From a bacterium (lineage in GTDB: Bacteria; Armatimonadota; JACIXR01), in assembly GCA_014360465.1 (NCBI GenBank), contig JACIXQ010000004.1, forward strand, positions 1 through 57,234: a stretch of 57,234 nucleotides of DNA. The letters run 5' to 3'. Each line of letters starts with the position of its first letter. Within the stretch, counting starts at the first letter, position 1. The position numbers were made by a program, and so were the translations under genes. The notes under the pieces were generated by a model. It did no database searches. It was not told where the DNA came from and worked only from the letters and a program-made list of their open reading frames with translations. Shown in pieces: positions 1 through 57,234 of this stretch.

Positions 1-39
1 TTGACAAATCATATCAAATAAAGGTAAGGAGGTATAACA

Positions 40-114
40 ATGAATAAACAGAACAAGCTTTCAAAGCAATTTATTTTTGAGGAAAGACGGCATTTTATTT
101 TTAAAAAATTCTAA
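40..114 (+). pseudogene. 24-codon fragment with a strong RBS, possible transposase N-terminus
   Basis: An ATG sits 8 bases after a perfect AAGGAGG, then 24 codons run to a TAA. The peptide contains SKQFIFEERRH, which resembles the start of IS30-like helix-turn-helix transposases (L..EER..I). It stops just upstream of the IS5-like remnant. The resemblance is short, so this may be a decayed transposase start or a random ORF with a relic RBS. Confidence 0.25.
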
Positions 115-149
115 ATAAATAAGAAAATAGTCAATAGATTTTAATACTT

Positions 150-500
150 CCAGATAAAGATTTGGATGATAGAGATCTGACTTTTATGGATATAACCCGT
201 GCATTATCACAGGATAGAGCAATAAAAGCTGATAAAGTGTTATCCTACATTTGACCTCCTCTCTTTATTATTCAGTATGCATAGGTTGATAAGGCGGTTG
301 AACGCTCCATTCAGAGGCCCAAAGACAAAAAGCAGAGGGAATTCCTAAGTAGAAGGAAAGAAGCACGACTACAAAGCATTCAAAGAGGAATTTCCCTTTA
401 AGTAAGCGAACTAACTCTATTTAATCTCGGGGATTGACTTGCTGGAAGCGAAGGAAAGGGAGAAAACGACTGCTTAAAAGTTATTTCGCACTAAATCTTA
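150..500 (+). mobile_element. IS5-type insertion sequence remnant, internally deleted copy
   Basis: This stretch is close to identical, piece by piece, to the reverse complement of 27170-27745. Shared blocks run from the GATTTGGATGATAGAG segment near 160, through about 250-345, to the CTGCTTAAAAGTTATTTCGC end near 490. Read on the plus strand, one frame gives VERSIQRPKDK, the hallmark segment of DDE_Tnp_4 (IS5-group) transposases. The GKKRHTQKN segment that follows it in the other copy is missing here, and so is most of the stretch between the KEEFP segment and the transposase stop codon. There are therefore two internal deletions and no functional transposase. The two copies are about 27 kb apart and inverted. 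Confidence 0.75.
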
Positions 501-837
501 TGTAGATTTTTGGGGATTTATATGGCTTTAATGGCACACTAATTAAAGATTTCCTTTTCCCGCCTTTTTACGCCACCGCACTTTTCCTAAAGGAAGTTAT
601 AACTGAAAAAGAACTACCTTTTGTAGATGTCAGGGAAAAGGGCGAATATATCTTTTTCTTTCTCGTTTGAACAAGGTCCCAGGAAACATCAAGCGGAGAG
701 TAAGAACTGGTCTCCGGCTGGGTGTCATAAGAGTCGGCGTAAAGAGGGTGCAGAACATATCGCTGGGTCAAAGCTTCTATTTTACAGACCATCAAGTTTA
801 TAGCACTGCTGTCGGATAATCTCCGCTTGTAAAAGCA
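501..837. other. No supported gene
   Basis: Between the IS remnant and the first gene there is no ORF with an RBS or a recognisable domain. A 75-codon minus-strand frame (568-795) is open, but it has no Shine-Dalgarno site and no similarity I recognise. This is probably decayed sequence beside the mobile element. Confidence 0.5.
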
Positions 838-1518
838 TTACAAATTAGCCCACTTCTCCGCTAAGTCTCCCAACCAAGGAAGCTTGTTTCTCTTGCCTTT
901 TAAGGCTCCAAAGGCAAGCCAAGCCCAAATGAGAAATATGATACCACCTACAAGGGTATTCAACACATAGAGAACAATTGAGCTCGAGGAAGCTCCGCGC
1001 AGGGCTTGAAATAGATTTAGGATTATCCCAAGTGGTAGACGCAATATATATAGAACGGCGGATAATAGAAGAGATTGAATGGCGTGGAATCTGGCAAACT
1101 TGCTTTCTTTCTCCAATAGAAGAACGAGTATGGGGAATATGGCGGGAAGCAGATAACAAAGAAAGCCTTCTATGTTCTCAGCAATTCCTATAGAGGTTCT
1201 TCCAATTGTATAACCATCTCCAGGCTGTTGCATCTCCTTTAAAAGTTCATCGGCTTCTTTCAGGTTCCTTTCTACCTTTTCCAGCTTCCTTTTTATCTCT
1301 CTACGAGAGGGCTCAAGTTTGAGAGCTCTCTCATAGCAATCCCTCGCTTCTTTCCACCTTGCCAGCTCCATTTTTATATCGCCCATCAGTTCAAGAGCGT
1401 CTATGTCATCGGGATAGTTTAAGAGACATTTTTCGCAAGACGATAAAGCAGAATAGTAGTCGCCCTTCTTGAAATAAATATAAGCAAAGCGCAAGAGTTT
1501 CTCTCTTTCCTCTTGCAT
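838..1518 (-). CDS. TPR protein with C-terminal multi-pass membrane domain
   Basis: 226 aa. Residues about 5-95 form two or three tetratricopeptide repeats (AYIYFKKGDYYSALSSCEKC, then a typical ERALKLEPS unit) followed by a charged helix. From about residue 110 it becomes a membrane protein with three or four hydrophobic segments, in the style of DUF4870/Tic20-like domains (LCYLLPAIFPILVLLLE, then KFARFHAIQSLLLSAVLYIL). TPRs usually hold partner proteins, so it is probably a cytoplasmic-face scaffold anchored in the membrane. It is the last gene of the minus-strand run and lies 34 bases after the propeller gene. Its exact function is unknown. Confidence 0.75.
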   Translation of the reverse strand: MQEEREKLLRFAYIYFKKGDYYSALSSCEKCLLNYPDDIDALELMGDIKMELARWKEARDCYERALKLEPSRREIKRKLEKVERNLKEADELLKEMQQPGDGYTIGRTSIGIAENIEGFLCYLLPAIFPILVLLLEKESKFARFHAIQSLLLSAVLYILRLPLGIILNLFQALRGASSSSIVLYVLNTLVGGIIFLIWAWLAFGALKGKRNKLPWLGDLAEKWANL

Positions 1519-1551
1519 ACCTTCTTAATTATTCACCTCTCAGCAGAAATG

Positions 1552-2644
1552 TCAAGGTATATCTATCCCACAAAGAGCGGGGATGCCTACACATAATGTT
1601 TTACCCTTTATAACAGGGTGTCCAAGTTGGGCGCCCTTTCCAAACTCCATTTCCCATTTAATCTTTCCTTCTGGCTCTACAGCAAGCAATTTCCTTCCAG
1701 CAGATATATAAAGAGTGTTATCCTCGGCTAAAGTAAGGAAGCTATTTCCAACTTCTCCAATCTGAAGTTTCCACTTTTGCTCCCCATTTGGTCCAAATGC
1801 ATAAATAAACCCTACTATGGTAGAGACAAAGATATCACCCGCCTTACTTATTGCGAGAGAGGCACCACCTCCCTTGAGTTTTATCTTCCACATAAGCTTT
1901 CCTTGCTGATTAACTGCACAAAGATAGCCATCCCAAGTAGCGATGTATATTGTTCCCCCTTGCCCTATGATGGGAGATGAAGGAATAGGGGAACCTATTT
2001 TTAGCTTCCATTTTATTTCACCATCTTGAGATATGGCGTAAAGATAACCTCCCAAAGAACTTACATAAATCGTTCTATGTGAATCGAGCACAAGAGACGC
2101 CAAAACTGTTCTATCCACACTTACCTGCCATTTAAGGACCCCTTGATGGGTCAGGGCAAATACATATCCTATGTAATTTTCGCCCTCCCCGCCTCCCACA
2201 TAGATTGTTCCATCGCCGCCTATCGTGGGTTGAGAATAGATTCCTTTCCTACCTATTTTTACTTTCCATATCAACTCACCTGTAGAGTTCACAGCGCAGA
2301 TATAACCATCCCAGCTAGCAACATAAACTTCTCCTGCATCTCCCAAAGTTGGAGGAGAAATAGAAAGACATTTCGCATCAAATCTCCATAAAATCCTGCC
2401 CATAGTGTCAACCGCGTAAAGATACCCTTTCCTGTGATGAAGCATAAATTACTCCGTTATTACCTATAGAAGGTGGACCCTTGACCTTCAAGCTTGGCAA
2501 TTCCCATCTTACTTTGGGAATTTGCGAATTTTGGGTAAGGGATTCCCCAAGCTGAGAAGCATATAAGGGGATTAGCATCATTAGAAAAAAAACTATTAAT
2601 GATAAGTAACACGAACAAAATGATTTTTTGGTAAAGAGCGACAT
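1552..2644 (-). pseudogene. Exported PQQ-type beta-propeller (BamB-like), split by a frameshift
   Basis: From the ATG at 2644 the frame encodes a signal peptide (LSLIVFFLMMLIPLYASQ) and the start of the first blade, ending in GVIYASSQ before running into a stop at 2408. The neighbouring frame resumes exactly there with KGYLYAVDTMG and continues for about 290 aa as repeated G.IY...W.GYL.AV...G...W.. units, about six PQQ-like blades. Removing one base near 2433 restores a single protein of about 360 aa. Such propellers are exported and bind partner proteins or act as assembly factors. It is either a recent pseudogene or a one-base sequence error. The start lies 15 bases after the upstream TPR gene. 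Confidence 0.8.
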
Positions 2645-2658
2645 TTTATCCAATGACT

Positions 2659-5211
2659 CTAAGGGGTTGAATTTTCCAATAGCGTCAACCAAAAACTCGC
2701 TGTTGCTGAGGCAAAGCTCCCACATTTGGCATTGCGAGCCTTTTGGAAACTTTCCTTCGCTCTGTCTTTTTTTCCACTATAGCAGAAACATTTCCCTTCC
2801 TCAATTAATGCCACAACACTATCTTCACTTTCAGGATACTGTTTAACAATTCCTTGGAGCACATCAATCGTTCCTTGCATGTCTCCCATTTCGCCAAAGA
2901 AAGATGATAGCCACAAGAGGGTGGAGGAGGTGAGTATATCCTTAAGTTTGGTATATTCATTCATTACTTTTTCTTTCCCTCCTATAGAATATAGATATGG
3001 AGTAATGACCTCCAGCGCAGCCGTCACTATTTCTGGTGAAGTATTTTTATAATTTGATACTAATTTTTCATACTCTTCATATCCTAACTGTTCAAGACCG
3101 GTTAAAAAGTAAATGTCTATTATCGCTAATGAAGCATCCGCTCCTTTTGGGGTGTGAGGATATTTTTCTGCTCTTTCTTTCAACAGGGAAACAGTAATAG
3201 ATCTATCCTTTTCTTCATCATAGTTAAGAGCAAGATAGCTTAGAGCTTGAAAATCCAATAGCTCGGCTACCGCCATTGGTTCTATATCAAGGTAATCTGT
3301 GATGGCATATTTTACCGCTTGGAGTACTATCTCATAATCTTTCGCGAAATAAGCACACACCGCTGTTCCTATAAGTGAGAGGAAGCGATAATCTCCATTA
3401 TAATTGAGCACTTTGCTGTAGGCATCAAGCGCTTCCTTATACTGCTCGCCGTCTTCATAGTAAAGTGCGAGGGTATACCATTTAAGCTCACTATCTGGAA
3501 GGCTTTCATTTAGTCTTTTCAATATCTCCCTCTCTTTTGGGAGATTTCGTCCCGCTCTATACCGCCAGGCAATGTTCATAAGTGCAGAGTTGGCCTTTTC
3601 ATCAGAGGGGTACCTGAGAATAAAATCCTCGTATACCTTTATTGCCTCTTCGTTCCTTCCCAAAAGCGAATACATATCACCTAAGCTAAAGAGAGCTTCC
3701 TTGCTTTCTTTTGTGAACGGATATTCATCCACAACTTTTTTGAACCACTCCGCTGCTTCCGTGTAATGCCTTTGAGCGAAATGCAACCAAGCGATATTAA
3801 TCATTACAGCGGGAACTTTTTCATCATCGGGAAAAAGCTTTATAAATCTCTCATAGAATTTCATAGCTTCCTCGTTTTTTCCCAATGAAGATAACATATC
3901 ACCGGCTCTTATTAAAGCCTCTGGAGCGCACTCAGCTTGGGGGAAGTTCTCAGCCGTTTTCTTGAAGAACAAAGCCGCTTTATCGTAATCTTTCAACTCC
4001 GCATAGCGCCAAGCAATGCTCATCAAAGCGTAGGGGCACTTTGGGTTATTTGGATATTTTTGCAAGAATTCTTGATATATTTTGATTGCTTCTTCGGTTT
4101 TGCCAAGTCGAGCAAGCATATCTCCCGCATACAATAGGGCCTCTGTTCCCTCTATGCTATCAGGAAACTCAGCGTTGATTTTAAAGAATAATTGTGCTGC
4201 TTTCTCACAATCCCCTTTCTCCGAGTAGCGCCAAGCGATATTAGCTAAGGCGGATGGGACCCGTGTATCCCCGGGAAACTTTTCTATAAACTCCTGATAA
4301 GCAGCTATTGCCTCGTCTAATTTTTTAGCATAGGAATACATATCACCAGCCCGGAGAAGCGCCTCGGTTGTAAATTGGCTTTGGGGATAGTCGTTTGCTA
4401 CTTTCTTAAAGGCATCCGCCGCTTTATCATAATTTCGAATTAAAAAGTAACGCCAAGCGATATTCATCCAAGCACCAGCATTGTAGTTTGGGTCAGTGGA
4501 GTAATTTAAGCTCCTCATTTCACAGTCTATCGCCTTTTCAACCTCTCCAATCTCTGCGTATTTCCTCGCCATTTCGTGATACAAATCCCTTGCTAAATCA
4601 GGTGTTGATACTTCTTTAATCTTCAGTGAAAAAACTTGTTCTTCTTTTTTGAATTGTTCATAGATTGACTGCACGGTTAAAAGACGAGCTTTGGCGGAAG
4701 ATAAAAGCGCTTCATCTTTGCTTCCTAAGGTTAGCGCCTCCTGGTAATCCTGCAAAGCTTTTATTAACCATCCTTTCTTCTCAAAGGCGATGCCCCGATT
4801 GTAATAAGCGTAGGCGAGTATATCTCTGGGGGGCTTTTGCCCTATAAGGGATGTAAGAGACTCTATAGCCGAGTCATATTTTCCTTCTTCAATATCGCAC
4901 ATTGCCAAGCCAAGGAACCCGCTCGTCCCGATTTCGCCCTTCCAACGGGAAGCTCTTGAAAAATATTTGCGCGCTTGCTTGGGGTTTCCCAAAGCAAAAT
5001 AACATTGCCCCATCCGAAGATTAGCTTTTGCAATATTTTCATTCCAGCCGGTTCTTTTTAATACCTCCGAAAAATTGTTTATTGCCTCTTGATATCGTTT
5101 AGCTTGGAAGTTAATTTCTCCTTCTTGCAAGATTTCTTTCTGGGCAAGTGATAAGGCAAGAGCGTTCAGGAGGAAAAAATAAAATTGCCATTTAATTGGT
5201 GTTTTTTTCAT
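2659..5211 (-). CDS. Exported TPR-repeat protein
   Basis: 850 aa from the ATG at 5211. This start was chosen because GGAGG lies 8 bases upstream and the protein then begins with a signal peptide (MKKTPIKWQFYFFLLNALAL). The rest is almost entirely tetratricopeptide repeats. Units of about 75 aa recur (ALMNIAWRY...KDYDKAA..FKK...YP.S...EALLRAGDMLS.LGK.EEAI..Y..F...YP), as in YbgF/BamD-type outer-membrane assembly proteins. It is probably a periplasmic or surface scaffold. It follows another exported TPR gene and precedes an exported propeller, so the distal half of the operon looks like a set of exported interaction proteins. No enzyme domain is visible. Confidence 0.85.
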   Translation of the reverse strand: MKKTPIKWQFYFFLLNALALSLAQKEILQEGEINFQAKRYQEAINNFSEVLKRTGWNENIAKANLRMGQCYFALGNPKQARKYFSRASRWKGEIGTSGFLGLAMCDIEEGKYDSAIESLTSLIGQKPPRDILAYAYYNRGIAFEKKGWLIKALQDYQEALTLGSKDEALLSSAKARLLTVQSIYEQFKKEEQVFSLKIKEVSTPDLARDLYHEMARKYAEIGEVEKAIDCEMRSLNYSTDPNYNAGAWMNIAWRYFLIRNYDKAADAFKKVANDYPQSQFTTEALLRAGDMYSYAKKLDEAIAAYQEFIEKFPGDTRVPSALANIAWRYSEKGDCEKAAQLFFKINAEFPDSIEGTEALLYAGDMLARLGKTEEAIKIYQEFLQKYPNNPKCPYALMSIAWRYAELKDYDKAALFFKKTAENFPQAECAPEALIRAGDMLSSLGKNEEAMKFYERFIKLFPDDEKVPAVMINIAWLHFAQRHYTEAAEWFKKVVDEYPFTKESKEALFSLGDMYSLLGRNEEAIKVYEDFILRYPSDEKANSALMNIAWRYRAGRNLPKEREILKRLNESLPDSELKWYTLALYYEDGEQYKEALDAYSKVLNYNGDYRFLSLIGTAVCAYFAKDYEIVLQAVKYAITDYLDIEPMAVAELLDFQALSYLALNYDEEKDRSITVSLLKERAEKYPHTPKGADASLAIIDIYFLTGLEQLGYEEYEKLVSNYKNTSPEIVTAALEVITPYLYSIGGKEKVMNEYTKLKDILTSSTLLWLSSFFGEMGDMQGTIDVLQGIVKQYPESEDSVVALIEEGKCFCYSGKKDRAKESFQKARNAKCGSFASATASFWLTLLENSTP

Positions 5212-5231
5212 AATATTCTCCTCCATTCTAC

Positions 5232-5997
5232 CTACTTCCCATTTATCCCTTGGAGTTTTAGATAAGCTAAAAGGGAAGCTTCCGTATCCGGATACAGCTC
5301 TATGCATCTCTTGTAAGCAACTTTTGCCCGTTCTTTATCGTCGAATTTTTCCAAATAAAGGTCCCCGAGACAAAATAGTAAACCCGCGCTAGCCGACTTT
5401 AGCATTTTCACGATATAACCGATGCCTCTCTATTATCAAAGGCCAACGCAGTTCGTCGACATTTGAAATAAGTTCCTTTAGCCTTCCGTCTGCCTCACTT
5501 ATGGCTGATTCAATTTGAATAAGAAGCGCTTCCTTAAGCACTTGGTAGGCTTCTGGGCGGATTTTAGGAGCAGGAAAAATATGTTTAGATTTTTCAACTT
5601 GAATGGAGTTATTGGGAAACCCTAAAAGAATTTGTAGTTTTGCTTCTGCTTCTCTTCCGAGAGCGCGTATTGTTTCATTTTCGGGATATTTTGGGAGCAA
5701 CTCCCACCATATCTTAAGGGCTCTCGCAGGATTCATAGACGCCCGCTTATAATATACTGCCTCCCAGATAAGGCGCCTTATAAGGGTTCCTTGAACATTT
5801 AGCAAGCATTTTTCAAGCGCCACTTGGGCATCTACCCACTTGCCATTTTTCATCGCATCTTGATAAGCCTTAAACTCTTCCCCCGCCTTTTTAAGGGAAG
5901 TGTAGATGAAAAAGGATGTCCCTTGCCCCCTTGCTACTCCAATATATGTCAGCGATAGGCAAACAACCAGGAGTAAAACTCTCTGTGCTCTAATCAT
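5232..5997 (-). pseudogene. Exported TPR-like protein with a frameshift near its C-terminus
   Basis: The ATG at 5997 has AAGGA upstream and gives a signal peptide (RVLLLVVCLSLTYIGVARGQ). The open frame ends at 5389 after about 200 aa. The neighbouring frame continues immediately with LLFCLGDLYLEKFDDKERAK and a further TPR unit, ending at a TAG at 5232, 21 bases before the next gene. One base must be removed near 5400 to join them. The joined product is about 255 aa and helical, with TPR-like pairs. It overlaps the C39 gene by 8 bp (ATGATTAG), so translation is coupled. The role is unknown; its position suggests an exported partner of the C39 or TPR proteins. Confidence 0.7.
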
Positions 5998-7450
5998 TTC
6001 CTTCCCCAAGAATATGTGCATAAACTGGTATATTTAAAATTTCTTCCCCTGGGACATCGGTGAGGACTTCCAATACACCTTCTATAACCCCCTTTTTGTC
6101 TGCATTCAAGTAGACAGTTATGCGCCACTTTTCGTTAGATATCTTGCAGACATCTAAAGAAACATTTGAGAGGGAACATCTAACTCCCTTTAACCGGAAG
6201 GAAGTCCCATTAATTGAGTGAACATATAAATCCCGCGACGAAGTTTGCATAACTTTTAGAAAACCGAAAAATACGAAGGAAGGACATATCTCTAAATCCC
6301 CCTGCACCCAGATATCCACTGGTATAGTAATGAGAGGCTGATTCCGAGATGTCGTAAGGATGAACAAATCATCATGATACTTGCCTGGAAAGTTGTTACC
6401 CCGATAAGAGAGCCTCAATTGCCAAAGTTGAACATCATCTATGCTATTTTTTTGAAGCTTGTTATCCTTTTCGCTTTCCTCTCCCCTGTTTGTTTCTCGT
6501 CGCAAATTAATCAGATTTATAAGAAAAAGACCCTTTTCGCTTCTCACTTCTTTTATTTCAACATCCGATGGAAGAGTAATTCTGACATTACCGCTAATAG
6601 GGTGCCTTTTTCCACCATGGAGCTCCAAGCTTTTTGGCAAGACCTCAACCTCATAGGGAACTTTTCCGCTTATGGTCAAAAAAACGACCGGCTGAGAAGG
6701 GTCATTGGTAAGCAGCTTAGCGGATAGCTCTATTCTCCCTGGGAACAAGGGGATATATTTTACCGTTACTTGTGTCGTTTCCCCTGGAGGCACGACCTTT
6801 TTCTCCACTAATATATAAGGGACACCACAAGACTCTGATTGAGGCGAAATAAGGAGGTCGCTCTTCCCTTTGTTGGAGATAAGGAAAGTATGTTGTATTT
6901 GCTTTCCCCTCTCTACTTCTCCAACATCAAAGTGGAATTCCTCTAAATGCAAATATGGACCACCCTCATTGGTATATGATTTAGGCTCTAAAATCAACGC
7001 ATATCCAGTATAGCGTGAGGAAATCTCAACTCGGGGAACGCTATAAACCTTCCATCTCCCAATCACTTGGACCCACATCGGAGAAAAGCGTGAAACAGTT
7101 ATAAAATGTTCCGGGTCTTTCAGATGCAGAATTTTTGGCCCAGGGATTTGTTCCAATTCCTCCAAAGTAGCTTGCACACCTATCAGTTTAATTCCTAATT
7201 TGGAAGCCGCTTTCTTTATATCTAACATACTACATTCAGCCTGTGGATAAGCTCTCACTATTCTTTCCTTTTCATCTTCGCTTAGATTCCTCCCCATTAT
7301 ATCACAGAGCCTAAACAAGCTTCTTATCCCACAGCTTTTAGGGGTTACCTCTGCGGGATAGATTATTTCGCCTAAAAGGAAAAACAATAATAAAAATTTT
7401 ACTTCCTCGTTTAAGAGCTTACTCGCGAATAACTTCTCCAGTATCCTCAT
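5990..7450 (-). CDS. Exported C39-like cysteine peptidase fused to DUF1573 domain
   Basis: 486 aa. Residues about 17-33 are a signal peptide or anchor. Residues 38-150 look like peptidase family C39, the family that cuts bacteriocin leaders after double glycine: a catalytic-type Cys in PKSCGIRSLFRLCDIMG, the helix DIKKAASKLGI, and a His in DPEHFITVSRF. The Gln that normally precedes the Cys is not obvious. Residues about 165-260 match DUF1573 (FDVGEVERGKQIQHTFLISN, then a Cys), an Ig-like domain of secreted proteins, and further Ig-like sandwiches follow. Classical C39 domains are cytoplasmic parts of ABC exporters; here there is no ABC domain and the protein appears to work outside the membrane. 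It overlaps the LolA-like gene by 32 bp. A Cys-rich peptide with a GA-type leader lies two genes upstream. Confidence 0.75.
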   Translation of the reverse strand: MRILEKLFASKLLNEEVKFLLLFFLLGEIIYPAEVTPKSCGIRSLFRLCDIMGRNLSEDEKERIVRAYPQAECSMLDIKKAASKLGIKLIGVQATLEELEQIPGPKILHLKDPEHFITVSRFSPMWVQVIGRWKVYSVPRVEISSRYTGYALILEPKSYTNEGGPYLHLEEFHFDVGEVERGKQIQHTFLISNKGKSDLLISPQSESCGVPYILVEKKVVPPGETTQVTVKYIPLFPGRIELSAKLLTNDPSQPVVFLTISGKVPYEVEVLPKSLELHGGKRHPISGNVRITLPSDVEIKEVRSEKGLFLINLINLRRETNRGEESEKDNKLQKNSIDDVQLWQLRLSYRGNNFPGKYHDDLFILTTSRNQPLITIPVDIWVQGDLEICPSFVFFGFLKVMQTSSRDLYVHSINGTSFRLKGVRCSLSNVSLDVCKISNEKWRITVYLNADKKGVIEGVLEVLTDVPGEEILNIPVYAHILGEGND

Positions 7451-8384
7451 TTACAATCATTCCTACCCCTGTTCGTGGAATGGTAAAAACTTTCTCATCT
7501 ACCGACTTGTTAATTTTCAAACTTTTGGTGTCAATTTTAAAAATAGTTTTCCCGATTAGTTCCCCATTTTTGTCCTTTGAAATTCTCTCAATTTTCAGAG
7601 GAAAAACAGTACTCTCAATGGATTTTACCTCTGTTACTTTGAGCTCTTCTGATATCTCTGTGGGCGCCCATTGGCTTTCCCCAATCGGTGAAACTTGTAT
7701 TCTTCTGTAGATGTATAAAGGGAAATAAGTAAACTCAGAGGCGAAAAATACTTCGTATGTTTCTCCTTGGTAATACGCTGCATCTCCTTCACCAATCTTC
7801 ACTTTCGGTTTTTGCAAAGTTAATTTCACACCTTTGTGTCCGAACATTTCCGCTTCGGAATAAGCTGCGACTCCATCAACAAGCCTTTCCCAAGTTGTTT
7901 TTTCCTTCAGTGTAGCGAAACGGGGAATTTCGTTTGGAGCATAAACGAAAGAGTAAAGCTCCAGCAGAACATCATAAGAAGCTGTATCATCCCTAAGCGG
8001 ATTGGAAGAAAAGATTAGAATTCCCTTCTGCTCAATCCCCATCTTATAAAGATATTGATACGATTCACCATTAAAACTATTTATCATTAACCCTTTCTCT
8101 TCACCCTTGGTTCCTTTCATCACCACCTTGCGATAATATTTATCTCCTTTCAGAACAAAGAATACATCGCTGTAGGGTATATCTGCAAGTTCAGCATCTT
8201 GCATCGTTAGAGTGGAGGTATATTCTAAGCTGTCAAGCTTCTGAAAATAGGAAAGTTGATAAAGAAAGACCGTCTTCGCTTGTTCTTTTATATCTTTCCC
8301 CAAAGATAAATCCCATTCCCCAATTATTAGCCCTATAAAAATCAACCACACTATCTTCTTCCTTTTTATATTTTCGATAAACAT
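7419..8384 (-). CDS. LolA-like exported protein (outer-membrane lipoprotein-sorting fold)
   Basis: About 321 aa from the ATG at 8384, chosen because GGGAGGTAGG precedes it. It has an N-terminal hydrophobic signal (KKIVWLIFIGLIIGEWDLSL) and then a series of amphipathic beta strands (LEYTSTLTMQD, FVLKGDKYYRKVVMKG, GVKLTLQKPKV, KTIFKIDTKSLKINK). The ending, DEKVFTIPRTGVGMIVNEDTG, is typical of LolA/LolB-fold proteins in planctomycete-like bacteria. Such half-barrels carry lipids or lipoproteins in the periplasm. It sits between the Cys-rich peptide and the C39-DUF1573 gene. The cargo is not deducible from sequence. Confidence 0.65.
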   Translation of the reverse strand: MFIENIKRKKIVWLIFIGLIIGEWDLSLGKDIKEQAKTVFLYQLSYFQKLDSLEYTSTLTMQDAELADIPYSDVFFVLKGDKYYRKVVMKGTKGEEKGLMINSFNGESYQYLYKMGIEQKGILIFSSNPLRDDTASYDVLLELYSFVYAPNEIPRFATLKEKTTWERLVDGVAAYSEAEMFGHKGVKLTLQKPKVKIGEGDAAYYQGETYEVFFASEFTYFPLYIYRRIQVSPIGESQWAPTEISEELKVTEVKSIESTVFPLKIERISKDKNGELIGKTIFKIDTKSLKINKSVDEKVFTIPRTGVGMIVNEDTGEVIRE

Positions 8385-8449
8385 TATAAACCTACCTCCC
8401 TCCATAGGTTTTAAATATTTCTTACAAAAAGATTTTAAAATTTACCTAT

Positions 8450-8803
8450 CTAAGGGTCAACACTATTTACTATATAACCTCCACAACCTTGTGTTGATAC
8501 ATCTTTACAATCCTTAGCCCATATTACTCCGCATTGATAACCCTTTTCGTTCGCCATATTATCATTAGGATTTGATTGTAACCCGGGTAAGCTTGTCGGA
8601 AGTTTTACGCATCCACCTATACCAGGTATACAAGTTGGATAGGCTGCGCACAGCGCTTCCGTTCCGCAGTAGGGTGGCCCCGAAGCACCACGGATGCTCG
8701 CCATCACCTCGTCGCTTAGTAGCGCCATGCATTGCGTTGGGATAGCACTACCCAGCAACAGAATACATATTAGGACGAGAAAGCAATATACCGTATACCG
8801 CAC
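8450..8803 (-). CDS. Small exported Cys-rich peptide with GG/GA-type leader
   Basis: 117 aa from a GTG at 8803 with AAAGGAGG 8 bases upstream. Residues 5-20 are a hydrophobic signal (VYCFLVLICILLLGS). Next comes LLSDEVMASIRGA, which matches the L(S/T)..EM..I.GG leader that C39 peptidases cut after. The remaining roughly 77 residues hold seven cysteines (46, 52, 58, 65, 91, 99, 107), many Gly and Pro, and no known domain. It could be a precursor matured outside the cell membrane by the C39-DUF1573 protein two genes downstream. The gene follows the sigma factor, and about 75 bases with no clear terminator separate them. Whether it is a bacteriocin, a structural peptide or a substrate-binding peptide is unknown. 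Confidence 0.7.
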   Translation of the reverse strand: MRYTVYCFLVLICILLLGSAIPTQCMALLSDEVMASIRGASGPPYCGTEALCAAYPTCIPGIGGCVKLPTSLPGLQSNPNDNMANEKGYQCGVIWAKDCKDVSTQGCGGYIVNSVDP

Positions 8804-8878
8804 TTCACATTCCTCCTTTACTTTTTACTTAGTGTTTATATATATATGTGCCAATTTTTACGAATTTCGTTGGCGCTT

Positions 8879-9526
8879 TTATTCTAAATTTCCATTACAC
8901 AAGATTTTTAGTAGCTTTAAAGCCTTGGAAAACCTCCACCTTACAGTGCTACTGGGGCAGCCAAGCAACTTCGCCATCCCTTCATAGGAATAACCCTCCA
9001 AATAATAAACTACCACTACCCTATATATTGGAGGAAGACAAGGAATAGCCATTCTCAGATCTTCTATCTCCTCTTCTAATTCTAAACCACTGCTCGCCTC
9101 TTCCTCGGTGTATTTGCTCATATCGCCAGAGAGCTCTGTTTTTCGCCACTTTTTCAAATTCTTCAAACATCTCTTTATCACACGTTCGCTTATCCGCCAG
9201 ATGAAGCTATCAAAATTTCCCTTGCCACCGAACTTCTCTATGCTCTTATATATCTCCAACCTTATTTCGCAATAAACATCTTCCCCATCCACTTTCTTTA
9301 AGCCTTTTCTCCCCTTGAAATAGAAACCTATAGCTTTTCTGACCGTCTCCTCGCATCGCCACCAAATATACTCCCAAGCTTCATCCTTACCAAATGCTTT
9401 AAGAAGCCATTTTATGCAATGATAATCCCATTCCTTCTCATCCTTCCCCTCCAACCTCTTCGCCAGTGCCTTTGCCAGCTCCTCCTCCATCTTGTACCTT
9501 ACCTTGAGAAACTCCTCCGCCCTCAT
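8879..9526 (-). CDS. ECF-type RNA polymerase sigma factor
   Basis: 215 aa from the ATG at 9526. The frame is open further upstream and joined in frame to the membrane-protein ORF, but the upstream gene most plausibly ends in a TGA that overlaps this ATG (ATGA). Residues about 60-140 correspond to sigma region 2. The last 60 residues are region 4, with a clear helix-turn-helix (LPPIYRVVVVYYLEGYSYEG, then AKLLGCPSSTVRWRFSKALK). It would direct RNA polymerase to a small regulon. The following peptide, LolA-like and C39 genes are the natural targets, by position only. No anti-sigma factor is recognisable next to it, although the upstream membrane protein could play that part. Confidence 0.8.
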   Translation of the reverse strand: MRAEEFLKVRYKMEEELAKALAKRLEGKDEKEWDYHCIKWLLKAFGKDEAWEYIWWRCEETVRKAIGFYFKGRKGLKKVDGEDVYCEIRLEIYKSIEKFGGKGNFDSFIWRISERVIKRCLKNLKKWRKTELSGDMSKYTEEEASSGLELEEEIEDLRMAIPCLPPIYRVVVVYYLEGYSYEGMAKLLGCPSSTVRWRFSKALKLLKILCNGNLE

Positions 9527-10357
9527 AGTAAGCTCACCACCGTCTTGTGAAGAAAATAGATGAACATTGAAAGGAAAAATAAAAGCAAAAACCTCCTCTC
9601 CCATACAAGCGCCCTTACACCCAATAGCTCCCACCTCTTCCCCCACCAGAGAAATCGATTGCCTCATCCTGTTGAGGATGGGGAAAACATAGCCCTCCCC
9701 CTTGCACACCGCCGGCTGACGAAGCGTTATGAGGAAAAAGATGAACATCAAAAGACACATAAGTGGCGGGAAAATCCTGGAGAAAAGTGAAACAGCATAT
9801 ATCCCCTTCACTATCTGCAATAGCCCCACCCCCAAAAGTCCATAGGCGATGAATGAGCCAAGAATATAAAAGAAGCCAAGATAGAGGATTCTTCTGCGAG
9901 AAAGACCCGTTAAGAGCGTGAATAAGAGGGCGATTATTGAGAAGGCACAGGGGTCAATTCCATCAAGCAAACCAGCGGAGAGAATGGCAAATATGGAAAG
10001 TGAAGGAAGAGATGGCTTGAACGAAAGCTTGGGAGGAGCTCTTTCCCGCTCTTTCAATACAATTGGGAGGTTTTTCTTTATATCCTCATAGGTTGTGAAG
10101 CAATGGGAGGAGACGAAGAGAGCGAGTGTCCCTCCCCATTTCTCCTCGGGAATCTTGTACGATTTATAGTATTGGAGTAAAAGTCCGATATTCTGGGGAT
10201 TGGATAGGTCGTGTTTGATTATCTTTATCTTCTCCTTTTTCTCCAATTCAGCAAGGAATTTCAGCGTCCTCTGACAATCACCACAGGTTGGACTGTAGAA
10301 TATGTGAACCGTCAAAGCATAGCAGGGGAAGGAGAAAAGGAAAGTGAGCTTCCTCAT
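9523..10357 (-). pseudogene. Thioredoxin-fold / CcdA-like membrane protein, apparently truncated
   Basis: The start overlaps the upstream gene by 4 bp (ATGA). Residues 15-105 resemble a thioredoxin fold with a CxxC (SPTCGDCQ, Cys25 and Cys28). Residues 118-212 are three membrane helices like the first half of CcdA/DsbD, including GIDPCAFSIIALLFTLL, where a Cys-Pro pair is usual. After about residue 233 the similarity stops. The second half with its partner Cys is missing, and the same frame runs on into the sigma factor. The +1 frame in this stretch encodes a hydrophobic tail (RRFLLLFFLSMFIYFLHK) and ends in a TGA overlapping the sigma-factor ATG. A deletion plus a frameshift near 9660 is likely. 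An intact version would move electrons across the membrane to exported thiols. Confidence 0.55.
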
Positions 10358-11160
10358 TTGAGCCTCGCCCCCAGGATTATGAGGTTAGTGTAGTTCCCCT
10401 CGTAGCTTTTCGCCAGGAGGGACTTGCCATCGTAGAGAAGAAGGAATATGTTTTCCTTTCCCTCCAAGGGAAGGGAGAGATAGCCCACTCCGACATAGGA
10501 ATCAGCCTCCCTTCGCTCCTTAGCCCTATCTGGCTCTCTCCCTTCCCTATCATAGATGAAGCTGACGATTGCCGCTCTTCCCCAGGAAATCTCCCTTTTA
10601 TAGAAATCAAGGGGATTTTCCCCACTTTTGAGCTTGTATATCTCCCTTACCTCCAAATCCTTGCCCTTATATTTTGCGAAATCCCGCAAGCCCTTCCCTA
10701 TGTCGTATATCAGTGGTTTGCCAGGGAGATTGCAGAGGCATTTCTCTATGAAGACATTCAGGGAAGCTATGAATACTTTCTCCGGTTCCTTTCCACCCAA
10801 GCCGAGCTGGGCTAAAAGGATGGCTGAGGCGGTTGCGTGGCTATTGAGGAAGAAGGTAAAGCGAGGGAAATCCTTTATTCTCACAAACTTCTCCAAAGAA
10901 GGGAGATTGAATTCAGCCAACCTACCCTTATCATCAAGGAGAAGATAGCCGATTTCCTTGTTATCGCAGATGATGGGATACTTACGGAAAAGAAGGGAAT
11001 GGATTTTTAAGTTCTCCAACTTACCAAGCTGGGAGTTTTTAGGAGCGAGGTTAAGGGATTTCAGCTTTTGGAGGTAATCAAGGGAGCCTCCCCCAAGGAG
11101 CAATACTCCTCCGAGAGAGAGAGAGAGAGAGAGAATGAGATTAATCAGATAGCGCCTCAC
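10354..11160 (-). CDS. Exported C39/papain-like fold protein lacking catalytic residues
   Basis: About 268 aa. The GTG at 11160 is preferred because AAAGGG lies 8 bases upstream; a GTG at 11169 is directly abutted by the purine run. A signal peptide (LINLILSLSLSLGGVLLLGG) leads to a region with the layout of C39-like peptidases. FLNSHATASAILLAQLG sits where a Cys-Gly-x-Thr helix is usual, then EISWGRAAIVSF, then a strand VGVGYL where the catalytic His normally precedes. The Cys and His are not seen, so this looks like a pseudo-peptidase, possibly a binding protein. The fold assignment is inference from motif spacing only. It is the first gene of the minus-strand operon and overlaps the next by 4 bp. 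Confidence 0.5.
   Translation of the reverse strand: MRRYLINLILSLSLSLGGVLLLGGGSLDYLQKLKSLNLAPKNSQLGKLENLKIHSLLFRKYPIICDNKEIGYLLLDDKGRLAEFNLPSLEKFVRIKDFPRFTFFLNSHATASAILLAQLGLGGKEPEKVFIASLNVFIEKCLCNLPGKPLIYDIGKGLRDFAKYKGKDLEVREIYKLKSGENPLDFYKREISWGRAAIVSFIYDREGREPDRAKERREADSYVGVGYLSLPLEGKENIFLLLYDGKSLLAKSYEGNYTNLIILGARLK
11113..11134. repeat. (GA)11 / (TC)11 dinucleotide tract in a signal-peptide coding region
   Basis: Eleven perfect GA units on the plus strand lie inside codons about 9-16 of the minus-strand gene starting at 11160, where they encode alternating Ser-Leu. Gain or loss of one unit would shift the frame close to the start, the arrangement found in phase-variable genes. Confidence 0.9.
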
Positions 11161-11188
11161 TTCTCTCACCCTTTAACCTAACACTTAA

Positions 11189-11216
11189 ATGATACTACCT
11201 TTTAAAAATTGTGCAA
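11189..11216 (-). promoter_or_regulatory. Predicted sigma-70-type promoter of the C39/peptide operon
   Basis: On the minus strand, TTGCAC (11216-11211) and TATCAT (11194-11189) are separated by 16 bases and lie about 30 bases before the GTG start. It is the only promoter-like pair seen upstream of the 11160-838 gene run. Confidence 0.5.
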
Positions 11217-11491
11217 TAAAAATTTTCTTTGCAAGCCAATCTGACCTTTAAAATCCCTTTACCCAAATGAGTAAGTTGCCCTATGGAAATCCTTAAATTG
11301 TCAACTTTGATAGGGAAGAGAAGGAAGTTAACTTACCGATTACCTTTCGGAGTTCATAGCTTTATTCATAGAACAATACAAATGTCCACAAGCTCCATAT
11401 CTTCGCTCCTTTGAATTAACCCTCTCGCTGGAATGGATTATGCACAAAATTTGAAAATCGGGTAAAATGAAGATTAAGGGAGGAAAAGAAA
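11217..11491 (+). other. Divergent intergenic region with RBS of the 1108-aa gene
   Basis: AT-rich spacer between divergent operons (322 bases between starts, including the minus-strand promoter). A TAAAAT at 11463-11468 and GGGAGG at about 11479-11484 precede the plus-strand ATG at 11492. No convincing -35 element, RNA gene or palindromic operator is visible. Confidence 0.4.
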
Positions 11492-14400
11492 ATGAGGTTC
11501 CGTTTCTCTAAAAATTTGTCAATTTATTTTCTGTTTCTTCTTTTGGCTCCTTGCTTCGGGCAGATGATTTCTCCCAAGAAGGGGATAATAAACCTCCTTG
11601 AGTACCCACCTCGCTGGGGATTTCAGGTAAGGGGGGAGAAACCGAGATATATGCCTCCCTATTGGTATGGAAGATACGAGGAGACGGGGGCGGATTGCTA
11701 CCCCCAGATGAGGGAGGGAGATCTCACTCCCTGGTTCTTGCACCCGCCCTGGCGGGGCGTTACGGGAGAGACCTTCGCCGAGTGGGAACTGAACCTGCCC
11801 AACCTGAAGCCAATAAAGCTCCATCTTCGTGTTGCTTTGGCGAGGGGAGCTCTGCCAGCAAGCGATGGTGTCATATTCAAAATTTTGTTTAAAAATAGGG
11901 GACAAGAGTCCTTGGTTTCCCAGATTTTTGTTAGAAGCGAGGAATGGATTAGGAAAGAGATCGATATCTCCCAATTTGCCGGTAAGAAAATCGTTCTCAA
12001 GGTTGTCGTTAATCCTGGCGAGAAATGGAATACGACCAACGATTGGGCGAGGTTGGGGGAGCTCAAATTAATTGTTGGTAATGAGGAGGAAGCGAGGAAA
12101 ATTGAGGAAATGGAACGGTTAGCGAAGCGAAAGGCGATTATTGAAAGGTATGGAGAAAAGACCGCTGATATGAGCAAATTTTGGGGAATAAACGCCAATA
12201 GTCCGAGACCCTCCTCTGGTTTCAGCTACAGCAACAAAATCTCCAAAAATCACGATGGCTCCTACAGCTTCATCTATGAAGGAAAGGATTGCAAGTTGGC
12301 ATATATATTCAAGCCACCCTTTTCCTCCCTGGAAAATTTACATATCATCTTCAACGGGAAGGAAATACCCCAGCCTACCTTCGGTGGTGGCGTTAGCCTA
12401 TTTCTAAAAGGGGAGGTCGTCGATTGGAGCAGGAAAGGTCTGAAGAGGGAAGTCGCGATTGAAGAGAAAGGGGGCACTGTGAGAGAAAAGGAGAGATGGG
12501 AGTTCAAGGGCGAAGAGGGCTTGATAGATGTTGAGGTGAAAATTGAGGGTAAATCGCTCATCCTGACCTTTTCCTCAGCAGAACCAAAAGTTAGCTCAAT
12601 AAATATCGCGGTCTCTCCCCAGAGGCATCTTTTCATCCCTTTTCTTTATGAAGGCTTAGCACAGGTGGCATATGTAGAGCCCGTCTTCCTATCCTCCTTC
12701 TGCGATTGGTGGAAAACGAAAGCTTCCTCTATAGGGGGTGATGGTTCTTCGCCAACATACATTCCCAAGACAAATGGGGAGCGTAATCCTGCTTTTGAAA
12801 TATTTTACCTTACCGTCTCCCCTTATCTTGAAGAAGTGCTTCCCAATATCCCCAATCCACCTTCCCCTTATTTGAAGGAGCTCTCGGGACGCCTGGTTTT
12901 GGATGTTTGGTCGGGCAAATTCGCCGATGATAGAGAGTATCTGAAAGAGCTTGAGAAATATGGGGTTAACAGCCTGCTGGTGATAAAACACGACTGGCAG
13001 AGAGAAGGATACGACAACGCTTATCCCACAACTATGCCCGCCAACAAGGCGCTTGGAGGGGACGAGGAACTGAGAAAACTATGCGAGGAAGCGAAGAGAA
13101 TCGGACACAGGTTCTGCGTCCACGAGAATTACTACGATTACTACCCTAACTCTGAAGCTTTCAGAAAAGAGGATGTGGCACTTGACCCAGCGGGAAACCT
13201 CCAAAAAGGCTGGTTCAATGCGAGTGTACCGATCCAAGCACTGATTCTCAAACCTTCTAAATTCCTCCATTATGAGAAAATCTTCTCTCCCGAGATAAAG
13301 AGACGCTACGATGTCAATGCTGGCTATTTTGACATAATGCCGAGCTGGAATGTTGATTATGATGCTAATGCGGAAGGGGCGGCGATGATAAGTTATACAC
13401 ACACAGTTAACACGAAGGCTTATGCCTTACTAAGGGATACCTATGGTGGTCCGGTCGTCTGTGAAGGGAGCGATTTCACGGAGGCTGGCTATTATGACGG
13501 TGGCTCAAATTATGGCTTGAATAGACGCCAAATACCGATGCTTCCCATTTTTGAATTGTTAAAGGTTCACCCTCTTATGCTCAACCACGGTATGGGCTAC
13601 TATGAGCGATGGCTGATAGATGGCTACAGCGACCCTGGTTGGTATCAGAGAGTGATGACGGAGGAGGAAAGGGATGAATACAGGATGATGACCCTCGCCT
13701 TCGGGCGAATTGGCTTCCTTGGACACCAATTGATGTACACCGTTCCGGGTCTCTTAAAGGAATATTTCCTCACTCTACCGATTCAGAGAAGCTATGGTGC
13801 CTATATGCCGAAAAGAATCCTTTACGAAATAGATGGGAAATGGGTCAGCTCCTCGGGCGCAGCATTGCTGAACGAGATGAATAGAATGCTCGTTGAATAT
13901 GAAAATGGGACAAAACTTTATCTTAACAGGGGTAAAGCCGATTGGAAAGTTGGTGATTTCATAATCCCCCAATATGGTTTTTTAGCTAAAGGTGTAAACC
14001 TGCTCGCTTATACAGCGAAAAGAGACAATGTAATAGCTGACTACGCCGAGGACGAATGGGGAATCTTTTGCGATGCGAGAACCGAGACCTATATTCCTAC
14101 CCATAAGAGAATATTCCCTTCCGTTTCCTCATTCAAGGATTTGGGAAAGGGAAGATTTCAAATCAGCTATCGCTGGGTGGTTGAGGATGAACCAAGAGGG
14201 GAATTCGTCTCTTTCGTCCACTTCATCGCTCCAGGAGCAAATAAGATAGCATTCCAGCAGGACCACTCCCTCCCCACCCCAACTTCACAGTGGAAAAAAG
14301 GGATGAAGGTAGAGGATGGACCTTATACGATTCAGGTGCCCGAGAACGCTGAGGGCGTTTACCTCGTCTACCTGGGTCTTTACAACGAAAATGGAAGGGT

Positions 14401-14818
14401 CTTGTTGGGGAACGGCAAGGACAGCTTTCTTGTGGGAAAGCTGGAGGTAAAAAGGGATGAGGGTAAAATTTCCTTGAAATTCCACCCTGAACTGCCGGAG
14501 GACATAACGGCGAAATATACCTCTCGTTTGAATAAAGAAAGAAAAATCGTTGATTTCGGAAAGGTTCTTACCGATGGCTGTTTGAGGATAGAGAAAAGGG
14601 AGGAAGGGCTACTTATAATACCCATCCCTATGGGGAGAGAATGTTTCATCAGTTTGAGGTTGAACGAATTAGCGAAAGGTTGGGAAAAGGAAAAGCTTTC
14701 TTTAATCGCTTATGGAAGCGATGGGAAAGAATTAGGAGAGGTAAAATATGAACTGACAAGAGACTTGCTTTCCTTCAGAACGAATAAGGAAGCGGGTTTC
14801 TACTTCTTGCGATATTGA
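11492..14818 (+). CDS. Large secreted glycoside-hydrolase-like protein (DUF5696/GH101-like)
   Basis: 1108 aa with a signal peptide (SIYFLFLLLAPCFG). The N-terminal third is beta-rich (carbohydrate-binding-like sandwich, then a galactose-mutarotase-like region). The centre (residues about 465-780) has the feel of a TIM barrel, with LKELEKYGVNSLLVIKHDWQ, HENYYDYYP, YFDIMPSWNVDYDAN and VVCEGSDFTEAGYYDGG offering several acidic residues at strand ends. The C-terminal third is again beta sandwich. This layout resembles DUF5696/GH101-like extracellular glycosidases, but I cannot assign the substrate or catalytic pair. It is monocistronic and converges on the Tat genes 6 bases away. Confidence 0.6.
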   Translation: MRFRFSKNLSIYFLFLLLAPCFGQMISPKKGIINLLEYPPRWGFQVRGEKPRYMPPYWYGRYEETGADCYPQMREGDLTPWFLHPPWRGVTGETFAEWELNLPNLKPIKLHLRVALARGALPASDGVIFKILFKNRGQESLVSQIFVRSEEWIRKEIDISQFAGKKIVLKVVVNPGEKWNTTNDWARLGELKLIVGNEEEARKIEEMERLAKRKAIIERYGEKTADMSKFWGINANSPRPSSGFSYSNKISKNHDGSYSFIYEGKDCKLAYIFKPPFSSLENLHIIFNGKEIPQPTFGGGVSLFLKGEVVDWSRKGLKREVAIEEKGGTVREKERWEFKGEEGLIDVEVKIEGKSLILTFSSAEPKVSSINIAVSPQRHLFIPFLYEGLAQVAYVEPVFLSSFCDWWKTKASSIGGDGSSPTYIPKTNGERNPAFEIFYLTVSPYLEEVLPNIPNPPSPYLKELSGRLVLDVWSGKFADDREYLKELEKYGVNSLLVIKHDWQREGYDNAYPTTMPANKALGGDEELRKLCEEAKRIGHRFCVHENYYDYYPNSEAFRKEDVALDPAGNLQKGWFNASVPIQALILKPSKFLHYEKIFSPEIKRRYDVNAGYFDIMPSWNVDYDANAEGAAMISYTHTVNTKAYALLRDTYGGPVVCEGSDFTEAGYYDGGSNYGLNRRQIPMLPIFELLKVHPLMLNHGMGYYERWLIDGYSDPGWYQRVMTEEERDEYRMMTLAFGRIGFLGHQLMYTVPGLLKEYFLTLPIQRSYGAYMPKRILYEIDGKWVSSSGAALLNEMNRMLVEYENGTKLYLNRGKADWKVGDFIIPQYGFLAKGVNLLAYTAKRDNVIADYAEDEWGIFCDARTETYIPTHKRIFPSVSSFKDLGKGRFQISYRWVVEDEPRGEFVSFVHFIAPGANKIAFQQDHSLPTPTSQWKKGMKVEDGPYTIQVPENAEGVYLVYLGLYNENGRVLLGNGKDSFLVGKLEVKRDEGKISLKFHPELPEDITAKYTSRLNKERKIVDFGKVLTDGCLRIEKREEGLLIIPIPMGRECFISLRLNELAKGWEKEKLSLIAYGSDGKELGEVKYELTRDLLSFRTNKEAGFYFLRY

Positions 14819-14824
14819 ACAACT

Positions 14825-15019
14825 TTACTCCTGTTTCTCCTCCTTCTTTTCGGCTTCCTTTTCCTCTTCTTCCGTAGGATTAGTTACTGCTTTCTTGAAT
14901 TCCCGTAGCCCCTGCCCGATGGCTTTGCCCAATTCTGGCAAGCGCTTGGAACCAAAAAGCAGTATAATGAGGAGGAATATAAGTAGTAGTTCGGGAAGTC
15001 CCAATCTTCCAAACTCCAT
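14825..15019 (-). CDS. tatA: Sec-independent translocase TatA/E family protein
   Basis: 64 aa, the usual TatA size. An N-terminal membrane helix (PELLLIFLLIILLFGSKRLP) is followed by the amphipathic helix GKAIGQGLREFKKA and an acidic Lys/Glu tail. The FG.x.LPELG hinge is the family signature. TatA oligomers form the channel for folded proteins carrying twin-arginine signals. It directly follows a second TatA-like gene with 3 bases between them; no tatC is present in the window. GGAGGT precedes the ATG. Confidence 0.93.
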   Translation of the reverse strand: MEFGRLGLPELLLIFLLIILLFGSKRLPELGKAIGQGLREFKKAVTNPTEEEEKEAEKKEEKQE

Positions 15020-15022
15020 TTC

Positions 15023-15244
15023 TTATTTTACCTCCTTTTCTTCAGAATCAAGATTTTCAGGCTTCGTAGCAGGCGGTAGCTCCTTGTGCTCCTCAAAATC
15101 CTCGTTCATAAACTTCTCATAGGCATCCTTGAATTCCCGCACCGCTCTACCTATTGCTCTCCCTATCTGGGGGAGCTTATGCGGTCCGAAGAATAGCAGG
15201 GCAAGTATAAAGATGAAAAGAAGCTCGCTTATCCCAATGTCCAT
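15023..15244 (-). CDS. Second TatA/B-like translocase subunit
   Basis: 73 aa. It has the same plan as its neighbour: membrane helix SELLFIFILALLFFGPHKLP, hinge with FGP.KLPQIG, then amphipathic helix GRAIGRAVREFKDA and an acidic tail. The FGP hinge and early Glu are more TatB/TatE-like than in the downstream copy, so the pair may work as TatA plus TatB. The tail is short for TatB. None of the exported proteins in this window shows a clear twin-arginine signal, so the substrates lie elsewhere. Confidence 0.88.
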   Translation of the reverse strand: MDIGISELLFIFILALLFFGPHKLPQIGRAIGRAVREFKDAYEKFMNEDFEEHKELPPATKPENLDSEEKEVK

Positions 15245-15423
15245 CGTTTGCCCTCAAGAAGAATTTTACTCCCTATCATTTAAAAGTCAAGAAGTCGAGA
15301 CGACCCTCCGGTGCGTCTGAGGAAGGAAAAAGCAACGAGTAAATGAAAAACTTTCAAAGCACTTTTTCGGATTATTTATAAAAAAGAAAATTATTTCCGA
15401 CTGTGAAATTTTCTTCATTCTAT

Positions 15424-17541
15424 CTATTCATTTCTCGCTGGTCTCCAGCGGTAGACAATCACTTTGTTTTTCCAATCCTCTTCAACGGACACAAGGTATT
15501 CTCCATCTTTTCTCTTGTAGGCGCGAATGGCATCGGGGAAATCAACCCAGCCGCTTTCCGAAGCAACCTCGGGACCTGGGGACATCTCGCCTATCTTTTC
15601 CCCTGTTTTCAAACTGTAGATATGCACTTTGGCGCTTCTACATTCAACGGCAAATAGGTAATCTCCCGCCGTGCAGAAAGCTTTAATGAAGGTTTCTTCA
15701 GGTTCATAGATTAATTTCGCCCGCCAGCGAGCCTGCCTGTTGCCCTTCATCCAATCATCAAACCTAAGTATCTCCGTTCCCACTATTCCCCATTCACCGC
15801 CCCGCTTGGGATTTTCCTCGGTGTAGCCGCTGAGGAACATAACATCATTTTGGGGATGGTATTCAATGCGGAGAAGATGGTTGAGGGGAGGTGGCATTTG
15901 AAACTCCAATGCCTTTTCCCTGCTGTAGATGGGATTTCCGTATTGGTCTATTCCCAAAAGGGGGAAATAGTAGATTTTTCCATCTTGAAGCCCATACCAG
16001 ACGCCCCCTTCCTCATCAACCCACCACGCCCAGAACTCTGGTTCCTCCACTCCGTCCGCATCGTAGAATTCATCCGCCTGAAATTCTCCATCGCCATTTT
16101 TATCCCTCCATATCCAGCGCCCCTTCCCTGGTTGGGGAACATTTTTCCACAGCTCGCTTTTCCAATGCTCCCTTGAGAATATTACGGATGGAACCGCTAT
16201 TTCCCCATCAAATCTGTAGATTAGAAGCGCGTGTTCATACATCCCTCTCACGATAAGGTATTTTCTCCCTTTGATGTAGCGTATGAGGGGAGCTTCAAGA
16301 TTATCAAGACGAGGGTCGTGAGGATAGCGGAAGGGATTGATTGTAAGGGCGAACCATCGCCACTCGCTTCCCGGCTTTGTCTTGTTCCAGTCCATCTTGT
16401 AATGTTTGGTTGGTGTATAGAGATCCTGGGCATCTGTCGCCGGGTCAGCATCAGCGGTGTGGACGAACTCCAGCCCCAAAAGCTCCCAAAGAAGCTTTCC
16501 CTGAGAAGAAAAAGCTCTTATGACCGTCCCGCAAGAAGGAAGACTACAACCGATATAGATATTCCCCCTATCATCCACCCCAACTCCCTTCAAGCCAGCA
16601 AATCTCAAAGGTCCAACAACTCCTGGATTTTTTCCTCCATAAATTCCCCCCTTTTCTCCGAATTTCCCTATGAGCTTGGGTTGTTTCTCAAGGTCACCAT
16701 AAATGAGTATCTGTTGTGATTCTCCGTTATCAGTGACCAACAATCGTCCCTTTGCGTTATCTATACATAACGCCGTAGGCAGAACCGCGGGAGGGAAAGA
16801 TATCAGCTGGGGTAATTGCTTTCCATCTGTAGTGAAACGGGTTATTCTGTATATCTTTCCAACTTTCTGGATGAGCCAAATAGTTCCCTGTTTGTCAAGA
16901 GCGAGTTGACGAGGTCCCTCAACTTTCCACTGACGCAAAAGCTCCATCTTCTCAACATCATAAACCTTTATCGTATTTGCGAACTGGTCGCTGACATAAA
17001 GGCGCTTCTCATCAGCAGCTAAACCGTGAACCTGGGCATTTTCCAAATCTTCTGCTCTTGCTGGCTCGGGAAGGGTATGGAGTATTAGCATAGCTCCGAA
17101 TCTCCCACCGCCATTTGGGAACGGAGCGAGAGTTCCATCCTTATTGTAGCGAGATATTCCAGCCCAAATCATACCTTTTGGAGGGTATTCCTTACCCTGC
17201 AGATGTCCACCCTCATTCCCCTGAAGATGAGCGATGAAGATGTATTTTGAATTGGCTGTAATGGCGTAGCCACCAAGAGTGCCCCAACCATGAGTTTCCT
17301 TGCAATAGCCAACTACATCCCCATTTTTATAAAACCCGAACTCTCTGCCCGCCTCATCCCAAACACTTGCTGTATAGACGGTTCCATCAGGGGATACAAA
17401 CATCCCTTCAAGGAAATCCTGCACCCATTTTTCCCCACCGCCGAAGCTGTTGCCTATCCAGGTCGTCTTATAGGAAACAGTTTGCCCATAAAGACAGATA
17501 TAAAATAGAAATATGAACAGCAAAAGCGAGGTCTTCTTCAT
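15424..17541 (-). CDS. Exported NHL/six-bladed propeller with EF-hand-like loop
   Basis: About 705 aa from the ATG at 17541, chosen because it begins a signal peptide (KKTSLLLFIFLFYICLYGQ); the Shine-Dalgarno site is poor. Blades of the NHL/SMP-30 type follow (GLAADEKRLYVSDQFANTIK, QLALDKQGTIWLIQKVGKIY, GVGVDDRGNIYIG). At about residue 500 there is DKNGDGEFQADEFYDADG, a DxNxDG calcium-binding loop. A second set of propeller strands ends the protein. It is probably a secreted carbohydrate- or polymer-interacting protein. It lies downstream of the BNR-DUF4434 gene and may be co-transcribed with it (120-base gap). Confidence 0.7.
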   Translation of the reverse strand: MKKTSLLLFIFLFYICLYGQTVSYKTTWIGNSFGGGEKWVQDFLEGMFVSPDGTVYTASVWDEAGREFGFYKNGDVVGYCKETHGWGTLGGYAITANSKYIFIAHLQGNEGGHLQGKEYPPKGMIWAGISRYNKDGTLAPFPNGGGRFGAMLILHTLPEPARAEDLENAQVHGLAADEKRLYVSDQFANTIKVYDVEKMELLRQWKVEGPRQLALDKQGTIWLIQKVGKIYRITRFTTDGKQLPQLISFPPAVLPTALCIDNAKGRLLVTDNGESQQILIYGDLEKQPKLIGKFGEKGGIYGGKNPGVVGPLRFAGLKGVGVDDRGNIYIGCSLPSCGTVIRAFSSQGKLLWELLGLEFVHTADADPATDAQDLYTPTKHYKMDWNKTKPGSEWRWFALTINPFRYPHDPRLDNLEAPLIRYIKGRKYLIVRGMYEHALLIYRFDGEIAVPSVIFSREHWKSELWKNVPQPGKGRWIWRDKNGDGEFQADEFYDADGVEEPEFWAWWVDEEGGVWYGLQDGKIYYFPLLGIDQYGNPIYSREKALEFQMPPPLNHLLRIEYHPQNDVMFLSGYTEENPKRGGEWGIVGTEILRFDDWMKGNRQARWRAKLIYEPEETFIKAFCTAGDYLFAVECRSAKVHIYSLKTGEKIGEMSPGPEVASESGWVDFPDAIRAYKRKDGEYLVSVEEDWKNKVIVYRWRPARNE

Positions 17542-17660
17542 AGGGCATCTATTGAAATTATAAATTAATGAACTGTATGGTAAAAAAAAGAATGTTATCT
17601 GCCAAGCTTTTTTGCTTTGCATAGATACTATGGCTTTGTAGTTTTTAATCTCCTAAGGAT

Positions 17661-20600
17661 TTACCTGCTCTTTATCCATTGGATATACTCTCCGAAAAGT
17701 TCTTTTCCATCTGGAGCGAGTGCATTTGGGGATAAATAATGGGGGATATCAAATGTCAGCAATCTGTCAGCATAGGGTAAGGCTATAGCTATTTGTCTTT
17801 TGAACCTCTCAATATCGCAGGAGCGATATCTCGTATCAAATGCCTCAACCTCAATCCAAAGTTCCTTCTTCGCCATCCTGCACTCCTCCGCCAGCCATCT
17901 TTGGCAATCCTCTGAGCTCTGGAAATCGCTCAAAGCCGTTCCGATTCCATCTATCAAAAGGAATACATCGGCTTTGCTTTCCCTTATAGCAGGGAGCCAA
18001 AAGGGAGCGAGTACATCTGGGAGAGCGCGCCTCCAGTGAGAATCTACCTTTTTCAGGTATAGCCCTACTGGAACGATTACTTTCATATTCGGCGAAAAGG
18101 AATGAACCGCTTCGGCTAACCTGTCTATTACCTTTTTCCATTCCTCTGGCTTTATGGGAGAAACATAGTGAAGCTCAGGTGGTAAATAAAATCCCTTAAG
18201 GGATGGATGTTGTTTGTAGCGTTCCCACAGTTCCTTCAAAAGAGTTAAGGAATCACTCTCCCACTTTTGCAACTGTTCCTCGCTTGGCTCGGCTGTCAAA
18301 AGGGGAGCCAATCCAAGGTAAACTTCTCCCTTCAACTCGTCCGCGGAGCGAAGGATTGCTTCTATTGGGTCCCTGTTCTTCCATTCCTCAAGCTGGCGAT
18401 AAATCTTTGAAGGATAAAGCGTTTGAAGCTTTCCCTCAACCTCCCAACCCGCAAACTGGATTATGTGAACTTTCATCCCCACCCTATCAAGCTCCCTTAC
18501 AAGTTTTTCAATATCCTTATCCCGAGCAAATTGCCCTGCCTGAGAGGTAGTAATCTGCCAGAAACCGCCATCCAAGGGTGGCTTTATCCTCCAATCCCTA
18601 CCGATGAATGCGCCATTACCGCCTGTCCCAAGGTAGAGGCGTGATGGCTCAAAAGGGTCAATGGCAAAGCAGGATATATTAAGATGGCTCAATCCGCTGT
18701 TCACCTTCCGCCAACTCTTTCCTCCATCCGAGCTCTTTAAGATTCCCTCAGCGACGCAATTGTCATGATAGGGATGGTCTGTAGTGGTGGCATAGATTAT
18801 GCGTCCATCAACGGGGCTGGGCGTGATAGAGGAGACGAAATGATAATTTAGAATTCTCTCCCAGCTTCTTCCTCCGTCTTTGCTTTTGAACGCCCCTCCA
18901 GGATACATCCTTTGCTCATCTTGGTCATAATATTCCCTGACAGCGAGATAGAGCTTAGAGAAATCCCTCGGGTCGCTGGAGAGATATTGGATATCAACGA
19001 AAAGGTTTTCCTGGTTCAACCTCTTCCAGTTTTTTCCACCATCCAATGTCTCATAAACGCCCGCAACTTTGGGAGAACCTCCACAAGCAACAATCAAATG
19101 CTTTGAATCTTTCTGGTCCAAGAGTAACCCCCTGGGTTGCTTTGTCGCCTCCGCTGGCAGATTGCCATTTATGGAATGCCAGCTTTCCCCTCCGTCCGTT
19201 GATTCAAAGAAGCCATACCCATTTACAGTAGCGAGAAGCCTCCTTTTACCCACCGTGCTCTTTAAATCTATAATGATTTTTCGCACCTGCCCCTTGGGCA
19301 ACCCCGTTTTCTCATCGCCGACAACCCTCCAGCTCTTCCCTCCATCCTCACTTTTGCAAATGTACCCCTCGTTCCATGCCCACTGACCCGTTCCAGCCCA
19401 GATAGTATTGGGGGATTTAGGGTCAATTGCCACTGCAAAACAATTTCCTTCCCCTTTCATACCCTCAAAGCTCCTCCTGAATGTTAAGCCACCGTCATCG
19501 CTAATGAGAAGCCCGATATCGGCGTAGCAGAAATAGATGCGGTTTCTCTTGGTAGGGTCAGGCACAATTGAATTCAGGCAGGTCACCTCCAGCCCATTCC
19601 CCCTAAACCTTCCATCTGGCAGGACAGAGCAGTAAGCGTTTCGCCAGGTTTTACCCCCGTCATCGCTGAGAAAGAGATGACCGCTCGTGCCGAAGGCAAG
19701 ACGGTTGGGGTCGGCTGGGGAAATCGCTAAGCACTCAACGGCAGGACCCCAGAAATTTATCCAACCGTAATCCATATTGGAGTCAGGAGGGGAAGGGCGG
19801 GAGACCCACGCCCAGCTTTTACCTCCATCCACGGTTTTAAAAACGCCGGGTTCCCACCAGGACCTCCCGCCCAGGTAGACGATATCCGCGTTTAGCGGGT
19901 GGACGACTATCTCATTGTAATTATCCTGTTCATAAAGCGATTTGCCAACTCGCTGGCTTAATCCATCACTACAGGGCACCCAGCTTTTGCCGCAGTCATC
20001 GCTTCTGTAGATACCACCATTCCAACTCTGCTCTCCCCTTGCCGTGGTAAGGAGGGTTAGATAGACTCTGTTCGGCTGAGAGGGAGCAAATGCGACTTCC
20101 TGAACGAATAGGTGAGGAAGCCCCTGATTTGAGGGTTTCCAGTTTTTGCCTCCGTCATCGCTTCGGAAAACTCCCTTATTTGTGGCAACGAGGATTACTG
20201 AACTATCCCCGGGCTTGACCTCTATATCGCTCACCACCGCATCGGGTGGCAATTGATTATTGTCAACACGATACCAACCGAGTCCCCCATCATCGCTTCT
20301 GTAAATTGCACCCTGCCCCTGTCCATCCCCTCCCTCCCTTGCCTGACGAGGACGCCCTACTCCCGCATAAACGATGTCAGGATTGTTGGGATCAAAGCAA
20401 ATAGCCCCGATAGGAGAAGAGTAAGAATACCGTTGTGGCGGTGGAAAACCCTGATTTATTCTCTTCCAGGATTTACCACCGTCCGTGGTGCGGTAAATTC
20501 CACCTTGGGTTCCCAGAAGGATGATGTCTGGATTCCGAGGATTGACCGCAATGCATTCCACAAAGTAATCGGTCAACCCATTGTTGAGGATTTGGAAATG

Positions 20601-20822
20601 TCTGCCAAAATCGGATGATACATAGAATCCACCAACATCACAGCCGAGATAAATCTTGTTGGGGTCTTTGGGATCAAAAGCAAGTGATTGAATCCACCCA
20701 CCGCCCCCAGGACCGATATTTCGCCAGAAAACTTCCTCGCTCTGAGGAGCGGAAGAAGCCTCCATACCCATAACGGGCACTAGGCTGAGAATACAAAGAA
20801 GGTATTTCACCAATCCAGACAT
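17661..20822 (-). CDS. Exported BNR/Asp-box propeller fused to DUF4434 TIM-barrel domain
   Basis: 1053 aa. A signal peptide (GLVKYLLCILSLVPVMG) is followed by about 700 residues with at least ten Asp-box repeats (S.DGG.SW, e.g. YRTTDGGKSWKRI, FRSDDGGKNWKPS, LKSSDGGKSWRKV), the sortilin/sialidase-type propeller. From about residue 745 a distinct domain begins (DGGFWQITTSQAGQFARDKD) and matches DUF4434, a glycosidase-like TIM barrel: YLGLAPLLTAEPSEEQ, KGFYLPPELHY, VFLLIDGIG, LWIEVEAFDTR. Both parts point to polysaccharide binding or cleavage outside the cell. The catalytic residues are not known to me. The joining of the two domains in one protein is unusual. Confidence 0.8.
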   Translation of the reverse strand: MSGLVKYLLCILSLVPVMGMEASSAPQSEEVFWRNIGPGGGGWIQSLAFDPKDPNKIYLGCDVGGFYVSSDFGRHFQILNNGLTDYFVECIAVNPRNPDIILLGTQGGIYRTTDGGKSWKRINQGFPPPQRYSYSSPIGAICFDPNNPDIVYAGVGRPRQAREGGDGQGQGAIYRSDDGGLGWYRVDNNQLPPDAVVSDIEVKPGDSSVILVATNKGVFRSDDGGKNWKPSNQGLPHLFVQEVAFAPSQPNRVYLTLLTTARGEQSWNGGIYRSDDCGKSWVPCSDGLSQRVGKSLYEQDNYNEIVVHPLNADIVYLGGRSWWEPGVFKTVDGGKSWAWVSRPSPPDSNMDYGWINFWGPAVECLAISPADPNRLAFGTSGHLFLSDDGGKTWRNAYCSVLPDGRFRGNGLEVTCLNSIVPDPTKRNRIYFCYADIGLLISDDGGLTFRRSFEGMKGEGNCFAVAIDPKSPNTIWAGTGQWAWNEGYICKSEDGGKSWRVVGDEKTGLPKGQVRKIIIDLKSTVGKRRLLATVNGYGFFESTDGGESWHSINGNLPAEATKQPRGLLLDQKDSKHLIVACGGSPKVAGVYETLDGGKNWKRLNQENLFVDIQYLSSDPRDFSKLYLAVREYYDQDEQRMYPGGAFKSKDGGRSWERILNYHFVSSITPSPVDGRIIYATTTDHPYHDNCVAEGILKSSDGGKSWRKVNSGLSHLNISCFAIDPFEPSRLYLGTGGNGAFIGRDWRIKPPLDGGFWQITTSQAGQFARDKDIEKLVRELDRVGMKVHIIQFAGWEVEGKLQTLYPSKIYRQLEEWKNRDPIEAILRSADELKGEVYLGLAPLLTAEPSEEQLQKWESDSLTLLKELWERYKQHPSLKGFYLPPELHYVSPIKPEEWKKVIDRLAEAVHSFSPNMKVIVPVGLYLKKVDSHWRRALPDVLAPFWLPAIRESKADVFLLIDGIGTALSDFQSSEDCQRWLAEECRMAKKELWIEVEAFDTRYRSCDIERFKRQIAIALPYADRLLTFDIPHYLSPNALAPDGKELFGEYIQWIKSR

Positions 20823-20937
20823 TTCTTGATAATAATAGCAACTTGGTGGATTTTAACAAAGTAAAAAGATAGCGGGGAAAGGAAATCTGCTAATTACATC
20901 TATATTCTTCTTCCAAGGCATCCGACCTTTAATAAAA

Positions 20938-20956
20938 AGTGCTTTTAGCGACACCG
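20938..20956 (-). repeat. 19-base repeat shared with 27136-27154
   Basis: Identical on the minus strand to the plus-strand block at 27136-27154. The preceding AGAGAAG is also shared at the same distance (26 of 30 positions identical). It is probably a fragment of the same decayed mobile element. Confidence 0.6.
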
Positions 20957-21285
20957 CAGGCTTCTCTTGTGGCTTGGCTACATACTCATCATAAATCCAA
21001 TATCTTTTAGAAAATTTTAAGGGCGAGACTCGCTTTTAATAACTCATCGTGCTTTCTTTCTCTATTTGATAATCCTTTCTGAAATTGCCGAAGCTTTCCG
21101 AAGTTACAAGGAATCGCGATTACGATATGAGAGGATATCTTCTTTCCGCATTCCATTGATATTATTAGAAAACAATGCGAATTCAAATCCGTTTCTAAAA
21201 TCGCCAATATTAAGCCTCGCTTGTGGAGCGCTCATGGCAATATCGCGGTTTAAATAAAATTTCAAAAACGAATTTTTCAAATTTT

Positions 21286-21314
21286 TTCTGCATTCGCTTT
21301 TAAAAGATTATAAT
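21286..21314 (+). promoter_or_regulatory. Predicted trxB promoter
   Basis: A perfect TATAAT (21309-21314) with a weak -35 (TTCTGC, 21286-21291) 17 bases upstream. GGAGGTG follows at 21321, 8 bases before the ATG. Confidence 0.5.
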
Positions 21315-21335
21315 GTTTATGGAGGTGCTACAACA

Positions 21336-22268
21336 ATGAATGAAGAGATGTACGATGTAATCATCATCGGCGGAGGTCCCGCTGGTTTAACATCAGCTAT
21401 ATACACTTCGCGTGAGAGGCTGAAGACCCTCGTTCTTGAGAAAGCTATCTGTGGCGGATTGCCGGCCACGACAGAGCTTGTAGAGAACTACCCTGGCTTC
21501 CCTGAAGGAATTAGTGGAGTCGAGCTGATGAAAAGGTTCAAAGAACAAGCGATGAGATTCGGAACAGAGATAAGGGAATTCAACGAGGTAAAAAAAATTG
21601 AACACGAGGATAAGATTTTCAAGGTTGAAACAAATTATGAGACATACAGAGGTTCTACGGTTATTGTAGCGTCCGGGAGCGTTCCCAAGAAATTGAATGT
21701 GCCGGGCGAGGAAGAATTTATTGGGAGAGGCGTTTCCTATTGCGCAATTTGCGATGGTCCATTTTATCAGAATAAGGATATAGCGATAATCGGGTGCGGT
21801 AACTCAGGTCTTCAGGAAGGGGAAACCCTCCTGAAATATGTTAAAAGCATAACATTTGTGGAATTCCTCCCCTACATTCCCGCCGAGAAGATTCTCCAGG
21901 AGAGGGTGAGCAAGGACCCCAGAGTGAGATTCTTCCTTAACCATATTGTTACCGCTATAAATGGCGATACCGCCGTGCAGTCCATAACTATAAAGAATAG
22001 GGAAACGGGAGAGGAGAAAGAGATAAAGGTTGACGGTGTTTTCGTCTATGTGGGCTTCCTACCCAACACGAAATTCCTTGAGGGTCTCGTGGAACTTGAT
22101 AAGCAGGGATACATAATAACCGATGAGGATATGAGAACCTCACATCCGGGAATCTATGCTGTTGGAGATGTCCGTTCAAAGAAGATTCGGCAGATAGCTG
22201 TGGCATGCGGTGAGGGAACGATAGCCGCCATCGCCGTAAGGGATTATCTGAAGGAACTTGAGAGGTAA
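21336..22268 (+). CDS. trxB: Thioredoxin reductase
   Basis: 310 aa, the normal length for low-Mr thioredoxin reductase, which uses NADPH and FAD to reduce thioredoxin in the cytoplasm. An N-terminal FAD-binding GGGPAG (12-17) is present, as are the redox-active CAICDG (Cys136, Cys139), a second nucleotide-binding GCGNSG, and a C-terminal FAD motif GIYAVGDVRSKK. The NADPH-site glycine motif is slightly divergent (GNSGLQEG rather than GDSA.EEA). It is followed after 15 bases by a TIM-barrel gene, so the two are probably co-transcribed. No thioredoxin gene is adjacent. Confidence 0.95.
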   Translation: MNEEMYDVIIIGGGPAGLTSAIYTSRERLKTLVLEKAICGGLPATTELVENYPGFPEGISGVELMKRFKEQAMRFGTEIREFNEVKKIEHEDKIFKVETNYETYRGSTVIVASGSVPKKLNVPGEEEFIGRGVSYCAICDGPFYQNKDIAIIGCGNSGLQEGETLLKYVKSITFVEFLPYIPAEKILQERVSKDPRVRFFLNHIVTAINGDTAVQSITIKNRETGEEKEIKVDGVFVYVGFLPNTKFLEGLVELDKQGYIITDEDMRTSHPGIYAVGDVRSKKIRQIAVACGEGTIAAIAVRDYLKELER

Positions 22269-22283
22269 AGGAGAAATCATTGA

Positions 22284-23120
22284 ATGAGATTAGGAGGACC
22301 TGTTTTCGGAACCTACAAGGAGCCAGAGGAATGGCTTTCCCTGTTGGAAAAATATGGATATAGCGCAGCCTACTGCCCGATTGATAGCTCAGCTGGTGAG
22401 GAGATTATAAAGGCATACGAAGAAGCAGGAAGGAAAAGGGACATCGTTATAGCCGAGGTGGGAGCTTGGAGCAACCCATTAAGCCCAGATGAGGAGACCC
22501 GCCGCTCCGCCATAGAGCTTTGCAAGAGGCAGTTATATCTCGCAGATAAAATCGGCGCCCAATGTTGTGTCAACATCGCTGGCTCAAGAGGGGAGAAGTG
22601 GGATGGTCCTTGTGAGAAAGACCTCACGGAAGAGACATTTGAGATGATTGTTGAGACGGTGAGGGCAATAATAGACGATGTGAAACCGACACGCACATTT
22701 TACACCCTTGAGACTATGCCCTGGATGTTCCCCGATTCCCCTGATAGCTATCTCCGCCTCCTCAAGGCGATAGATAGAAAGCAATTCGCCGTCCATCTGG
22801 ATATAGTCAATATGATAAACAGCCCCAGACGATATTTCCATAACGCAGAATTTATAAAAGAGTGTGTGGAGAAGCTCGGACCTTATATCAAGAGCTGCCA
22901 CGCAAAGGATGTTTTGATGTCTGAAGAATTCATCGTCCACATAAAGGAGGTTAGACCGGGTCTGGGAAAGCTTGATTATAAAACCCTCCTCCGGGAATTG
23001 GAGCGAGTTTCTCCCGATATACCGCTGATGATGGAGCATCTGACCAGTGAGGAAGAGTACCTCCTTGCCGGCGCTTACATTCGCCAAATAGCCAAGGAAG
23101 CAGGCGTGCTTATAAAGTAG
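22284..23120 (+). CDS. Sugar phosphate isomerase/epimerase family TIM barrel
   Basis: 278 aa, AP-endonuclease-2/xylose-isomerase-like fold. The layout is typical: RLGGPVFGTYKEPEEWL at the start, an early strand with YCPIDSS, metal-site candidates in TFYTLETMPWMFPDSP (Glu), FAVHLDIVNMIN (His, Asp), IKSCHAKDV (His) and a final MMEHL (Glu). These acidic and His residues usually bind Mn or Zn. Members isomerise or epimerise free or phosphorylated sugars; the substrate cannot be read from sequence. It is downstream of trxB with AGGAG 10 bases before the ATG. Confidence 0.85.
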   Translation: MRLGGPVFGTYKEPEEWLSLLEKYGYSAAYCPIDSSAGEEIIKAYEEAGRKRDIVIAEVGAWSNPLSPDEETRRSAIELCKRQLYLADKIGAQCCVNIAGSRGEKWDGPCEKDLTEETFEMIVETVRAIIDDVKPTRTFYTLETMPWMFPDSPDSYLRLLKAIDRKQFAVHLDIVNMINSPRRYFHNAEFIKECVEKLGPYIKSCHAKDVLMSEEFIVHIKEVRPGLGKLDYKTLLRELERVSPDIPLMMEHLTSEEEYLLAGAYIRQIAKEAGVLIK

Positions 23121-23218
23121 CTGGGTGACAATATCGCATTCCTGCGAGCTGTGTGAGCTAAAAAGATACAAATCGCGCAACACCATTGCAGGGATTAGAT
23201 TAGTCCGCCAGCTTCCTA

Positions 23219-23257
23219 ATAGAAATTTTCGCTTTATTTACTCAGCAAAATTTCTAT
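23219..23257. repeat. Perfect 11-bp inverted repeat, AT-rich stem-loop
   Basis: ATAGAAATTTT and its exact complement AAAATTTCTAT flank a 17-base loop, about 100 bases after the isomerase-like gene. The stem is AT-rich and no T-run follows, so it is a weak terminator candidate or an operator upstream of lemA. Confidence 0.45.
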
Positions 23258-23312
23258 CCCCAGATAAGCCATTGTGCAAGACTACAATTGCGAAAGGTAT
23301 ACAATATTTAGC

Positions 23313-23342
23313 TTAACATCTCTAAAAGGGAAAGATTATAAT
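23313..23342 (+). promoter_or_regulatory. Predicted lemA promoter
   Basis: TTAACA (23313-23318), 18-base spacer, perfect TATAAT (23337-23342). GGAGGTG follows, 8 bases before the GTG start of lemA. Confidence 0.6.
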
Positions 23343-23362
23343 TTAAGTCGGAGGTGAAATAG

Positions 23363-23917
23363 GTGTCCATCGTAATTGGAGTTCTTGCCTTTCTGATTTT
23401 CATCGCCTGGCCGATAATGATTTACAATCGGTTAGTGAGCAAAAGATTGCGGGTTGACAACGCTTGGCGTCAGATAGATGTTCAATTGAAGAGACGACAT
23501 GACCTCATTCCCAATCTTGTTGAAGCGACCAAAGGTTATATGCAGTATGAGAGGGAGACCTTGGAGAGGGTTATGGAAGCGAGGAGCAGGGCAATAGCCG
23601 CAAGAGGACCAGAAGAGGCTGCTCAAGCAGAGGGTGAATTGACCAGGTTTCTCCGCCAGTTCTTCGCACTAGTGGAGAACTATCCTGAGCTGAAAGCAAA
23701 TGAAAATGTGGCAAGGTTAATGGAAGAACTCACCCATACGGAAAACAACATCGCCTTCGCCCGTCAATTCTATAACGATATGGTTATGGACTACAATACT
23801 TCCATCCAGATATTCCCCAATTCCATCATCGCCAGCCTTTTCAACTTTCAACCGAGACCATTCTTCCAAGTGCCAGAGGAAGAAACACAACCGCCCAGCG
23901 TTGATTTAAGGATATAA
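23363..23917 (+). CDS. lemA: LemA family membrane-anchored protein
   Basis: 184 aa from a GTG start with a strong GGAGGTG. One N-terminal membrane helix (VIGVLAFLIFIAWPIMIYN) is followed by the conserved LemA core: long helices with VDNAWRQIDVQLKRRHDLIPNLVE, YERETLERVMEARS, and FARQFYNDMVMDYNTSIQIFPNSI near the end. Family members are small envelope proteins often paired with an HtpX-like protease, as here (the next gene begins 12 bases later). They are thought to act in membrane protein quality control; the molecular function is not established. Confidence 0.93.
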   Translation: MSIVIGVLAFLIFIAWPIMIYNRLVSKRLRVDNAWRQIDVQLKRRHDLIPNLVEATKGYMQYERETLERVMEARSRAIAARGPEEAAQAEGELTRFLRQFFALVENYPELKANENVARLMEELTHTENNIAFARQFYNDMVMDYNTSIQIFPNSIIASLFNFQPRPFFQVPEEETQPPSVDLRI

Positions 23918-23929
23918 TCCCTTTTTCTA

Positions 23930-24883
23930 TTGAAAACAATGGGCGTCACCTTTTACAGCATAGCAGAATCTAACACGAGAAAGACTTTCCTACTTATTTT
24001 CCTCTTTTTCATCCTCCTTGGGACCATCGGATTCCTGATAGATTCTTTCTATCTTCGTTTCCCTGAACACTTTCCTTTTCCTTTATTCACCTGCATTGCA
24101 GTTTTTATCTCCACCATTCAGACCATCGTTTCTTATTATCGGGGCGATAGCCTTATCCTTCACTCGCTTGGAGCTCGTCCATTGAATCTGGAGAGCGTGA
24201 AGGAGCATATGCTCCTCAATGTTGTGGAGGAAATGGCGATAGCAGCGGGAATTCCCCGCCCAAGAGTCTATGTGATTGACAGCGATAACCCTAACGCCTG
24301 CGCTGTGGGAAGAGACCCTCAGCATGCCTCCATCTGCGTTACGAGCGCTCTTCTTGATATCCTTAACAGGGAGGAATTACAAGGGGTTATTGGGCATGAG
24401 ATGGCTCATATCAGAAACAGGGACATATTAACGATGACGATAACAGCCGCTCTTCTCGGAGCGATAATAATCCTTTGCGAGATAGGTTGGCGACTACAGT
24501 ATTATACCAGATATGATAGGGACAGAGAGGAGGGATTAGGAGGAAGGGGAGGATGTATCTTCTTTATACTTTATCTCCTTCTGCTTATAATTGCGCCCAT
24601 CCTTGCAAAGCTTGTATTTCTCGCCGTTTCACGGAGCAGAGAATATGTTGCAGATGCTCACGGGGCTATGTTCACGCGCAACCCACTGGCATTGGCAAGC
24701 GCTTTGGAGAAGATATCCAAGGCGCCCGGTGGGAAATTGGGTAGCCCAGCTACCGCTCATCTTTTCATCGCTGACCCTTTGAAAAGAAGCATTGGCGATT
24801 ATGAGGGATTCTGGGCTGACCTTTGGAGCACTCATCCTCCAATCCAGAAAAGAATAGAATTATTAAAACAGATGGCAATTTAG
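23930..24883 (+). CDS. htpX: HtpX-like M48 family zinc metallopeptidase
   Basis: 317 aa from a TTG; an ATG three codons later (23939) is an equal alternative, and neither has a clear Shine-Dalgarno site. Two membrane helices lie near residues 18-65, then the active site HEMAHIRNRD (two His zinc ligands and Glu), a further hydrophobic pair, and SREYVADAHGA supplying the third ligand. M48 HtpX proteases degrade misfolded membrane proteins from the cytoplasmic side. The lemA-htpX pairing is common. It ends near a GC hairpin facing the prepilin gene. Confidence 0.92.
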   Translation: MKTMGVTFYSIAESNTRKTFLLIFLFFILLGTIGFLIDSFYLRFPEHFPFPLFTCIAVFISTIQTIVSYYRGDSLILHSLGARPLNLESVKEHMLLNVVEEMAIAAGIPRPRVYVIDSDNPNACAVGRDPQHASICVTSALLDILNREELQGVIGHEMAHIRNRDILTMTITAALLGAIIILCEIGWRLQYYTRYDRDREEGLGGRGGCIFFILYLLLLIIAPILAKLVFLAVSRSREYVADAHGAMFTRNPLALASALEKISKAPGGKLGSPATAHLFIADPLKRSIGDYEGFWADLWSTHPPIQKRIELLKQMAI

Positions 24884-24982
24884 TTTATGGTAAAGAGGAA
24901 AAGCTCTTCCACTTCCAGAAAAATACGAATTGCCCTCTAATAGGAGCTTTTTAGTTGTAAGGTCGTTAACAGCTTTATTTTT

Positions 24983-25010
24983 GGGGCGAGCCCCGGAAGG
25001 GGCTCGCCCC
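24983..25010. repeat. Perfect 12-bp GC palindrome with GGAA tetraloop
   Basis: GGGGCGAGCCCC, GGAA, GGGGCTCGCCCC: a 12-bp perfect stem closed by a GNRA-type loop, between convergent genes. It could stop both transcripts, but no U-run follows in either direction (an A/T run precedes it on the plus strand). It may instead be a REP-like dispersed palindrome. Confidence 0.7.
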
Positions 25011-25023
25011 AGGGTCTCCTCGC

Positions 25024-25800
25024 CTAATAAATAGATGCAGCACACGCTCTAATCGTTCCGCCCCTACTGTACTCTCTAATCTGCTTCCAGTGATACCATT
25101 TTGCGTGTCCATCTGCGAAGATAAGCACCGCTCCATCCGTGTGTCTGGTATATTTCTTCGCAGCTCCTTCCATATCAACGACGCTTGGCGGGCATCCACA
25201 GGTGAACTCTGGCGAGGAACCTCCCCACATATTTGCCAGGATGACATTAGTAAGGAGTCCCCATATCTCAGAGACCGTCTGGTGAGGTTGGATGAAGTTC
25301 TGCAGACAATCGGAGATGACCAGCGTCTCAGAAGGAGCTTGCATAGCGGATAAGCTCCCTATCGGCTTATCCCTGATAGGGCATCCTGGCGAGGCGACTG
25401 AACCTGGTGGATACATAACCGAGACATTATAGCCATAGTTGTTCCTGAAACCTGGTTCAGGCTGCCTCGGCCAGCAATTGGAGTTCCACTCGGTGTTGCC
25501 TCCGGCGCTCGGGCATTCGTATACCTTCCAATTCTTAACATATGGACCTATTTGCTCCCACCAGGTCAAAGCACTTGGGGAACCTCCGTGACAGGGCGTC
25601 AACCAGCTCGGCAGTTTCTCGTCCCAGTCTTGGCTGTACATCTGGATAGCTAAGCCTATCTGCTTGGCGTTGGAGAGGCATGCCGATTTTCGAGCCTGTT
25701 CTCGGGCGCGGCTGAAAACGGGGAAGAGAATGGCTGCGAGGATAGCGATTATCGCTATCACGACGAGGAGCTCGATTAAGGTAAAGCCCTTCTTACTCAT
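25024..25800 (-). CDS. Prepilin-like protein with H-X9-DG domain (DUF1559 type)
   Basis: 258 aa. A short basic leader and type IV prepilin site open it: KKG then [20 protein letters not shown] with the +5 Glu, cut by prepilin peptidase after Gly5. The body includes [20 protein letters not shown], typical of the prepilin-like H-X9-DG family, and the C-terminus has [17 protein letters not shown], which fits H, nine residues, DG. These proteins are abundant in Planctomycetes, Verrucomicrobia and Armatimonadota, and are thought to be exported pseudopilins of unknown role. Its ATG overlaps the lacI stop (ATGAGTAA) with GGAGGTG inside lacI, so both share the lacI promoter. Confidence 0.92.
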
Positions 25801-26851
25801 TATTTTTCACCTCCTTTCTTGCCATTTTTTCCTTTGGCTTGCCCGTGGAAGAGCCTTGTATCAGCCTAACCGGTAGGCGCCTTTCCACGGGTGCCTTTAG
25901 TTCACCATTGAGAAGTCGGAGCAGAACAGCGGTGCTGAGCAATCCCAATTTGTAGAAGGACCAGTCAACAGTTGTTATTTGTATGTCTTTCGGGAAATTC
26001 TCCATAAACCTGTCAAAAGCTATGAAGGAGATGTCTTTCGGTACATCCAGCCCCGCTCCTTTTATCGCTTCCAATGCTCCCCGCGCACATACACCCACGC
26101 TAACGAATATGGCGCTTGGAGGCTCCTGTAGAGAAAGTAGCTTCTTCGCTGCTTTGTATCCACCCTCATCGCCGATTTCCGTTATCTGCACCCATTCCTC
26201 CTTCGGCTGGAGTCCTCTTTCCTTTAAAGCCCGTAGATAGCCATTATATCTTTCCCTCGCATAGCTTGGTTCAAGGGAAATCGTTATAAGACCAATCCTT
26301 CTGTGCCCAAGAGCGAGCAGATGTTTAGTCGCCAGATATCCCCCTAATTCGTTATCCACATCAACAACACTACCTTTGAATTTGGGATGATTCCCTACGA
26401 GAACGATTGGTATCTTTAAATCGTTCCAGCGAGGGACCTCCTCATCATCCTCCCGCACCGGACCGATAGCAAGCAATCCATCAACCTTACCGATAAGGTC
26501 GTCAATAGGAGGGAAATAACCCAATTTTTTACCTCTTGCGGATTTAAGGAAGATACTGTAGCCAGCTTTATTCACTTTATCCCAGACGGCAGCAACGATT
26601 TGGGAGGAAGACAAATCACGGAGGAAGATATGAGGTGGATATGAAAAAACTATCCCTATGTTGTAAGTTTTGCCTTTAGCAAGGGCTCGGGCAAGTTGAT
26701 GGGGACGATAGCCCATCTCTTTAGCAGTTTCAAGTATCTTCTGCTTCAAAGAATCGCTCACCCTCGCATTGGTCCTACTGTTGTTGAGGACCTTGGAGGC
26801 TACCGAGACGGAAACTCCAACTTTTTGTGCTATCTCCTTTAAGGTCGCCAT
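25793..26851 (-). CDS. LacI family transcriptional regulator
   Basis: 352 aa. The N-terminal helix-turn-helix and hinge are clear ([20 protein letters not shown], later [16 protein letters not shown]). A periplasmic-binding-protein-like ligand domain follows, with [48 protein letters not shown] and the FIAFDRF strand. Members bind a sugar or similar effector and leave a palindromic operator. Here the start codon is abutted by a near-perfect operator and preceded by a good promoter, so it likely represses itself and the downstream prepilin gene. There is no Shine-Dalgarno site before the ATG; the leader is only a few bases long if the predicted -10 is right. Confidence 0.95.
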
Positions 26852-26871
26852 ATGATTAACCGATTAATCAT
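26852..26871 (-). promoter_or_regulatory. LacI-type operator adjoining the lacI start codon
   Basis: The 20-base palindrome ATGATTAACCGATTAATCAT has a central CG and 9 of 10 matching half-site positions, the form of LacI-family operators. It lies immediately upstream of the ATG, where an RBS would otherwise be, overlapping the predicted transcription start. Confidence 0.75.
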
Positions 26872-26876
26872 CTAAC

Positions 26877-26905
26877 ATTTTAAAAATGATGGCTAAATTA
26901 GTCAA
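26877..26905 (-). promoter_or_regulatory. Promoter of the lacI-prepilin operon
   Basis: On the minus strand TTGACT (26905-26900), a 17-base spacer and TAAAAT (26882-26877). Initiation would fall within or next to the operator, giving a leaderless or nearly leaderless lacI mRNA. Confidence 0.7.
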
Positions 26906-27135
26906 TATATTTTGGGTGCTTTTTAAAATGAAAGAATTCATCTGACCTTTTTCTCATTTGATAAGCTTTCGGAAATCGTTGAAATGGTCAAAGTTGATAC
27001 TTTGGGAAGGAATTATGATTAGAAAATATTACAGGATTACTAGGGTTCCTTTTTATATGGTAGCTTCTCTTTGATAAATTAGATGCTCGCCTTTTTGGGT
27101 TTAGATTCGAAAATCATTTATATAAGAGAAGAACT

Positions 27136-27154
27136 CGGTGTCGCTAAAAGCACT
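27136..27154 (+). repeat. 19-base repeat shared with 20938-20956
   Basis: CGGTGTCGCTAAAAGCACT here is identical to the minus strand at 20938-20956, with AGAGAAG also conserved 4 bases upstream. It encodes GVAKST (helix-turn-helix-like) or VSLKAL depending on frame, a decayed transposase fragment lying beside the IS5 remnant. Confidence 0.6.
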
Positions 27155-27169
27155 GTATATTAGATTTGT

Positions 27170-27745
27170 CGCGAAATAACTTTTAAGCAGTCGTTCTATC
27201 CCTTTTCCTTGCCTCCAGCAAGTCAATCCCGAGAGCAAATAGAGTTAGTTCGCTTTACTTAAATGGTAGTTCCATAAACCGCAGGCAATTTCCATTACTT
27301 TATCTCCGAAACCCTCCTTTCTATTTCTCAACACCCCCCAAAATATGAATATTCTTTCTCAATCCCCAAATACCCTAAATCAGCATAGACCGAGAAAACT
27401 CCCAATAGCTTGGCTGATAGAGTTGAGGAGGGAAATTCTTCTTTGAATGCTTTGTAGTCGTGCTTCTTCCCTTCTACTGTTGAGGCAAGATAAAGTATCC
27501 TTTTTCTCTTGTTCGTGATAATTGTGTTCTTTTGAGTGTGTCTTTTCTTTTTCCCTGATAGAATTCCCTTTGCTTCTTTTGTCTTTTGGCCTCTGAATGG
27601 AGCGTTCAACCACCTTATCACCCTATGCATACCGAATAATATAGCGAGGAGGTCAAATGTAGGATAACACTTTATCAGCTTTTATTGCTCTATCCTGTGA
27701 TAATGCACGGGGTTATATCCATAAAAGTCACCTCTCTATCATCCA
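27170..27745 (-). mobile_element. IS5-type insertion sequence remnant, longer copy
   Basis: This is the second, inverted copy of the element at 150-500. Both copies share the GATTTGGATGATAGAG segment (here about 27745), the RBS-like GGTCAAATG region, the VERSIQRPKDK segment and the CTGCTTAAAAGTTATTTCGC end (about 27172). This copy keeps the central transposase segments that the other has lost. No convincing terminal inverted repeats or target duplication could be fixed, so the ends are approximate. Confidence 0.75.
27245..27640 (-). pseudogene. Decayed IS5-group (DDE_Tnp_4) transposase
   Basis: Three frames together give the C-terminal half of a DDE_Tnp_4 transposase: VERSIQRPKDK, then ILSGKKKRHTQKNTII, RILYLASTVEGKKHDYKAF, a catalytic-type YADLGYLGIEKE, and finally FGDKVMEIACGLWNYHLSKA before a TAA at 27247-27245. 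Frame changes are needed after RPKDK and at a G-run near 27345. The N-terminal half is missing. The order of segments is the same as in intact family members (ERPIQRPKD ... SGKKKRHT ... D.GY.G ... VMEIACGLHNFR). It cannot encode an active enzyme. Confidence 0.85.
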
Positions 27746-27993
27746 AATCTTTATCTTAATGCTTGCCTTAGTTTGAGCATTTTGTATAATTGCTTTGAGA
27801 AATTTTAACATATGATGTTAACAATGTATAGAAAGGCGTTTATAATTATAACAAAATTGGCTTGCTGGAAGGAAAACCTTATGGTAAGCTTATTAAGCGA
27901 CAAGTCTATAGAAGGTCCAGTAGGAGAGGAAAATCCCCAAGGAGTGGTTCGTCAGGAAAAGTAAAATTGGCGAGGTGAGAAAGGAGGTTCACT

Positions 27994-28533
27994 ATGTCTG
28001 AGAGAGCATTAGTTTGTGAGAGACATAGGAAGGTGGAAAGGTGTGTTGTGTGTAATAGATATGGCACGAATCCCGCTCAACTTTGTTCTGATTGCAGTAG
28101 TAGACAGAGCCTATGCTGTATATGCGACAGCGAATATGCTCGCTATCCAGCAACAGTCTGTGATTCCCATAGGGGTATTTGCGTCAGGTGTGGTCGTAAC
28201 ATAAACGAAGGTTGTGTTATCACATCTGCTTGTATGGAAGCCATGGGATTAAGAGATGACTGCCAAGAATTGAACATCTTTAGGACTTTCAGAGACGAGT
28301 ATGTAAGAAATCTTCCCAATGGAGAACAAATCATCGAGGAGTATTATCGGGTTGCACCCTCGATAGTTGCAGAAATAAACAAGGCTGAGAATTTTAAGGA
28401 AATTTATTCTGCTCTATACGAACGATTGGTATCCCGAACAGTGGAGCTAATTAACCAGGGCAAAAAAGAGGAGGCATTTAACAACTGCCTAGCTATATTT
28501 AACGAGCTGAAGAGGGTTTATTTAAAAGGCTGA
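27994..28533 (+). CDS. Zinc-ribbon protein with CFI-box-like C-terminal domain
   Basis: 179 aa, GGAGG 7 bases before the ATG. Residues 8-68 hold repeated Cys/His pairs (CERHRKVERCVVC, LCSDCSS, CCICDSEY, CDSHRGICVRCG), two or three zinc-binding knuckles. From residue 72, CVITSACMEAMGLRDDCQEL, then FRTFRDEYVRNLPNG and EYYRVAPSIVAEIN match the CFI-box-CTERM domain (C.IT.A...LR.FRD..L....G....YY..AP.I...I), a C-terminal module of unknown function in many bacteria. It is the first intact gene after the IS remnant and is monocistronic, with a TATAAT at 27841. The role is unknown. Confidence 0.75.
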   Translation: MSERALVCERHRKVERCVVCNRYGTNPAQLCSDCSSRQSLCCICDSEYARYPATVCDSHRGICVRCGRNINEGCVITSACMEAMGLRDDCQELNIFRTFRDEYVRNLPNGEQIIEEYYRVAPSIVAEINKAENFKEIYSALYERLVSRTVELINQGKKEEAFNNCLAIFNELKRVYLKG

Positions 28534-28597
28534 TACTTCTAACTTTTCTAAAACAAGGTTCTGTTGAATGAATTGATGCACCTGCCCAGAGTATAAC

Positions 28598-28626
28598 TTT
28601 CCCTCTACTTATTTTTCTGTTATAAT
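28598..28626 (+). promoter_or_regulatory. Predicted promoter of the activase operon, leaderless type
   Basis: A perfect TATAAT at 28621-28626 lies only 11 bases before the ATG at 28637, and the -35 (TTTCCC) is weak. Transcription would begin about 4 bases before the start codon, and no Shine-Dalgarno site exists. Confidence 0.5.
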
Positions 28627-28636
28627 TTAAAATAAG

Positions 28637-29605
28637 ATGAAGGTAGGCATTCCGAGAGGATTGTTGTTTTACCACTATTATCCTATGTGGAAGGTCTTCC
28701 TTGAGGGAGTAGGGGCGGAGGTTGTGACTTCTCCCCCAACTTCTAAGGAGATTTTAGACCTCGGAACAAAGAGCTCCCACGATGATGTTTGCCTCCCCGT
28801 AAAGATTTTCTTCGGACACACGGTTCACCTCGCTGAAAAGAATGTGGACTTTCTCTTCATCCCCCGCATCGTAGCTGTAGAAAGGGAAGCATATACCTGC
28901 CCGAAATTCCTCGGTTTACCCGATGTTGTCCGCAATACCCTTGAGGACTTACCGCCAATCATAGATGCCACGGTAAATGTCAAAAAGAGGGACAAAAGTC
29001 CCCTTAAAGCTGCCATAGAGGTTGGCAAATTGCTTGGCGCGCCCATGGGAAAAATAAAATCTGCTTACAAAGATGCTTGCGAAACGCTCTGGACTTACAG
29101 AGGTTTAATGCTCAAGGGATTGACCCCTGACGAGGCTATAGAGGTCATCTTCAATGGCAAAAAGTTGGAGAAGAAGCAGGTTAATACGGACATAAAAATC
29201 GGGGTCATCGGTCATCCTTACAATGTCTACGACCGATTTTCCACCCTTGATATGCTTGGCAAGTTGAAGGAACTCGGTGCGGAGGTAATAACCGAGGAAA
29301 TGATAAGGCAGGAAGACATTGAGCATCACGCCCAATTCCTTCCTAAACGCCTTTTCTGGTCCTATGAGCGAGACATCGTCGGCGCAGCATTCTATCTCAT
29401 CCATAAGAAAAAAGTGGACGGAATAATAAATGTTGTTTCCTTTGAATGCGGTCCCGATTCTTTGATTAGTGAGTTGATTCAGAGCGAAGCAAGAAGGAAT
29501 GGAGATTTCCCTCTGATGGTAATCACATTGGATGAACATACCGGCGAGGCTGGGCTTCAGACAAGGCTGGAGGCTTTCGTGGATATGCTTAAGAGAAGGA
29601 AATGA
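28637..29605 (+). CDS. Acyl-CoA dehydratase activase-related protein (DUF2229 family)
   Basis: 322 aa. It opens with VGIPRGLLFYHYYPMWKVFL and continues with the DUF2229 pattern: a strand VVTSPPTSKEIL, the SSHDDVCLPVKIFFGH segment with a conserved Cys, FLFIPRIVAVEREAYTCPK with another, then a second Rossmann-like half with IGVIGHPYNVYDRFST and VSFECGPDSLI. This family accompanies BadF/HgdC-type ATPases and often forms one chain with them. Conserved Cys residues suggest an iron-sulfur cluster. It is the first gene of a three-gene operon, with 4-bp overlaps at both junctions. The substrate is unknown. Confidence 0.85.
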   Translation: MKVGIPRGLLFYHYYPMWKVFLEGVGAEVVTSPPTSKEILDLGTKSSHDDVCLPVKIFFGHTVHLAEKNVDFLFIPRIVAVEREAYTCPKFLGLPDVVRNTLEDLPPIIDATVNVKKRDKSPLKAAIEVGKLLGAPMGKIKSAYKDACETLWTYRGLMLKGLTPDEAIEVIFNGKKLEKKQVNTDIKIGVIGHPYNVYDRFSTLDMLGKLKELGAEVITEEMIRQEDIEHHAQFLPKRLFWSYERDIVGAAFYLIHKKKVDGIINVVSFECGPDSLISELIQSEARRNGDFPLMVITLDEHTGEAGLQTRLEAFVDMLKRRK

Positions 29606-30687
29606 AGGTAACTTTTCCTCATATGGGAAATCTGTGGCTCGGCTTAAAAACCGCCCTGCAGGAGCTCGGTCACGATGTTATCGTGCCTCCCAAGCCCTCA
29701 AAACGCACTCTTACACTTGGCTCCCAGTATTCCCCCGAATTCGCCTGTCTTCCCCTGAAGATTAACCTCGGCTGCTTTCTTGAAGCCATAGAGCAGGGTG
29801 CTGATACGATTATTATGGCTGGAGGAGTAGGTCCCTGCAGGTTCGGCTACTATGGAGCCGTCCAGCGAAGGATTCTTGAGGACCTCGGCTATAAGGTCAA
29901 CTTCATCATCTTCGACCCTCCCCAGGGCAGATGGGGGGAGTTCCTCAACGACCTCAAGAAGGTAGGCAATGGCAAACCACTTTATAGAATTTTCTCCGCC
30001 CTTCTCTTCGGGATTCGCAAGCTCCAGGTTATGGATTACCTGGAAAAATTGGGACATAAGACGAAAGCACTGGAGATAAAGAAGGGAGAGACAACCCATA
30101 TCCTTGAGAAAACCCTTCGGCGTTTGGATGAAGCATCTTCCTATAAAGAAGTCAAGAGAATACGAGAAGAAGCGATTGAAGAACTTCTATCCATTCCCAA
30201 GAAGGACATAGACCCAATAAAGGTGGCTGTGACTGGAGAGATATTTGTCGTTCTTGAGCCTTTCGTCAATATGGAGGTTGAGAACGAGCTGGGGAAGATG
30301 GATGTTGAGGTTGAGCGAACGCTATATATAACCGATTGGGTCAAAGAGCACCTCATACCTTCCCTCCAGGGAATCAGGAAACATCACCTCTTGGAACAAA
30401 TGTCCAAACCATATCTGGGGCATTTTGTGGGAGGAGATGGTCAACTCTCCGTCGCTTCCGCAGTAATTTACGCAAAGAAGGGATTCCATGGAATGGTACA
30501 CCTTATGCCCTTCACCTGTATGCCTGAAATCATCGCTCAGAGTATCCTCCCACGAGTCAGCAAGGATTTATCCTTCCCCGTTCTCACCCTCGTTTTTGAT
30601 GAACATACGGGAAAGGCTGGGGTTCTGACAAGGTTGGAGGCTTTTGTTGACTTGCTCCGCCGTAAAAGGATGGTGAGCGTCAATTGA
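29602..30687 (+). CDS. 2-hydroxyacyl-CoA dehydratase-related protein (HgdB/DUF2229-like)
   Basis: 361 aa, overlapping its neighbours by 4 bp on both sides (ATGA). It begins VTFPHMGNLWLGLKTALQEL and has the dehydratase-subunit style of loops: YSPEFACLPLKINLGCFLEA with two Cys, IIMAGGVGPCRFGYY with a third, then a second half ending in MVHLMPFTCMPEIIAQSILP and LTLVFDEHTGKAGVLTRLEAF. The last segment is shared with the preceding gene (VITLDEHTGEAGLQTRLEAF), so the two are paralogous halves of the same family. They probably receive electrons from the downstream ATPase. I do not know the substrate. Confidence 0.82.
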   Translation: MKVTFPHMGNLWLGLKTALQELGHDVIVPPKPSKRTLTLGSQYSPEFACLPLKINLGCFLEAIEQGADTIIMAGGVGPCRFGYYGAVQRRILEDLGYKVNFIIFDPPQGRWGEFLNDLKKVGNGKPLYRIFSALLFGIRKLQVMDYLEKLGHKTKALEIKKGETTHILEKTLRRLDEASSYKEVKRIREEAIEELLSIPKKDIDPIKVAVTGEIFVVLEPFVNMEVENELGKMDVEVERTLYITDWVKEHLIPSLQGIRKHHLLEQMSKPYLGHFVGGDGQLSVASAVIYAKKGFHGMVHLMPFTCMPEIIAQSILPRVSKDLSFPVLTLVFDEHTGKAGVLTRLEAFVDLLRRKRMVSVN

Positions 30688-31646
30688 AGGGATATGTCGG
30701 CGTTGATGTGGGTTCTGTCACGACTAAGGTGGTCGTAATAGACGAAGAGGGCAATCCCTTAGGGACGCCAGTTTACATCCGTACCCAGGGACAACCGATA
30801 AAGGCTATCCAGAAAGGGATAGCAATGGTGCGGGAAGATTTACCCAGGAATTTAGAGATTAAAGGGGCAGGGACAACGGGTTCGGCGAGATATCTCGCTG
30901 GTGTTCTGATTGGAGCAGATGTGATTCGCAACGAGATAACAGCCCATGCCGTCGCTGCCCTCCGCTTCCACCCTCAAGCAAATACCATAATTGAAATAGG
31001 TGGGCAGGATTCCAAAATAATAATTCTGAGAAATGGATTGGTCGTGGATTTCGCAATGAATACGGTCTGCGCTGCAGGGACGGGTTCTTTCCTTGACAGA
31101 CAGGCAGAACGCTTGGGAATACCTATCGAGCGCTTTGGTGAGCTTGCCCTAAAGGCTAAAACTCCCGTGCGGATAGCGGGTAGATGCACCGTATTCGCTG
31201 AGTCCGATATGATACATAAACAACAGATGGGCTTTTCCGTGGAAGATATTGTAGCTGGTCTCTGCGAAGCCCTTGTTAGGAATTACCTTAGCAATGTAGC
31301 CAAAGGCAAGAAAATCTATCCACCAGTGATATTCCAGGGAGGAGTAGCGGCCAACATCGGGATAAAGTTCGCCTTTCAAAGGGCACTCGGCTGCGAGGTC
31401 CTCGTGCCTCCCTATCACAATGTTATGGGTGCAATTGGTGCGGCGCTCCTCGCAGCGGAGGAAATGAGGGATGGTAAAAAGAGCCACTTCAGGGGATTTG
31501 ATGTTGCAGAGATGAATTTTGAAACCTCTTCTTTTGAATGCAGCGGTTGTTCCAATAGGTGCGAGATAGTGGAGATAAAAAGCGATGGGAAGCTTCTTGC
31601 CCGCTGGGGAGATAGGTGCGGGAAGTGGGAAGTGATTGAAAGATAA
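30684..31646 (+). CDS. ATP-dependent activase, BadF/BadG/HgdC family
   Basis: 320 aa. It has the ASKHA ATPase motifs GVDVGSVTTKVVVID and IIEIGGQDSKIIIL, and the two cysteines that hold the dimer-bridging [4Fe-4S] cluster in HgdC-type activators: NTVCAAGTGSFLD (Cys129) and AGRCTVFAESD (Cys168). The C-terminus carries four further Cys (FECSGCSNRCE, GDRCGKW), an added metal-binding patch. Family members use ATP hydrolysis to push an electron at very low potential into a 2-hydroxyacyl-CoA dehydratase or benzoyl-CoA reductase. The two upstream relatives are the evident partners. The chemistry implies an anaerobic or microaerobic cytoplasm. Confidence 0.9.
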   Translation: MKGYVGVDVGSVTTKVVVIDEEGNPLGTPVYIRTQGQPIKAIQKGIAMVREDLPRNLEIKGAGTTGSARYLAGVLIGADVIRNEITAHAVAALRFHPQANTIIEIGGQDSKIIILRNGLVVDFAMNTVCAAGTGSFLDRQAERLGIPIERFGELALKAKTPVRIAGRCTVFAESDMIHKQQMGFSVEDIVAGLCEALVRNYLSNVAKGKKIYPPVIFQGGVAANIGIKFAFQRALGCEVLVPPYHNVMGAIGAALLAAEEMRDGKKSHFRGFDVAEMNFETSSFECSGCSNRCEIVEIKSDGKLLARWGDRCGKWEVIER

Positions 31647-31666
31647 AATACAAGGAGGCGATATAA

Positions 31667-33388
31667 TTGGCAGACAAGTTGGGCTACTTCGCCCTTGTTC
31701 TGCATACCCATATTCCCTATGTGTTGGCTCACGGTAGATGGCCTCATGGTACGGATTGGCTATCAGAAGCTGTCGTTGAGTCCTATATCCCATTAATAGA
31801 TGTTTTCAAGGAACTCGCTGATAAGGGCGTTGCTCCAAAAGTAACATTCAGCATTACACCCATCACCTGTGAGCAGCTTTCCGACCCCTCGTTCCCTAAC
31901 GAGCTGAAAGATTATCTTCAGAATAAGATAAAGTTAAGCCACGAGGCAGAGAAGGAATGGCATAGTCAAGGAGAAGAGCAAATGGCGAAGCTCGCCAGTT
32001 TCTGGGAGAAATTCTATTCTAAAATATATGAGAAATTCGAAAACGAATTCCAAGAGGATTTAATTAAGGTATTGCGAGGATTGCAAGATGCAGGGCAGAT
32101 AGAAATAATGACGAGCTGCGCCACTCACGGCTATCTCCCCTTGCTTCTCCTCGATGAGAGTGTTCAATCTCAGGTGAGATTGGGAGTTACCGCTTATCAT
32201 CATCATTTTGGAAAACAACCGAGAGGAATATGGCTTCCCGAATGTGCTTACCGTCCACGCTATGTATGGCAAGCTCCCCTCATTGATTGCAAATATCTTC
32301 GGAAAGGCGTTGATGAGTTCATCAGCGAGGAGGGATTGCAGTATTTTATCGTTGATACGCATCTTTTGAAGGGGGGTAAGGTAACAGGTGTATATCTGGA
32401 AAGGTTTGAGGCGCTCAAAGCGCTCTGGGAGAGAGTGGAAAAAGTAGAACGCCCCGAGGAGATAGAGAAATATCCCTATCGCCCATATCTTGTGAATTCC
32501 TCAGGTGAACCTAAACGCCCTGTCGCAATCTTCGTTCGTGACCCCGAAACAGGCTTGCAAGTGTGGAGCGGACAGGTTGGCTATCCAGGAGACGGATTCT
32601 ATCTCGATTTCCATAAGAAACACTTTCCCAGTGGACTTCGTTTTTGGAGAGTGACCGACCCTAAAGCGGACCTTGGCGCAAAATTGCCCTACGAACGGGA
32701 AAAAGCAGAGGAAAGGGTGGAGGAGCATTCCCGCCATTTCCTTACATTGCTCAAACGAGTCCTTGCCCAGTTTAAAAAAGAGACGGGCAAGATGGGAATA
32801 ATCGTTGCCCCCTATGATACGGAGCTCTTCGGGCATTGGTGGTTTGAGGGTCCAAAATTCCTCAAGCGTGTTATCGAGCGCATAGCAGAAGACGAAGAGA
32901 TAGAGATGATTACCTGCGGTGATTATCTTGAAAGATATCCCGCCGATACGCTCGTTTCCCTCCCTGAGGGTTCCTGGGGAGAAGGAGGTTTTCATTGGAT
33001 ATGGCTGAACGAGTGGACGGAATGGACCTGGCGATACATCTATCAGGCGGAAAAGGAGATGAAAGAGCTAACGAGGAAGGCACTGGGCAAAGGGGAAAGT
33101 GTTGAAAGGGTTCTCAAACAGATGGCGAGGGAGCTTCTCCTTCTTCAATCTTCCGACTGGCAATTCCTTATATCAACTTGGACAGCAAGGGATTATGCGG
33201 AGATTCGTGTTGCTGAACACTATAATTCCTTCCTTCGCCTTTCCCAGATGTTGAAGGAATTGTTGGAAGGGAAAAAACCCGACCCCTCCGCCTGGCAATT
33301 TCTGGAATACTGCGAGGCGAGGGACCGCCCATTCCCTTACATTGACCCTTCATCCTTCGCGGAATTAACCTATCCGCCGAATCCATAG
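31667..33388 (+). CDS. GH57 family glycosidase, branching-enzyme-like (DUF1957 C-terminus)
   Basis: 573 aa from a TTG with AAGGAGG ideally placed. GH57 motifs appear in order: LVLHTHIPYV (11-19), TSCATHGYLPLL (149-160), the nucleophile region GIWLPECAYRP with Glu192, the acid region APYDTELFGHWWFEGP with Asp384, and a helical C-terminal domain of the DUF1957 kind with Trp-rich WIWLNEWTEWTWRYIY. Those motifs fit GH57 1,4-alpha-glucan branching enzymes, which make alpha-1,6 branches in glycogen; 4-alpha-glucanotransferase is a less likely alternative. The length also fits. A sugar-nucleotide gene follows after 15 bases. Confidence 0.9.
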   Translation: MADKLGYFALVLHTHIPYVLAHGRWPHGTDWLSEAVVESYIPLIDVFKELADKGVAPKVTFSITPITCEQLSDPSFPNELKDYLQNKIKLSHEAEKEWHSQGEEQMAKLASFWEKFYSKIYEKFENEFQEDLIKVLRGLQDAGQIEIMTSCATHGYLPLLLLDESVQSQVRLGVTAYHHHFGKQPRGIWLPECAYRPRYVWQAPLIDCKYLRKGVDEFISEEGLQYFIVDTHLLKGGKVTGVYLERFEALKALWERVEKVERPEEIEKYPYRPYLVNSSGEPKRPVAIFVRDPETGLQVWSGQVGYPGDGFYLDFHKKHFPSGLRFWRVTDPKADLGAKLPYEREKAEERVEEHSRHFLTLLKRVLAQFKKETGKMGIIVAPYDTELFGHWWFEGPKFLKRVIERIAEDEEIEMITCGDYLERYPADTLVSLPEGSWGEGGFHWIWLNEWTEWTWRYIYQAEKEMKELTRKALGKGESVERVLKQMARELLLLQSSDWQFLISTWTARDYAEIRVAEHYNSFLRLSQMLKELLEGKKPDPSAWQFLEYCEARDRPFPYIDPSSFAELTYPPNP

Positions 33389-33403
33389 GGAGGTGATTCT
33401 TTT

Positions 33404-35908
33404 ATGAAAGCAATAATAATGGCTGGCGGGGAAGGAACGAGGCTGAGACCGCTTACAGTCCATCGCCCCAAACCGCTTGTGCCAGTTGCGGGCAAGCCCA
33501 TAATGCAACACATCATTGAATTGCTGAGAAAACACGGTTTTAAGGAGGCTGTTGCTACAGTCCATTACCTCGCCGACGAAATAGAGGGTTATTTCGGCGA
33601 TGGTGAAGAGTTCGGCATTTCCCTTAAATACTCTGTTGAGGATGTTCCCTTGGGTACGGCAGGAAGCGTCAAGAGGGCGGCGGATACATTCAATTTAAAC
33701 GAAACCCTCCTTATACTTAGCGGCGATGCACTTACCGATATAGACCTGAGCGAGGCTATCGCTTTTCACAAAGATAGAGGAGCTTTAGTGACGATTGTGC
33801 TATCAAGGGTATCAAATCCCTTGGAATATGGCGTGGTGATTGTAGATGAAGAAGGGAGAATAAGAAGGTTCCTTGAAAAACCCTCCGGGGATGAAGCGTT
33901 CTCAGACACCGTTAACACGGGGATATACATTATTGAACCAGAAGTCCTCTCATACATAGGTGATCAGCAATTCGTGGATTTCTCCCAAAACCTCTTCCCC
34001 AAACTGCTTTATGAAGGTAAGCCACTTTACGGTTTCATCAGCAAGGGATACTGGTGTGATGTTGGAAATCACACATCATATCTTGAAGCCAATTTCGATG
34101 TTCTATACGGAAAGGTGAAAGTCCAAATAGATGGTGAAGAAATTGCTCCAGGTATATTCGTAGGAGAAGGAGCCGATATAGGGGAAGCGGAGATACATCC
34201 GCCGGTATACATAGGGAGCCACAGCCGGATTGAGGGAAAAGCAAGAATAACTGGTCCAGCTATAATAGGTGCGGAGTGTGTACTACAAGAGGGTGTTAAA
34301 GTAGAGAGGAGCGTTGTCTGGGAAAAGGTATTCTTGGGTAGAGGAGCTGACCTTTTCGGTTGCATAGTTGGAGACAGGACGATATGTGGTGAAAGAGTTA
34401 AGGTAGGAGAAGGAGCAATAATCGGGAACCACTGCACGCTGGAAGGGGATGTTATTGTCCAACCATTTATTAAGATATGGCCAAATAAAATAGTGGAACG
34501 GAACTCCAGGGTGACTATGAGCCTTGTATGGGGTGGAAAATGGTATGGAAGTCTCTTCCGCAGGTACGGCATAGCGGGAATAGGTAATCTTGAGATAACG
34601 CCCGAGTATGCAACAAAACTGGGAGCAGCCTTTGGTTCACTCTTTCCAAAAGGAAGTTGGGTAGCGGTCAGCAGGGATTCCTCTCAAACTGCAAGGATGA
34701 TAAAGAGGGGTTTCATCGCTGGTTTGCTATCAGCTGGCATCAATGTCCTTAATCTTCAGGCAATGGTATTGCCGATAACACGCTTCACAATAAGGAGCAG
34801 GAGCTTGGTAGGAGGAGCACATATAAGAATGGTGCCCTATCATAGTTCTCTTTTGACAATAGAGCTTTTTGACGAACGTGGAATAGAGCTTCCACCATCC
34901 AGCCAGCGCAAGTTGGAAAGCTACTTCTTCCGAGAGGATTTTAGAAGGGTGAGGGACAACGAGGTGGGAACGATAGAGTACTCCACAAGGGTAATCGAGA
35001 ATTACAGAGAGGCTCTCCTCTCCCAGATTGATGAGAAACTAATTTCCTCAAGAAAATTCAAACTTGTTATAGATTACGCTTTCGGAAGGACATCACTTGT
35101 CTTGCCAGCCATTTTAGGGATATTAGGGTTGGATGTTGTAGCTCTAAACCCCTTCGTTGACCCTCAAAGAGCTCCCCATTCACCCCAACAACGGGACGAG
35201 ATGTTAAAGGAATTGAGAAATGTAGTCACGGCTTTGAGGGCTGATTTTGGTGTCTTCTTTGAACACAGCGGAGGGGAAACCTTGTCCATTGTCGCTCCCA
35301 ATGGAGAAATCGTGGATGGATACAAACTCCTGTTATTATTCGCTCTTCTTCTTTATAAGACTGGAAGAAAAGGGGATATTGTATCCTATCTACACGCCCC
35401 TTCTGCCTTGGATGAGCTCGCTACGAGATTCGGCGGCAAAGTCATTAGGACACGTCCTTTACCGAGATTCCTGCTGGAGCGCTCCCAAAATGTCCTTTTA
35501 GGAGGCAATGATTCTGGGGGGCTCGTTTTTCCTCAATTTCAACCTGCTTTCGACTCCATCTTCGCTTTAGCAATGCTTCTACAATGCCTTGCCCAGCTCG
35601 AGGAGGATATAACCGATTTGCTGAGTGAGCTTCCATCTTTCCACCTCCGTTATGCTGTTGTTCCTTGCCCCTGGGAGGAAAAGGCGCGGGTTATGCGGAT
35701 TTTACACAGGGCTGAAGTGGTTACCCACGAGTATGGAGCGATGGAGAAAATGAGCCCAAATCAATGGGTTCTCGTTCTACCGGATATTTCCGAACCATAT
35801 CTGCATATCTGGGCTGAGGGTGAGACACCAGAGGAAGCTGAGGAACTTCTGAGAAAAAAGGAAATAGAAGTAAGGGACTTGGTTAAACGAGAAGCCGAGC
35901 TCATCTGA
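33404..35908 (+). CDS. Sugar-1-phosphate nucleotidyltransferase fused to a phosphohexomutase-like domain
   Basis: 834 aa. Residues 1-235 are a nucleotidyltransferase (MAGGEGTRLRPLTVHRPKPL, with a metal-site SGDALTDIDL). About 240-360 are left-handed beta-helix hexapeptides (IGAECVLQEGVKVERSVVWE). From about 375 a phosphomannomutase/phosphoglucomutase-like chain follows, including VAVSRDSSQTARMIKRGF. The usual TASHNP catalytic serine loop is absent; GGAHIRMVPYHSSLLTIELF stands in its place, as in other fused homologues called mannose-1-phosphate guanylyltransferase. So the first domain is likely active and the mutase half may be regulatory. It would supply an NDP-sugar such as GDP-mannose. RBS GGGAGGTG. 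Confidence 0.85.
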   Translation: MKAIIMAGGEGTRLRPLTVHRPKPLVPVAGKPIMQHIIELLRKHGFKEAVATVHYLADEIEGYFGDGEEFGISLKYSVEDVPLGTAGSVKRAADTFNLNETLLILSGDALTDIDLSEAIAFHKDRGALVTIVLSRVSNPLEYGVVIVDEEGRIRRFLEKPSGDEAFSDTVNTGIYIIEPEVLSYIGDQQFVDFSQNLFPKLLYEGKPLYGFISKGYWCDVGNHTSYLEANFDVLYGKVKVQIDGEEIAPGIFVGEGADIGEAEIHPPVYIGSHSRIEGKARITGPAIIGAECVLQEGVKVERSVVWEKVFLGRGADLFGCIVGDRTICGERVKVGEGAIIGNHCTLEGDVIVQPFIKIWPNKIVERNSRVTMSLVWGGKWYGSLFRRYGIAGIGNLEITPEYATKLGAAFGSLFPKGSWVAVSRDSSQTARMIKRGFIAGLLSAGINVLNLQAMVLPITRFTIRSRSLVGGAHIRMVPYHSSLLTIELFDERGIELPPSSQRKLESYFFREDFRRVRDNEVGTIEYSTRVIENYREALLSQIDEKLISSRKFKLVIDYAFGRTSLVLPAILGILGLDVVALNPFVDPQRAPHSPQQRDEMLKELRNVVTALRADFGVFFEHSGGETLSIVAPNGEIVDGYKLLLLFALLLYKTGRKGDIVSYLHAPSALDELATRFGGKVIRTRPLPRFLLERSQNVLLGGNDSGGLVFPQFQPAFDSIFALAMLLQCLAQLEEDITDLLSELPSFHLRYAVVPCPWEEKARVMRILHRAEVVTHEYGAMEKMSPNQWVLVLPDISEPYLHIWAEGETPEEAEELLRKKEIEVRDLVKREAELI

Positions 35909-35979
35909 TACACATCAATTATACTTCCCTGGCTTCCCTTTCTTTCCCCCTATATACTCTCTTAATCCCTTTCTGATAT

Positions 35980-36008
35980 TTGACCTAATAGAATAGACCA
36001 TATATAAT
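35980..36008 (+). promoter_or_regulatory. rpsU promoter
   Basis: TTGACC (35980-35985), a 17-base spacer and a perfect TATAAT (36003-36008). It is the best sigma-70-type promoter in the window and lies 20 bases before the rpsU ATG. Confidence 0.8.
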
Positions 36009-36028
36009 AACTAAAGAAAGGAGGTTAT

Positions 36029-36190
36029 ATGGCAAAGATAGAAGTCAGAGAAGGAGAATCTATAGAGAGCGCCTTGCGCCGTTTTCGCAAGAGATTACAA
36101 AGGTCGGGTGTTTTACAGGAAGCAAGGCGCCACGAGCACTACCTCAAGCCAAGCGAGAGAAAAAGAAAACGAGGGAAAAAACAAAGATAA
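36029..36190 (+). CDS. rpsU: 30S ribosomal protein S21
   Basis: 53 aa, ATG at 36029 with AAAGGAGG upstream. The sequence starts AKIEVREGESIESALRRFRK and ends in a very basic tail (RKRKRGKKQR), the whole pattern of S21, which sits near the anti-Shine-Dalgarno end of 16S rRNA and helps initiation. An Arg/Lys-rich middle with EARRHEHYLKPSERK fits the family. It is followed after 10 bases by the pgpH-like gene; rpsU often heads a pgpH-ybeY-dgkA run. Confidence 0.95.
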   Translation: MAKIEVREGESIESALRRFRKRLQRSGVLQEARRHEHYLKPSERKRKRGKKQR

Positions 36191-36200
36191 GAAGCTTTAG

Positions 36201-38339
36201 ATGAAGCTTCCGAGTTTCAGAAGGCGAAAGGGTAAAACCTTTCTTCCAAGGCTTGATAAGGAGAAAGGGCTAAGAATAATCCTGTGTTTTTTTTCTGTAG
36301 TTGTTAGCACCTTAGTCCTTACCTTCCCCCTTTCCTATTACTCTTTTTCTCTCCGAGTGGGCAAACCAGCCCCGTTTGATATAAGAGCCCAGAGAACCGT
36401 TCAATATGTGGACGAGGAGAAGAGTGAGGCTTTGCGTAGGGAAGCAGCTTCCCGGGTTACTCCCACATATACGCTCGCTCCCTTTGCAAATGCGGAAGCC
36501 GAAGATGCGATAAGACGAACATTCCAGTTAATTAGGGAAGCGAGAAAAGAGGGAAAACTTATACACTCGCAAGTGGAGTCCTTGAATTCCCGTTTGCCCT
36601 TTCCCCTTTCCCCCCAAGCAATAACAACTCTCCTACAAACTAAAGAGGATTTGAATCGCCTGCAGGAAAGAGCACTGCAGATTGTCAAACTGATAATGGA
36701 AGGAGGTATCAAGGATACCAAGGAGGAGCTTGAAGCCGCAAGGAAAAAAGCAAGGAACTTAGTGTTGAGAAGCTTTCCGCCTAACGCGGAGAGTTTCGCC
36801 CTTGCTGAGATAACGGCAAGCGCTATCAGACCGAATCTGATTGAGAATGTAGAAGCGACCAGAAAACTCAGGGAGAAAGCAAGAAGTTCTGTGAAACCGG
36901 TTTACGAGAAAATTATGTTCGGAGAACTTATCGTCCGAAAAGGAGAAACAATAACTCCCCAAATTTGGCGGAAACTAACCGTTTTAGGAATTGTTGGGAA
37001 GCTTCCTCTTCTCAAAGAAGTTCTCGCTATGTTAGCTCTCGTTGCTATTTCCTATTCAGTAATGCTTCTCTTCCTTACAAAACACAGCCCCGAGGTCTAT
37101 TTCAATTTAAAGCTTCAATCCCTTCTATGGCTCTTGCTCTTCCTTGGTTTCCTCGGTTTCCGCTTTGGGCTATCCTTCCAATTCACGCCTGCGATAGTTT
37201 CCGCTTTCGTGGCTATATCCCTCGCTTCTCTCTTGGGAGGCGAAGTCGCCGCCATCACCCTCCCATTTCTTGCCCTCCTTATGAGCGTATCCGCTGGTGG
37301 GGAGATGCAAATAGCAAGTATGAGCATACTCTCCGGTGGCGTGGGAATTGTGTCAACCCTCCGTTTGAGGGACAGGTTTGATCTTGTTAAAGCTTCCCTC
37401 GCTCTTGCGGGAACGATAAGCCTTTTAACCTTACTCTGCCGAGTATGGAGATTCATAGGTCCTGAGGAACTTCCCCTCGCCCTTTTCTGGGGTGCAGTCA
37501 GTGGAATAATTGGAATTGCTATAGCGTGGCTGGGAGTATCCATCCTTGAACGACTTTTCGGCATAACCACTACTTTTCAGCTATTAGAATTAGCCAATCC
37601 TGACAAACCGCTTCTGCGGGAGCTTCTCCTTAATGCCCCCGGTTCATATCAACACAGCATAATTACGGCGAATCTTGCCGAGGCAGCAGCAAATGCAATA
37701 GGTGCTGATGCCCTACTTTGCAGAGTGAGCGCTCTATATCACGATATCGGGAAGATGAAACGCCCACTTTATTTCATTGAGAACCAATTCGGAGAAAATA
37801 TCCATGAAACCCTTTCCCCTACCCTCAGCAGCATCGTAATAACCTCCCATGTAAGGGATGGGGTGGAGATGGCGAAGCGAGCGAAGCTACCTCCAAAAGT
37901 TATAGATATTATTGCCCAGCATCACGGCACTTCACTCGTTAGTTATTTTTACCACAGAGCTTTGGGGGAAAGCGACGGGGAAGTGGAAGAAAGCAGATTC
38001 CGCTATGAGGGACCGAAACCACAAAGCAAAGAGGCTGCTATAGTTATGCTTGCGGATTCTGTTGAAGCGGCGGTTCGTTCCCTTGAGGATAAATCCCCCC
38101 AGAATGTGGAAATGGTGGTGGAAAAGATAATAAGGCAAAAGCTAAACGATGGACAGCTTGACGAATCGGGACTCAGTTATAAAGATTTAAATAAAATCAA
38201 GGAAGCCTTCTTATCCATACTGCGTGGATTTCTTCACAAACGACTTGAATATCCTTCTGAGGAGGTAAGGGTTGCCAATCAGGATAATCTCCCTCCACAA
38301 AATGCCGGTAAAAAAGAAGCTTCTCAGGGAAATCGTTAA
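36201..38339 (+). CDS. pgpH: 7TM-HD phosphohydrolase, PgpH-like c-di-AMP phosphodiesterase
   Basis: 712 aa. One N-terminal membrane helix (LRIILCFFSVVVSTLVLTF) is followed by an extracellular 7TMR-HDED domain of about 220 aa, a seven-helix membrane core (about 270-460) and a C-terminal HD domain with SALYHDIGKMKRPLYFIENQ (His514, Asp515), an HVRDGVEMAK helix and the HHGTS His pair. In characterised members this domain hydrolyses cyclic di-AMP to pApA. The gene order rpsU-pgpH-ybeY-dgkA is the widely conserved one, here without phoH. The end overlaps ybeY by 68 bp. Confidence 0.92.
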   Translation: MKLPSFRRRKGKTFLPRLDKEKGLRIILCFFSVVVSTLVLTFPLSYYSFSLRVGKPAPFDIRAQRTVQYVDEEKSEALRREAASRVTPTYTLAPFANAEAEDAIRRTFQLIREARKEGKLIHSQVESLNSRLPFPLSPQAITTLLQTKEDLNRLQERALQIVKLIMEGGIKDTKEELEAARKKARNLVLRSFPPNAESFALAEITASAIRPNLIENVEATRKLREKARSSVKPVYEKIMFGELIVRKGETITPQIWRKLTVLGIVGKLPLLKEVLAMLALVAISYSVMLLFLTKHSPEVYFNLKLQSLLWLLLFLGFLGFRFGLSFQFTPAIVSAFVAISLASLLGGEVAAITLPFLALLMSVSAGGEMQIASMSILSGGVGIVSTLRLRDRFDLVKASLALAGTISLLTLLCRVWRFIGPEELPLALFWGAVSGIIGIAIAWLGVSILERLFGITTTFQLLELANPDKPLLRELLLNAPGSYQHSIITANLAEAAANAIGADALLCRVSALYHDIGKMKRPLYFIENQFGENIHETLSPTLSSIVITSHVRDGVEMAKRAKLPPKVIDIIAQHHGTSLVSYFYHRALGESDGEVEESRFRYEGPKPQSKEAAIVMLADSVEAAVRSLEDKSPQNVEMVVEKIIRQKLNDGQLDESGLSYKDLNKIKEAFLSILRGFLHKRLEYPSEEVRVANQDNLPPQNAGKKEASQGNR

Positions 38340-38688
38340 AAAAACTTTTGAGGAAACAGGTAACGAGGAGGGTAGTGTAAATATAGTTTTGGCTGATGAT
38401 GCACTTCTCAAAGAACTGAATGCGCGCTATCGGGGCATTGATGCCCCGACAGATGTGCTTTCATTTTATTATGGCGAAAAGGACCTCCTCGGTGAGATAA
38501 TAATCTCGCTTGATACCTGTAAAAGTCAAGCAGAGGAAAAGGGACACAGCTTTGAGAGAGAGTTGGCATTCCTCGTGGCTCACGGTCTGCTCCACCTTCT
38601 GGGTTGGGACGATGAGGAAGAAGAAGGTTGGAAAGCTATGATTGATTTGCAGGAGAAAATAATAAATAAGATAGAGGGATTGCAATGA
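38272..38688 (+). CDS. ybeY: Endoribonuclease YbeY
   Basis: 138 aa from the TTG at 38272, which has GGAGGTAAGGG directly before it; an internal ATG at 38302 is less well served. YbeY is a zinc ribonuclease that helps mature 16S rRNA. The signature helix is HGLLHLLGWDDEEE: His104 and His108 are kept, while the third ligand, usually His, is Asp114. The upstream DVLSF.Y and GEI..S segments are normal. It lies inside the conserved pgpH-ybeY-dgkA block and overlaps pgpH by 68 bp and dgkA by 4 bp. Confidence 0.93.
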   Translation: MPIRIISLHKMPVKKKLLREIVKKTFEETGNEEGSVNIVLADDALLKELNARYRGIDAPTDVLSFYYGEKDLLGEIIISLDTCKSQAEEKGHSFERELAFLVAHGLLHLLGWDDEEEEGWKAMIDLQEKIINKIEGLQ

Positions 38689-39371
38689 GGAGGAGAAAGA
38701 GTCTCAAAAATTCTTTTAAAAACGCTTATAAAGGGCTTATGCAGGCTGTTTTTAAACAAAGCCATATGTTCTATCTCACTTTGATCGTGATTTTCCTCAT
38801 AATTCTTTTCCTCCATCTTCGCATAACATATATTGAATGGTTGATTCTCTTCGTTGCTCTCAGTCTCCCTATAATTGCCGAGCTGTTCAACACGGCTTTT
38901 GAGATAATAGTTGACCATCTTTCCCCTTATTACAATCCCTCCGTCAAATTGGCTAAAGACATATCCGCTGGAGCGGTCCTCACTGCCTTGACTGTATGTG
39001 CTCTGGTTAGCGGTGTCATTTTGCTCCATCGCTTGACCCGCCCTGCCCCCCACCTTACACCGATGGAAGATTACTTGGTCAAGCTCGTAAGCGGCTTGTT
39101 CCTCCTTTTCGCCGCCCTCGGTGTTTCAAAGGCATCCTTCCTAAAGGGAGGGGTTAGCGATGGATTGATAGATGGCAAAACAGCCTTCATCTCATTCCTC
39201 GTTGTCTCTCTCCTATTCTTAACCAATAATCTCCCCATCCTACTTTTCATCTTTTTCGTTGGGATAATCTTCACCCTTTTAGAGCTTGGGCACCCCAATC
39301 GCTTATTAAAGGCCTCAATCGGTGCCCTTTTAGGAGTATTGATTTCTCTCTTTCTCTTCCTCGTGGTATAA
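38685..39371 (+). CDS. dgkA: DgkA-like lipid kinase with degenerate PAP2-like C-terminus
   Basis: 228 aa, overlapping ybeY by 4 bp. Residues 1-110 are a prokaryotic diacylglycerol/undecaprenol kinase: AYKGLMQAVFKQSHM, then IIAELFNTAFEIIVDHLSP (the Glu-Asn active-site helix), KLAKDISAGAVLTALTVCAL. This kinase recycles undecaprenol to its phosphate carrier. The remaining 110 residues add about four membrane helices that look like a PAP2 phosphatase with its signature worn away: GLIDGKTAFISF where PSGHT..F is normal, and ELGHPNRLLKASIGALLG at the end. Kinase-PAP2 fusions occur elsewhere; here the phosphatase part should be inactive. Confidence 0.82.
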   Translation: MRRRKSLKNSFKNAYKGLMQAVFKQSHMFYLTLIVIFLIILFLHLRITYIEWLILFVALSLPIIAELFNTAFEIIVDHLSPYYNPSVKLAKDISAGAVLTALTVCALVSGVILLHRLTRPAPHLTPMEDYLVKLVSGLFLLFAALGVSKASFLKGGVSDGLIDGKTAFISFLVVSLLFLTNNLPILLFIFFVGIIFTLLELGHPNRLLKASIGALLGVLISLFLFLVV

Positions 39372-39372
39372 T
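39364..39372 (+). promoter_or_regulatory. Extended -10 promoter of the ftsE operon
   Basis: TGG-TATAAT (TGnTATAAT) at the very end of dgkA, 12 bases before the ftsE ATG. Transcription would begin about 6 bases before the codon, leaving no room for an RBS. Readthrough from upstream is also possible. Confidence 0.5.
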
Positions 39373-39384
39373 ATAATTCAGGCT

Positions 39385-40077
39385 ATGATACAACTTCACA
39401 ATGTATCCTTCACCTATCCGAATGGCACGGAAGCGCTACGAAATATAAATTTGCGCATAGAGAAAGGAGAATTCGTTTTCTTGGTAGGTCCCACAGGCAC
39501 GGGTAAATCTACCCTGCTTAAATTGCTCTATTGCGCAGAATACCCTACAGAGGGTAGAGTGATAGTTGCTGGGAGGGATGTTTCTCGTCTATCACCGAAA
39601 GAGGTTCCCCTTTTGCGCCGCAGACTTGGTATCATCTTCCAGGATTTCCGCCTCATACCTACAAGGACAGTATGGGAAAACATCGCCTTTGCCCTCAAGG
39701 CTATAGGAATGGGAAGAAAGGAAATATGCCGTAAGTTACCCGAGGTTCTGGAAATAGTTGGCTTGTCCGATAAAGCCCATGCCTACCCTGCCCAGCTTTC
39801 TGGAGGCGAACAACAACGAGTTGCCATAGCAAGGGCGATTGTCAATAACCCTATAATTCTCCTCGCTGACGAGCCAACCGGCAATCTCGACCCTGAAACT
39901 TCCCTTGAGATAGTAGACTTATTAGCGAGGATAAATCTTATGGGTACCACCGTCTTAACTGCCACTCACGATAAATATATCGTGGATAAAATGAGGAAGA
40001 GAGTGGTGACACTCCAGAATGGGAGAATTGTTAGCGATAGAGAAAGGGGAACCTATGAGCATTATGCGTCTGAGTAG
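39385..40077 (+). CDS. ftsE: Cell-division ATP-binding protein FtsE
   Basis: 230 aa ABC ATPase. Walker A is GPTGTGKST (35-43), the signature is [14 protein letters not shown], Walker B is IILLADEP, followed by TGNLDP and the switch His in TATHDKY. FtsE and FtsX form a membrane complex that couples ATP use in the cytoplasm to a periplasmic peptidoglycan-hydrolase activator. The order ftsE-ftsX-envC-ctpA here matches that job precisely. The end overlaps ftsX by 23 bp. Confidence 0.96.
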
Positions 40078-40954
40078 CCTGGAGTTCCTAATAGAAGAAG
40101 CCTTCAAAAATCTCACTCGCAATGTAGTGATAAGCTTCGCATCAATCACTACCGTCACACTTACCCTTCTGGTCGTAGGAGTGGTTGGGTTGGCAATGGT
40201 TAACATAGAATATTCCTCTCAGCATTTGCCAGGCAAACTTGAAGTCGCTGTTTTCCTAAAAAGGAATGTACCCCTCCAAGAAGCTATCGGTCTTGCCAAT
40301 AAGGTGAAAAGTTGGGAGGGGGTTAAGGAGGTGAAAGTGGTAAGCAAAGAAGAGGCGTGGCAAGACCTCAAGAAGGAGCTCAAGCGGGAGGTTGATTTAT
40401 CAGACATTCCCAATCCCTTACCTCACGCTTTAAGGATAAAAACCGTTGCCCCTCAATACATAATCTCGGTAGCCGAGACATTGAGAAAAGAACAGATAGT
40501 GGATGAGGTTCGCGAGGGAAGAGAGGTGGCAGAAAAGTTGCAATCACTAAATAACCTTATAAAATGGACTGGAATAAGTCTTGGACTCTTTTTGCTTTTA
40601 GCTTCTTCGCTTATAATTGGTAATGCTGTGCGATTGGCAATTTATGCTCGCCGAGAAGAGATAAGGATAATGCAGTTAGTCGGAGCGACAAATTTCTTCA
40701 TTATGGGTCCATTTGTCTTGGAAGGCACCGCCTACAGTATATTCGGCGGACTATTAGCTTTTCTGATACTCCTATTAGCCTATATTTACATTTATAATCA
40801 TTTTCCCCTTTCCTTCTTTCTTTTGCTACCTTATCAGGATGTTGCCCTCCCCTTATTTGCGGCTATATTCCTCTTAGCTCTCCTCATTGGCGTTGTAAGC
40901 AGTTTTCTTTCCACCCGTTATTTTCTCTATAAGAGAGGCGAAGAATTTGAATAA
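40055..40954 (+). CDS. ftsX: Cell-division permease FtsX
   Basis: About 299 aa from the ATG at 40055, preferred over the upstream in-frame start because GGGGA lies close by and the product begins [20 protein letters not shown], as FtsX proteins do. A first membrane helix (SITTVTLTLLVVGVVGLAMV) precedes an extracellular domain (LEVAVFLKRNV...VKEVKVVSKEEAW), then three more helices with the family stretch IRIMQLVGATNFFIMGPFVLEG. It transmits the FtsE ATPase cycle to the EnvC-like protein in the next gene, with which it overlaps by 8 bp. Confidence 0.94.
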   Translation: MSIMRLSSLEFLIEEAFKNLTRNVVISFASITTVTLTLLVVGVVGLAMVNIEYSSQHLPGKLEVAVFLKRNVPLQEAIGLANKVKSWEGVKEVKVVSKEEAWQDLKKELKREVDLSDIPNPLPHALRIKTVAPQYIISVAETLRKEQIVDEVREGREVAEKLQSLNNLIKWTGISLGLFLLLASSLIIGNAVRLAIYARREEIRIMQLVGATNFFIMGPFVLEGTAYSIFGGLLAFLILLLAYIYIYNHFPLSFFLLLPYQDVALPLFAAIFLLALLIGVVSSFLSTRYFLYKRGEEFE

Positions 40955-42074
40955 GAAAATTCTTGCCCTATCTCTCTTATCCCTTTTCCTGCTACCTGCA
41001 GAAGCAGGAACTATTGATTTGTTAAAACAGAAACTCGCCGAGATAAATAAGAAGATATTCCATATTAGGTCCAATCTCAGTAAGACGAAAAAACAGGAGA
41101 AATATGCATATCAAAAATTGATTGAGACGAGTAGGAAGCTAAACAGAACAGAGAAACTTATAAAAGAAAACCAAATTAAAATAAAAAATTTGGAAAACAA
41201 TATAAACCTTCTCTCCAAAGATATAGCGGAAAAGCAAATGAAATTGCGTAAACACCAGCAAAAATTGGAGAACAGATTATGTGAGTTCTACAAACAAGGA
41301 GGAAGAGGTGGGTTCCTTGCCGTTTTCCTCGGTGTGAGCGACACATTCTCCATCCTCTCCCGCTCATATTATATGAAGAAGGTGCTTGAGGAGGATAAAG
41401 CCTTGTTTGATGAAATAAAGAGAGAAAAAGCTCTGCTTGAACAGCAAAAGGCTTTGCTCGAAAAAGAAAGGCAGAAAGCTCTCCTCCTAAAAAGACAACA
41501 AGAGGCAAACAAAATGATGCTTCAGCAGGAGAAAGGAAAGCGAACAGCCCTACTAAAAGAAATAGAGAGCAAGCGTATAGAATACGAGCGAGCACTTGAG
41601 GAATTGGAAAGGAACTCCCGTGAGATAGAACAGATGCTTCTCAATTTGGAAAAGACACCCGAGGGGCAAAAAAGATTAGCTCATCCCTGGAAAGGAGGGT
41701 TTATCTATCCTGTCAGAGGGCAGATTACCTCAGGATTTGGAATGAGAACCCATCCAATATACAAAATTAGAAAAATGCATACAGGAATAGACCTCTCAGC
41801 TCCTTCAGGGACTCCAATAAAAGCTTCTGCGGGAGGGGTGGTTGTCTTCGCTGGCTGGTGGGGTGGCTATGGTAATGTGGTAATAATAGACCACGGGGGT
41901 GGAATTTCCACCTTATACGGTCATTGCTCGGCAATTTATGTTAATAAAGGACAAAATGTTAACCAAGGCGAGACAATCGCAGCGGTCGGCTCGACAGGTC
42001 TGGCCACCGGACCGCATCTTCACTTCGAAGTGAGGAAAAACGGTAAACCAGTCGACCCAATGAACTATCTATGA
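40947..42074 (+). CDS. envC: EnvC-like murein hydrolase activator (coiled coil plus M23 domain)
   Basis: 375 aa from a TTG overlapping ftsX. A signal peptide (ILALSLLSLFLLPAEAG) leads to a 200-residue coiled coil and then an M23/LytM domain: SGFGMRTHPIYKIRKMHTGI with the first metal-site His and Asp, VIIDHGGGISTLYGHC, and TGPHLHFEVRKNG with the HxH pair. Because these zinc ligands are kept, it could be an active endopeptidase; EnvC of E. coli has lost them and only activates amidases. Placement after ftsEX fits a role in splitting septal peptidoglycan. Confidence 0.93.
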   Translation: MNKKILALSLLSLFLLPAEAGTIDLLKQKLAEINKKIFHIRSNLSKTKKQEKYAYQKLIETSRKLNRTEKLIKENQIKIKNLENNINLLSKDIAEKQMKLRKHQQKLENRLCEFYKQGGRGGFLAVFLGVSDTFSILSRSYYMKKVLEEDKALFDEIKREKALLEQQKALLEKERQKALLLKRQQEANKMMLQQEKGKRTALLKEIESKRIEYERALEELERNSREIEQMLLNLEKTPEGQKRLAHPWKGGFIYPVRGQITSGFGMRTHPIYKIRKMHTGIDLSAPSGTPIKASAGGVVVFAGWWGGYGNVVIIDHGGGISTLYGHCSAIYVNKGQNVNQGETIAAVGSTGLATGPHLHFEVRKNGKPVDPMNYL

Positions 42075-42093
42075 AAAAAAGAGGTGAGATAAT

Positions 42094-43575
42094 ATGAATA
42101 GAAAGCTTACCTACGCTCTAATAGTAACATTTTTGCTCCTTCTGATGTTTTCCTCATTCCTAATGGGCTTCATCGTTCGGGGAGCACTCACTGGTTCTCC
42201 CATCAGGTTGGCGCAGGAGCCTTCAGCGGATTTGGGCATAAGCCTCCAACCTGTTGAGACGATATGGCGGGTTTTGCGACTCATCAAGGAGAATTATGTT
42301 GAGAAGATAACCGATGACACCCCCTTGGTATATGGTGCTATCCGAGGAATGCTTGGGTCACTTAATGACCCCTATAGTCGGTTCCTTGACCCAAAGCAGA
42401 ATAAGATGTTGCAGGAGGAGAGCTCCGGCGAGTTCTACGGCATTGGTGCCCAACTCGGGCTCAAAAGAATAGAAGTGAATGGCAAATGGGAAGATAGAGT
42501 GGCGATAATTGCTCCTCTGCCGGGAAGCCCCGCGGAAAGAGCGGGCTTGAAAGCGGGGGATTATATAGTTGCGGTTGACGATAAGGATGTCAAAGGGCTC
42601 TCGGTAGACGAGGTAGCTTCTAAGATAAGGGGAAAGAAAGGAACCTCCGTGAAAATCACTGTGGAGAGAAGAGGAGTAAAAGGAACACTAACATTCACTA
42701 TTCAAAGAGAGCTGATAAGGGTTGAACCCGTGGAAAGCAAACTTTTGCCAGGAGGCATCGGTTACATAAAACTGCAGTCTTTCAGCGAGAACGCCGGAGA
42801 GGTGTTGAAGGAAACCGTTGAAAAGCTGGAAAAACAGGGTGCGAGAGGGCTTATAGTTGATGTGCGAAACAATCCCGGCGGACTGTTTGACGAGGCTGTG
42901 AAGACAGCCAGCGTGTTCGTTCAGGAAAGTCCGATAGTGATAATCCAGGAAAGAGGAGGCAAGAGAACTCCCATTGACCCCGATAGAAAATTGGGGACAA
43001 ATGAGAACATCCCCCTCGTCGTTCTGATAAACGAAGGTAGCGCGAGCGCCTCGGAAATATTCGCAGGAGCGATAAAGGACCACGAAAGAGGCAAATTAGT
43101 AGGAAGAAGGACATTCGGTAAAGGATTGGTCCAGACGGTCATACCACTGGGAGACGGTTCAGCTATAGCCCTGACAACGGCTAAGTATCTAACCCCAAGC
43201 GGTAAGGACATCAACAAGGAAGGGATTCAACCCGATATAACATTTGGACCTGACGAAAGTAAATACGAATTCATCTGGAATGGAGCAATACTGCGCTGGG
43301 AGAATAAACATCTCCGCATTCTATATCTCTCCTCTGATTCACCCCTCGCGAAAGCAGGCTTTCAGGAGAACGATTTGATCGTCCAGATAGATGACAAGGT
43401 CGTGAGCGTGAATTCCCTCGTCAATATAACAAACCTCCTTTTCGACGATACCCGTACTACTGCAACTCTAAAGGTCTCCCGAAATGGCAAGGTTTTGAGT
43501 AAATCCGTTTCAAAACAGGATATAGATATCCAGTTAGAGAAGGCAACAGAGGTGGTTAAAAAACTCATCAAATGA
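42094..43575 (+). CDS. ctpA: C-terminal processing peptidase, S41 family
   Basis: 493 aa with an N-terminal membrane anchor (ALIVTFLLLLMFSSFLMGF). Residues about 75-210 hold a helical cap and a PDZ domain (GAQLGLKRIEV...SPAERAGLKAGDYIVAVD). The S41 catalytic region is NEGSASASEIFAGAIKDHER (nucleophile Ser) and GRRTFGKGLVQTVIPL (Lys), with GLIVDVRNNPGG before. A second, partial PDZ-like segment follows (SPLAKAGFQENDLIVQIDDK), which is uncommon. CtpA proteases trim exported proteins and hydrolases at the septum. The next gene overlaps by 4 bp. Confidence 0.94.
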   Translation: MNRKLTYALIVTFLLLLMFSSFLMGFIVRGALTGSPIRLAQEPSADLGISLQPVETIWRVLRLIKENYVEKITDDTPLVYGAIRGMLGSLNDPYSRFLDPKQNKMLQEESSGEFYGIGAQLGLKRIEVNGKWEDRVAIIAPLPGSPAERAGLKAGDYIVAVDDKDVKGLSVDEVASKIRGKKGTSVKITVERRGVKGTLTFTIQRELIRVEPVESKLLPGGIGYIKLQSFSENAGEVLKETVEKLEKQGARGLIVDVRNNPGGLFDEAVKTASVFVQESPIVIIQERGGKRTPIDPDRKLGTNENIPLVVLINEGSASASEIFAGAIKDHERGKLVGRRTFGKGLVQTVIPLGDGSAIALTTAKYLTPSGKDINKEGIQPDITFGPDESKYEFIWNGAILRWENKHLRILYLSSDSPLAKAGFQENDLIVQIDDKVVSVNSLVNITNLLFDDTRTTATLKVSRNGKVLSKSVSKQDIDIQLEKATEVVKKLIK

Positions 43576-44519
43576 GTAAACGACGGAGGAGAAGAGCTTC
43601 CCCACTGACCTCCTTACTCAGAGGGAGCATCTTTTTTCTCATCCTTCTTGGTTTTGGGCTTTTCATCTTTATAACCCAGAAAGCAGGGGACTCCTCTTCC
43701 ATTTTCCCTGCCTTCCGACAACCTCTGGGAAACACGAGACGCCCTTCTCCTCCCCGTCCATCTCCCCATACCACTCCGGTAAATACGCCACCCTCGCTAA
43801 ACTTCCCCCAAATAAATGAACCTTCTGAAAATGAGGTTCCTTTACGAGCTCAGCATCGTAAATATAAATACAGAATTGCAATTGTCATAGATGATGTGGG
43901 CTACGATTTGCCCCTGCTTGAGGAGTTTCTCAAGCTGAACATACCCCTCACATTCTCCATCCTTCCAAATCTCAACAATTCCTCCGTTTCTGCACAGCTG
44001 GCAAGGCGATACGGTAGAACAATTATCCTCCATATGCCGATGCAGGCTGAGATGAATCTCCCTATGGACGAAAATTTCATAACGGTTGACCTAACAAGTC
44101 CCGAAGTATCAAGCAGGATAGAAAGGGCACTTCAAAGTGTTCCCGGTGTTGTGGGAATGTCCAATCATATGGGGTCGCTTGCTACCCAAAACGAGAAGAT
44201 TATGGATGCTGTGATGTCAACCCTTGCTAAACATAACCTCTTTTTTCTTGATAGCCTCACCACGCCTCACTCGGTTGGGCAAAAGTGCGCACGCAACTGG
44301 GGAGTTCCTTATTTGAAAAGGGATGTGTTCCTTGATAACGAGGATGACCCAGAATATATTCTGGGACAGCTCAAGGAACTTGTCTCTATCGCCTTGAGAA
44401 AAGGAAAGGCTATCGGGATAGGGCATTTGAAGGCAAAAACACTTGAAGCCCTCAAGCTTGCCCTTCCCTACTTTGAGGAGAAGAATGTGAAAGTTGTTCC
44501 ATTGAATGAATTGTTATGA
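43572..44519 (+). CDS. Divergent polysaccharide deacetylase (DUF610/YibQ family)
   Basis: 315 aa. A membrane anchor (SIFFLILLGFGLFIFITQ) is followed by a Pro/Ser-rich linker and a TIM-barrel-like domain with the YibQ signature: IAIVIDDVGYDLPLLEEFL, LTFSILPNLNN, RTIILHMPMQAE and MSNHMGSLATQN, then FLDSLTT and AIGIGHLKAKTLEAL. The family is a deacetylase relative whose metal ligands (Asp-Asp, His) are visible here. It is a standard companion of ftsEX-envC-ctpA and is presumed to act on peptidoglycan or an envelope polymer; the activity of the family is not established. Confidence 0.9.
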   Translation: MSKRRRRRASPLTSLLRGSIFFLILLGFGLFIFITQKAGDSSSIFPAFRQPLGNTRRPSPPRPSPHTTPVNTPPSLNFPQINEPSENEVPLRAQHRKYKYRIAIVIDDVGYDLPLLEEFLKLNIPLTFSILPNLNNSSVSAQLARRYGRTIILHMPMQAEMNLPMDENFITVDLTSPEVSSRIERALQSVPGVVGMSNHMGSLATQNEKIMDAVMSTLAKHNLFFLDSLTTPHSVGQKCARNWGVPYLKRDVFLDNEDDPEYILGQLKELVSIALRKGKAIGIGHLKAKTLEALKLALPYFEEKNVKVVPLNELL

Positions 44520-44554
44520 TAAAATTGTGAAGAAAGAAAAGAAGGTGTTGACAT

Positions 44555-45106
44555 ATGGCAGAACTTACAAAGGAAGAGAAGGAGCAACTCCTATGGATTG
44601 CGAGAAAATCTATAGAAACATATCTCTCAACGGGTAGGATTCCCGATTTTTCCGTGGAATCACCCGCTCTGAAAGAGAAAAGGGGAGCCTTCGTAACCCT
44701 TAAAAAGAACGGTATGCTGAGAGGTTGCATTGGGCTGATTTATCCTTTAAAACCTTTGTACCAGGCTGTGGCGGAAATGGCTATTGCAGCTGCAGTTGAT
44801 GACCCTCGTTTTCCTCCTTTATCCCTTGATGAACTCCCCTATGTGGAAATTGAAATCTCCGTTCTTTCCCCTTTGGAAAGGGTGAAGGATATCGAAGAAA
44901 TAGAGGTTGGTAAACACGGGCTTTATATTAGAAAGGGACCTTTCAGCGGTCTTTTGCTCCCGCAAGTAGCAACCGAATACAATTGGGATAGGGAAACCTT
45001 CCTTCAGCATACTTGTTTGAAGGCAGGACTTCCGACATACGCCTGGCAGGAGGATGACACCGAGATATACAAGTTCACTGCTGAGGTTTTCAGCGAGGAA
45101 AAATGA
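44555..45106 (+). CDS. AMMECR1 domain protein
   Basis: 183 aa, RBS GAAGGTG before the ATG. The full AMMECR1 fold is present: EKEQLLWIARKSIETYLSTG, AFVTLKKNGMLRGCIGLIYP with the invariant LRGCIG, AAAVDDPRFPPLSLDELPYV, IEISVLSPLE, GLYIRKGPFSGLLLPQVATE and the terminal Trp/Cys helix. The family is found across all domains of life and its function is not settled. In bacteria it often sits near a MEMO-like or radical-SAM gene; here it overlaps an arsenate-reductase-type phosphatase by 4 bp instead. Confidence 0.93.
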   Translation: MAELTKEEKEQLLWIARKSIETYLSTGRIPDFSVESPALKEKRGAFVTLKKNGMLRGCIGLIYPLKPLYQAVAEMAIAAAVDDPRFPPLSLDELPYVEIEISVLSPLERVKDIEEIEVGKHGLYIRKGPFSGLLLPQVATEYNWDRETFLQHTCLKAGLPTYAWQEDDTEIYKFTAEVFSEEK

Positions 45107-45528
45107 AGAGAGTCCTATTCATCTGCCTTCATAATTCGGCTCGCTCCCAAATGGCGGAAGCCATTTTGAATCATATGTATCCCCAGCATTATATAGCTTA
45201 CAGCGCTGGAGTTGAGCCAGCCAAGGAGGTAAATCCCTATGTCGTGTGTGCCCTCCGAGAAATCGGTCTTGATATCTCCCAGAATCGCCCCAAAAGCCTT
45301 GAGGTTTTCGCTGGTTGGGAATTCGACTATGTGGTTACCGTGTGCGAAGAAGGAGAAACACGCTGTCCATTTTTCCCCGGCGGTAAGCATTACCTACACA
45401 AGAGCTTCCCTGACCCTTCTATCCTTACCGGCTCGGATGAAGAGATAATGCAAAAGGTGCGAAACATCAGAGATGAGATAAGACAGTGGATATTAAACAC
45501 TTTTTCTCCGAATGGGGATGGTGATTGA
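45103..45528 (+). CDS. arsC: Arsenate reductase / low-molecular-weight phosphatase (ArsC type)
   Basis: 141 aa. The P-loop is CLHNSARSQ (Cys8 to Arg14, CX5R), followed by MAEAILNH. Two more Cys, CEEGETRC (Cys81, Cys88, spaced by six), match the pair that shuttles a disulfide in thioredoxin-coupled arsenate reductases of the pI258 type, and DPS near the end supplies the general acid. The substrate is therefore arsenate rather than phosphotyrosine, with thioredoxin as donor. No ars regulator or efflux pump is adjacent, which leaves a small doubt. It overlaps the AMMECR1 gene. Confidence 0.88.
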   Translation: MKRVLFICLHNSARSQMAEAILNHMYPQHYIAYSAGVEPAKEVNPYVVCALREIGLDISQNRPKSLEVFAGWEFDYVVTVCEEGETRCPFFPGGKHYLHKSFPDPSILTGSDEEIMQKVRNIRDEIRQWILNTFSPNGDGD

Positions 45529-45537
45529 AATATCCCT

Positions 45538-47946
45538 ATGCGCTCATATACCTTCCCAAGGATAAATACCCCCCTTCCCCAGGAAGGATGGGTGGCTATC
45601 ATCCTCGCAGGTGGGAAAGGCACAAGGATGAAAAGCGAGAAGAACAAGGTTTGCCATACTGTAGGCGGTATCCCAGTCATCAACAGGACCATAGCCACGC
45701 TCAAAAATTGCGGTTTTCCCCATATCCTTGTAGTTGCCGGGCATAGGTATTGGGAACTCATAGAGACTGTCGAGGAGGAGTTTCCCGATGTGAATTTCGT
45801 CCTGCAGGAGGAGGCGAAAGGAACCGGTGACGCTGTAAGATGCGCCTGTAAATTGCTTCAGGATGTCGGCTTTAATGGTAACCTATTGATAATCGCAGGC
45901 GATAAGATTGTTGATGCCAAAAACTTGCTATATATGAAAGAAGCTTTCCAAAGGGGTAATTATGACCTACTACTCGCATCTTCCTGGAGGGAAGGCAGAA
46001 GCTTCGGCAGGATAATCAGAGATGAAAATGGGCAGATCAAAGCGATAATTGAAAGCAAAGGGCGGGAAAATGATTTCCCTCCTTATGGGGAGACAAATCA
46101 ATCTATCTACCTCGTTAAAGCATTACCGCTCTATGAGGTCATCTATGACTTAAGTCCAGACCCCTACAGCGCTGAAGAGCATTTCACCGATATAGTGGAG
46201 ATGTTCTACCAAAGGGGTAAAAGGATGGAAACTTTCAATGTGGACGAGGAGAAGATTATGACATTCAACACAATTGAAGAACTTGGTTTGATAGAGGAAA
46301 AGGTTGGTAAGGTTCATTTTCTTACAGAGAAAAAGAACTTGCTTGGAGAAAGCAATTTTAAGCCTGTAAGTCAATGGTTAAATCTTTTTGATAGTGGCGA
46401 AAGTGGACTTCTAAAAGCCCTAAAGGATATATATGGTGATGAAAAGCTCGTCCGAAAAAGGATGGACAATTTCAGACACCTTTTAAAAAGTTTTGGCGAA
46501 AGGCTCGGCTACGATAAGGAAGTCTTTCTTGTCAGGGCTCCTGGCAAGCTTAATATCCTCGGACGCCACATAGACCACAGGGGTGGAAGGGTAAACAGTA
46601 TTGCCATTGACAAGGAAATACTTATGGTCGTATCCCCTCGGAAGGATGACAGCATAGAGCTCTATAATCTGGAGGATAGATTTCCCTACCGCTCTTTCAG
46701 CATAGGCAAGGAATTGGAGAAATTCAATTGGAGCCATTGGGAGGATATCTACCCAAATGAGGAGAGAGATGATAGGAAAAATATGAAGGGTGATTGGGTT
46801 CTTTATGCCAAAGCATCTGCCCTGAGACTGCAAGAACGCTTCAGGGATAGAAAATTCAAAGGATTAACAGCCTTTATCTGGGGAGATATTCCCCAGGGTT
46901 CCGGACTAAGCTCCTCCTCCGCCCTTGTTGTAGCTTTCTCCGAAGCCCTCTGCCTGATAAATGGTCTTGACATTTCCCCTGAGGAGTTCATCCATCTATG
47001 TGGGGAGGGCGAATGGTTCGTGGGCACGAGAGGCGGTATGGGTGACCACGCCGGGATAAAGATGGGAAAGCTTTTCTCCATCAATCAGTTTAGCTTCCAT
47101 CCGTTTTCCCATATAGGTAGTGCACCCTTTCCTAAAGGATACGCAATCCTGTTCGCTTATTCCTATGAGGAGGCTCATAAAGCGGGAAAGGCCGAAGGAA
47201 CATTTAACCAAAGGGTTGCTTGCTATGAAATCGGAACACGCTTGCTTAGGAAACTTCTCCCCAAGCTGGAGCATCTACGCGACATCCTTCCCGAGGAAAG
47301 TGGATTGGATGAGGTAAAAATCTATCAGCTTATCAAGAGCCTTCCCATAAAAATGAATAAAAAAGAGGTGCTCGACAGTTTGAAAGAAGATGGTGAATGG
47401 ATTTTGACACAATACAAGTGTAAACACGAAGAATACCCCGTGAGAGGAGTTTGTCTTTTTGGCATAGCCGAATGTGCGAGAAGCAAAAGGTGTCTACAGT
47501 TAATAGCAGAGGGAGACATAGATTCGCTTGCCGAGCTGATAAACATCTCACATAACGGGGACAGGGTCTCGGTTTGGGAAAAAGATGGTCTGATGGTCAG
47601 CTATAGCAACGATGTTTCCGATAAATATCTTGATTATCTCATAGAAAATCTCGAAAAACATCCTGAAAAGAAGGAATTCACCTTGCCCTATCAGACTGGC
47701 GACTATGCCTGTAGCACTTACAACATAGACTTTATGGTGGATTTGGTCAAAAAAATCGAAGGAGTGCTGGGAGCCCAAATTCTTGGCGCCGGATTAGGGG
47801 GGTCAATAATGATATTAGCCAGGGAAGACGCGGTGGAGAAAGTCCAGAAAACCCTTGAGAAACTCTATTATCAACCAAGAAATCTTGAGCCCCGAATGGG
47901 CGTTTGTTTGCCGATTGAAGGGGCAGGACATATAAACTTACCCTGA
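45538..47946 (+). CDS. Nucleotidyltransferase fused to a galactokinase-type GHMP sugar kinase
   Basis: 802 aa. The first 250 residues are a GlmU-type nucleotidyltransferase: VAIILAGGKGTRMKSEKNKV, VLQEEAKGTGDAVRCA and IIAGDKIVDAKNLLYM. From about 325, a galactokinase-like GHMP kinase follows: VRAPGKLNILGRHIDHRGGR (sugar site), GDIPQGSGLSSSSALVVAF (ATP loop), RGGMGDHAGIKMG, and a terminal ILGAGLGGSIMILA. One chain could phosphorylate a sugar at C1 and then couple it to a nucleotide, as FKP does for fucose; the family of the N-half is different from that of FKP. The ATG at 45538 lacks an RBS; a GTG at 45592 next to AGGAAGG is a possible start. The sugar is unknown. Confidence 0.85.
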   Translation: MRSYTFPRINTPLPQEGWVAIILAGGKGTRMKSEKNKVCHTVGGIPVINRTIATLKNCGFPHILVVAGHRYWELIETVEEEFPDVNFVLQEEAKGTGDAVRCACKLLQDVGFNGNLLIIAGDKIVDAKNLLYMKEAFQRGNYDLLLASSWREGRSFGRIIRDENGQIKAIIESKGRENDFPPYGETNQSIYLVKALPLYEVIYDLSPDPYSAEEHFTDIVEMFYQRGKRMETFNVDEEKIMTFNTIEELGLIEEKVGKVHFLTEKKNLLGESNFKPVSQWLNLFDSGESGLLKALKDIYGDEKLVRKRMDNFRHLLKSFGERLGYDKEVFLVRAPGKLNILGRHIDHRGGRVNSIAIDKEILMVVSPRKDDSIELYNLEDRFPYRSFSIGKELEKFNWSHWEDIYPNEERDDRKNMKGDWVLYAKASALRLQERFRDRKFKGLTAFIWGDIPQGSGLSSSSALVVAFSEALCLINGLDISPEEFIHLCGEGEWFVGTRGGMGDHAGIKMGKLFSINQFSFHPFSHIGSAPFPKGYAILFAYSYEEAHKAGKAEGTFNQRVACYEIGTRLLRKLLPKLEHLRDILPEESGLDEVKIYQLIKSLPIKMNKKEVLDSLKEDGEWILTQYKCKHEEYPVRGVCLFGIAECARSKRCLQLIAEGDIDSLAELINISHNGDRVSVWEKDGLMVSYSNDVSDKYLDYLIENLEKHPEKKEFTLPYQTGDYACSTYNIDFMVDLVKKIEGVLGAQILGAGLGGSIMILAREDAVEKVQKTLEKLYYQPRNLEPRMGVCLPIEGAGHINLP

Positions 47947-48049
47947 ATGCCCCAATTAATAGGCTCGCGTCTTTTCTCAAAAATAAATTGCTTTTAAAGC
48001 TCGTTTGTTTTATTCGCTTTCCTAAATCCCAATCCATTTGGGAGCATCA

Positions 48050-48078
48050 TTTCTCCAATTTGCTGGATGAATTATAAT
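48050..48078 (+). promoter_or_regulatory. Predicted uvrC promoter, nearly leaderless
   Basis: Perfect TATAAT at 48073-48078, 11 bases before the ATG; the -35 (TTTCTC) is weak. No Shine-Dalgarno site lies between. Confidence 0.45.
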
Positions 48079-48089
48079 TATTATTAGAG

Positions 48090-49940
48090 ATGTTAGAGGA
48101 AAAGCTAAAACAAATACCAACCTCGCCCGGGGTTTATATCTTCAAAGGGAAAAGGGGCAATGTGCTATATGTAGGGAAAGCTGCTTCCCTACGCGATAGA
48201 GTTCGTTCTTACTTCGGGCAATATGATGGTTCGTTGAAGGTCTCCCTCATCCGACAAAACATCGCTGACCTTGAGTGGATTGCTACAGACAGCGAGACAG
48301 AAGCCCTCATACTTGAACTGAATTTGATAAAGAAATATAAGCCACCATATAACATCCGGATGAGGGATGATAAGCATTATCCTTTCGTCAAGATAACCCT
48401 CAACGAACCATTTCCTCGCATCGTGATAGTGAGAAGAGTTGGGAAAGACCAGGCGCGATACTTTGGACCCTATGCTGATTCCAAATCTCTTAAAGAAGTC
48501 CTTCGCCTTTTGCGCAAGAATTTCCAGATAAGGCAATGCAATATTCCCTTAACAGGCGAAGAAAGATTACGCCCCTGCCTTTTCTATCATATCGGACAGT
48601 GTCTTGGTCCCTGCAGCGGTGAAGTATCAAGGGAGCGATATATGGAAGCGGTGCAGGAAGTTATTACTTTTCTTGAAGGGCATAGCGAAGAGTTGAGGGA
48701 GATGCTCTGGAATAAAATGATGGAAGAAGCAGAGAATCTGAACTTTGAAAGGGCGGCGAAGTTGAGGGATAGGATAAGGGCACTGGACAGAGTTATAGAT
48801 AAGCAGAAGGTGGTCTTCACTAACCCCGTTGACGAGGATGTCATTTCCTTCGCCCAGCAGGAGGATGCCATCGGTGCACAGGTCTTTATGGTGCGGGCTG
48901 GAAGACTTATCGGCGGAAGGCATTTCCTCCTGCAAGGTGTGGAAGGAGAAAGCAAGGAGGAAATCACCTCCTCTTTCATCCGCCAGTATTATCAGGGAGA
49001 GCTACCACCACCATTGATAATAGTTGAAGATATCCCCGAGGACGCCGAGCTCATTTCCCGCTGGTTGAGCGAAAGAAAACATAGAGATGTCCTAATTAGA
49101 AGGGCAGAAGGTGACGAGGAAAAGGAACTGGTTGAAATGGCTAAGAGGAATGCCCAGCTTGCGCTGCGAGCGAAGCTGGAAGAGGGGGAAACGAAAAGGA
49201 GGAAAGCGATGGAGAGCCTTGAAGCACTGCGGTTGGCGCTTCAGCTTGATAAAATACCTTTCAGGATAGAGGGATACGATATATCGCATCTGGGAGGCAA
49301 CCAGGCTGTTGGCTCAATGGTCGTATTTGAGAATGGTGAACCCCAGAAATCCAAATACCGTAAATTCAACATAAAGTTTACAGAGAAAATTCCCGATGAT
49401 TACGCGATGATGAAGGAGGTGCTCCGTAGGAGGATTTTGAGAGGGAAGAAGGGAGACGAGAAATTCCTCCCCTTTCCCGATTTAATAGTGATTGATGGAG
49501 GTAAGGGGCACCTTTCCAGCGCCCTTGAGATTCTATTTGAAGAGAATATACTCCCACCAACAATTGGGCTTGCAAAGCGGCTGGAGGAGATTTATCTACC
49601 CGATGCCTCCCAGCCCCTTCGCTTGCCGGAGGATTCAAAAGCTCTCCATCTGCTTCAAAGGATAAGAAACGAAGCGCATCGCTTCGCCCTCACACAGCAT
49701 AGGGGAAGAAGAGAAAAAGCTGCGTTTATGTCCGCTCTTGAGCAGGTAGAGGGAATAGGTAAAAAGAGAAGAAAGATGCTTTTAGATGTCTTCGGCACTA
49801 TTGAGGAATTAAAAAAGGCTTCACCTGATAAAATCGCAAGGTTAGCCGGTGTGCCCCTTAAGGTAGCAGAAAGGCTTCTTGAAGTGCTTAATAAGCAAAC
49901 AGGGGAGGCAGAGAGTAATCAAGTATCCGATGACGATTAG
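48090..49940 (+). CDS. uvrC: Excinuclease ABC subunit C
   Basis: 616 aa, normal UvrC length. N-terminal GIY-YIG nuclease (SPGVYIFKGKRGNVLYVGKA) making the 3' cut; a Cys-rich stretch (RQCN.PL...RPCLFYHIGQCLGPC); UvrB-binding helices (MMEEAENLNFERAAKLRDRI); an RNase H-like second nuclease with IEGYDISHLGG and LIVIDGGKGHLSSA making the 5' cut; and a helix-hairpin-helix tail (LEQVEGIGKKRRKMLLDVFG). It works with UvrA and UvrB in nucleotide excision repair. The last codons overlap the ogt start by 11 bp. Confidence 0.97.
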   Translation: MLEEKLKQIPTSPGVYIFKGKRGNVLYVGKAASLRDRVRSYFGQYDGSLKVSLIRQNIADLEWIATDSETEALILELNLIKKYKPPYNIRMRDDKHYPFVKITLNEPFPRIVIVRRVGKDQARYFGPYADSKSLKEVLRLLRKNFQIRQCNIPLTGEERLRPCLFYHIGQCLGPCSGEVSRERYMEAVQEVITFLEGHSEELREMLWNKMMEEAENLNFERAAKLRDRIRALDRVIDKQKVVFTNPVDEDVISFAQQEDAIGAQVFMVRAGRLIGGRHFLLQGVEGESKEEITSSFIRQYYQGELPPPLIIVEDIPEDAELISRWLSERKHRDVLIRRAEGDEEKELVEMAKRNAQLALRAKLEEGETKRRKAMESLEALRLALQLDKIPFRIEGYDISHLGGNQAVGSMVVFENGEPQKSKYRKFNIKFTEKIPDDYAMMKEVLRRRILRGKKGDEKFLPFPDLIVIDGGKGHLSSALEILFEENILPPTIGLAKRLEEIYLPDASQPLRLPEDSKALHLLQRIRNEAHRFALTQHRGRREKAAFMSALEQVEGIGKKRRKMLLDVFGTIEELKKASPDKIARLAGVPLKVAERLLEVLNKQTGEAESNQVSDDD

Positions 49941-50400
49941 ACCTTACGCGATAAGAACCCGTTTTGGCTGGTGCGAGGTATCAGCAAGCTATAAAGGTTT
50001 GTGTTCCCTCAGCAAGCCACAAGAAGTGCCAATAGATGGTTATAAGTATCACGAGCTTGAAGAAGCATTGGAGGAATACTTCTCGGGTAGAGTGGTAGAT
50101 TTCTCCATTTTTCCCGTTGATTTATCCTCCTTGACTCCTTTCCAAAGGAGTGTCCTTGAGGAAGTGAGAAATATAAAGTGGGGAGGAGTTGCTTTCTACG
50201 AGGAAATCGGGGAAAGATTGGGAGGAAATAATTTAGCCAGGGCGGTTGGTCAGGCTCTCGCCAGGAATCCTCTTCCAATAATCATCCCCTGCCATAGAGT
50301 GATAAGAAAAGATGGAAGTTTAGGTGGTTTTACCTGGGGACTTGAATGGAAGGTCCGATTGTTGGAGTTGGAAAGAAAGGAGGTAAAAAACGATGTTTAA
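49930..50400 (+). CDS. ogt: Methylated-DNA-protein-cysteine methyltransferase
   Basis: About 156 aa from the ATG at 49930 inside the uvrC end; a TTG 51 bases earlier is less likely. The active-site segment is NPLPIIIPCHRVIRKDGSLG with the acceptor Cys, preceded by the DNA-binding helix YEEIGERLGGNNLARAVGQA and the FQRSVLEEVRNIKWGG turn. It removes O6-alkyl groups from guanine in a one-shot suicide reaction. The overlap with uvrC joins two repair functions in one transcript. It is followed by an 8-bp overlap with the GH39-like gene. Confidence 0.94.
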   Translation: MTIRPYAIRTRFGWCEVSASYKGLCSLSKPQEVPIDGYKYHELEEALEEYFSGRVVDFSIFPVDLSSLTPFQRSVLEEVRNIKWGGVAFYEEIGERLGGNNLARAVGQALARNPLPIIIPCHRVIRKDGSLGGFTWGLEWKVRLLELERKEVKNDV

Positions 50401-51823
50401 GTTAAAGAAAATAGTTTATAACCAAATTTCCTTTGGAATGTTCCCCTTCATTTTCTTTTTGACCCATCCTGCCAGTTCAAACCCTGAGAAGCTTCCCAAG
50501 AGCACAATAGAAATAGACGCTGACAAGGTGATAGGTAAACTGGAACCATTTAGACACTCCTTTGGTCAGGGAGGAGTAAACCCTATTCCATTGCCGCAAG
50601 GGGTGATTGAAGGTATTAAAAAGCTACAGCCCCGTTTGATTCGGATATTCCTTCAAGAATTTTTCAATATCTACAGCGAGGATGGGAAACTCAACTGGCA
50701 AATCTTGGACCCTTATATGGAAGCACTTGCCCAAACAGGTGCGAAGATAGTGGCATGTATTACTATAAAGCCGAGGCGGCTATTTCCCCAAATAGACCAG
50801 AGAATATGGCAACCAAAGGATGTAAAGGAATGGCAAAACCTCATCTATGAACTTGTCAAAAGGTATTCAGTGGAGAAGCAAATCGTCACCTATTGGGAAG
50901 TTGCTAACGAACCAGATATCGGGGAAGCTGGAGGAACGCCCTACCTAATTCCAGAACCAGCAGAGTACTGCGAATTCTACAGGATAACCACGGAACCGAT
51001 AATAAAAGCCTGCCCAACCGTGAAAGTGGGAGGACCTGCCCTGGCTTCTGTCAACAGCCCCCTACTGGAGGGGTTAATTGAATACTGCAAGAGAACGGGA
51101 ACAAAGCTGGATTTTGTCTCCTGGCACCTCTATAGTGACGACCCCACCCTTCATGCTAAGGGAATAGAGAGGGCTAAATCTTTGCTAAGGGACTTTCCAG
51201 GGAAAAGACCCGAGATGCTTATAACCGAATGGAATAGAAATATCGGTGATATTTCAGGGGAATCAAAGGATGCCAGTGTCGTTGCTTCCTGTCTGCTCTC
51301 TATGCTTGAAACAGATGTGGATTGGACATTCTACTACCAGATTTGTGACCAGGTGTTCTACAAGGAGCATTTTGAATATTGGTTTTCTGCCGAAGGAATA
51401 AGGAATATGGAGAATTTCTGGAATCCCGTTCCTCGCTTCGGACTATTTGATTTGGAGGGAAGGGTAAGGGCACCATATTTTGTCTACCAAATGCTTTATA
51501 GGATGGGCGAGAAAAAGATAGATGCTAAGTGTGATGAATCCGATATCAAACTCCTTGCTTCTCGCTCTGATAGTAGGCTCTCCTTGATGTTTGTGAATCC
51601 TTCATCACAAGGGAAAGCGCTGACAATCAACATAAAGAACCTCAAACCCGGAAAGAAATCGCTCAGAATATATAGCATTGATGCGAATAAGCGATGGTCA
51701 TCCCAGAAGTTGGAGCTTCTCCCGATAAAGGAGCGAGAAATTTTCACCTCCTCAGAGTTCAGCTTTGAAATCTGGGCTCCTTCCTATAGTGTTATCCAGG
51801 CGATATTTGATGATATATCTTAG
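50393..51823 (+). CDS. Exported GH39-like glycoside hydrolase
   Basis: 476 aa. N-terminal signal (FGMFPFIFFLTHPASS), then a clan-A TIM barrel. The acid/base Glu is in VTYWEVANEPDIGEAG (NEP, about residue 173) and the nucleophile Glu in MLITEWNRNIG (about residue 279), with FVSWHLYSDDP between. The early GQGGVNPIPLPQGV and RLIRIFLQEFF segments resemble GH39 beta-xylosidases and related enzymes. A C-terminal beta-sandwich follows (LSLMFVNPSSQGKALTINIK). The substrate is probably a plant- or microbe-derived glycan, perhaps xylan. Coupling to ogt by an 8-bp overlap is odd for a secreted hydrolase. Confidence 0.8.
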   Translation: MFKLKKIVYNQISFGMFPFIFFLTHPASSNPEKLPKSTIEIDADKVIGKLEPFRHSFGQGGVNPIPLPQGVIEGIKKLQPRLIRIFLQEFFNIYSEDGKLNWQILDPYMEALAQTGAKIVACITIKPRRLFPQIDQRIWQPKDVKEWQNLIYELVKRYSVEKQIVTYWEVANEPDIGEAGGTPYLIPEPAEYCEFYRITTEPIIKACPTVKVGGPALASVNSPLLEGLIEYCKRTGTKLDFVSWHLYSDDPTLHAKGIERAKSLLRDFPGKRPEMLITEWNRNIGDISGESKDASVVASCLLSMLETDVDWTFYYQICDQVFYKEHFEYWFSAEGIRNMENFWNPVPRFGLFDLEGRVRAPYFVYQMLYRMGEKKIDAKCDESDIKLLASRSDSRLSLMFVNPSSQGKALTINIKNLKPGKKSLRIYSIDANKRWSSQKLELLPIKEREIFTSSEFSFEIWAPSYSVIQAIFDDIS

Positions 51824-51876
51824 CAGCGACCCAGAGACTGCTTTGTGTTATCTTTAGTAGGAGACTTGCCAATAAC

Positions 51877-51890
51877 AACCCGTTTGGGTT
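51877..51890 (+). terminator. Possible weak terminator after the GH39-like gene
   Basis: AACCC, GTTT, GGGTT stem-loop (5 bp) followed by a mixed pyrimidine run CCTTTCTCT, about 55 bases after the stop. The stem is short. Confidence 0.3.
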
Positions 51891-52037
51891 CCTTTCTCTA
51901 CTTGATAATCATTTGATGACAAAACACTTAAGTTTAAGAGAGTGAGTTTTATTAATTTGTCCTTTTTATTAATCTCCACTTGTTGGTTAGGAACGGTGAG
52001 TGGATATCTTTTAGGCTTAAATTTCAGTTTGAATAGC

Positions 52038-53132
52038 TCACCCAGAATCTATTTCCTTTATCGCTCTCGCTATCCCATTAGCAATTACCAGAAAAGCGTG
52101 GTATCTTAATCTTTCCGTGCTTGCTTGAGCCTTTCTCATCGCTTCCTCGTATTGCCCTTCTTTCGTCAGGAAGTATACTTCAGAAAGGATTTTCAACCTT
52201 GACCGAAACCTGCTCTTTTTATCCAGAAACTCTCCAAGGTTGGGCAATTCCATCTCTAAAAGGTCCCTATTCACACCCGCTTTAAGCAAACCCATTAGCA
52301 AAAAGGCATAAGTTTCCTCCCTCACTTGTTTATCCTTTATCTCCTTCGCCATATTCAACATTTGGGCATACACAGGAGAATCTTCTTTTAAATCTAAGCT
52401 ATCTAATTTTGAAGAGATGGAATACAATAAAGCTCCCCTCCACTCCTCGGACGACTGTTCTGCTTTGCTGAGAATCTTTGAAAGGATTTTTTCTGCCTGT
52501 TTCTCATCAATTTTGTTTTCAAGAACTTTCAACATTATCCCTAACCAAACTACCTTTCCCTTATTGCCACTCATAGAACTAATGGTGTCAACAAGTTCTA
52601 ACATTAGTTGGAAAGCCTGTTCTTTGAGGTGAGTAGTTAAAAGAGGCTCCAATACCGAGAGCAAGTCTATAAAAGCATGCGTATTCGCCTCTATGTCTCC
52701 GCTAAGAGTTTCCAAGATCCCCCTTGCCATATCAAGGAGAAGTTCCGCATCCTCCTGCTCTAAACCTGTTAATGAAAGGCTCAGCGCTTTTTCGAAAATT
52801 TCTGTAAATTCTCCTTCCGTAATACCTCCTACTGCAGTAGCCATCTCCATTATGATGAGGCGCTTTTCGCTCTCCCCAAGCTCACAGAGTTCTACTGTCC
52901 TGAGTAAGGCGTAAAGAAGTGCTTGTTTAGTTGCTTCATCAAACTGGGTAATGAAATTGAGGAGCTTGCGAAGAAGGGGAAGAGCTTGATTTCCAAGCCT
53001 TGTCTTTACTATCAGCGGGACTATCTGCCAGAGAAATGCCTCTCTGAGTCCCTCGCTTTTTACCTCCATACCGAGGTCTATTATCTCGGATAGAAGCTTG
53101 ACACCTTTTTCTTTGCTGATTTCGTTATGCAT
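52038..53132 (-). CDS. All-helical protein of unknown function
   Basis: 364 aa with no recognised domain. GGAGG lies 11 bases before the ATG. It has no signal peptide or membrane helix. The sequence is almost entirely amphipathic helix, in pairs about 40 residues apart (QALPLLRKLLNFITQFDEAT, AELLLDMARGILETLSGD, KEQAFQLMLELVDTISSM, EQAEKILSKIL-like units), which suggests HEAT/ARM- or TPR-type solenoid repeats and a scaffolding role. It is the last gene of a minus-strand run of unrecognised genes. Confidence 0.65.
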   Translation of the reverse strand: MHNEISKEKGVKLLSEIIDLGMEVKSEGLREAFLWQIVPLIVKTRLGNQALPLLRKLLNFITQFDEATKQALLYALLRTVELCELGESEKRLIIMEMATAVGGITEGEFTEIFEKALSLSLTGLEQEDAELLLDMARGILETLSGDIEANTHAFIDLLSVLEPLLTTHLKEQAFQLMLELVDTISSMSGNKGKVVWLGIMLKVLENKIDEKQAEKILSKILSKAEQSSEEWRGALLYSISSKLDSLDLKEDSPVYAQMLNMAKEIKDKQVREETYAFLLMGLLKAGVNRDLLEMELPNLGEFLDKKSRFRSRLKILSEVYFLTKEGQYEEAMRKAQASTERLRYHAFLVIANGIARAIKEIDSG

Positions 53133-53179
53133 AACTCTTCTTTTCCTCCTTTATAAGTTTACCCGCTAAAGGATTGGCG

Positions 53180-53711
53180 CTATGATAAATATACTATCTC
53201 TATATCCAAGACCAGTCCACTGTAGAGCATCGCTATTATGAAACTAATCCCCAATAGCGAGTAAAATATACTTTTGAATTTGTCGTCCCAATCGGTTGCT
53301 ACGACATCGCTCAGGAAAAGCTCATTTCTTTTTTCATCCCAAAGCGTTATAGTTGCATCTATCAGGACACTGAGCCAGCAAACTTTCATTGGTTGAAACT
53401 TATATGGTCCCCAATATTACTGCGAAAATCCGTAAAAACAAGATATCCAAGCTTCTTTTTTGTTGGTTTACTTTAGAGATTTTGAGAAACTCAACGAAAC
53501 TATATCGCGGACCTACTCTTTTTTCTTCCCAGAAATCGTTAGCTATATCCAGTGTAAGTGGAAAGACGGGTTTAGAAGCATCCGCGAGATACGCTATTAC
53601 GCGAGAGAGCAAGAGGTATCTTACATTTGTTAATTTGAGGAATAGCTCATCAATGCCAACAGCTCTCTCAAAAAGCTCCTCACAAAGGGAAATAGCTTTT
53701 AATCTCCTCAA
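53180..53711 (-). pseudogene. Unknown protein in two frames, probable frameshift
   Basis: A 103-aa frame (from a TTG at 53711, no good RBS) ends at 53400. The next frame is open across the junction (YWGPYKFQPMKVCWLSV) and continues to 53180 with a hydrophobic tail (LLGISFIIAMLYSGLVLDI). Both parts carry a D....W(E/D)EKR stretch (LDIANDFWEEKR; DATITLWDEKRN). A one-base change near 53415 would give a single protein of about 175 aa with a C-terminal membrane helix. Two separate short genes cannot be excluded. I recognise no family. Confidence 0.45.
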
Positions 53712-53712
53712 A

Positions 53713-54459
53713 TTATCTTTCGCTATGGTTTAACCTCCTTATCAAAATATTCACCACATCATCAAGGGAACTGACGAGAAGAAGGATGCGGTTATGGGGA
53801 GGACGTCTCTCTATTTGCCAGAGTTTATTTTCATTCTCTAATACCGATAGTACCCTTTGATTGTTCATAAAGAAGACCCTCGGTACCCTTTCCTTTGAAA
53901 TTTCCCCGAGGTCAATTGTTATTTTCCTCTCCCTCAACATATCCTCGCAGAGGGCAAAGGAAAAAGCGATTGATGAAGGCGTATAAAATTTGAGAGAAAT
54001 ATATTTCCTGTCCCTTATTATGAAGCCAAATTTGTCCAATAAGAATAGGAGAGAATCAAAGGTATCCTTGCTTTGTTTGTGCATCAGCGAGTAAAGGAAA
54101 TCTTTTGCTTCCTGCCTGCTTACCTTTCCCCTTTCTATATTCTCGCTCAGGAAACTGGCAAAATCGGAGAGATAAGGGAAGTTCTTGATTACTTGCCAGT
54201 AGGCGAGTTCTCGCTTTGTTTTATCATCGGTTAAATAACCCTGTAGTCTTGCGAGCGGATGTCTTTTTATCCCTCTACCTTTTCCCTTTAGCTCCAATAT
54301 TCTCAATATGTAATCTACCGCCCTTTTTCTTGAAACCGGGGAAGGATATGGTAGATTCTCATCAAGCCACTGTCCCAGCTGGGAGATGTCCTCAAATTCC
54401 TGACTTTTCTCCAGCGCCATTATAAGGAATTGAGGAAGAATTTTGTGTCCGTGCGCCAA
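53713..54459 (-). CDS. Unknown protein, helical; faint BrxA-like pattern
   Basis: 248 aa, not recognised. RBS AGGAG before the ATG. The N-terminal half is helical, with VSRKRAVDYILRILELKGKG, LAYWQVIKNFPYLSDFASFL and ERGKVSRQEAKDFLYSLM; the spacing vaguely recalls BrxA (DUF1819) of BREX loci, but no other BREX gene is present and I would not name it. The second half is mixed strand and helix (FGFIIRDRKYISLKFYTPSS, RILLLVSSLDDVVNILIRRL). There is no signal peptide or membrane segment. It is the first gene of the minus-strand island and adjoins the next frame without a gap. Confidence 0.6.
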   Translation of the reverse strand: MAHGHKILPQFLIMALEKSQEFEDISQLGQWLDENLPYPSPVSRKRAVDYILRILELKGKGRGIKRHPLARLQGYLTDDKTKRELAYWQVIKNFPYLSDFASFLSENIERGKVSRQEAKDFLYSLMHKQSKDTFDSLLFLLDKFGFIIRDRKYISLKFYTPSSIAFSFALCEDMLRERKITIDLGEISKERVPRVFFMNNQRVLSVLENENKLWQIERRPPHNRILLLVSSLDDVVNILIRRLNHSER

Positions 54460-54764
54460 TTTTCTCTCCTTTTTCTATTTAATTTAAACGAAAATTCATC
54501 TTGATGCAAGCGGGTTGTAGAATCCAAAAGATATTAGATTTCTTGGTAGGAATTCTTCAAACTCTTGTTTGAATTCATTTATACTTTTTACAAGTCCTTA
54601 CAATCCTTCTGTACTTTATCAACACCGAATACTTCTCTTGTAGCTTAAGTTTCATCTGAATCCAATATCTTTCCTGAAATTTTTCAATGAGGGCATCGTT
54701 GTTCTTAAAAGTAAAAGTTTTGCTTTATATTGTAAGCTTTGGTATAATTTAAATTGAGGAGGAA
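54460..54764 (+). other. Divergent intergenic region with phasin-gene promoter
   Basis: 305 bases between divergent genes. TGG-TATAAT (54740-54748, extended -10) and GAGGAGG before the ATG at 54765 make a good promoter and RBS for the phasin-like gene. A small TTCAAAC/GTTTGAA hairpin lies at about 54557-54574. Otherwise it is AT-rich with no gene. Confidence 0.5.
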
Positions 54765-55055
54765 TTGAATATGAGAGCGACAGAAAGCATCCTTGATATA
54801 GGCTTTGGGATTATCGCTCACCTTGCTGAGAGATACAAGGAACTAAGGGAGAAAGGGAAGGAGCTACGGGGAAAAGTATGGGAGAAACTACAGGAAAAGA
54901 AAGCGCAGGGACGTGAGATAAGGGAAAAATTGGAGGGAGAGATTTCGGAGAAAAAGCAGAAACTTTACAATCTTCTCGGCTTGGTGAGCAAGAAGGATAT
55001 AGAGGAACTCAAGGAGAAGTTAGCCGAGATAGAGAGGAAGCTCAGCGGTCAATAG
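54765..55055 (+). CDS. Phasin-like coiled-coil protein
   Basis: 96 aa. The start (TESILDIGFGIIAHLAERYK) is an amphipathic helix, followed by a long charged coiled coil and the ending GLVSKKDIEELKEKLAEIER, the pattern of phasin/PhaF-type proteins and of short partners of UbiB kinases. It has no enzymatic residues. It directly precedes a UbiB/ABC1 kinase by 4 bases, a pairing common in bacteria. It may cover granules or membranes, or modulate the kinase. Confidence 0.75.
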   Translation: MNMRATESILDIGFGIIAHLAERYKELREKGKELRGKVWEKLQEKKAQGREIREKLEGEISEKKQKLYNLLGLVSKKDIEELKEKLAEIERKLSGQ

Positions 55056-55059
55056 ATTC

Positions 55060-56724
55060 GTGTACTTACCTCGCCCCCTCCGCAGGATAAGAAATCTCTG
55101 GAGGATAGCCAAGATAGGCGAGGTTGCTGTCAAGCATGGTTTCGGCTACCTCGCAGAGCGAATTGGTGGTAGGCGCTACCGCAGAGAGGAGATTAAAGAG
55201 GATGAAAGATATACCAGCGAGGGGGCACGCCTTCGTGCATTTCTTGAAGAACTCGGTTCCACTTTCATCAAACTCGGTCAACTCGCATCCACAAGAGTTG
55301 ATATCTTCCCTCCGGGCATAATAGATGAACTTAAAAAGCTTCAAGATTCTGTTCCACCTGCTCCATTTGAACAGATAAAATTGGTAGTGGAGAGGGAGCT
55401 TAGCAAACCTATTGATGAGATTTTCCTGGAATTCCACGAAGAACCCATCGCTTCCGCCTCAATAGCTCAGGTTCATGAAGCAAAATTGAAAAATAATGAG
55501 GAAGTGGTTGTGAAGGTACAGCGACCTGGAGTAGAAAAGAGGGTTCTGTATGACCTTGAGCTACTCCTTGATATAACCTCCCTTGCTGAGAATCGTCTTC
55601 CCGCGGCGAGACGACTTGGCGTCCACGAGATAGCGGAGGAGCTTGCCCGGGCTATGCGTGACGAACTCAATTTCCTCATTGAGGCAGAAAACGCTGATAG
55701 ATTGCGTAGAGCGCTATCAAATGAAACAAATGTATATATCCCCAAAATCTACTGGGACCTTTCCACCCCCTATGTTCTGACGATGGAGAAGATAAAGGGG
55801 ACAAAAATTAACGATTATATAAAAGGGCTTGAGGACAGAAATCAGAGAAAAAAGCTTGCCCAGCAACTCGCTGAGTTGTTCTTCAAGCAAATCGTCATTT
55901 ATGGGGTTTTCCACGCCGACCCCCATCCGGGCAACATCTTCATACTGCCCGATGGAAGATTTGCCCTGACCGACTTTGGTCTCGTGGGCACCCTGAACAA
56001 AACATTAAAGAGCCAGCTTCTTCGCCTTTCCCAGGGATTGGTCAATCAGGATGTTGATACCATAGTTGAGATTCTTTACATCATAGGCATCGTTCCCGAT
56101 GATGTTGAGAGCTCGATGCTTTCCGCGGAAATAGAGGGATTGTTCTCCCGCTACTCTTACATTCCTCCCAGTAAGATCAAGATTAGCGACCTCTACTACG
56201 CTGTAAGCGAGATAACGAGGAAATACAGGATAAGGATGCCCCAAAGTTTTGCCCTTCTGGGAAGGTGCATGGCGGAATTGGAAGGTTTATGTCTTGAACT
56301 TGACCCTGAATTTGACCCAAGGAAAGTTCTCGAACCTCTTACCCGCCGATTCTTTGCCGACCAGGTCAAACCCACCAATCTCTTGAAGGGAACCGTGAGG
56401 CTCCTGCAAGAAAATACTTCCCTGCTACTTGAGCTCCCGAAACAGTTAAGTCAAGTTTTGAATAAAGCCGAACGTGGAGCATTAAAGTTGCGTTTTGAAT
56501 ACGATAGGATTGACCGTCCGCTTCTACGCCTGAACATTATCGCTAACAGACTATCCTTTTCCATTATAGTTGCGGCGATCCTCGTTGCCTCCTCACTTGT
56601 GATGCAGACGAATATCGGACCCTATCTCTGGGGCTTTCCCGCCTTCGGAATAGTTGGCTACATTCTGGCAGGGATTATGGGTTTTTGGCTTCTACTTTCC
56701 ATAATCCGCTCAGGAAGATTATAA
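55060..56724 (+). CDS. ubiB: UbiB/ABC1 family atypical protein kinase
   Basis: 554 aa from a GTG without an obvious RBS, coupled to the previous gene. It has the ABC1 motifs LGSTFIKLGQLASTRVDIFP (KxGQ), IASASIAQVHEAKL (the Ala-rich loop replacing the P-loop), VVVKVQRPGVEKR (Lys), GVFHADPHPGNIFILPDGRF (catalytic Asp and Asn) and ALTDFGLVG (DFG), with two C-terminal membrane helices (FSIIVAAILVASSLVMQTN, then FGIVGYILAGIMGFWLLLS). Such ATPases support isoprenoid quinone or lipid metabolism at the membrane. No ubi gene is adjacent. Confidence 0.93.
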   Translation: MYLPRPLRRIRNLWRIAKIGEVAVKHGFGYLAERIGGRRYRREEIKEDERYTSEGARLRAFLEELGSTFIKLGQLASTRVDIFPPGIIDELKKLQDSVPPAPFEQIKLVVERELSKPIDEIFLEFHEEPIASASIAQVHEAKLKNNEEVVVKVQRPGVEKRVLYDLELLLDITSLAENRLPAARRLGVHEIAEELARAMRDELNFLIEAENADRLRRALSNETNVYIPKIYWDLSTPYVLTMEKIKGTKINDYIKGLEDRNQRKKLAQQLAELFFKQIVIYGVFHADPHPGNIFILPDGRFALTDFGLVGTLNKTLKSQLLRLSQGLVNQDVDTIVEILYIIGIVPDDVESSMLSAEIEGLFSRYSYIPPSKIKISDLYYAVSEITRKYRIRMPQSFALLGRCMAELEGLCLELDPEFDPRKVLEPLTRRFFADQVKPTNLLKGTVRLLQENTSLLLELPKQLSQVLNKAERGALKLRFEYDRIDRPLLRLNIIANRLSFSIIVAAILVASSLVMQTNIGPYLWGFPAFGIVGYILAGIMGFWLLLSIIRSGRL

Positions 56725-56740
56725 AAAAGGAGTGTGAACT

Positions 56741-57234
56741 ATGAAGAATAAAGAGTATCTCTACCAGCTTTTGAAACAGGAAATAATACAGAAAAGGGAA
56801 GAAGGATGCGATGTGGGAGAACTTGAGAGCAAATTGGAAAGCATCAAAGGGGATAAGGAAGCGCTTTGGGATTTCTACTATGACGAGCTCCTTCCCTTAT
56901 CACCCCGACCTTGTTTTCCCTACGATGAACCATCATTGTGGGAGCAATACAAGGAACAGATATCCTTACCTTCCCCTATCCCGCTACCTTCTAAGGAAAT
57001 CCTTTATGATAAGATTTTAGGTGCCTGGCTGGGAAGATGTGCTGGTTGTATGCTGGGTAAGCCAGTTGAAGGGTGGAGAAGGGAGATGATAAGGGAGAAT
57101 TTGCTGAAGATAAACGAATATCCACTTTCTTATTATTTTCCCATTGAATTCTTTCCCCAAACAAACGATTATATTAAGGGTCTTGTTAGGGGTAATATAA
57201 CCAGGGCTATGCGAGATGATGACACGGATTACAC
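56741..57234 (+). CDS. ADP-ribosylglycohydrolase family protein, 5' part
   Basis: The frame opens with an ATG after AAGGAG and is still open at the window end (about 164 codons). After a helical lead of about 85 residues the family core begins: ILYDKILGAWLGRCAGCMLG, KPVEGWRREM, and MRDDDTDY just before the edge, which supplies the metal-binding Asp residues of the ADP-ribosylglycohydrolase (DraG-like) fold. Such enzymes cleave ADP-ribose from proteins or small molecules. The rest of the gene lies outside. Confidence 0.88.
   Translation, partial: MKNKEYLYQLLKQEIIQKREEGCDVGELESKLESIKGDKEALWDFYYDELLPLSPRPCFPYDEPSLWEQYKEQISLPSPIPLPSKEILYDKILGAWLGRCAGCMLGKPVEGWRREMIRENLLKINEYPLSYYFPIEFFPQTNDYIKGLVRGNITRAMRDDDTDY

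What the first reader, a model, noticed from the sequence alone, without database searches (positions are those of the whole stretch)
5232..11160. Candidate peptide-maturation operon: C39 peptidase-DUF1573, Cys-rich GA-leader peptide, LolA-like carrier, pseudo-C39 and ECF sigma factor
Seen: one minus-strand run with 4- to 32-bp overlaps at most junctions holds a small exported Cys-rich peptide with an LSDEVMASIRGA leader, a signal-bearing C39-like protease with no ABC domain, a LolA-like protein, a C39-like protein without Cys/His, a CxxC membrane protein and an ECF sigma factor. Known: C39 domains cut GG-type leaders but usually inside ABC exporters. Inferred: peptide and protease meet after Sec export, and the sigma factor controls the set.
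Basis: partly seen in the sequence, partly recalled or inferred. Interest (0 to 1): 0.75.

Follow-up and report, generated by a model that had tools for sequence, protein, structure and literature searches.

The report
Exported leader-peptide and protease cassette
The bacterium appears to export small cysteine-rich peptides first and only then trim off a classic "double-glycine" leader with an equally exported protease, the reverse of the textbook order in which the export pump itself cuts from inside the cell; the same gene cassette recurs in many families of Armatimonadota and in a second phylum.

Summary
On the minus strand lie an ECF sigma factor, a Sec-exported Cys-rich peptide carrying LSDEVMASIRGA, a LolA-fold protein, an exported C39-DUF1573 protein and two TPR proteins. 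The genome (Armatimonadota, judged from named relatives) holds a second copy in the same order, and a third locus with two more leader peptides, each followed by a LolA-C39 fusion gene. All four C39 domains of the genome sit in these cassettes, none in an ABC exporter. In relatives, including a second unnamed phylum, 36 of 43 peptides encoded near a C39 gene pass a leave-family-out test for the leader; 0 of 4 do where C39 is dead or missing (Fisher P=0.002). The leader is the canonical LSx2ELx2IxGG type, 0-8 residues after a putative signal-peptidase site. Best reading: Sec exports pro-peptide and protease, and C39 removes the leader outside the cytoplasm. FapD of the Pseudomonas amyloid system is the closest precedent. 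Not supported: the "pseudo-C39" call for 10354-11169 and an intact CxxC/DsbD gene (truncated here); sigma control rests on adjacency. The function of the mature peptide is unknown, and the peptides match no Pfam or NCBIfam family.

The parts
8879..9525 (-). ECF sigma factor (regions 2 and 4); likely start ATG at 9525, inside the longer mechanical ORF 8879-10357
   Evidence: Pfam Sigma70_r4_2 2.3e-11, Sigma70_r2 2.1e-4; partial paralogue on C10 in the same place
8450..8803 (-). 117-aa exported Cys-rich peptide precursor (GTG start)
   Evidence: paralogue on C10 64% identical with all mature Cys kept
8684..8719 (-). Double-glycine-type leader LSDEVMASIRGA (residues 29-40); predicted cut after GA, giving SGPPYCG...
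   Evidence: leave-family-out matrix score 24.8 bits, shuffle p=0.002
7419..8405 (-). LolA-superfamily exported protein, 328 aa
   Evidence: AlphaFold pLDDT 82.6; Foldseek LolA-superfamily hits; profile match to LolA-type PDB chains 1.1e-8
5990..7450 (-). Exported C39-DUF1573 protein, 486 aa; predicted catalytic Cys40 and His115; Gly131 where Asp is usual
   Evidence: Pfam; profile match to ComA/PCAT1 C39 domains 1e-14 with Cys and His aligned; Cys/His table
6977..7348 (-). C39 peptidase domain (residues 35-158)
   Evidence: Pfam PF03412 40.5 bits, cut-off 22
6659..6946 (-). DUF1573 / OS_HP2-type domain with the conserved Cys that is read as TGA in some relatives
5232..6021 (-). Small TPR gene, split by a 1-nt insertion relative to the intact 262-aa paralogue (mechanical ORFs 5389-6021 and 5232-5411)
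2659..5211 (-). Large TPR gene, 850 aa from ATG at about 5211
   Evidence: Pfam TPR repeats; paralogue of 850 aa, 84.5% identical, same position on C10
9526..10357 (-). Truncated CxxC / DsbD-like membrane protein gene upstream, doubtful member
   Evidence: DsbD_TM 0.0044 below cut-off; shorter than the 382-aa relative in L037
10354..11169 (-). Conserved protein of unknown fold beside similar cassettes in L037, L069 and L070; doubtful member, not shown to be C39-like

Best explanation
This is an export-then-trim peptide maturation cassette. A small Cys-rich precursor is exported by Sec. Signal peptidase removes the hydrophobic signal close to a 12-residue double-glycine-type leader. The exported C39 domain then cuts after GG, GA or GS and frees a peptide of about 70-155 residues. 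The LolA-fold protein, encoded between the two and in some loci fused to C39, most likely holds or hands over the pro-peptide. The DUF1573 domain, whose conserved Cys is probably selenocysteine in some relatives, may act on the peptide's thiols. Shown by comparison: the gene set, the leader, the link between leader and catalytic residues, the fusions, and the lack of an ABC-type C39 exporter in this genome. Inferred: the cleavage itself, the LolA and DUF1573 roles, and sigma control. Unknown: what the mature peptide does.
For: Same order in a second copy and across many families and a second phylum. Leader found in 36 of 43 peptides near C39 genes against 6 of 185 control ORFs above 8 bits, at 0-8 residues from an AxA-like site. 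Leader absent from 4 of 4 peptides beside dead or missing C39. LolA-C39 fusions in L058, L069, L070 and LolA-C39-DUF1573 fusions in L136, L139, L142. Exactly four C39 domains in this genome, all in these loci, matching four leader peptides. A profile built from peptides alone recovers further peptide-LolA and peptide-LolA-C39 loci. C39 homology to ComA/PCAT1 at 1e-14 with Cys and His aligned. Precedent: FapD is exported by Sec and needs its active-site Cys (PMC5557850).
Against: No cleavage has been measured. The window and C10 copies lack the Asp of the C39 site, and no Gln is aligned in the family. Some intact C39 genes have no recognised peptide nearby (L043, L049, L052, L070, L073, L147; some are near contig ends). 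Only four dead-C39 peptides, with relatedness not modelled. The leader matrix was seeded from the same collection, although each family was left out in its own test.
Confidence: 0.78

Rival explanations
1. The C39 domain is a non-cutting leader-binding module, like the C39-like domains of some type 1 exporters: it docks the leader and presents the Cys-rich peptide to DUF1573 for disulfide or selenol chemistry.
For: Asp missing in the window and C10 copies and no aligned Gln; DUF1573 Cys is a TGA in relatives, hinting at redox work; cited type 1 precedent of inactive C39-like domains (PMC5557850).
Against: Cys and His are kept in nearly all leader-bearing loci and lost where the leader is lost; the GG/GA at the cleavage position is itself conserved, which binding alone would not need; the LolA-C39 fusions of the same genome keep Cys, His and Asp.
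Confidence: 0.12
2. The leader peptides are processed and exported by an ordinary C39 ABC exporter encoded elsewhere, and the hydrophobic N-terminus is incidental.
For: The leader is the canonical type cut by such exporters (PMC3897388).
Against: The only four C39 domains in this 97.8% complete genome are the exported ones; the hydrophobic segment with an AxA-like site precedes the leader throughout.
Confidence: 0.03
3. The unit is a chance or merely housekeeping gene neighbourhood: envelope genes with a Cys-rich secreted protein whose LSxxEM...GG stretch is fortuitous.
For: The upstream genes (10354-11169 and the truncated DsbD gene) do look like remnants of another unit; DUF1573 and TPR proteins are common in these genomes.
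Against: Conserved order in two phyla, gene fusions, and leader statistics.
Confidence: 0.02
4. The exported peptides are structural or redox components of the envelope (matrix or amyloid-like subunits, or thiol/metal carriers working with the multihaem cytochromes encoded next to some cassettes) and not signals or antimicrobials; C39 trims them for assembly, as FapD serves amyloid secretion.
For: FapD precedent (PMC5557850); cytochrome c554-type genes with an EPCGC..QxGG..RR stretch beside cassettes in both phyla (L046, L135); glycosyltransferases beside others; purifying selection between the two copies (dN/dS about 0.15).
Against: No amyloid repeats or haem motifs in the peptides; the cytochrome gene is absent near the window cassette. 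This concerns the peptide's role and is compatible with the best explanation.
Confidence: 0.35

Closest known systems
FapD of the Pseudomonas functional-amyloid (Fap) system
   Same: Stand-alone C39 protease with a Sec signal acting in the periplasm; active-site Cys essential for secretion of its system (PMC5557850)
   Different: FapD's target was unclear and Fap proteins lack canonical leaders, whereas here a neighbouring peptide has one. Here C39 is joined to DUF1573 or LolA. Far below the NCBIfam FapD cut-off (14.5 against 330 bits)
C39-containing ABC exporters (PCAT1, ComA) and double-glycine bacteriocins or microcins
   Same: Homologous peptidase domain (1e-14) and the same leader consensus (LSX2ELX2IXGG, PMC3897388)
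   Different: No ABC or membrane-exporter domain; precursor and protease carry their own export signals; none of this genome's C39 domains is in an exporter
LolA / LolA_like / DUF2092 superfamily
   Same: Fold and family-profile match
   Different: Encoded between a leader peptide and C39, sometimes fused to C39; lipoprotein transport is not indicated
OS_HP2 / DUF1573 selenoproteins
   Same: DUF1573 with conserved Cys, TGA at that place in relatives (DUF1573 listed as a selenoprotein family in PMC9312934)
   Different: Here fused behind a C39 protease; window copy has Cys and scores below the NCBIfam cut-off (48.7 against 100 bits)
Bacteroidota NVEAL peptides
   Same: Recalled from memory only: Sec signal, short motif, Cys-rich tail
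   Different: None of 15 peptides matched such a Pfam family; no paper found with the term

Membership tests
Peptidase C39 (domain of 5990-7450) | Profile match over the curated cut-off | tested here: met
   PF03412 40.5 bits, cut-off 22
Peptidase C39 (domain of 5990-7450) | Catalytic Cys and His | tested here: met
   Cys40 and His115 align with ComA's site; C and H read in nearly all relatives
Peptidase C39 (domain of 5990-7450) | Catalytic Asp and oxyanion Gln | tested here: not met
   Asp is Gly131 in the window and C10 copies, present in several relatives; no aligned Gln in the family
Peptidase C39 (domain of 5990-7450) | Cuts after GG/GA of a leader | not testable with these tools
   Needs an enzyme assay
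Double-glycine leader peptides | LSxxELxxIxGG-type leader next to the mature part | tested here: met
   LSDEVMASIRGA; family statistics
Double-glycine leader peptides | Cognate C39 ABC exporter | tested here: not met
   Four C39 domains in the genome, none in an ABC exporter
FapD (NCBIfam NF058616) | Equivalog score over 330 bits | tested here: not met
   14.5 bits
FapD (NCBIfam NF058616) | Sec-exported stand-alone C39 | tested here: inconclusive
   Signal-like hydrophobic N-terminus by inspection; no signal-peptide predictor available
LolA superfamily (7419-8405) | LolA fold | tested here: met
   AlphaFold plus Foldseek; TM-scores to targets only about 0.5
LolA superfamily (7419-8405) | Carries lipoproteins or lipid | not testable with these tools
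   -
C39-like fold for 10354-11169 | Profile or structural match to C39 | tested here: inconclusive
   No hhalign, Pfam or PDB match; AlphaFold pLDDT 45.7
Selenoprotein DUF1573 in relatives | In-frame TGA at the conserved Cys in genomes with SelB | tested here: met
   a SECIS element was not searched for. Window copy has Cys
ECF-controlled operon | Sigma-dependent promoter and expression of the set | not tested
   Adjacency only: window, C10, L061, L134, L145, L147

The most novel reading that the evidence does not exclude
A widespread, undescribed class of secreted Cys-rich peptides made by an ABC-independent route: Sec export, holding by a LolA-fold partner, thiol or selenol handling by DUF1573, double-glycine leader removal by an exported C39, and in one phylum possible glycosylation by an adjacent STT3/PMT-type enzyme, under an ECF sigma factor.
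Probability: 0.4. Interest if true: 0.82.

Novelty: new variant of a known kind. Interest (0 to 1): 0.68.

Why it matters
Double-glycine leaders are understood as tickets for ABC exporters that cut them at the cytosolic face of the membrane. FapD showed that a C39 protease can work in the periplasm, but its substrate was unclear. Here protease and an obvious leader-bearing substrate are neighbours in many genomes, so what periplasmic C39 peptidases cut becomes directly testable with two small genes. It also opens a family of Cys-rich secreted peptides that no Pfam or NCBIfam model names, and puts a Cys/Sec DUF1573 domain in a plausible substrate context.

Tried and rejected
The genome-contig scan with the 12-row alignment failed for lack of conserved stretches; a four-row subset gave only five Armatimonadota loci. 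Plasmid tblastn found mainly ABC-type C39 or generic repeat proteins. L058 looked like a counter-example (leader peptide beside DUF1573 genes without C39) until the gene in between proved to be a LolA-C39 fusion. Diversifying selection on the peptide was considered and not supported: dN/dS about 0.15, with peptide dS 1.9 against 0.2-0.4 for the machinery genes, which fits homogenisation of the machinery. A shared CG-x-W-x-C motif in the mature parts is only weakly above shuffles (12 against mean 5.5, maximum 12 in 500) and is not claimed. AlphaFold of 10354-11169 was uninformative. One script failed for a wrong file name.
Full report
What is there. The minus strand of the window from 9525 down to 2659 carries, in order, an ECF sigma gene, a 117-aa peptide precursor, a LolA-like gene, a C39-DUF1573 gene, a small TPR gene and a large TPR gene. 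Two upstream genes (10354-11169 and the CxxC/DsbD-like stretch 9526-10357) overlap by 4 nt, but the DsbD-like gene is truncated relative to its 382-aa relative in L037 and reads on into the ECF frame. The small TPR gene is split by one inserted base relative to an intact paralogue.

The genome repeats it. The window is contig C96 of a 2.69-Mb, 97.8% complete assembly. Contig C10 (6.9 kb) carries a partial ECF gene, then peptide, LolA-like, C39-DUF1573, small TPR and large TPR in the same order. Amino-acid identities are 64% (peptide), 81% (LolA-like), 91% (C39-DUF1573) and 84.5% (large TPR). Contig C124 carries two more precursors (with IALSEVQMENAKAGC and IALSESQMENAKAGC), each followed by a LolA-C39 fusion gene, the first after a separate LolA-like gene. 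A Pfam C39 search of the whole genome finds exactly four domains, all in these loci: four C39 domains, four leader peptides, no C39-containing ABC exporter.

Relatives. Searches of 291 genomes of the phylum found C39-DUF1573 relatives with both domains in roughly 20 genomes of many families; named records are Armatimonadota MAGs. In other phyla sampled, matches covered DUF1573 only, except in the 85-genome unnamed phylum of G328, where full-length C39-DUF1573 genes are common. The neighbourhoods show the order peptide, LolA-like, C39-DUF1573, often with a TPR gene in front in Armatimonadota, and in several loci of the second phylum an STT3/PMT-type glycosyltransferase gene behind. ECF genes precede the cassette in L061, L134, L145 and L147. 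LolA is fused to C39 in L069 (twice), L070 and L058, and to C39-DUF1573 in L136, L139 and L142. Fusion is strong evidence that the two products work together. A profile of the peptides alone, searched over both phyla, recovered the known loci plus others with a LolA-like gene, and in L196 and L198 also a C39 gene, nearby.

The leader. In 36 of 43 precursors encoded near a C39 gene, the best 12-mer in the stretch after the signal core beats its own shuffles at p<0.01, with a matrix built without that family. One miss (L046) came from a start codon placed too far upstream; by eye it has LSDEEAGKVRGS. The commonest residues are L-[ST]-[DE]-E-[EQ]-M-A-x-[VLI]-x-G-[GA], the canonical double-glycine leader (LSX2ELX2IXGG, PMC3897388). 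It starts 0-8 residues after an AxA-like site (a pattern, not a signal-peptide predictor), so little but the leader would remain after signal-peptidase cleavage. Of 185 other exported ORFs in the same loci, 6 score above 8 bits; the top one (L064:14748, LSMEEMGKIVGG) looks like a further precursor.

Natural knock-outs. Catalytic Cys and His were read for every C39 gene. Four Cys-rich exported peptides stand beside a dead, degenerate or absent C39 (L044, L051, L074, L151), and none has the leader (Fisher P=0.0019). L150 and L151 are related loci: in L150 the Cys is present and the peptide has LSEIEMLATQGA; in L151 the Cys is Ser and the peptide has no leader. Genes with a Ser-type C39 (L152, L153, L158-L160) have no recognised peptide at all. 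The sample of four is small and relatedness was not modelled.

The protease and its partner domain. The family profile matches ComA and PCAT1 C39 structures at 1e-14 with Cys and His aligned. The window and C10 copies lack the Asp (Gly131), and no aligned Gln is seen in the family, so efficient catalysis must be shown by experiment. DUF1573 carries a conserved Cys that aligns with an in-frame TGA in L041, L043, L152, L153, L158 and L160. SelB passes its cut-off in the TGA-bearing genomes tested (G274, G477, G478, G461, G467), also in G229, and not in G000, G282 or G400. This supports selenocysteine there and a redox or thiol role for the domain, in line with the listing of DUF1573 among selenoprotein families (PMC9312934). 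No SECIS element was looked for.

The LolA-like protein. AlphaFold on a 33-row alignment gives pLDDT 82.6; Foldseek returns LolA-superfamily structures and the family profile matches LolA-type chains at 1e-8. Whether it holds the pro-peptide or carries lipid is unknown.

What it is like, and what it is not. It works like double-glycine leader processing moved across the membrane. The nearest precedent is FapD, a Sec-exported C39 whose active-site Cys is required but whose substrate was unclear (PMC5557850); by the NCBIfam equivalog it is not a FapD (14.5 bits against 330). It is not an ABC-exporter system. Fifteen peptides from across the family match no Pfam or NCBIfam family convincingly. 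Text searches found no description of an exported double-glycine peptide paired with an exported C39, FapD being the nearest; the library is open-access only, so this is not proof of novelty.

Limits. Everything is sequence comparison on draft assemblies, and several loci stop at contig ends. Some intact C39 genes have no recognised peptide (L043, L049, L052, L070, L073, L147). Cleavage, sigma control, the LolA and DUF1573 roles and the peptide's function are inferences or open. The second phylum carries no name in these tools.

Noticed in passing
L041, L043 (genome G274, same phylum); L152, L153, L158, L160 (second phylum): In-frame TGA at the conserved DUF1573 Cys of C39-DUF1573 proteins; SelB is over cut-off in the TGA-bearing genomes tested. 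Probable selenoproteins.
   Followed up: partly
L046:8570-9799, L135:208-1596; similar-looking ORFs in L051, L059, L062, L143, L144, L148, L150: A protein with an EPCGC..QxGG..RR stretch, with cytochrome c554/c7-type matches in the two scanned, lies beside the cassette in both phyla.
   Followed up: partly
L135:7369-10047, L143:6231-8807, L149:3289-5070, L200:2672-4417: STT3 or PMT-type glycosyltransferase genes directly behind the cassette in the second phylum, suggesting possible glycosylation.
   Followed up: partly
window 9526-10357: DsbD-like CxxC gene truncated and reading in frame into the ECF gene; looks like a recombination joint between two cassettes.
   Followed up: partly
window 5232-6021: One-base insertion splits the small TPR gene that is intact on C10; mutation or assembly error not distinguished.
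   Followed up: partly
window 2659-8803 against L006: Peptide genes of the two copies are far more diverged at silent sites (dS 1.9) than the machinery genes (0.2-0.4), and the C39-DUF1573 copies differ mostly in the signal region; suggests gene conversion of the machinery.
   Followed up: partly
L057:7467-13566 (G229 contig C23): C39-DUF1573-like gene without catalytic Cys between WD40-like proteins, followed by what look like radical-SAM and PqqD-like genes; possibly a different modified-peptide system.
   Followed up: no
L069:11927-13687, L070:2567-3529, L155:2-1360: Rhs/YD-repeat-like ORFs close to C39 cassettes in this genome, a sister species and another genome.
   Followed up: no
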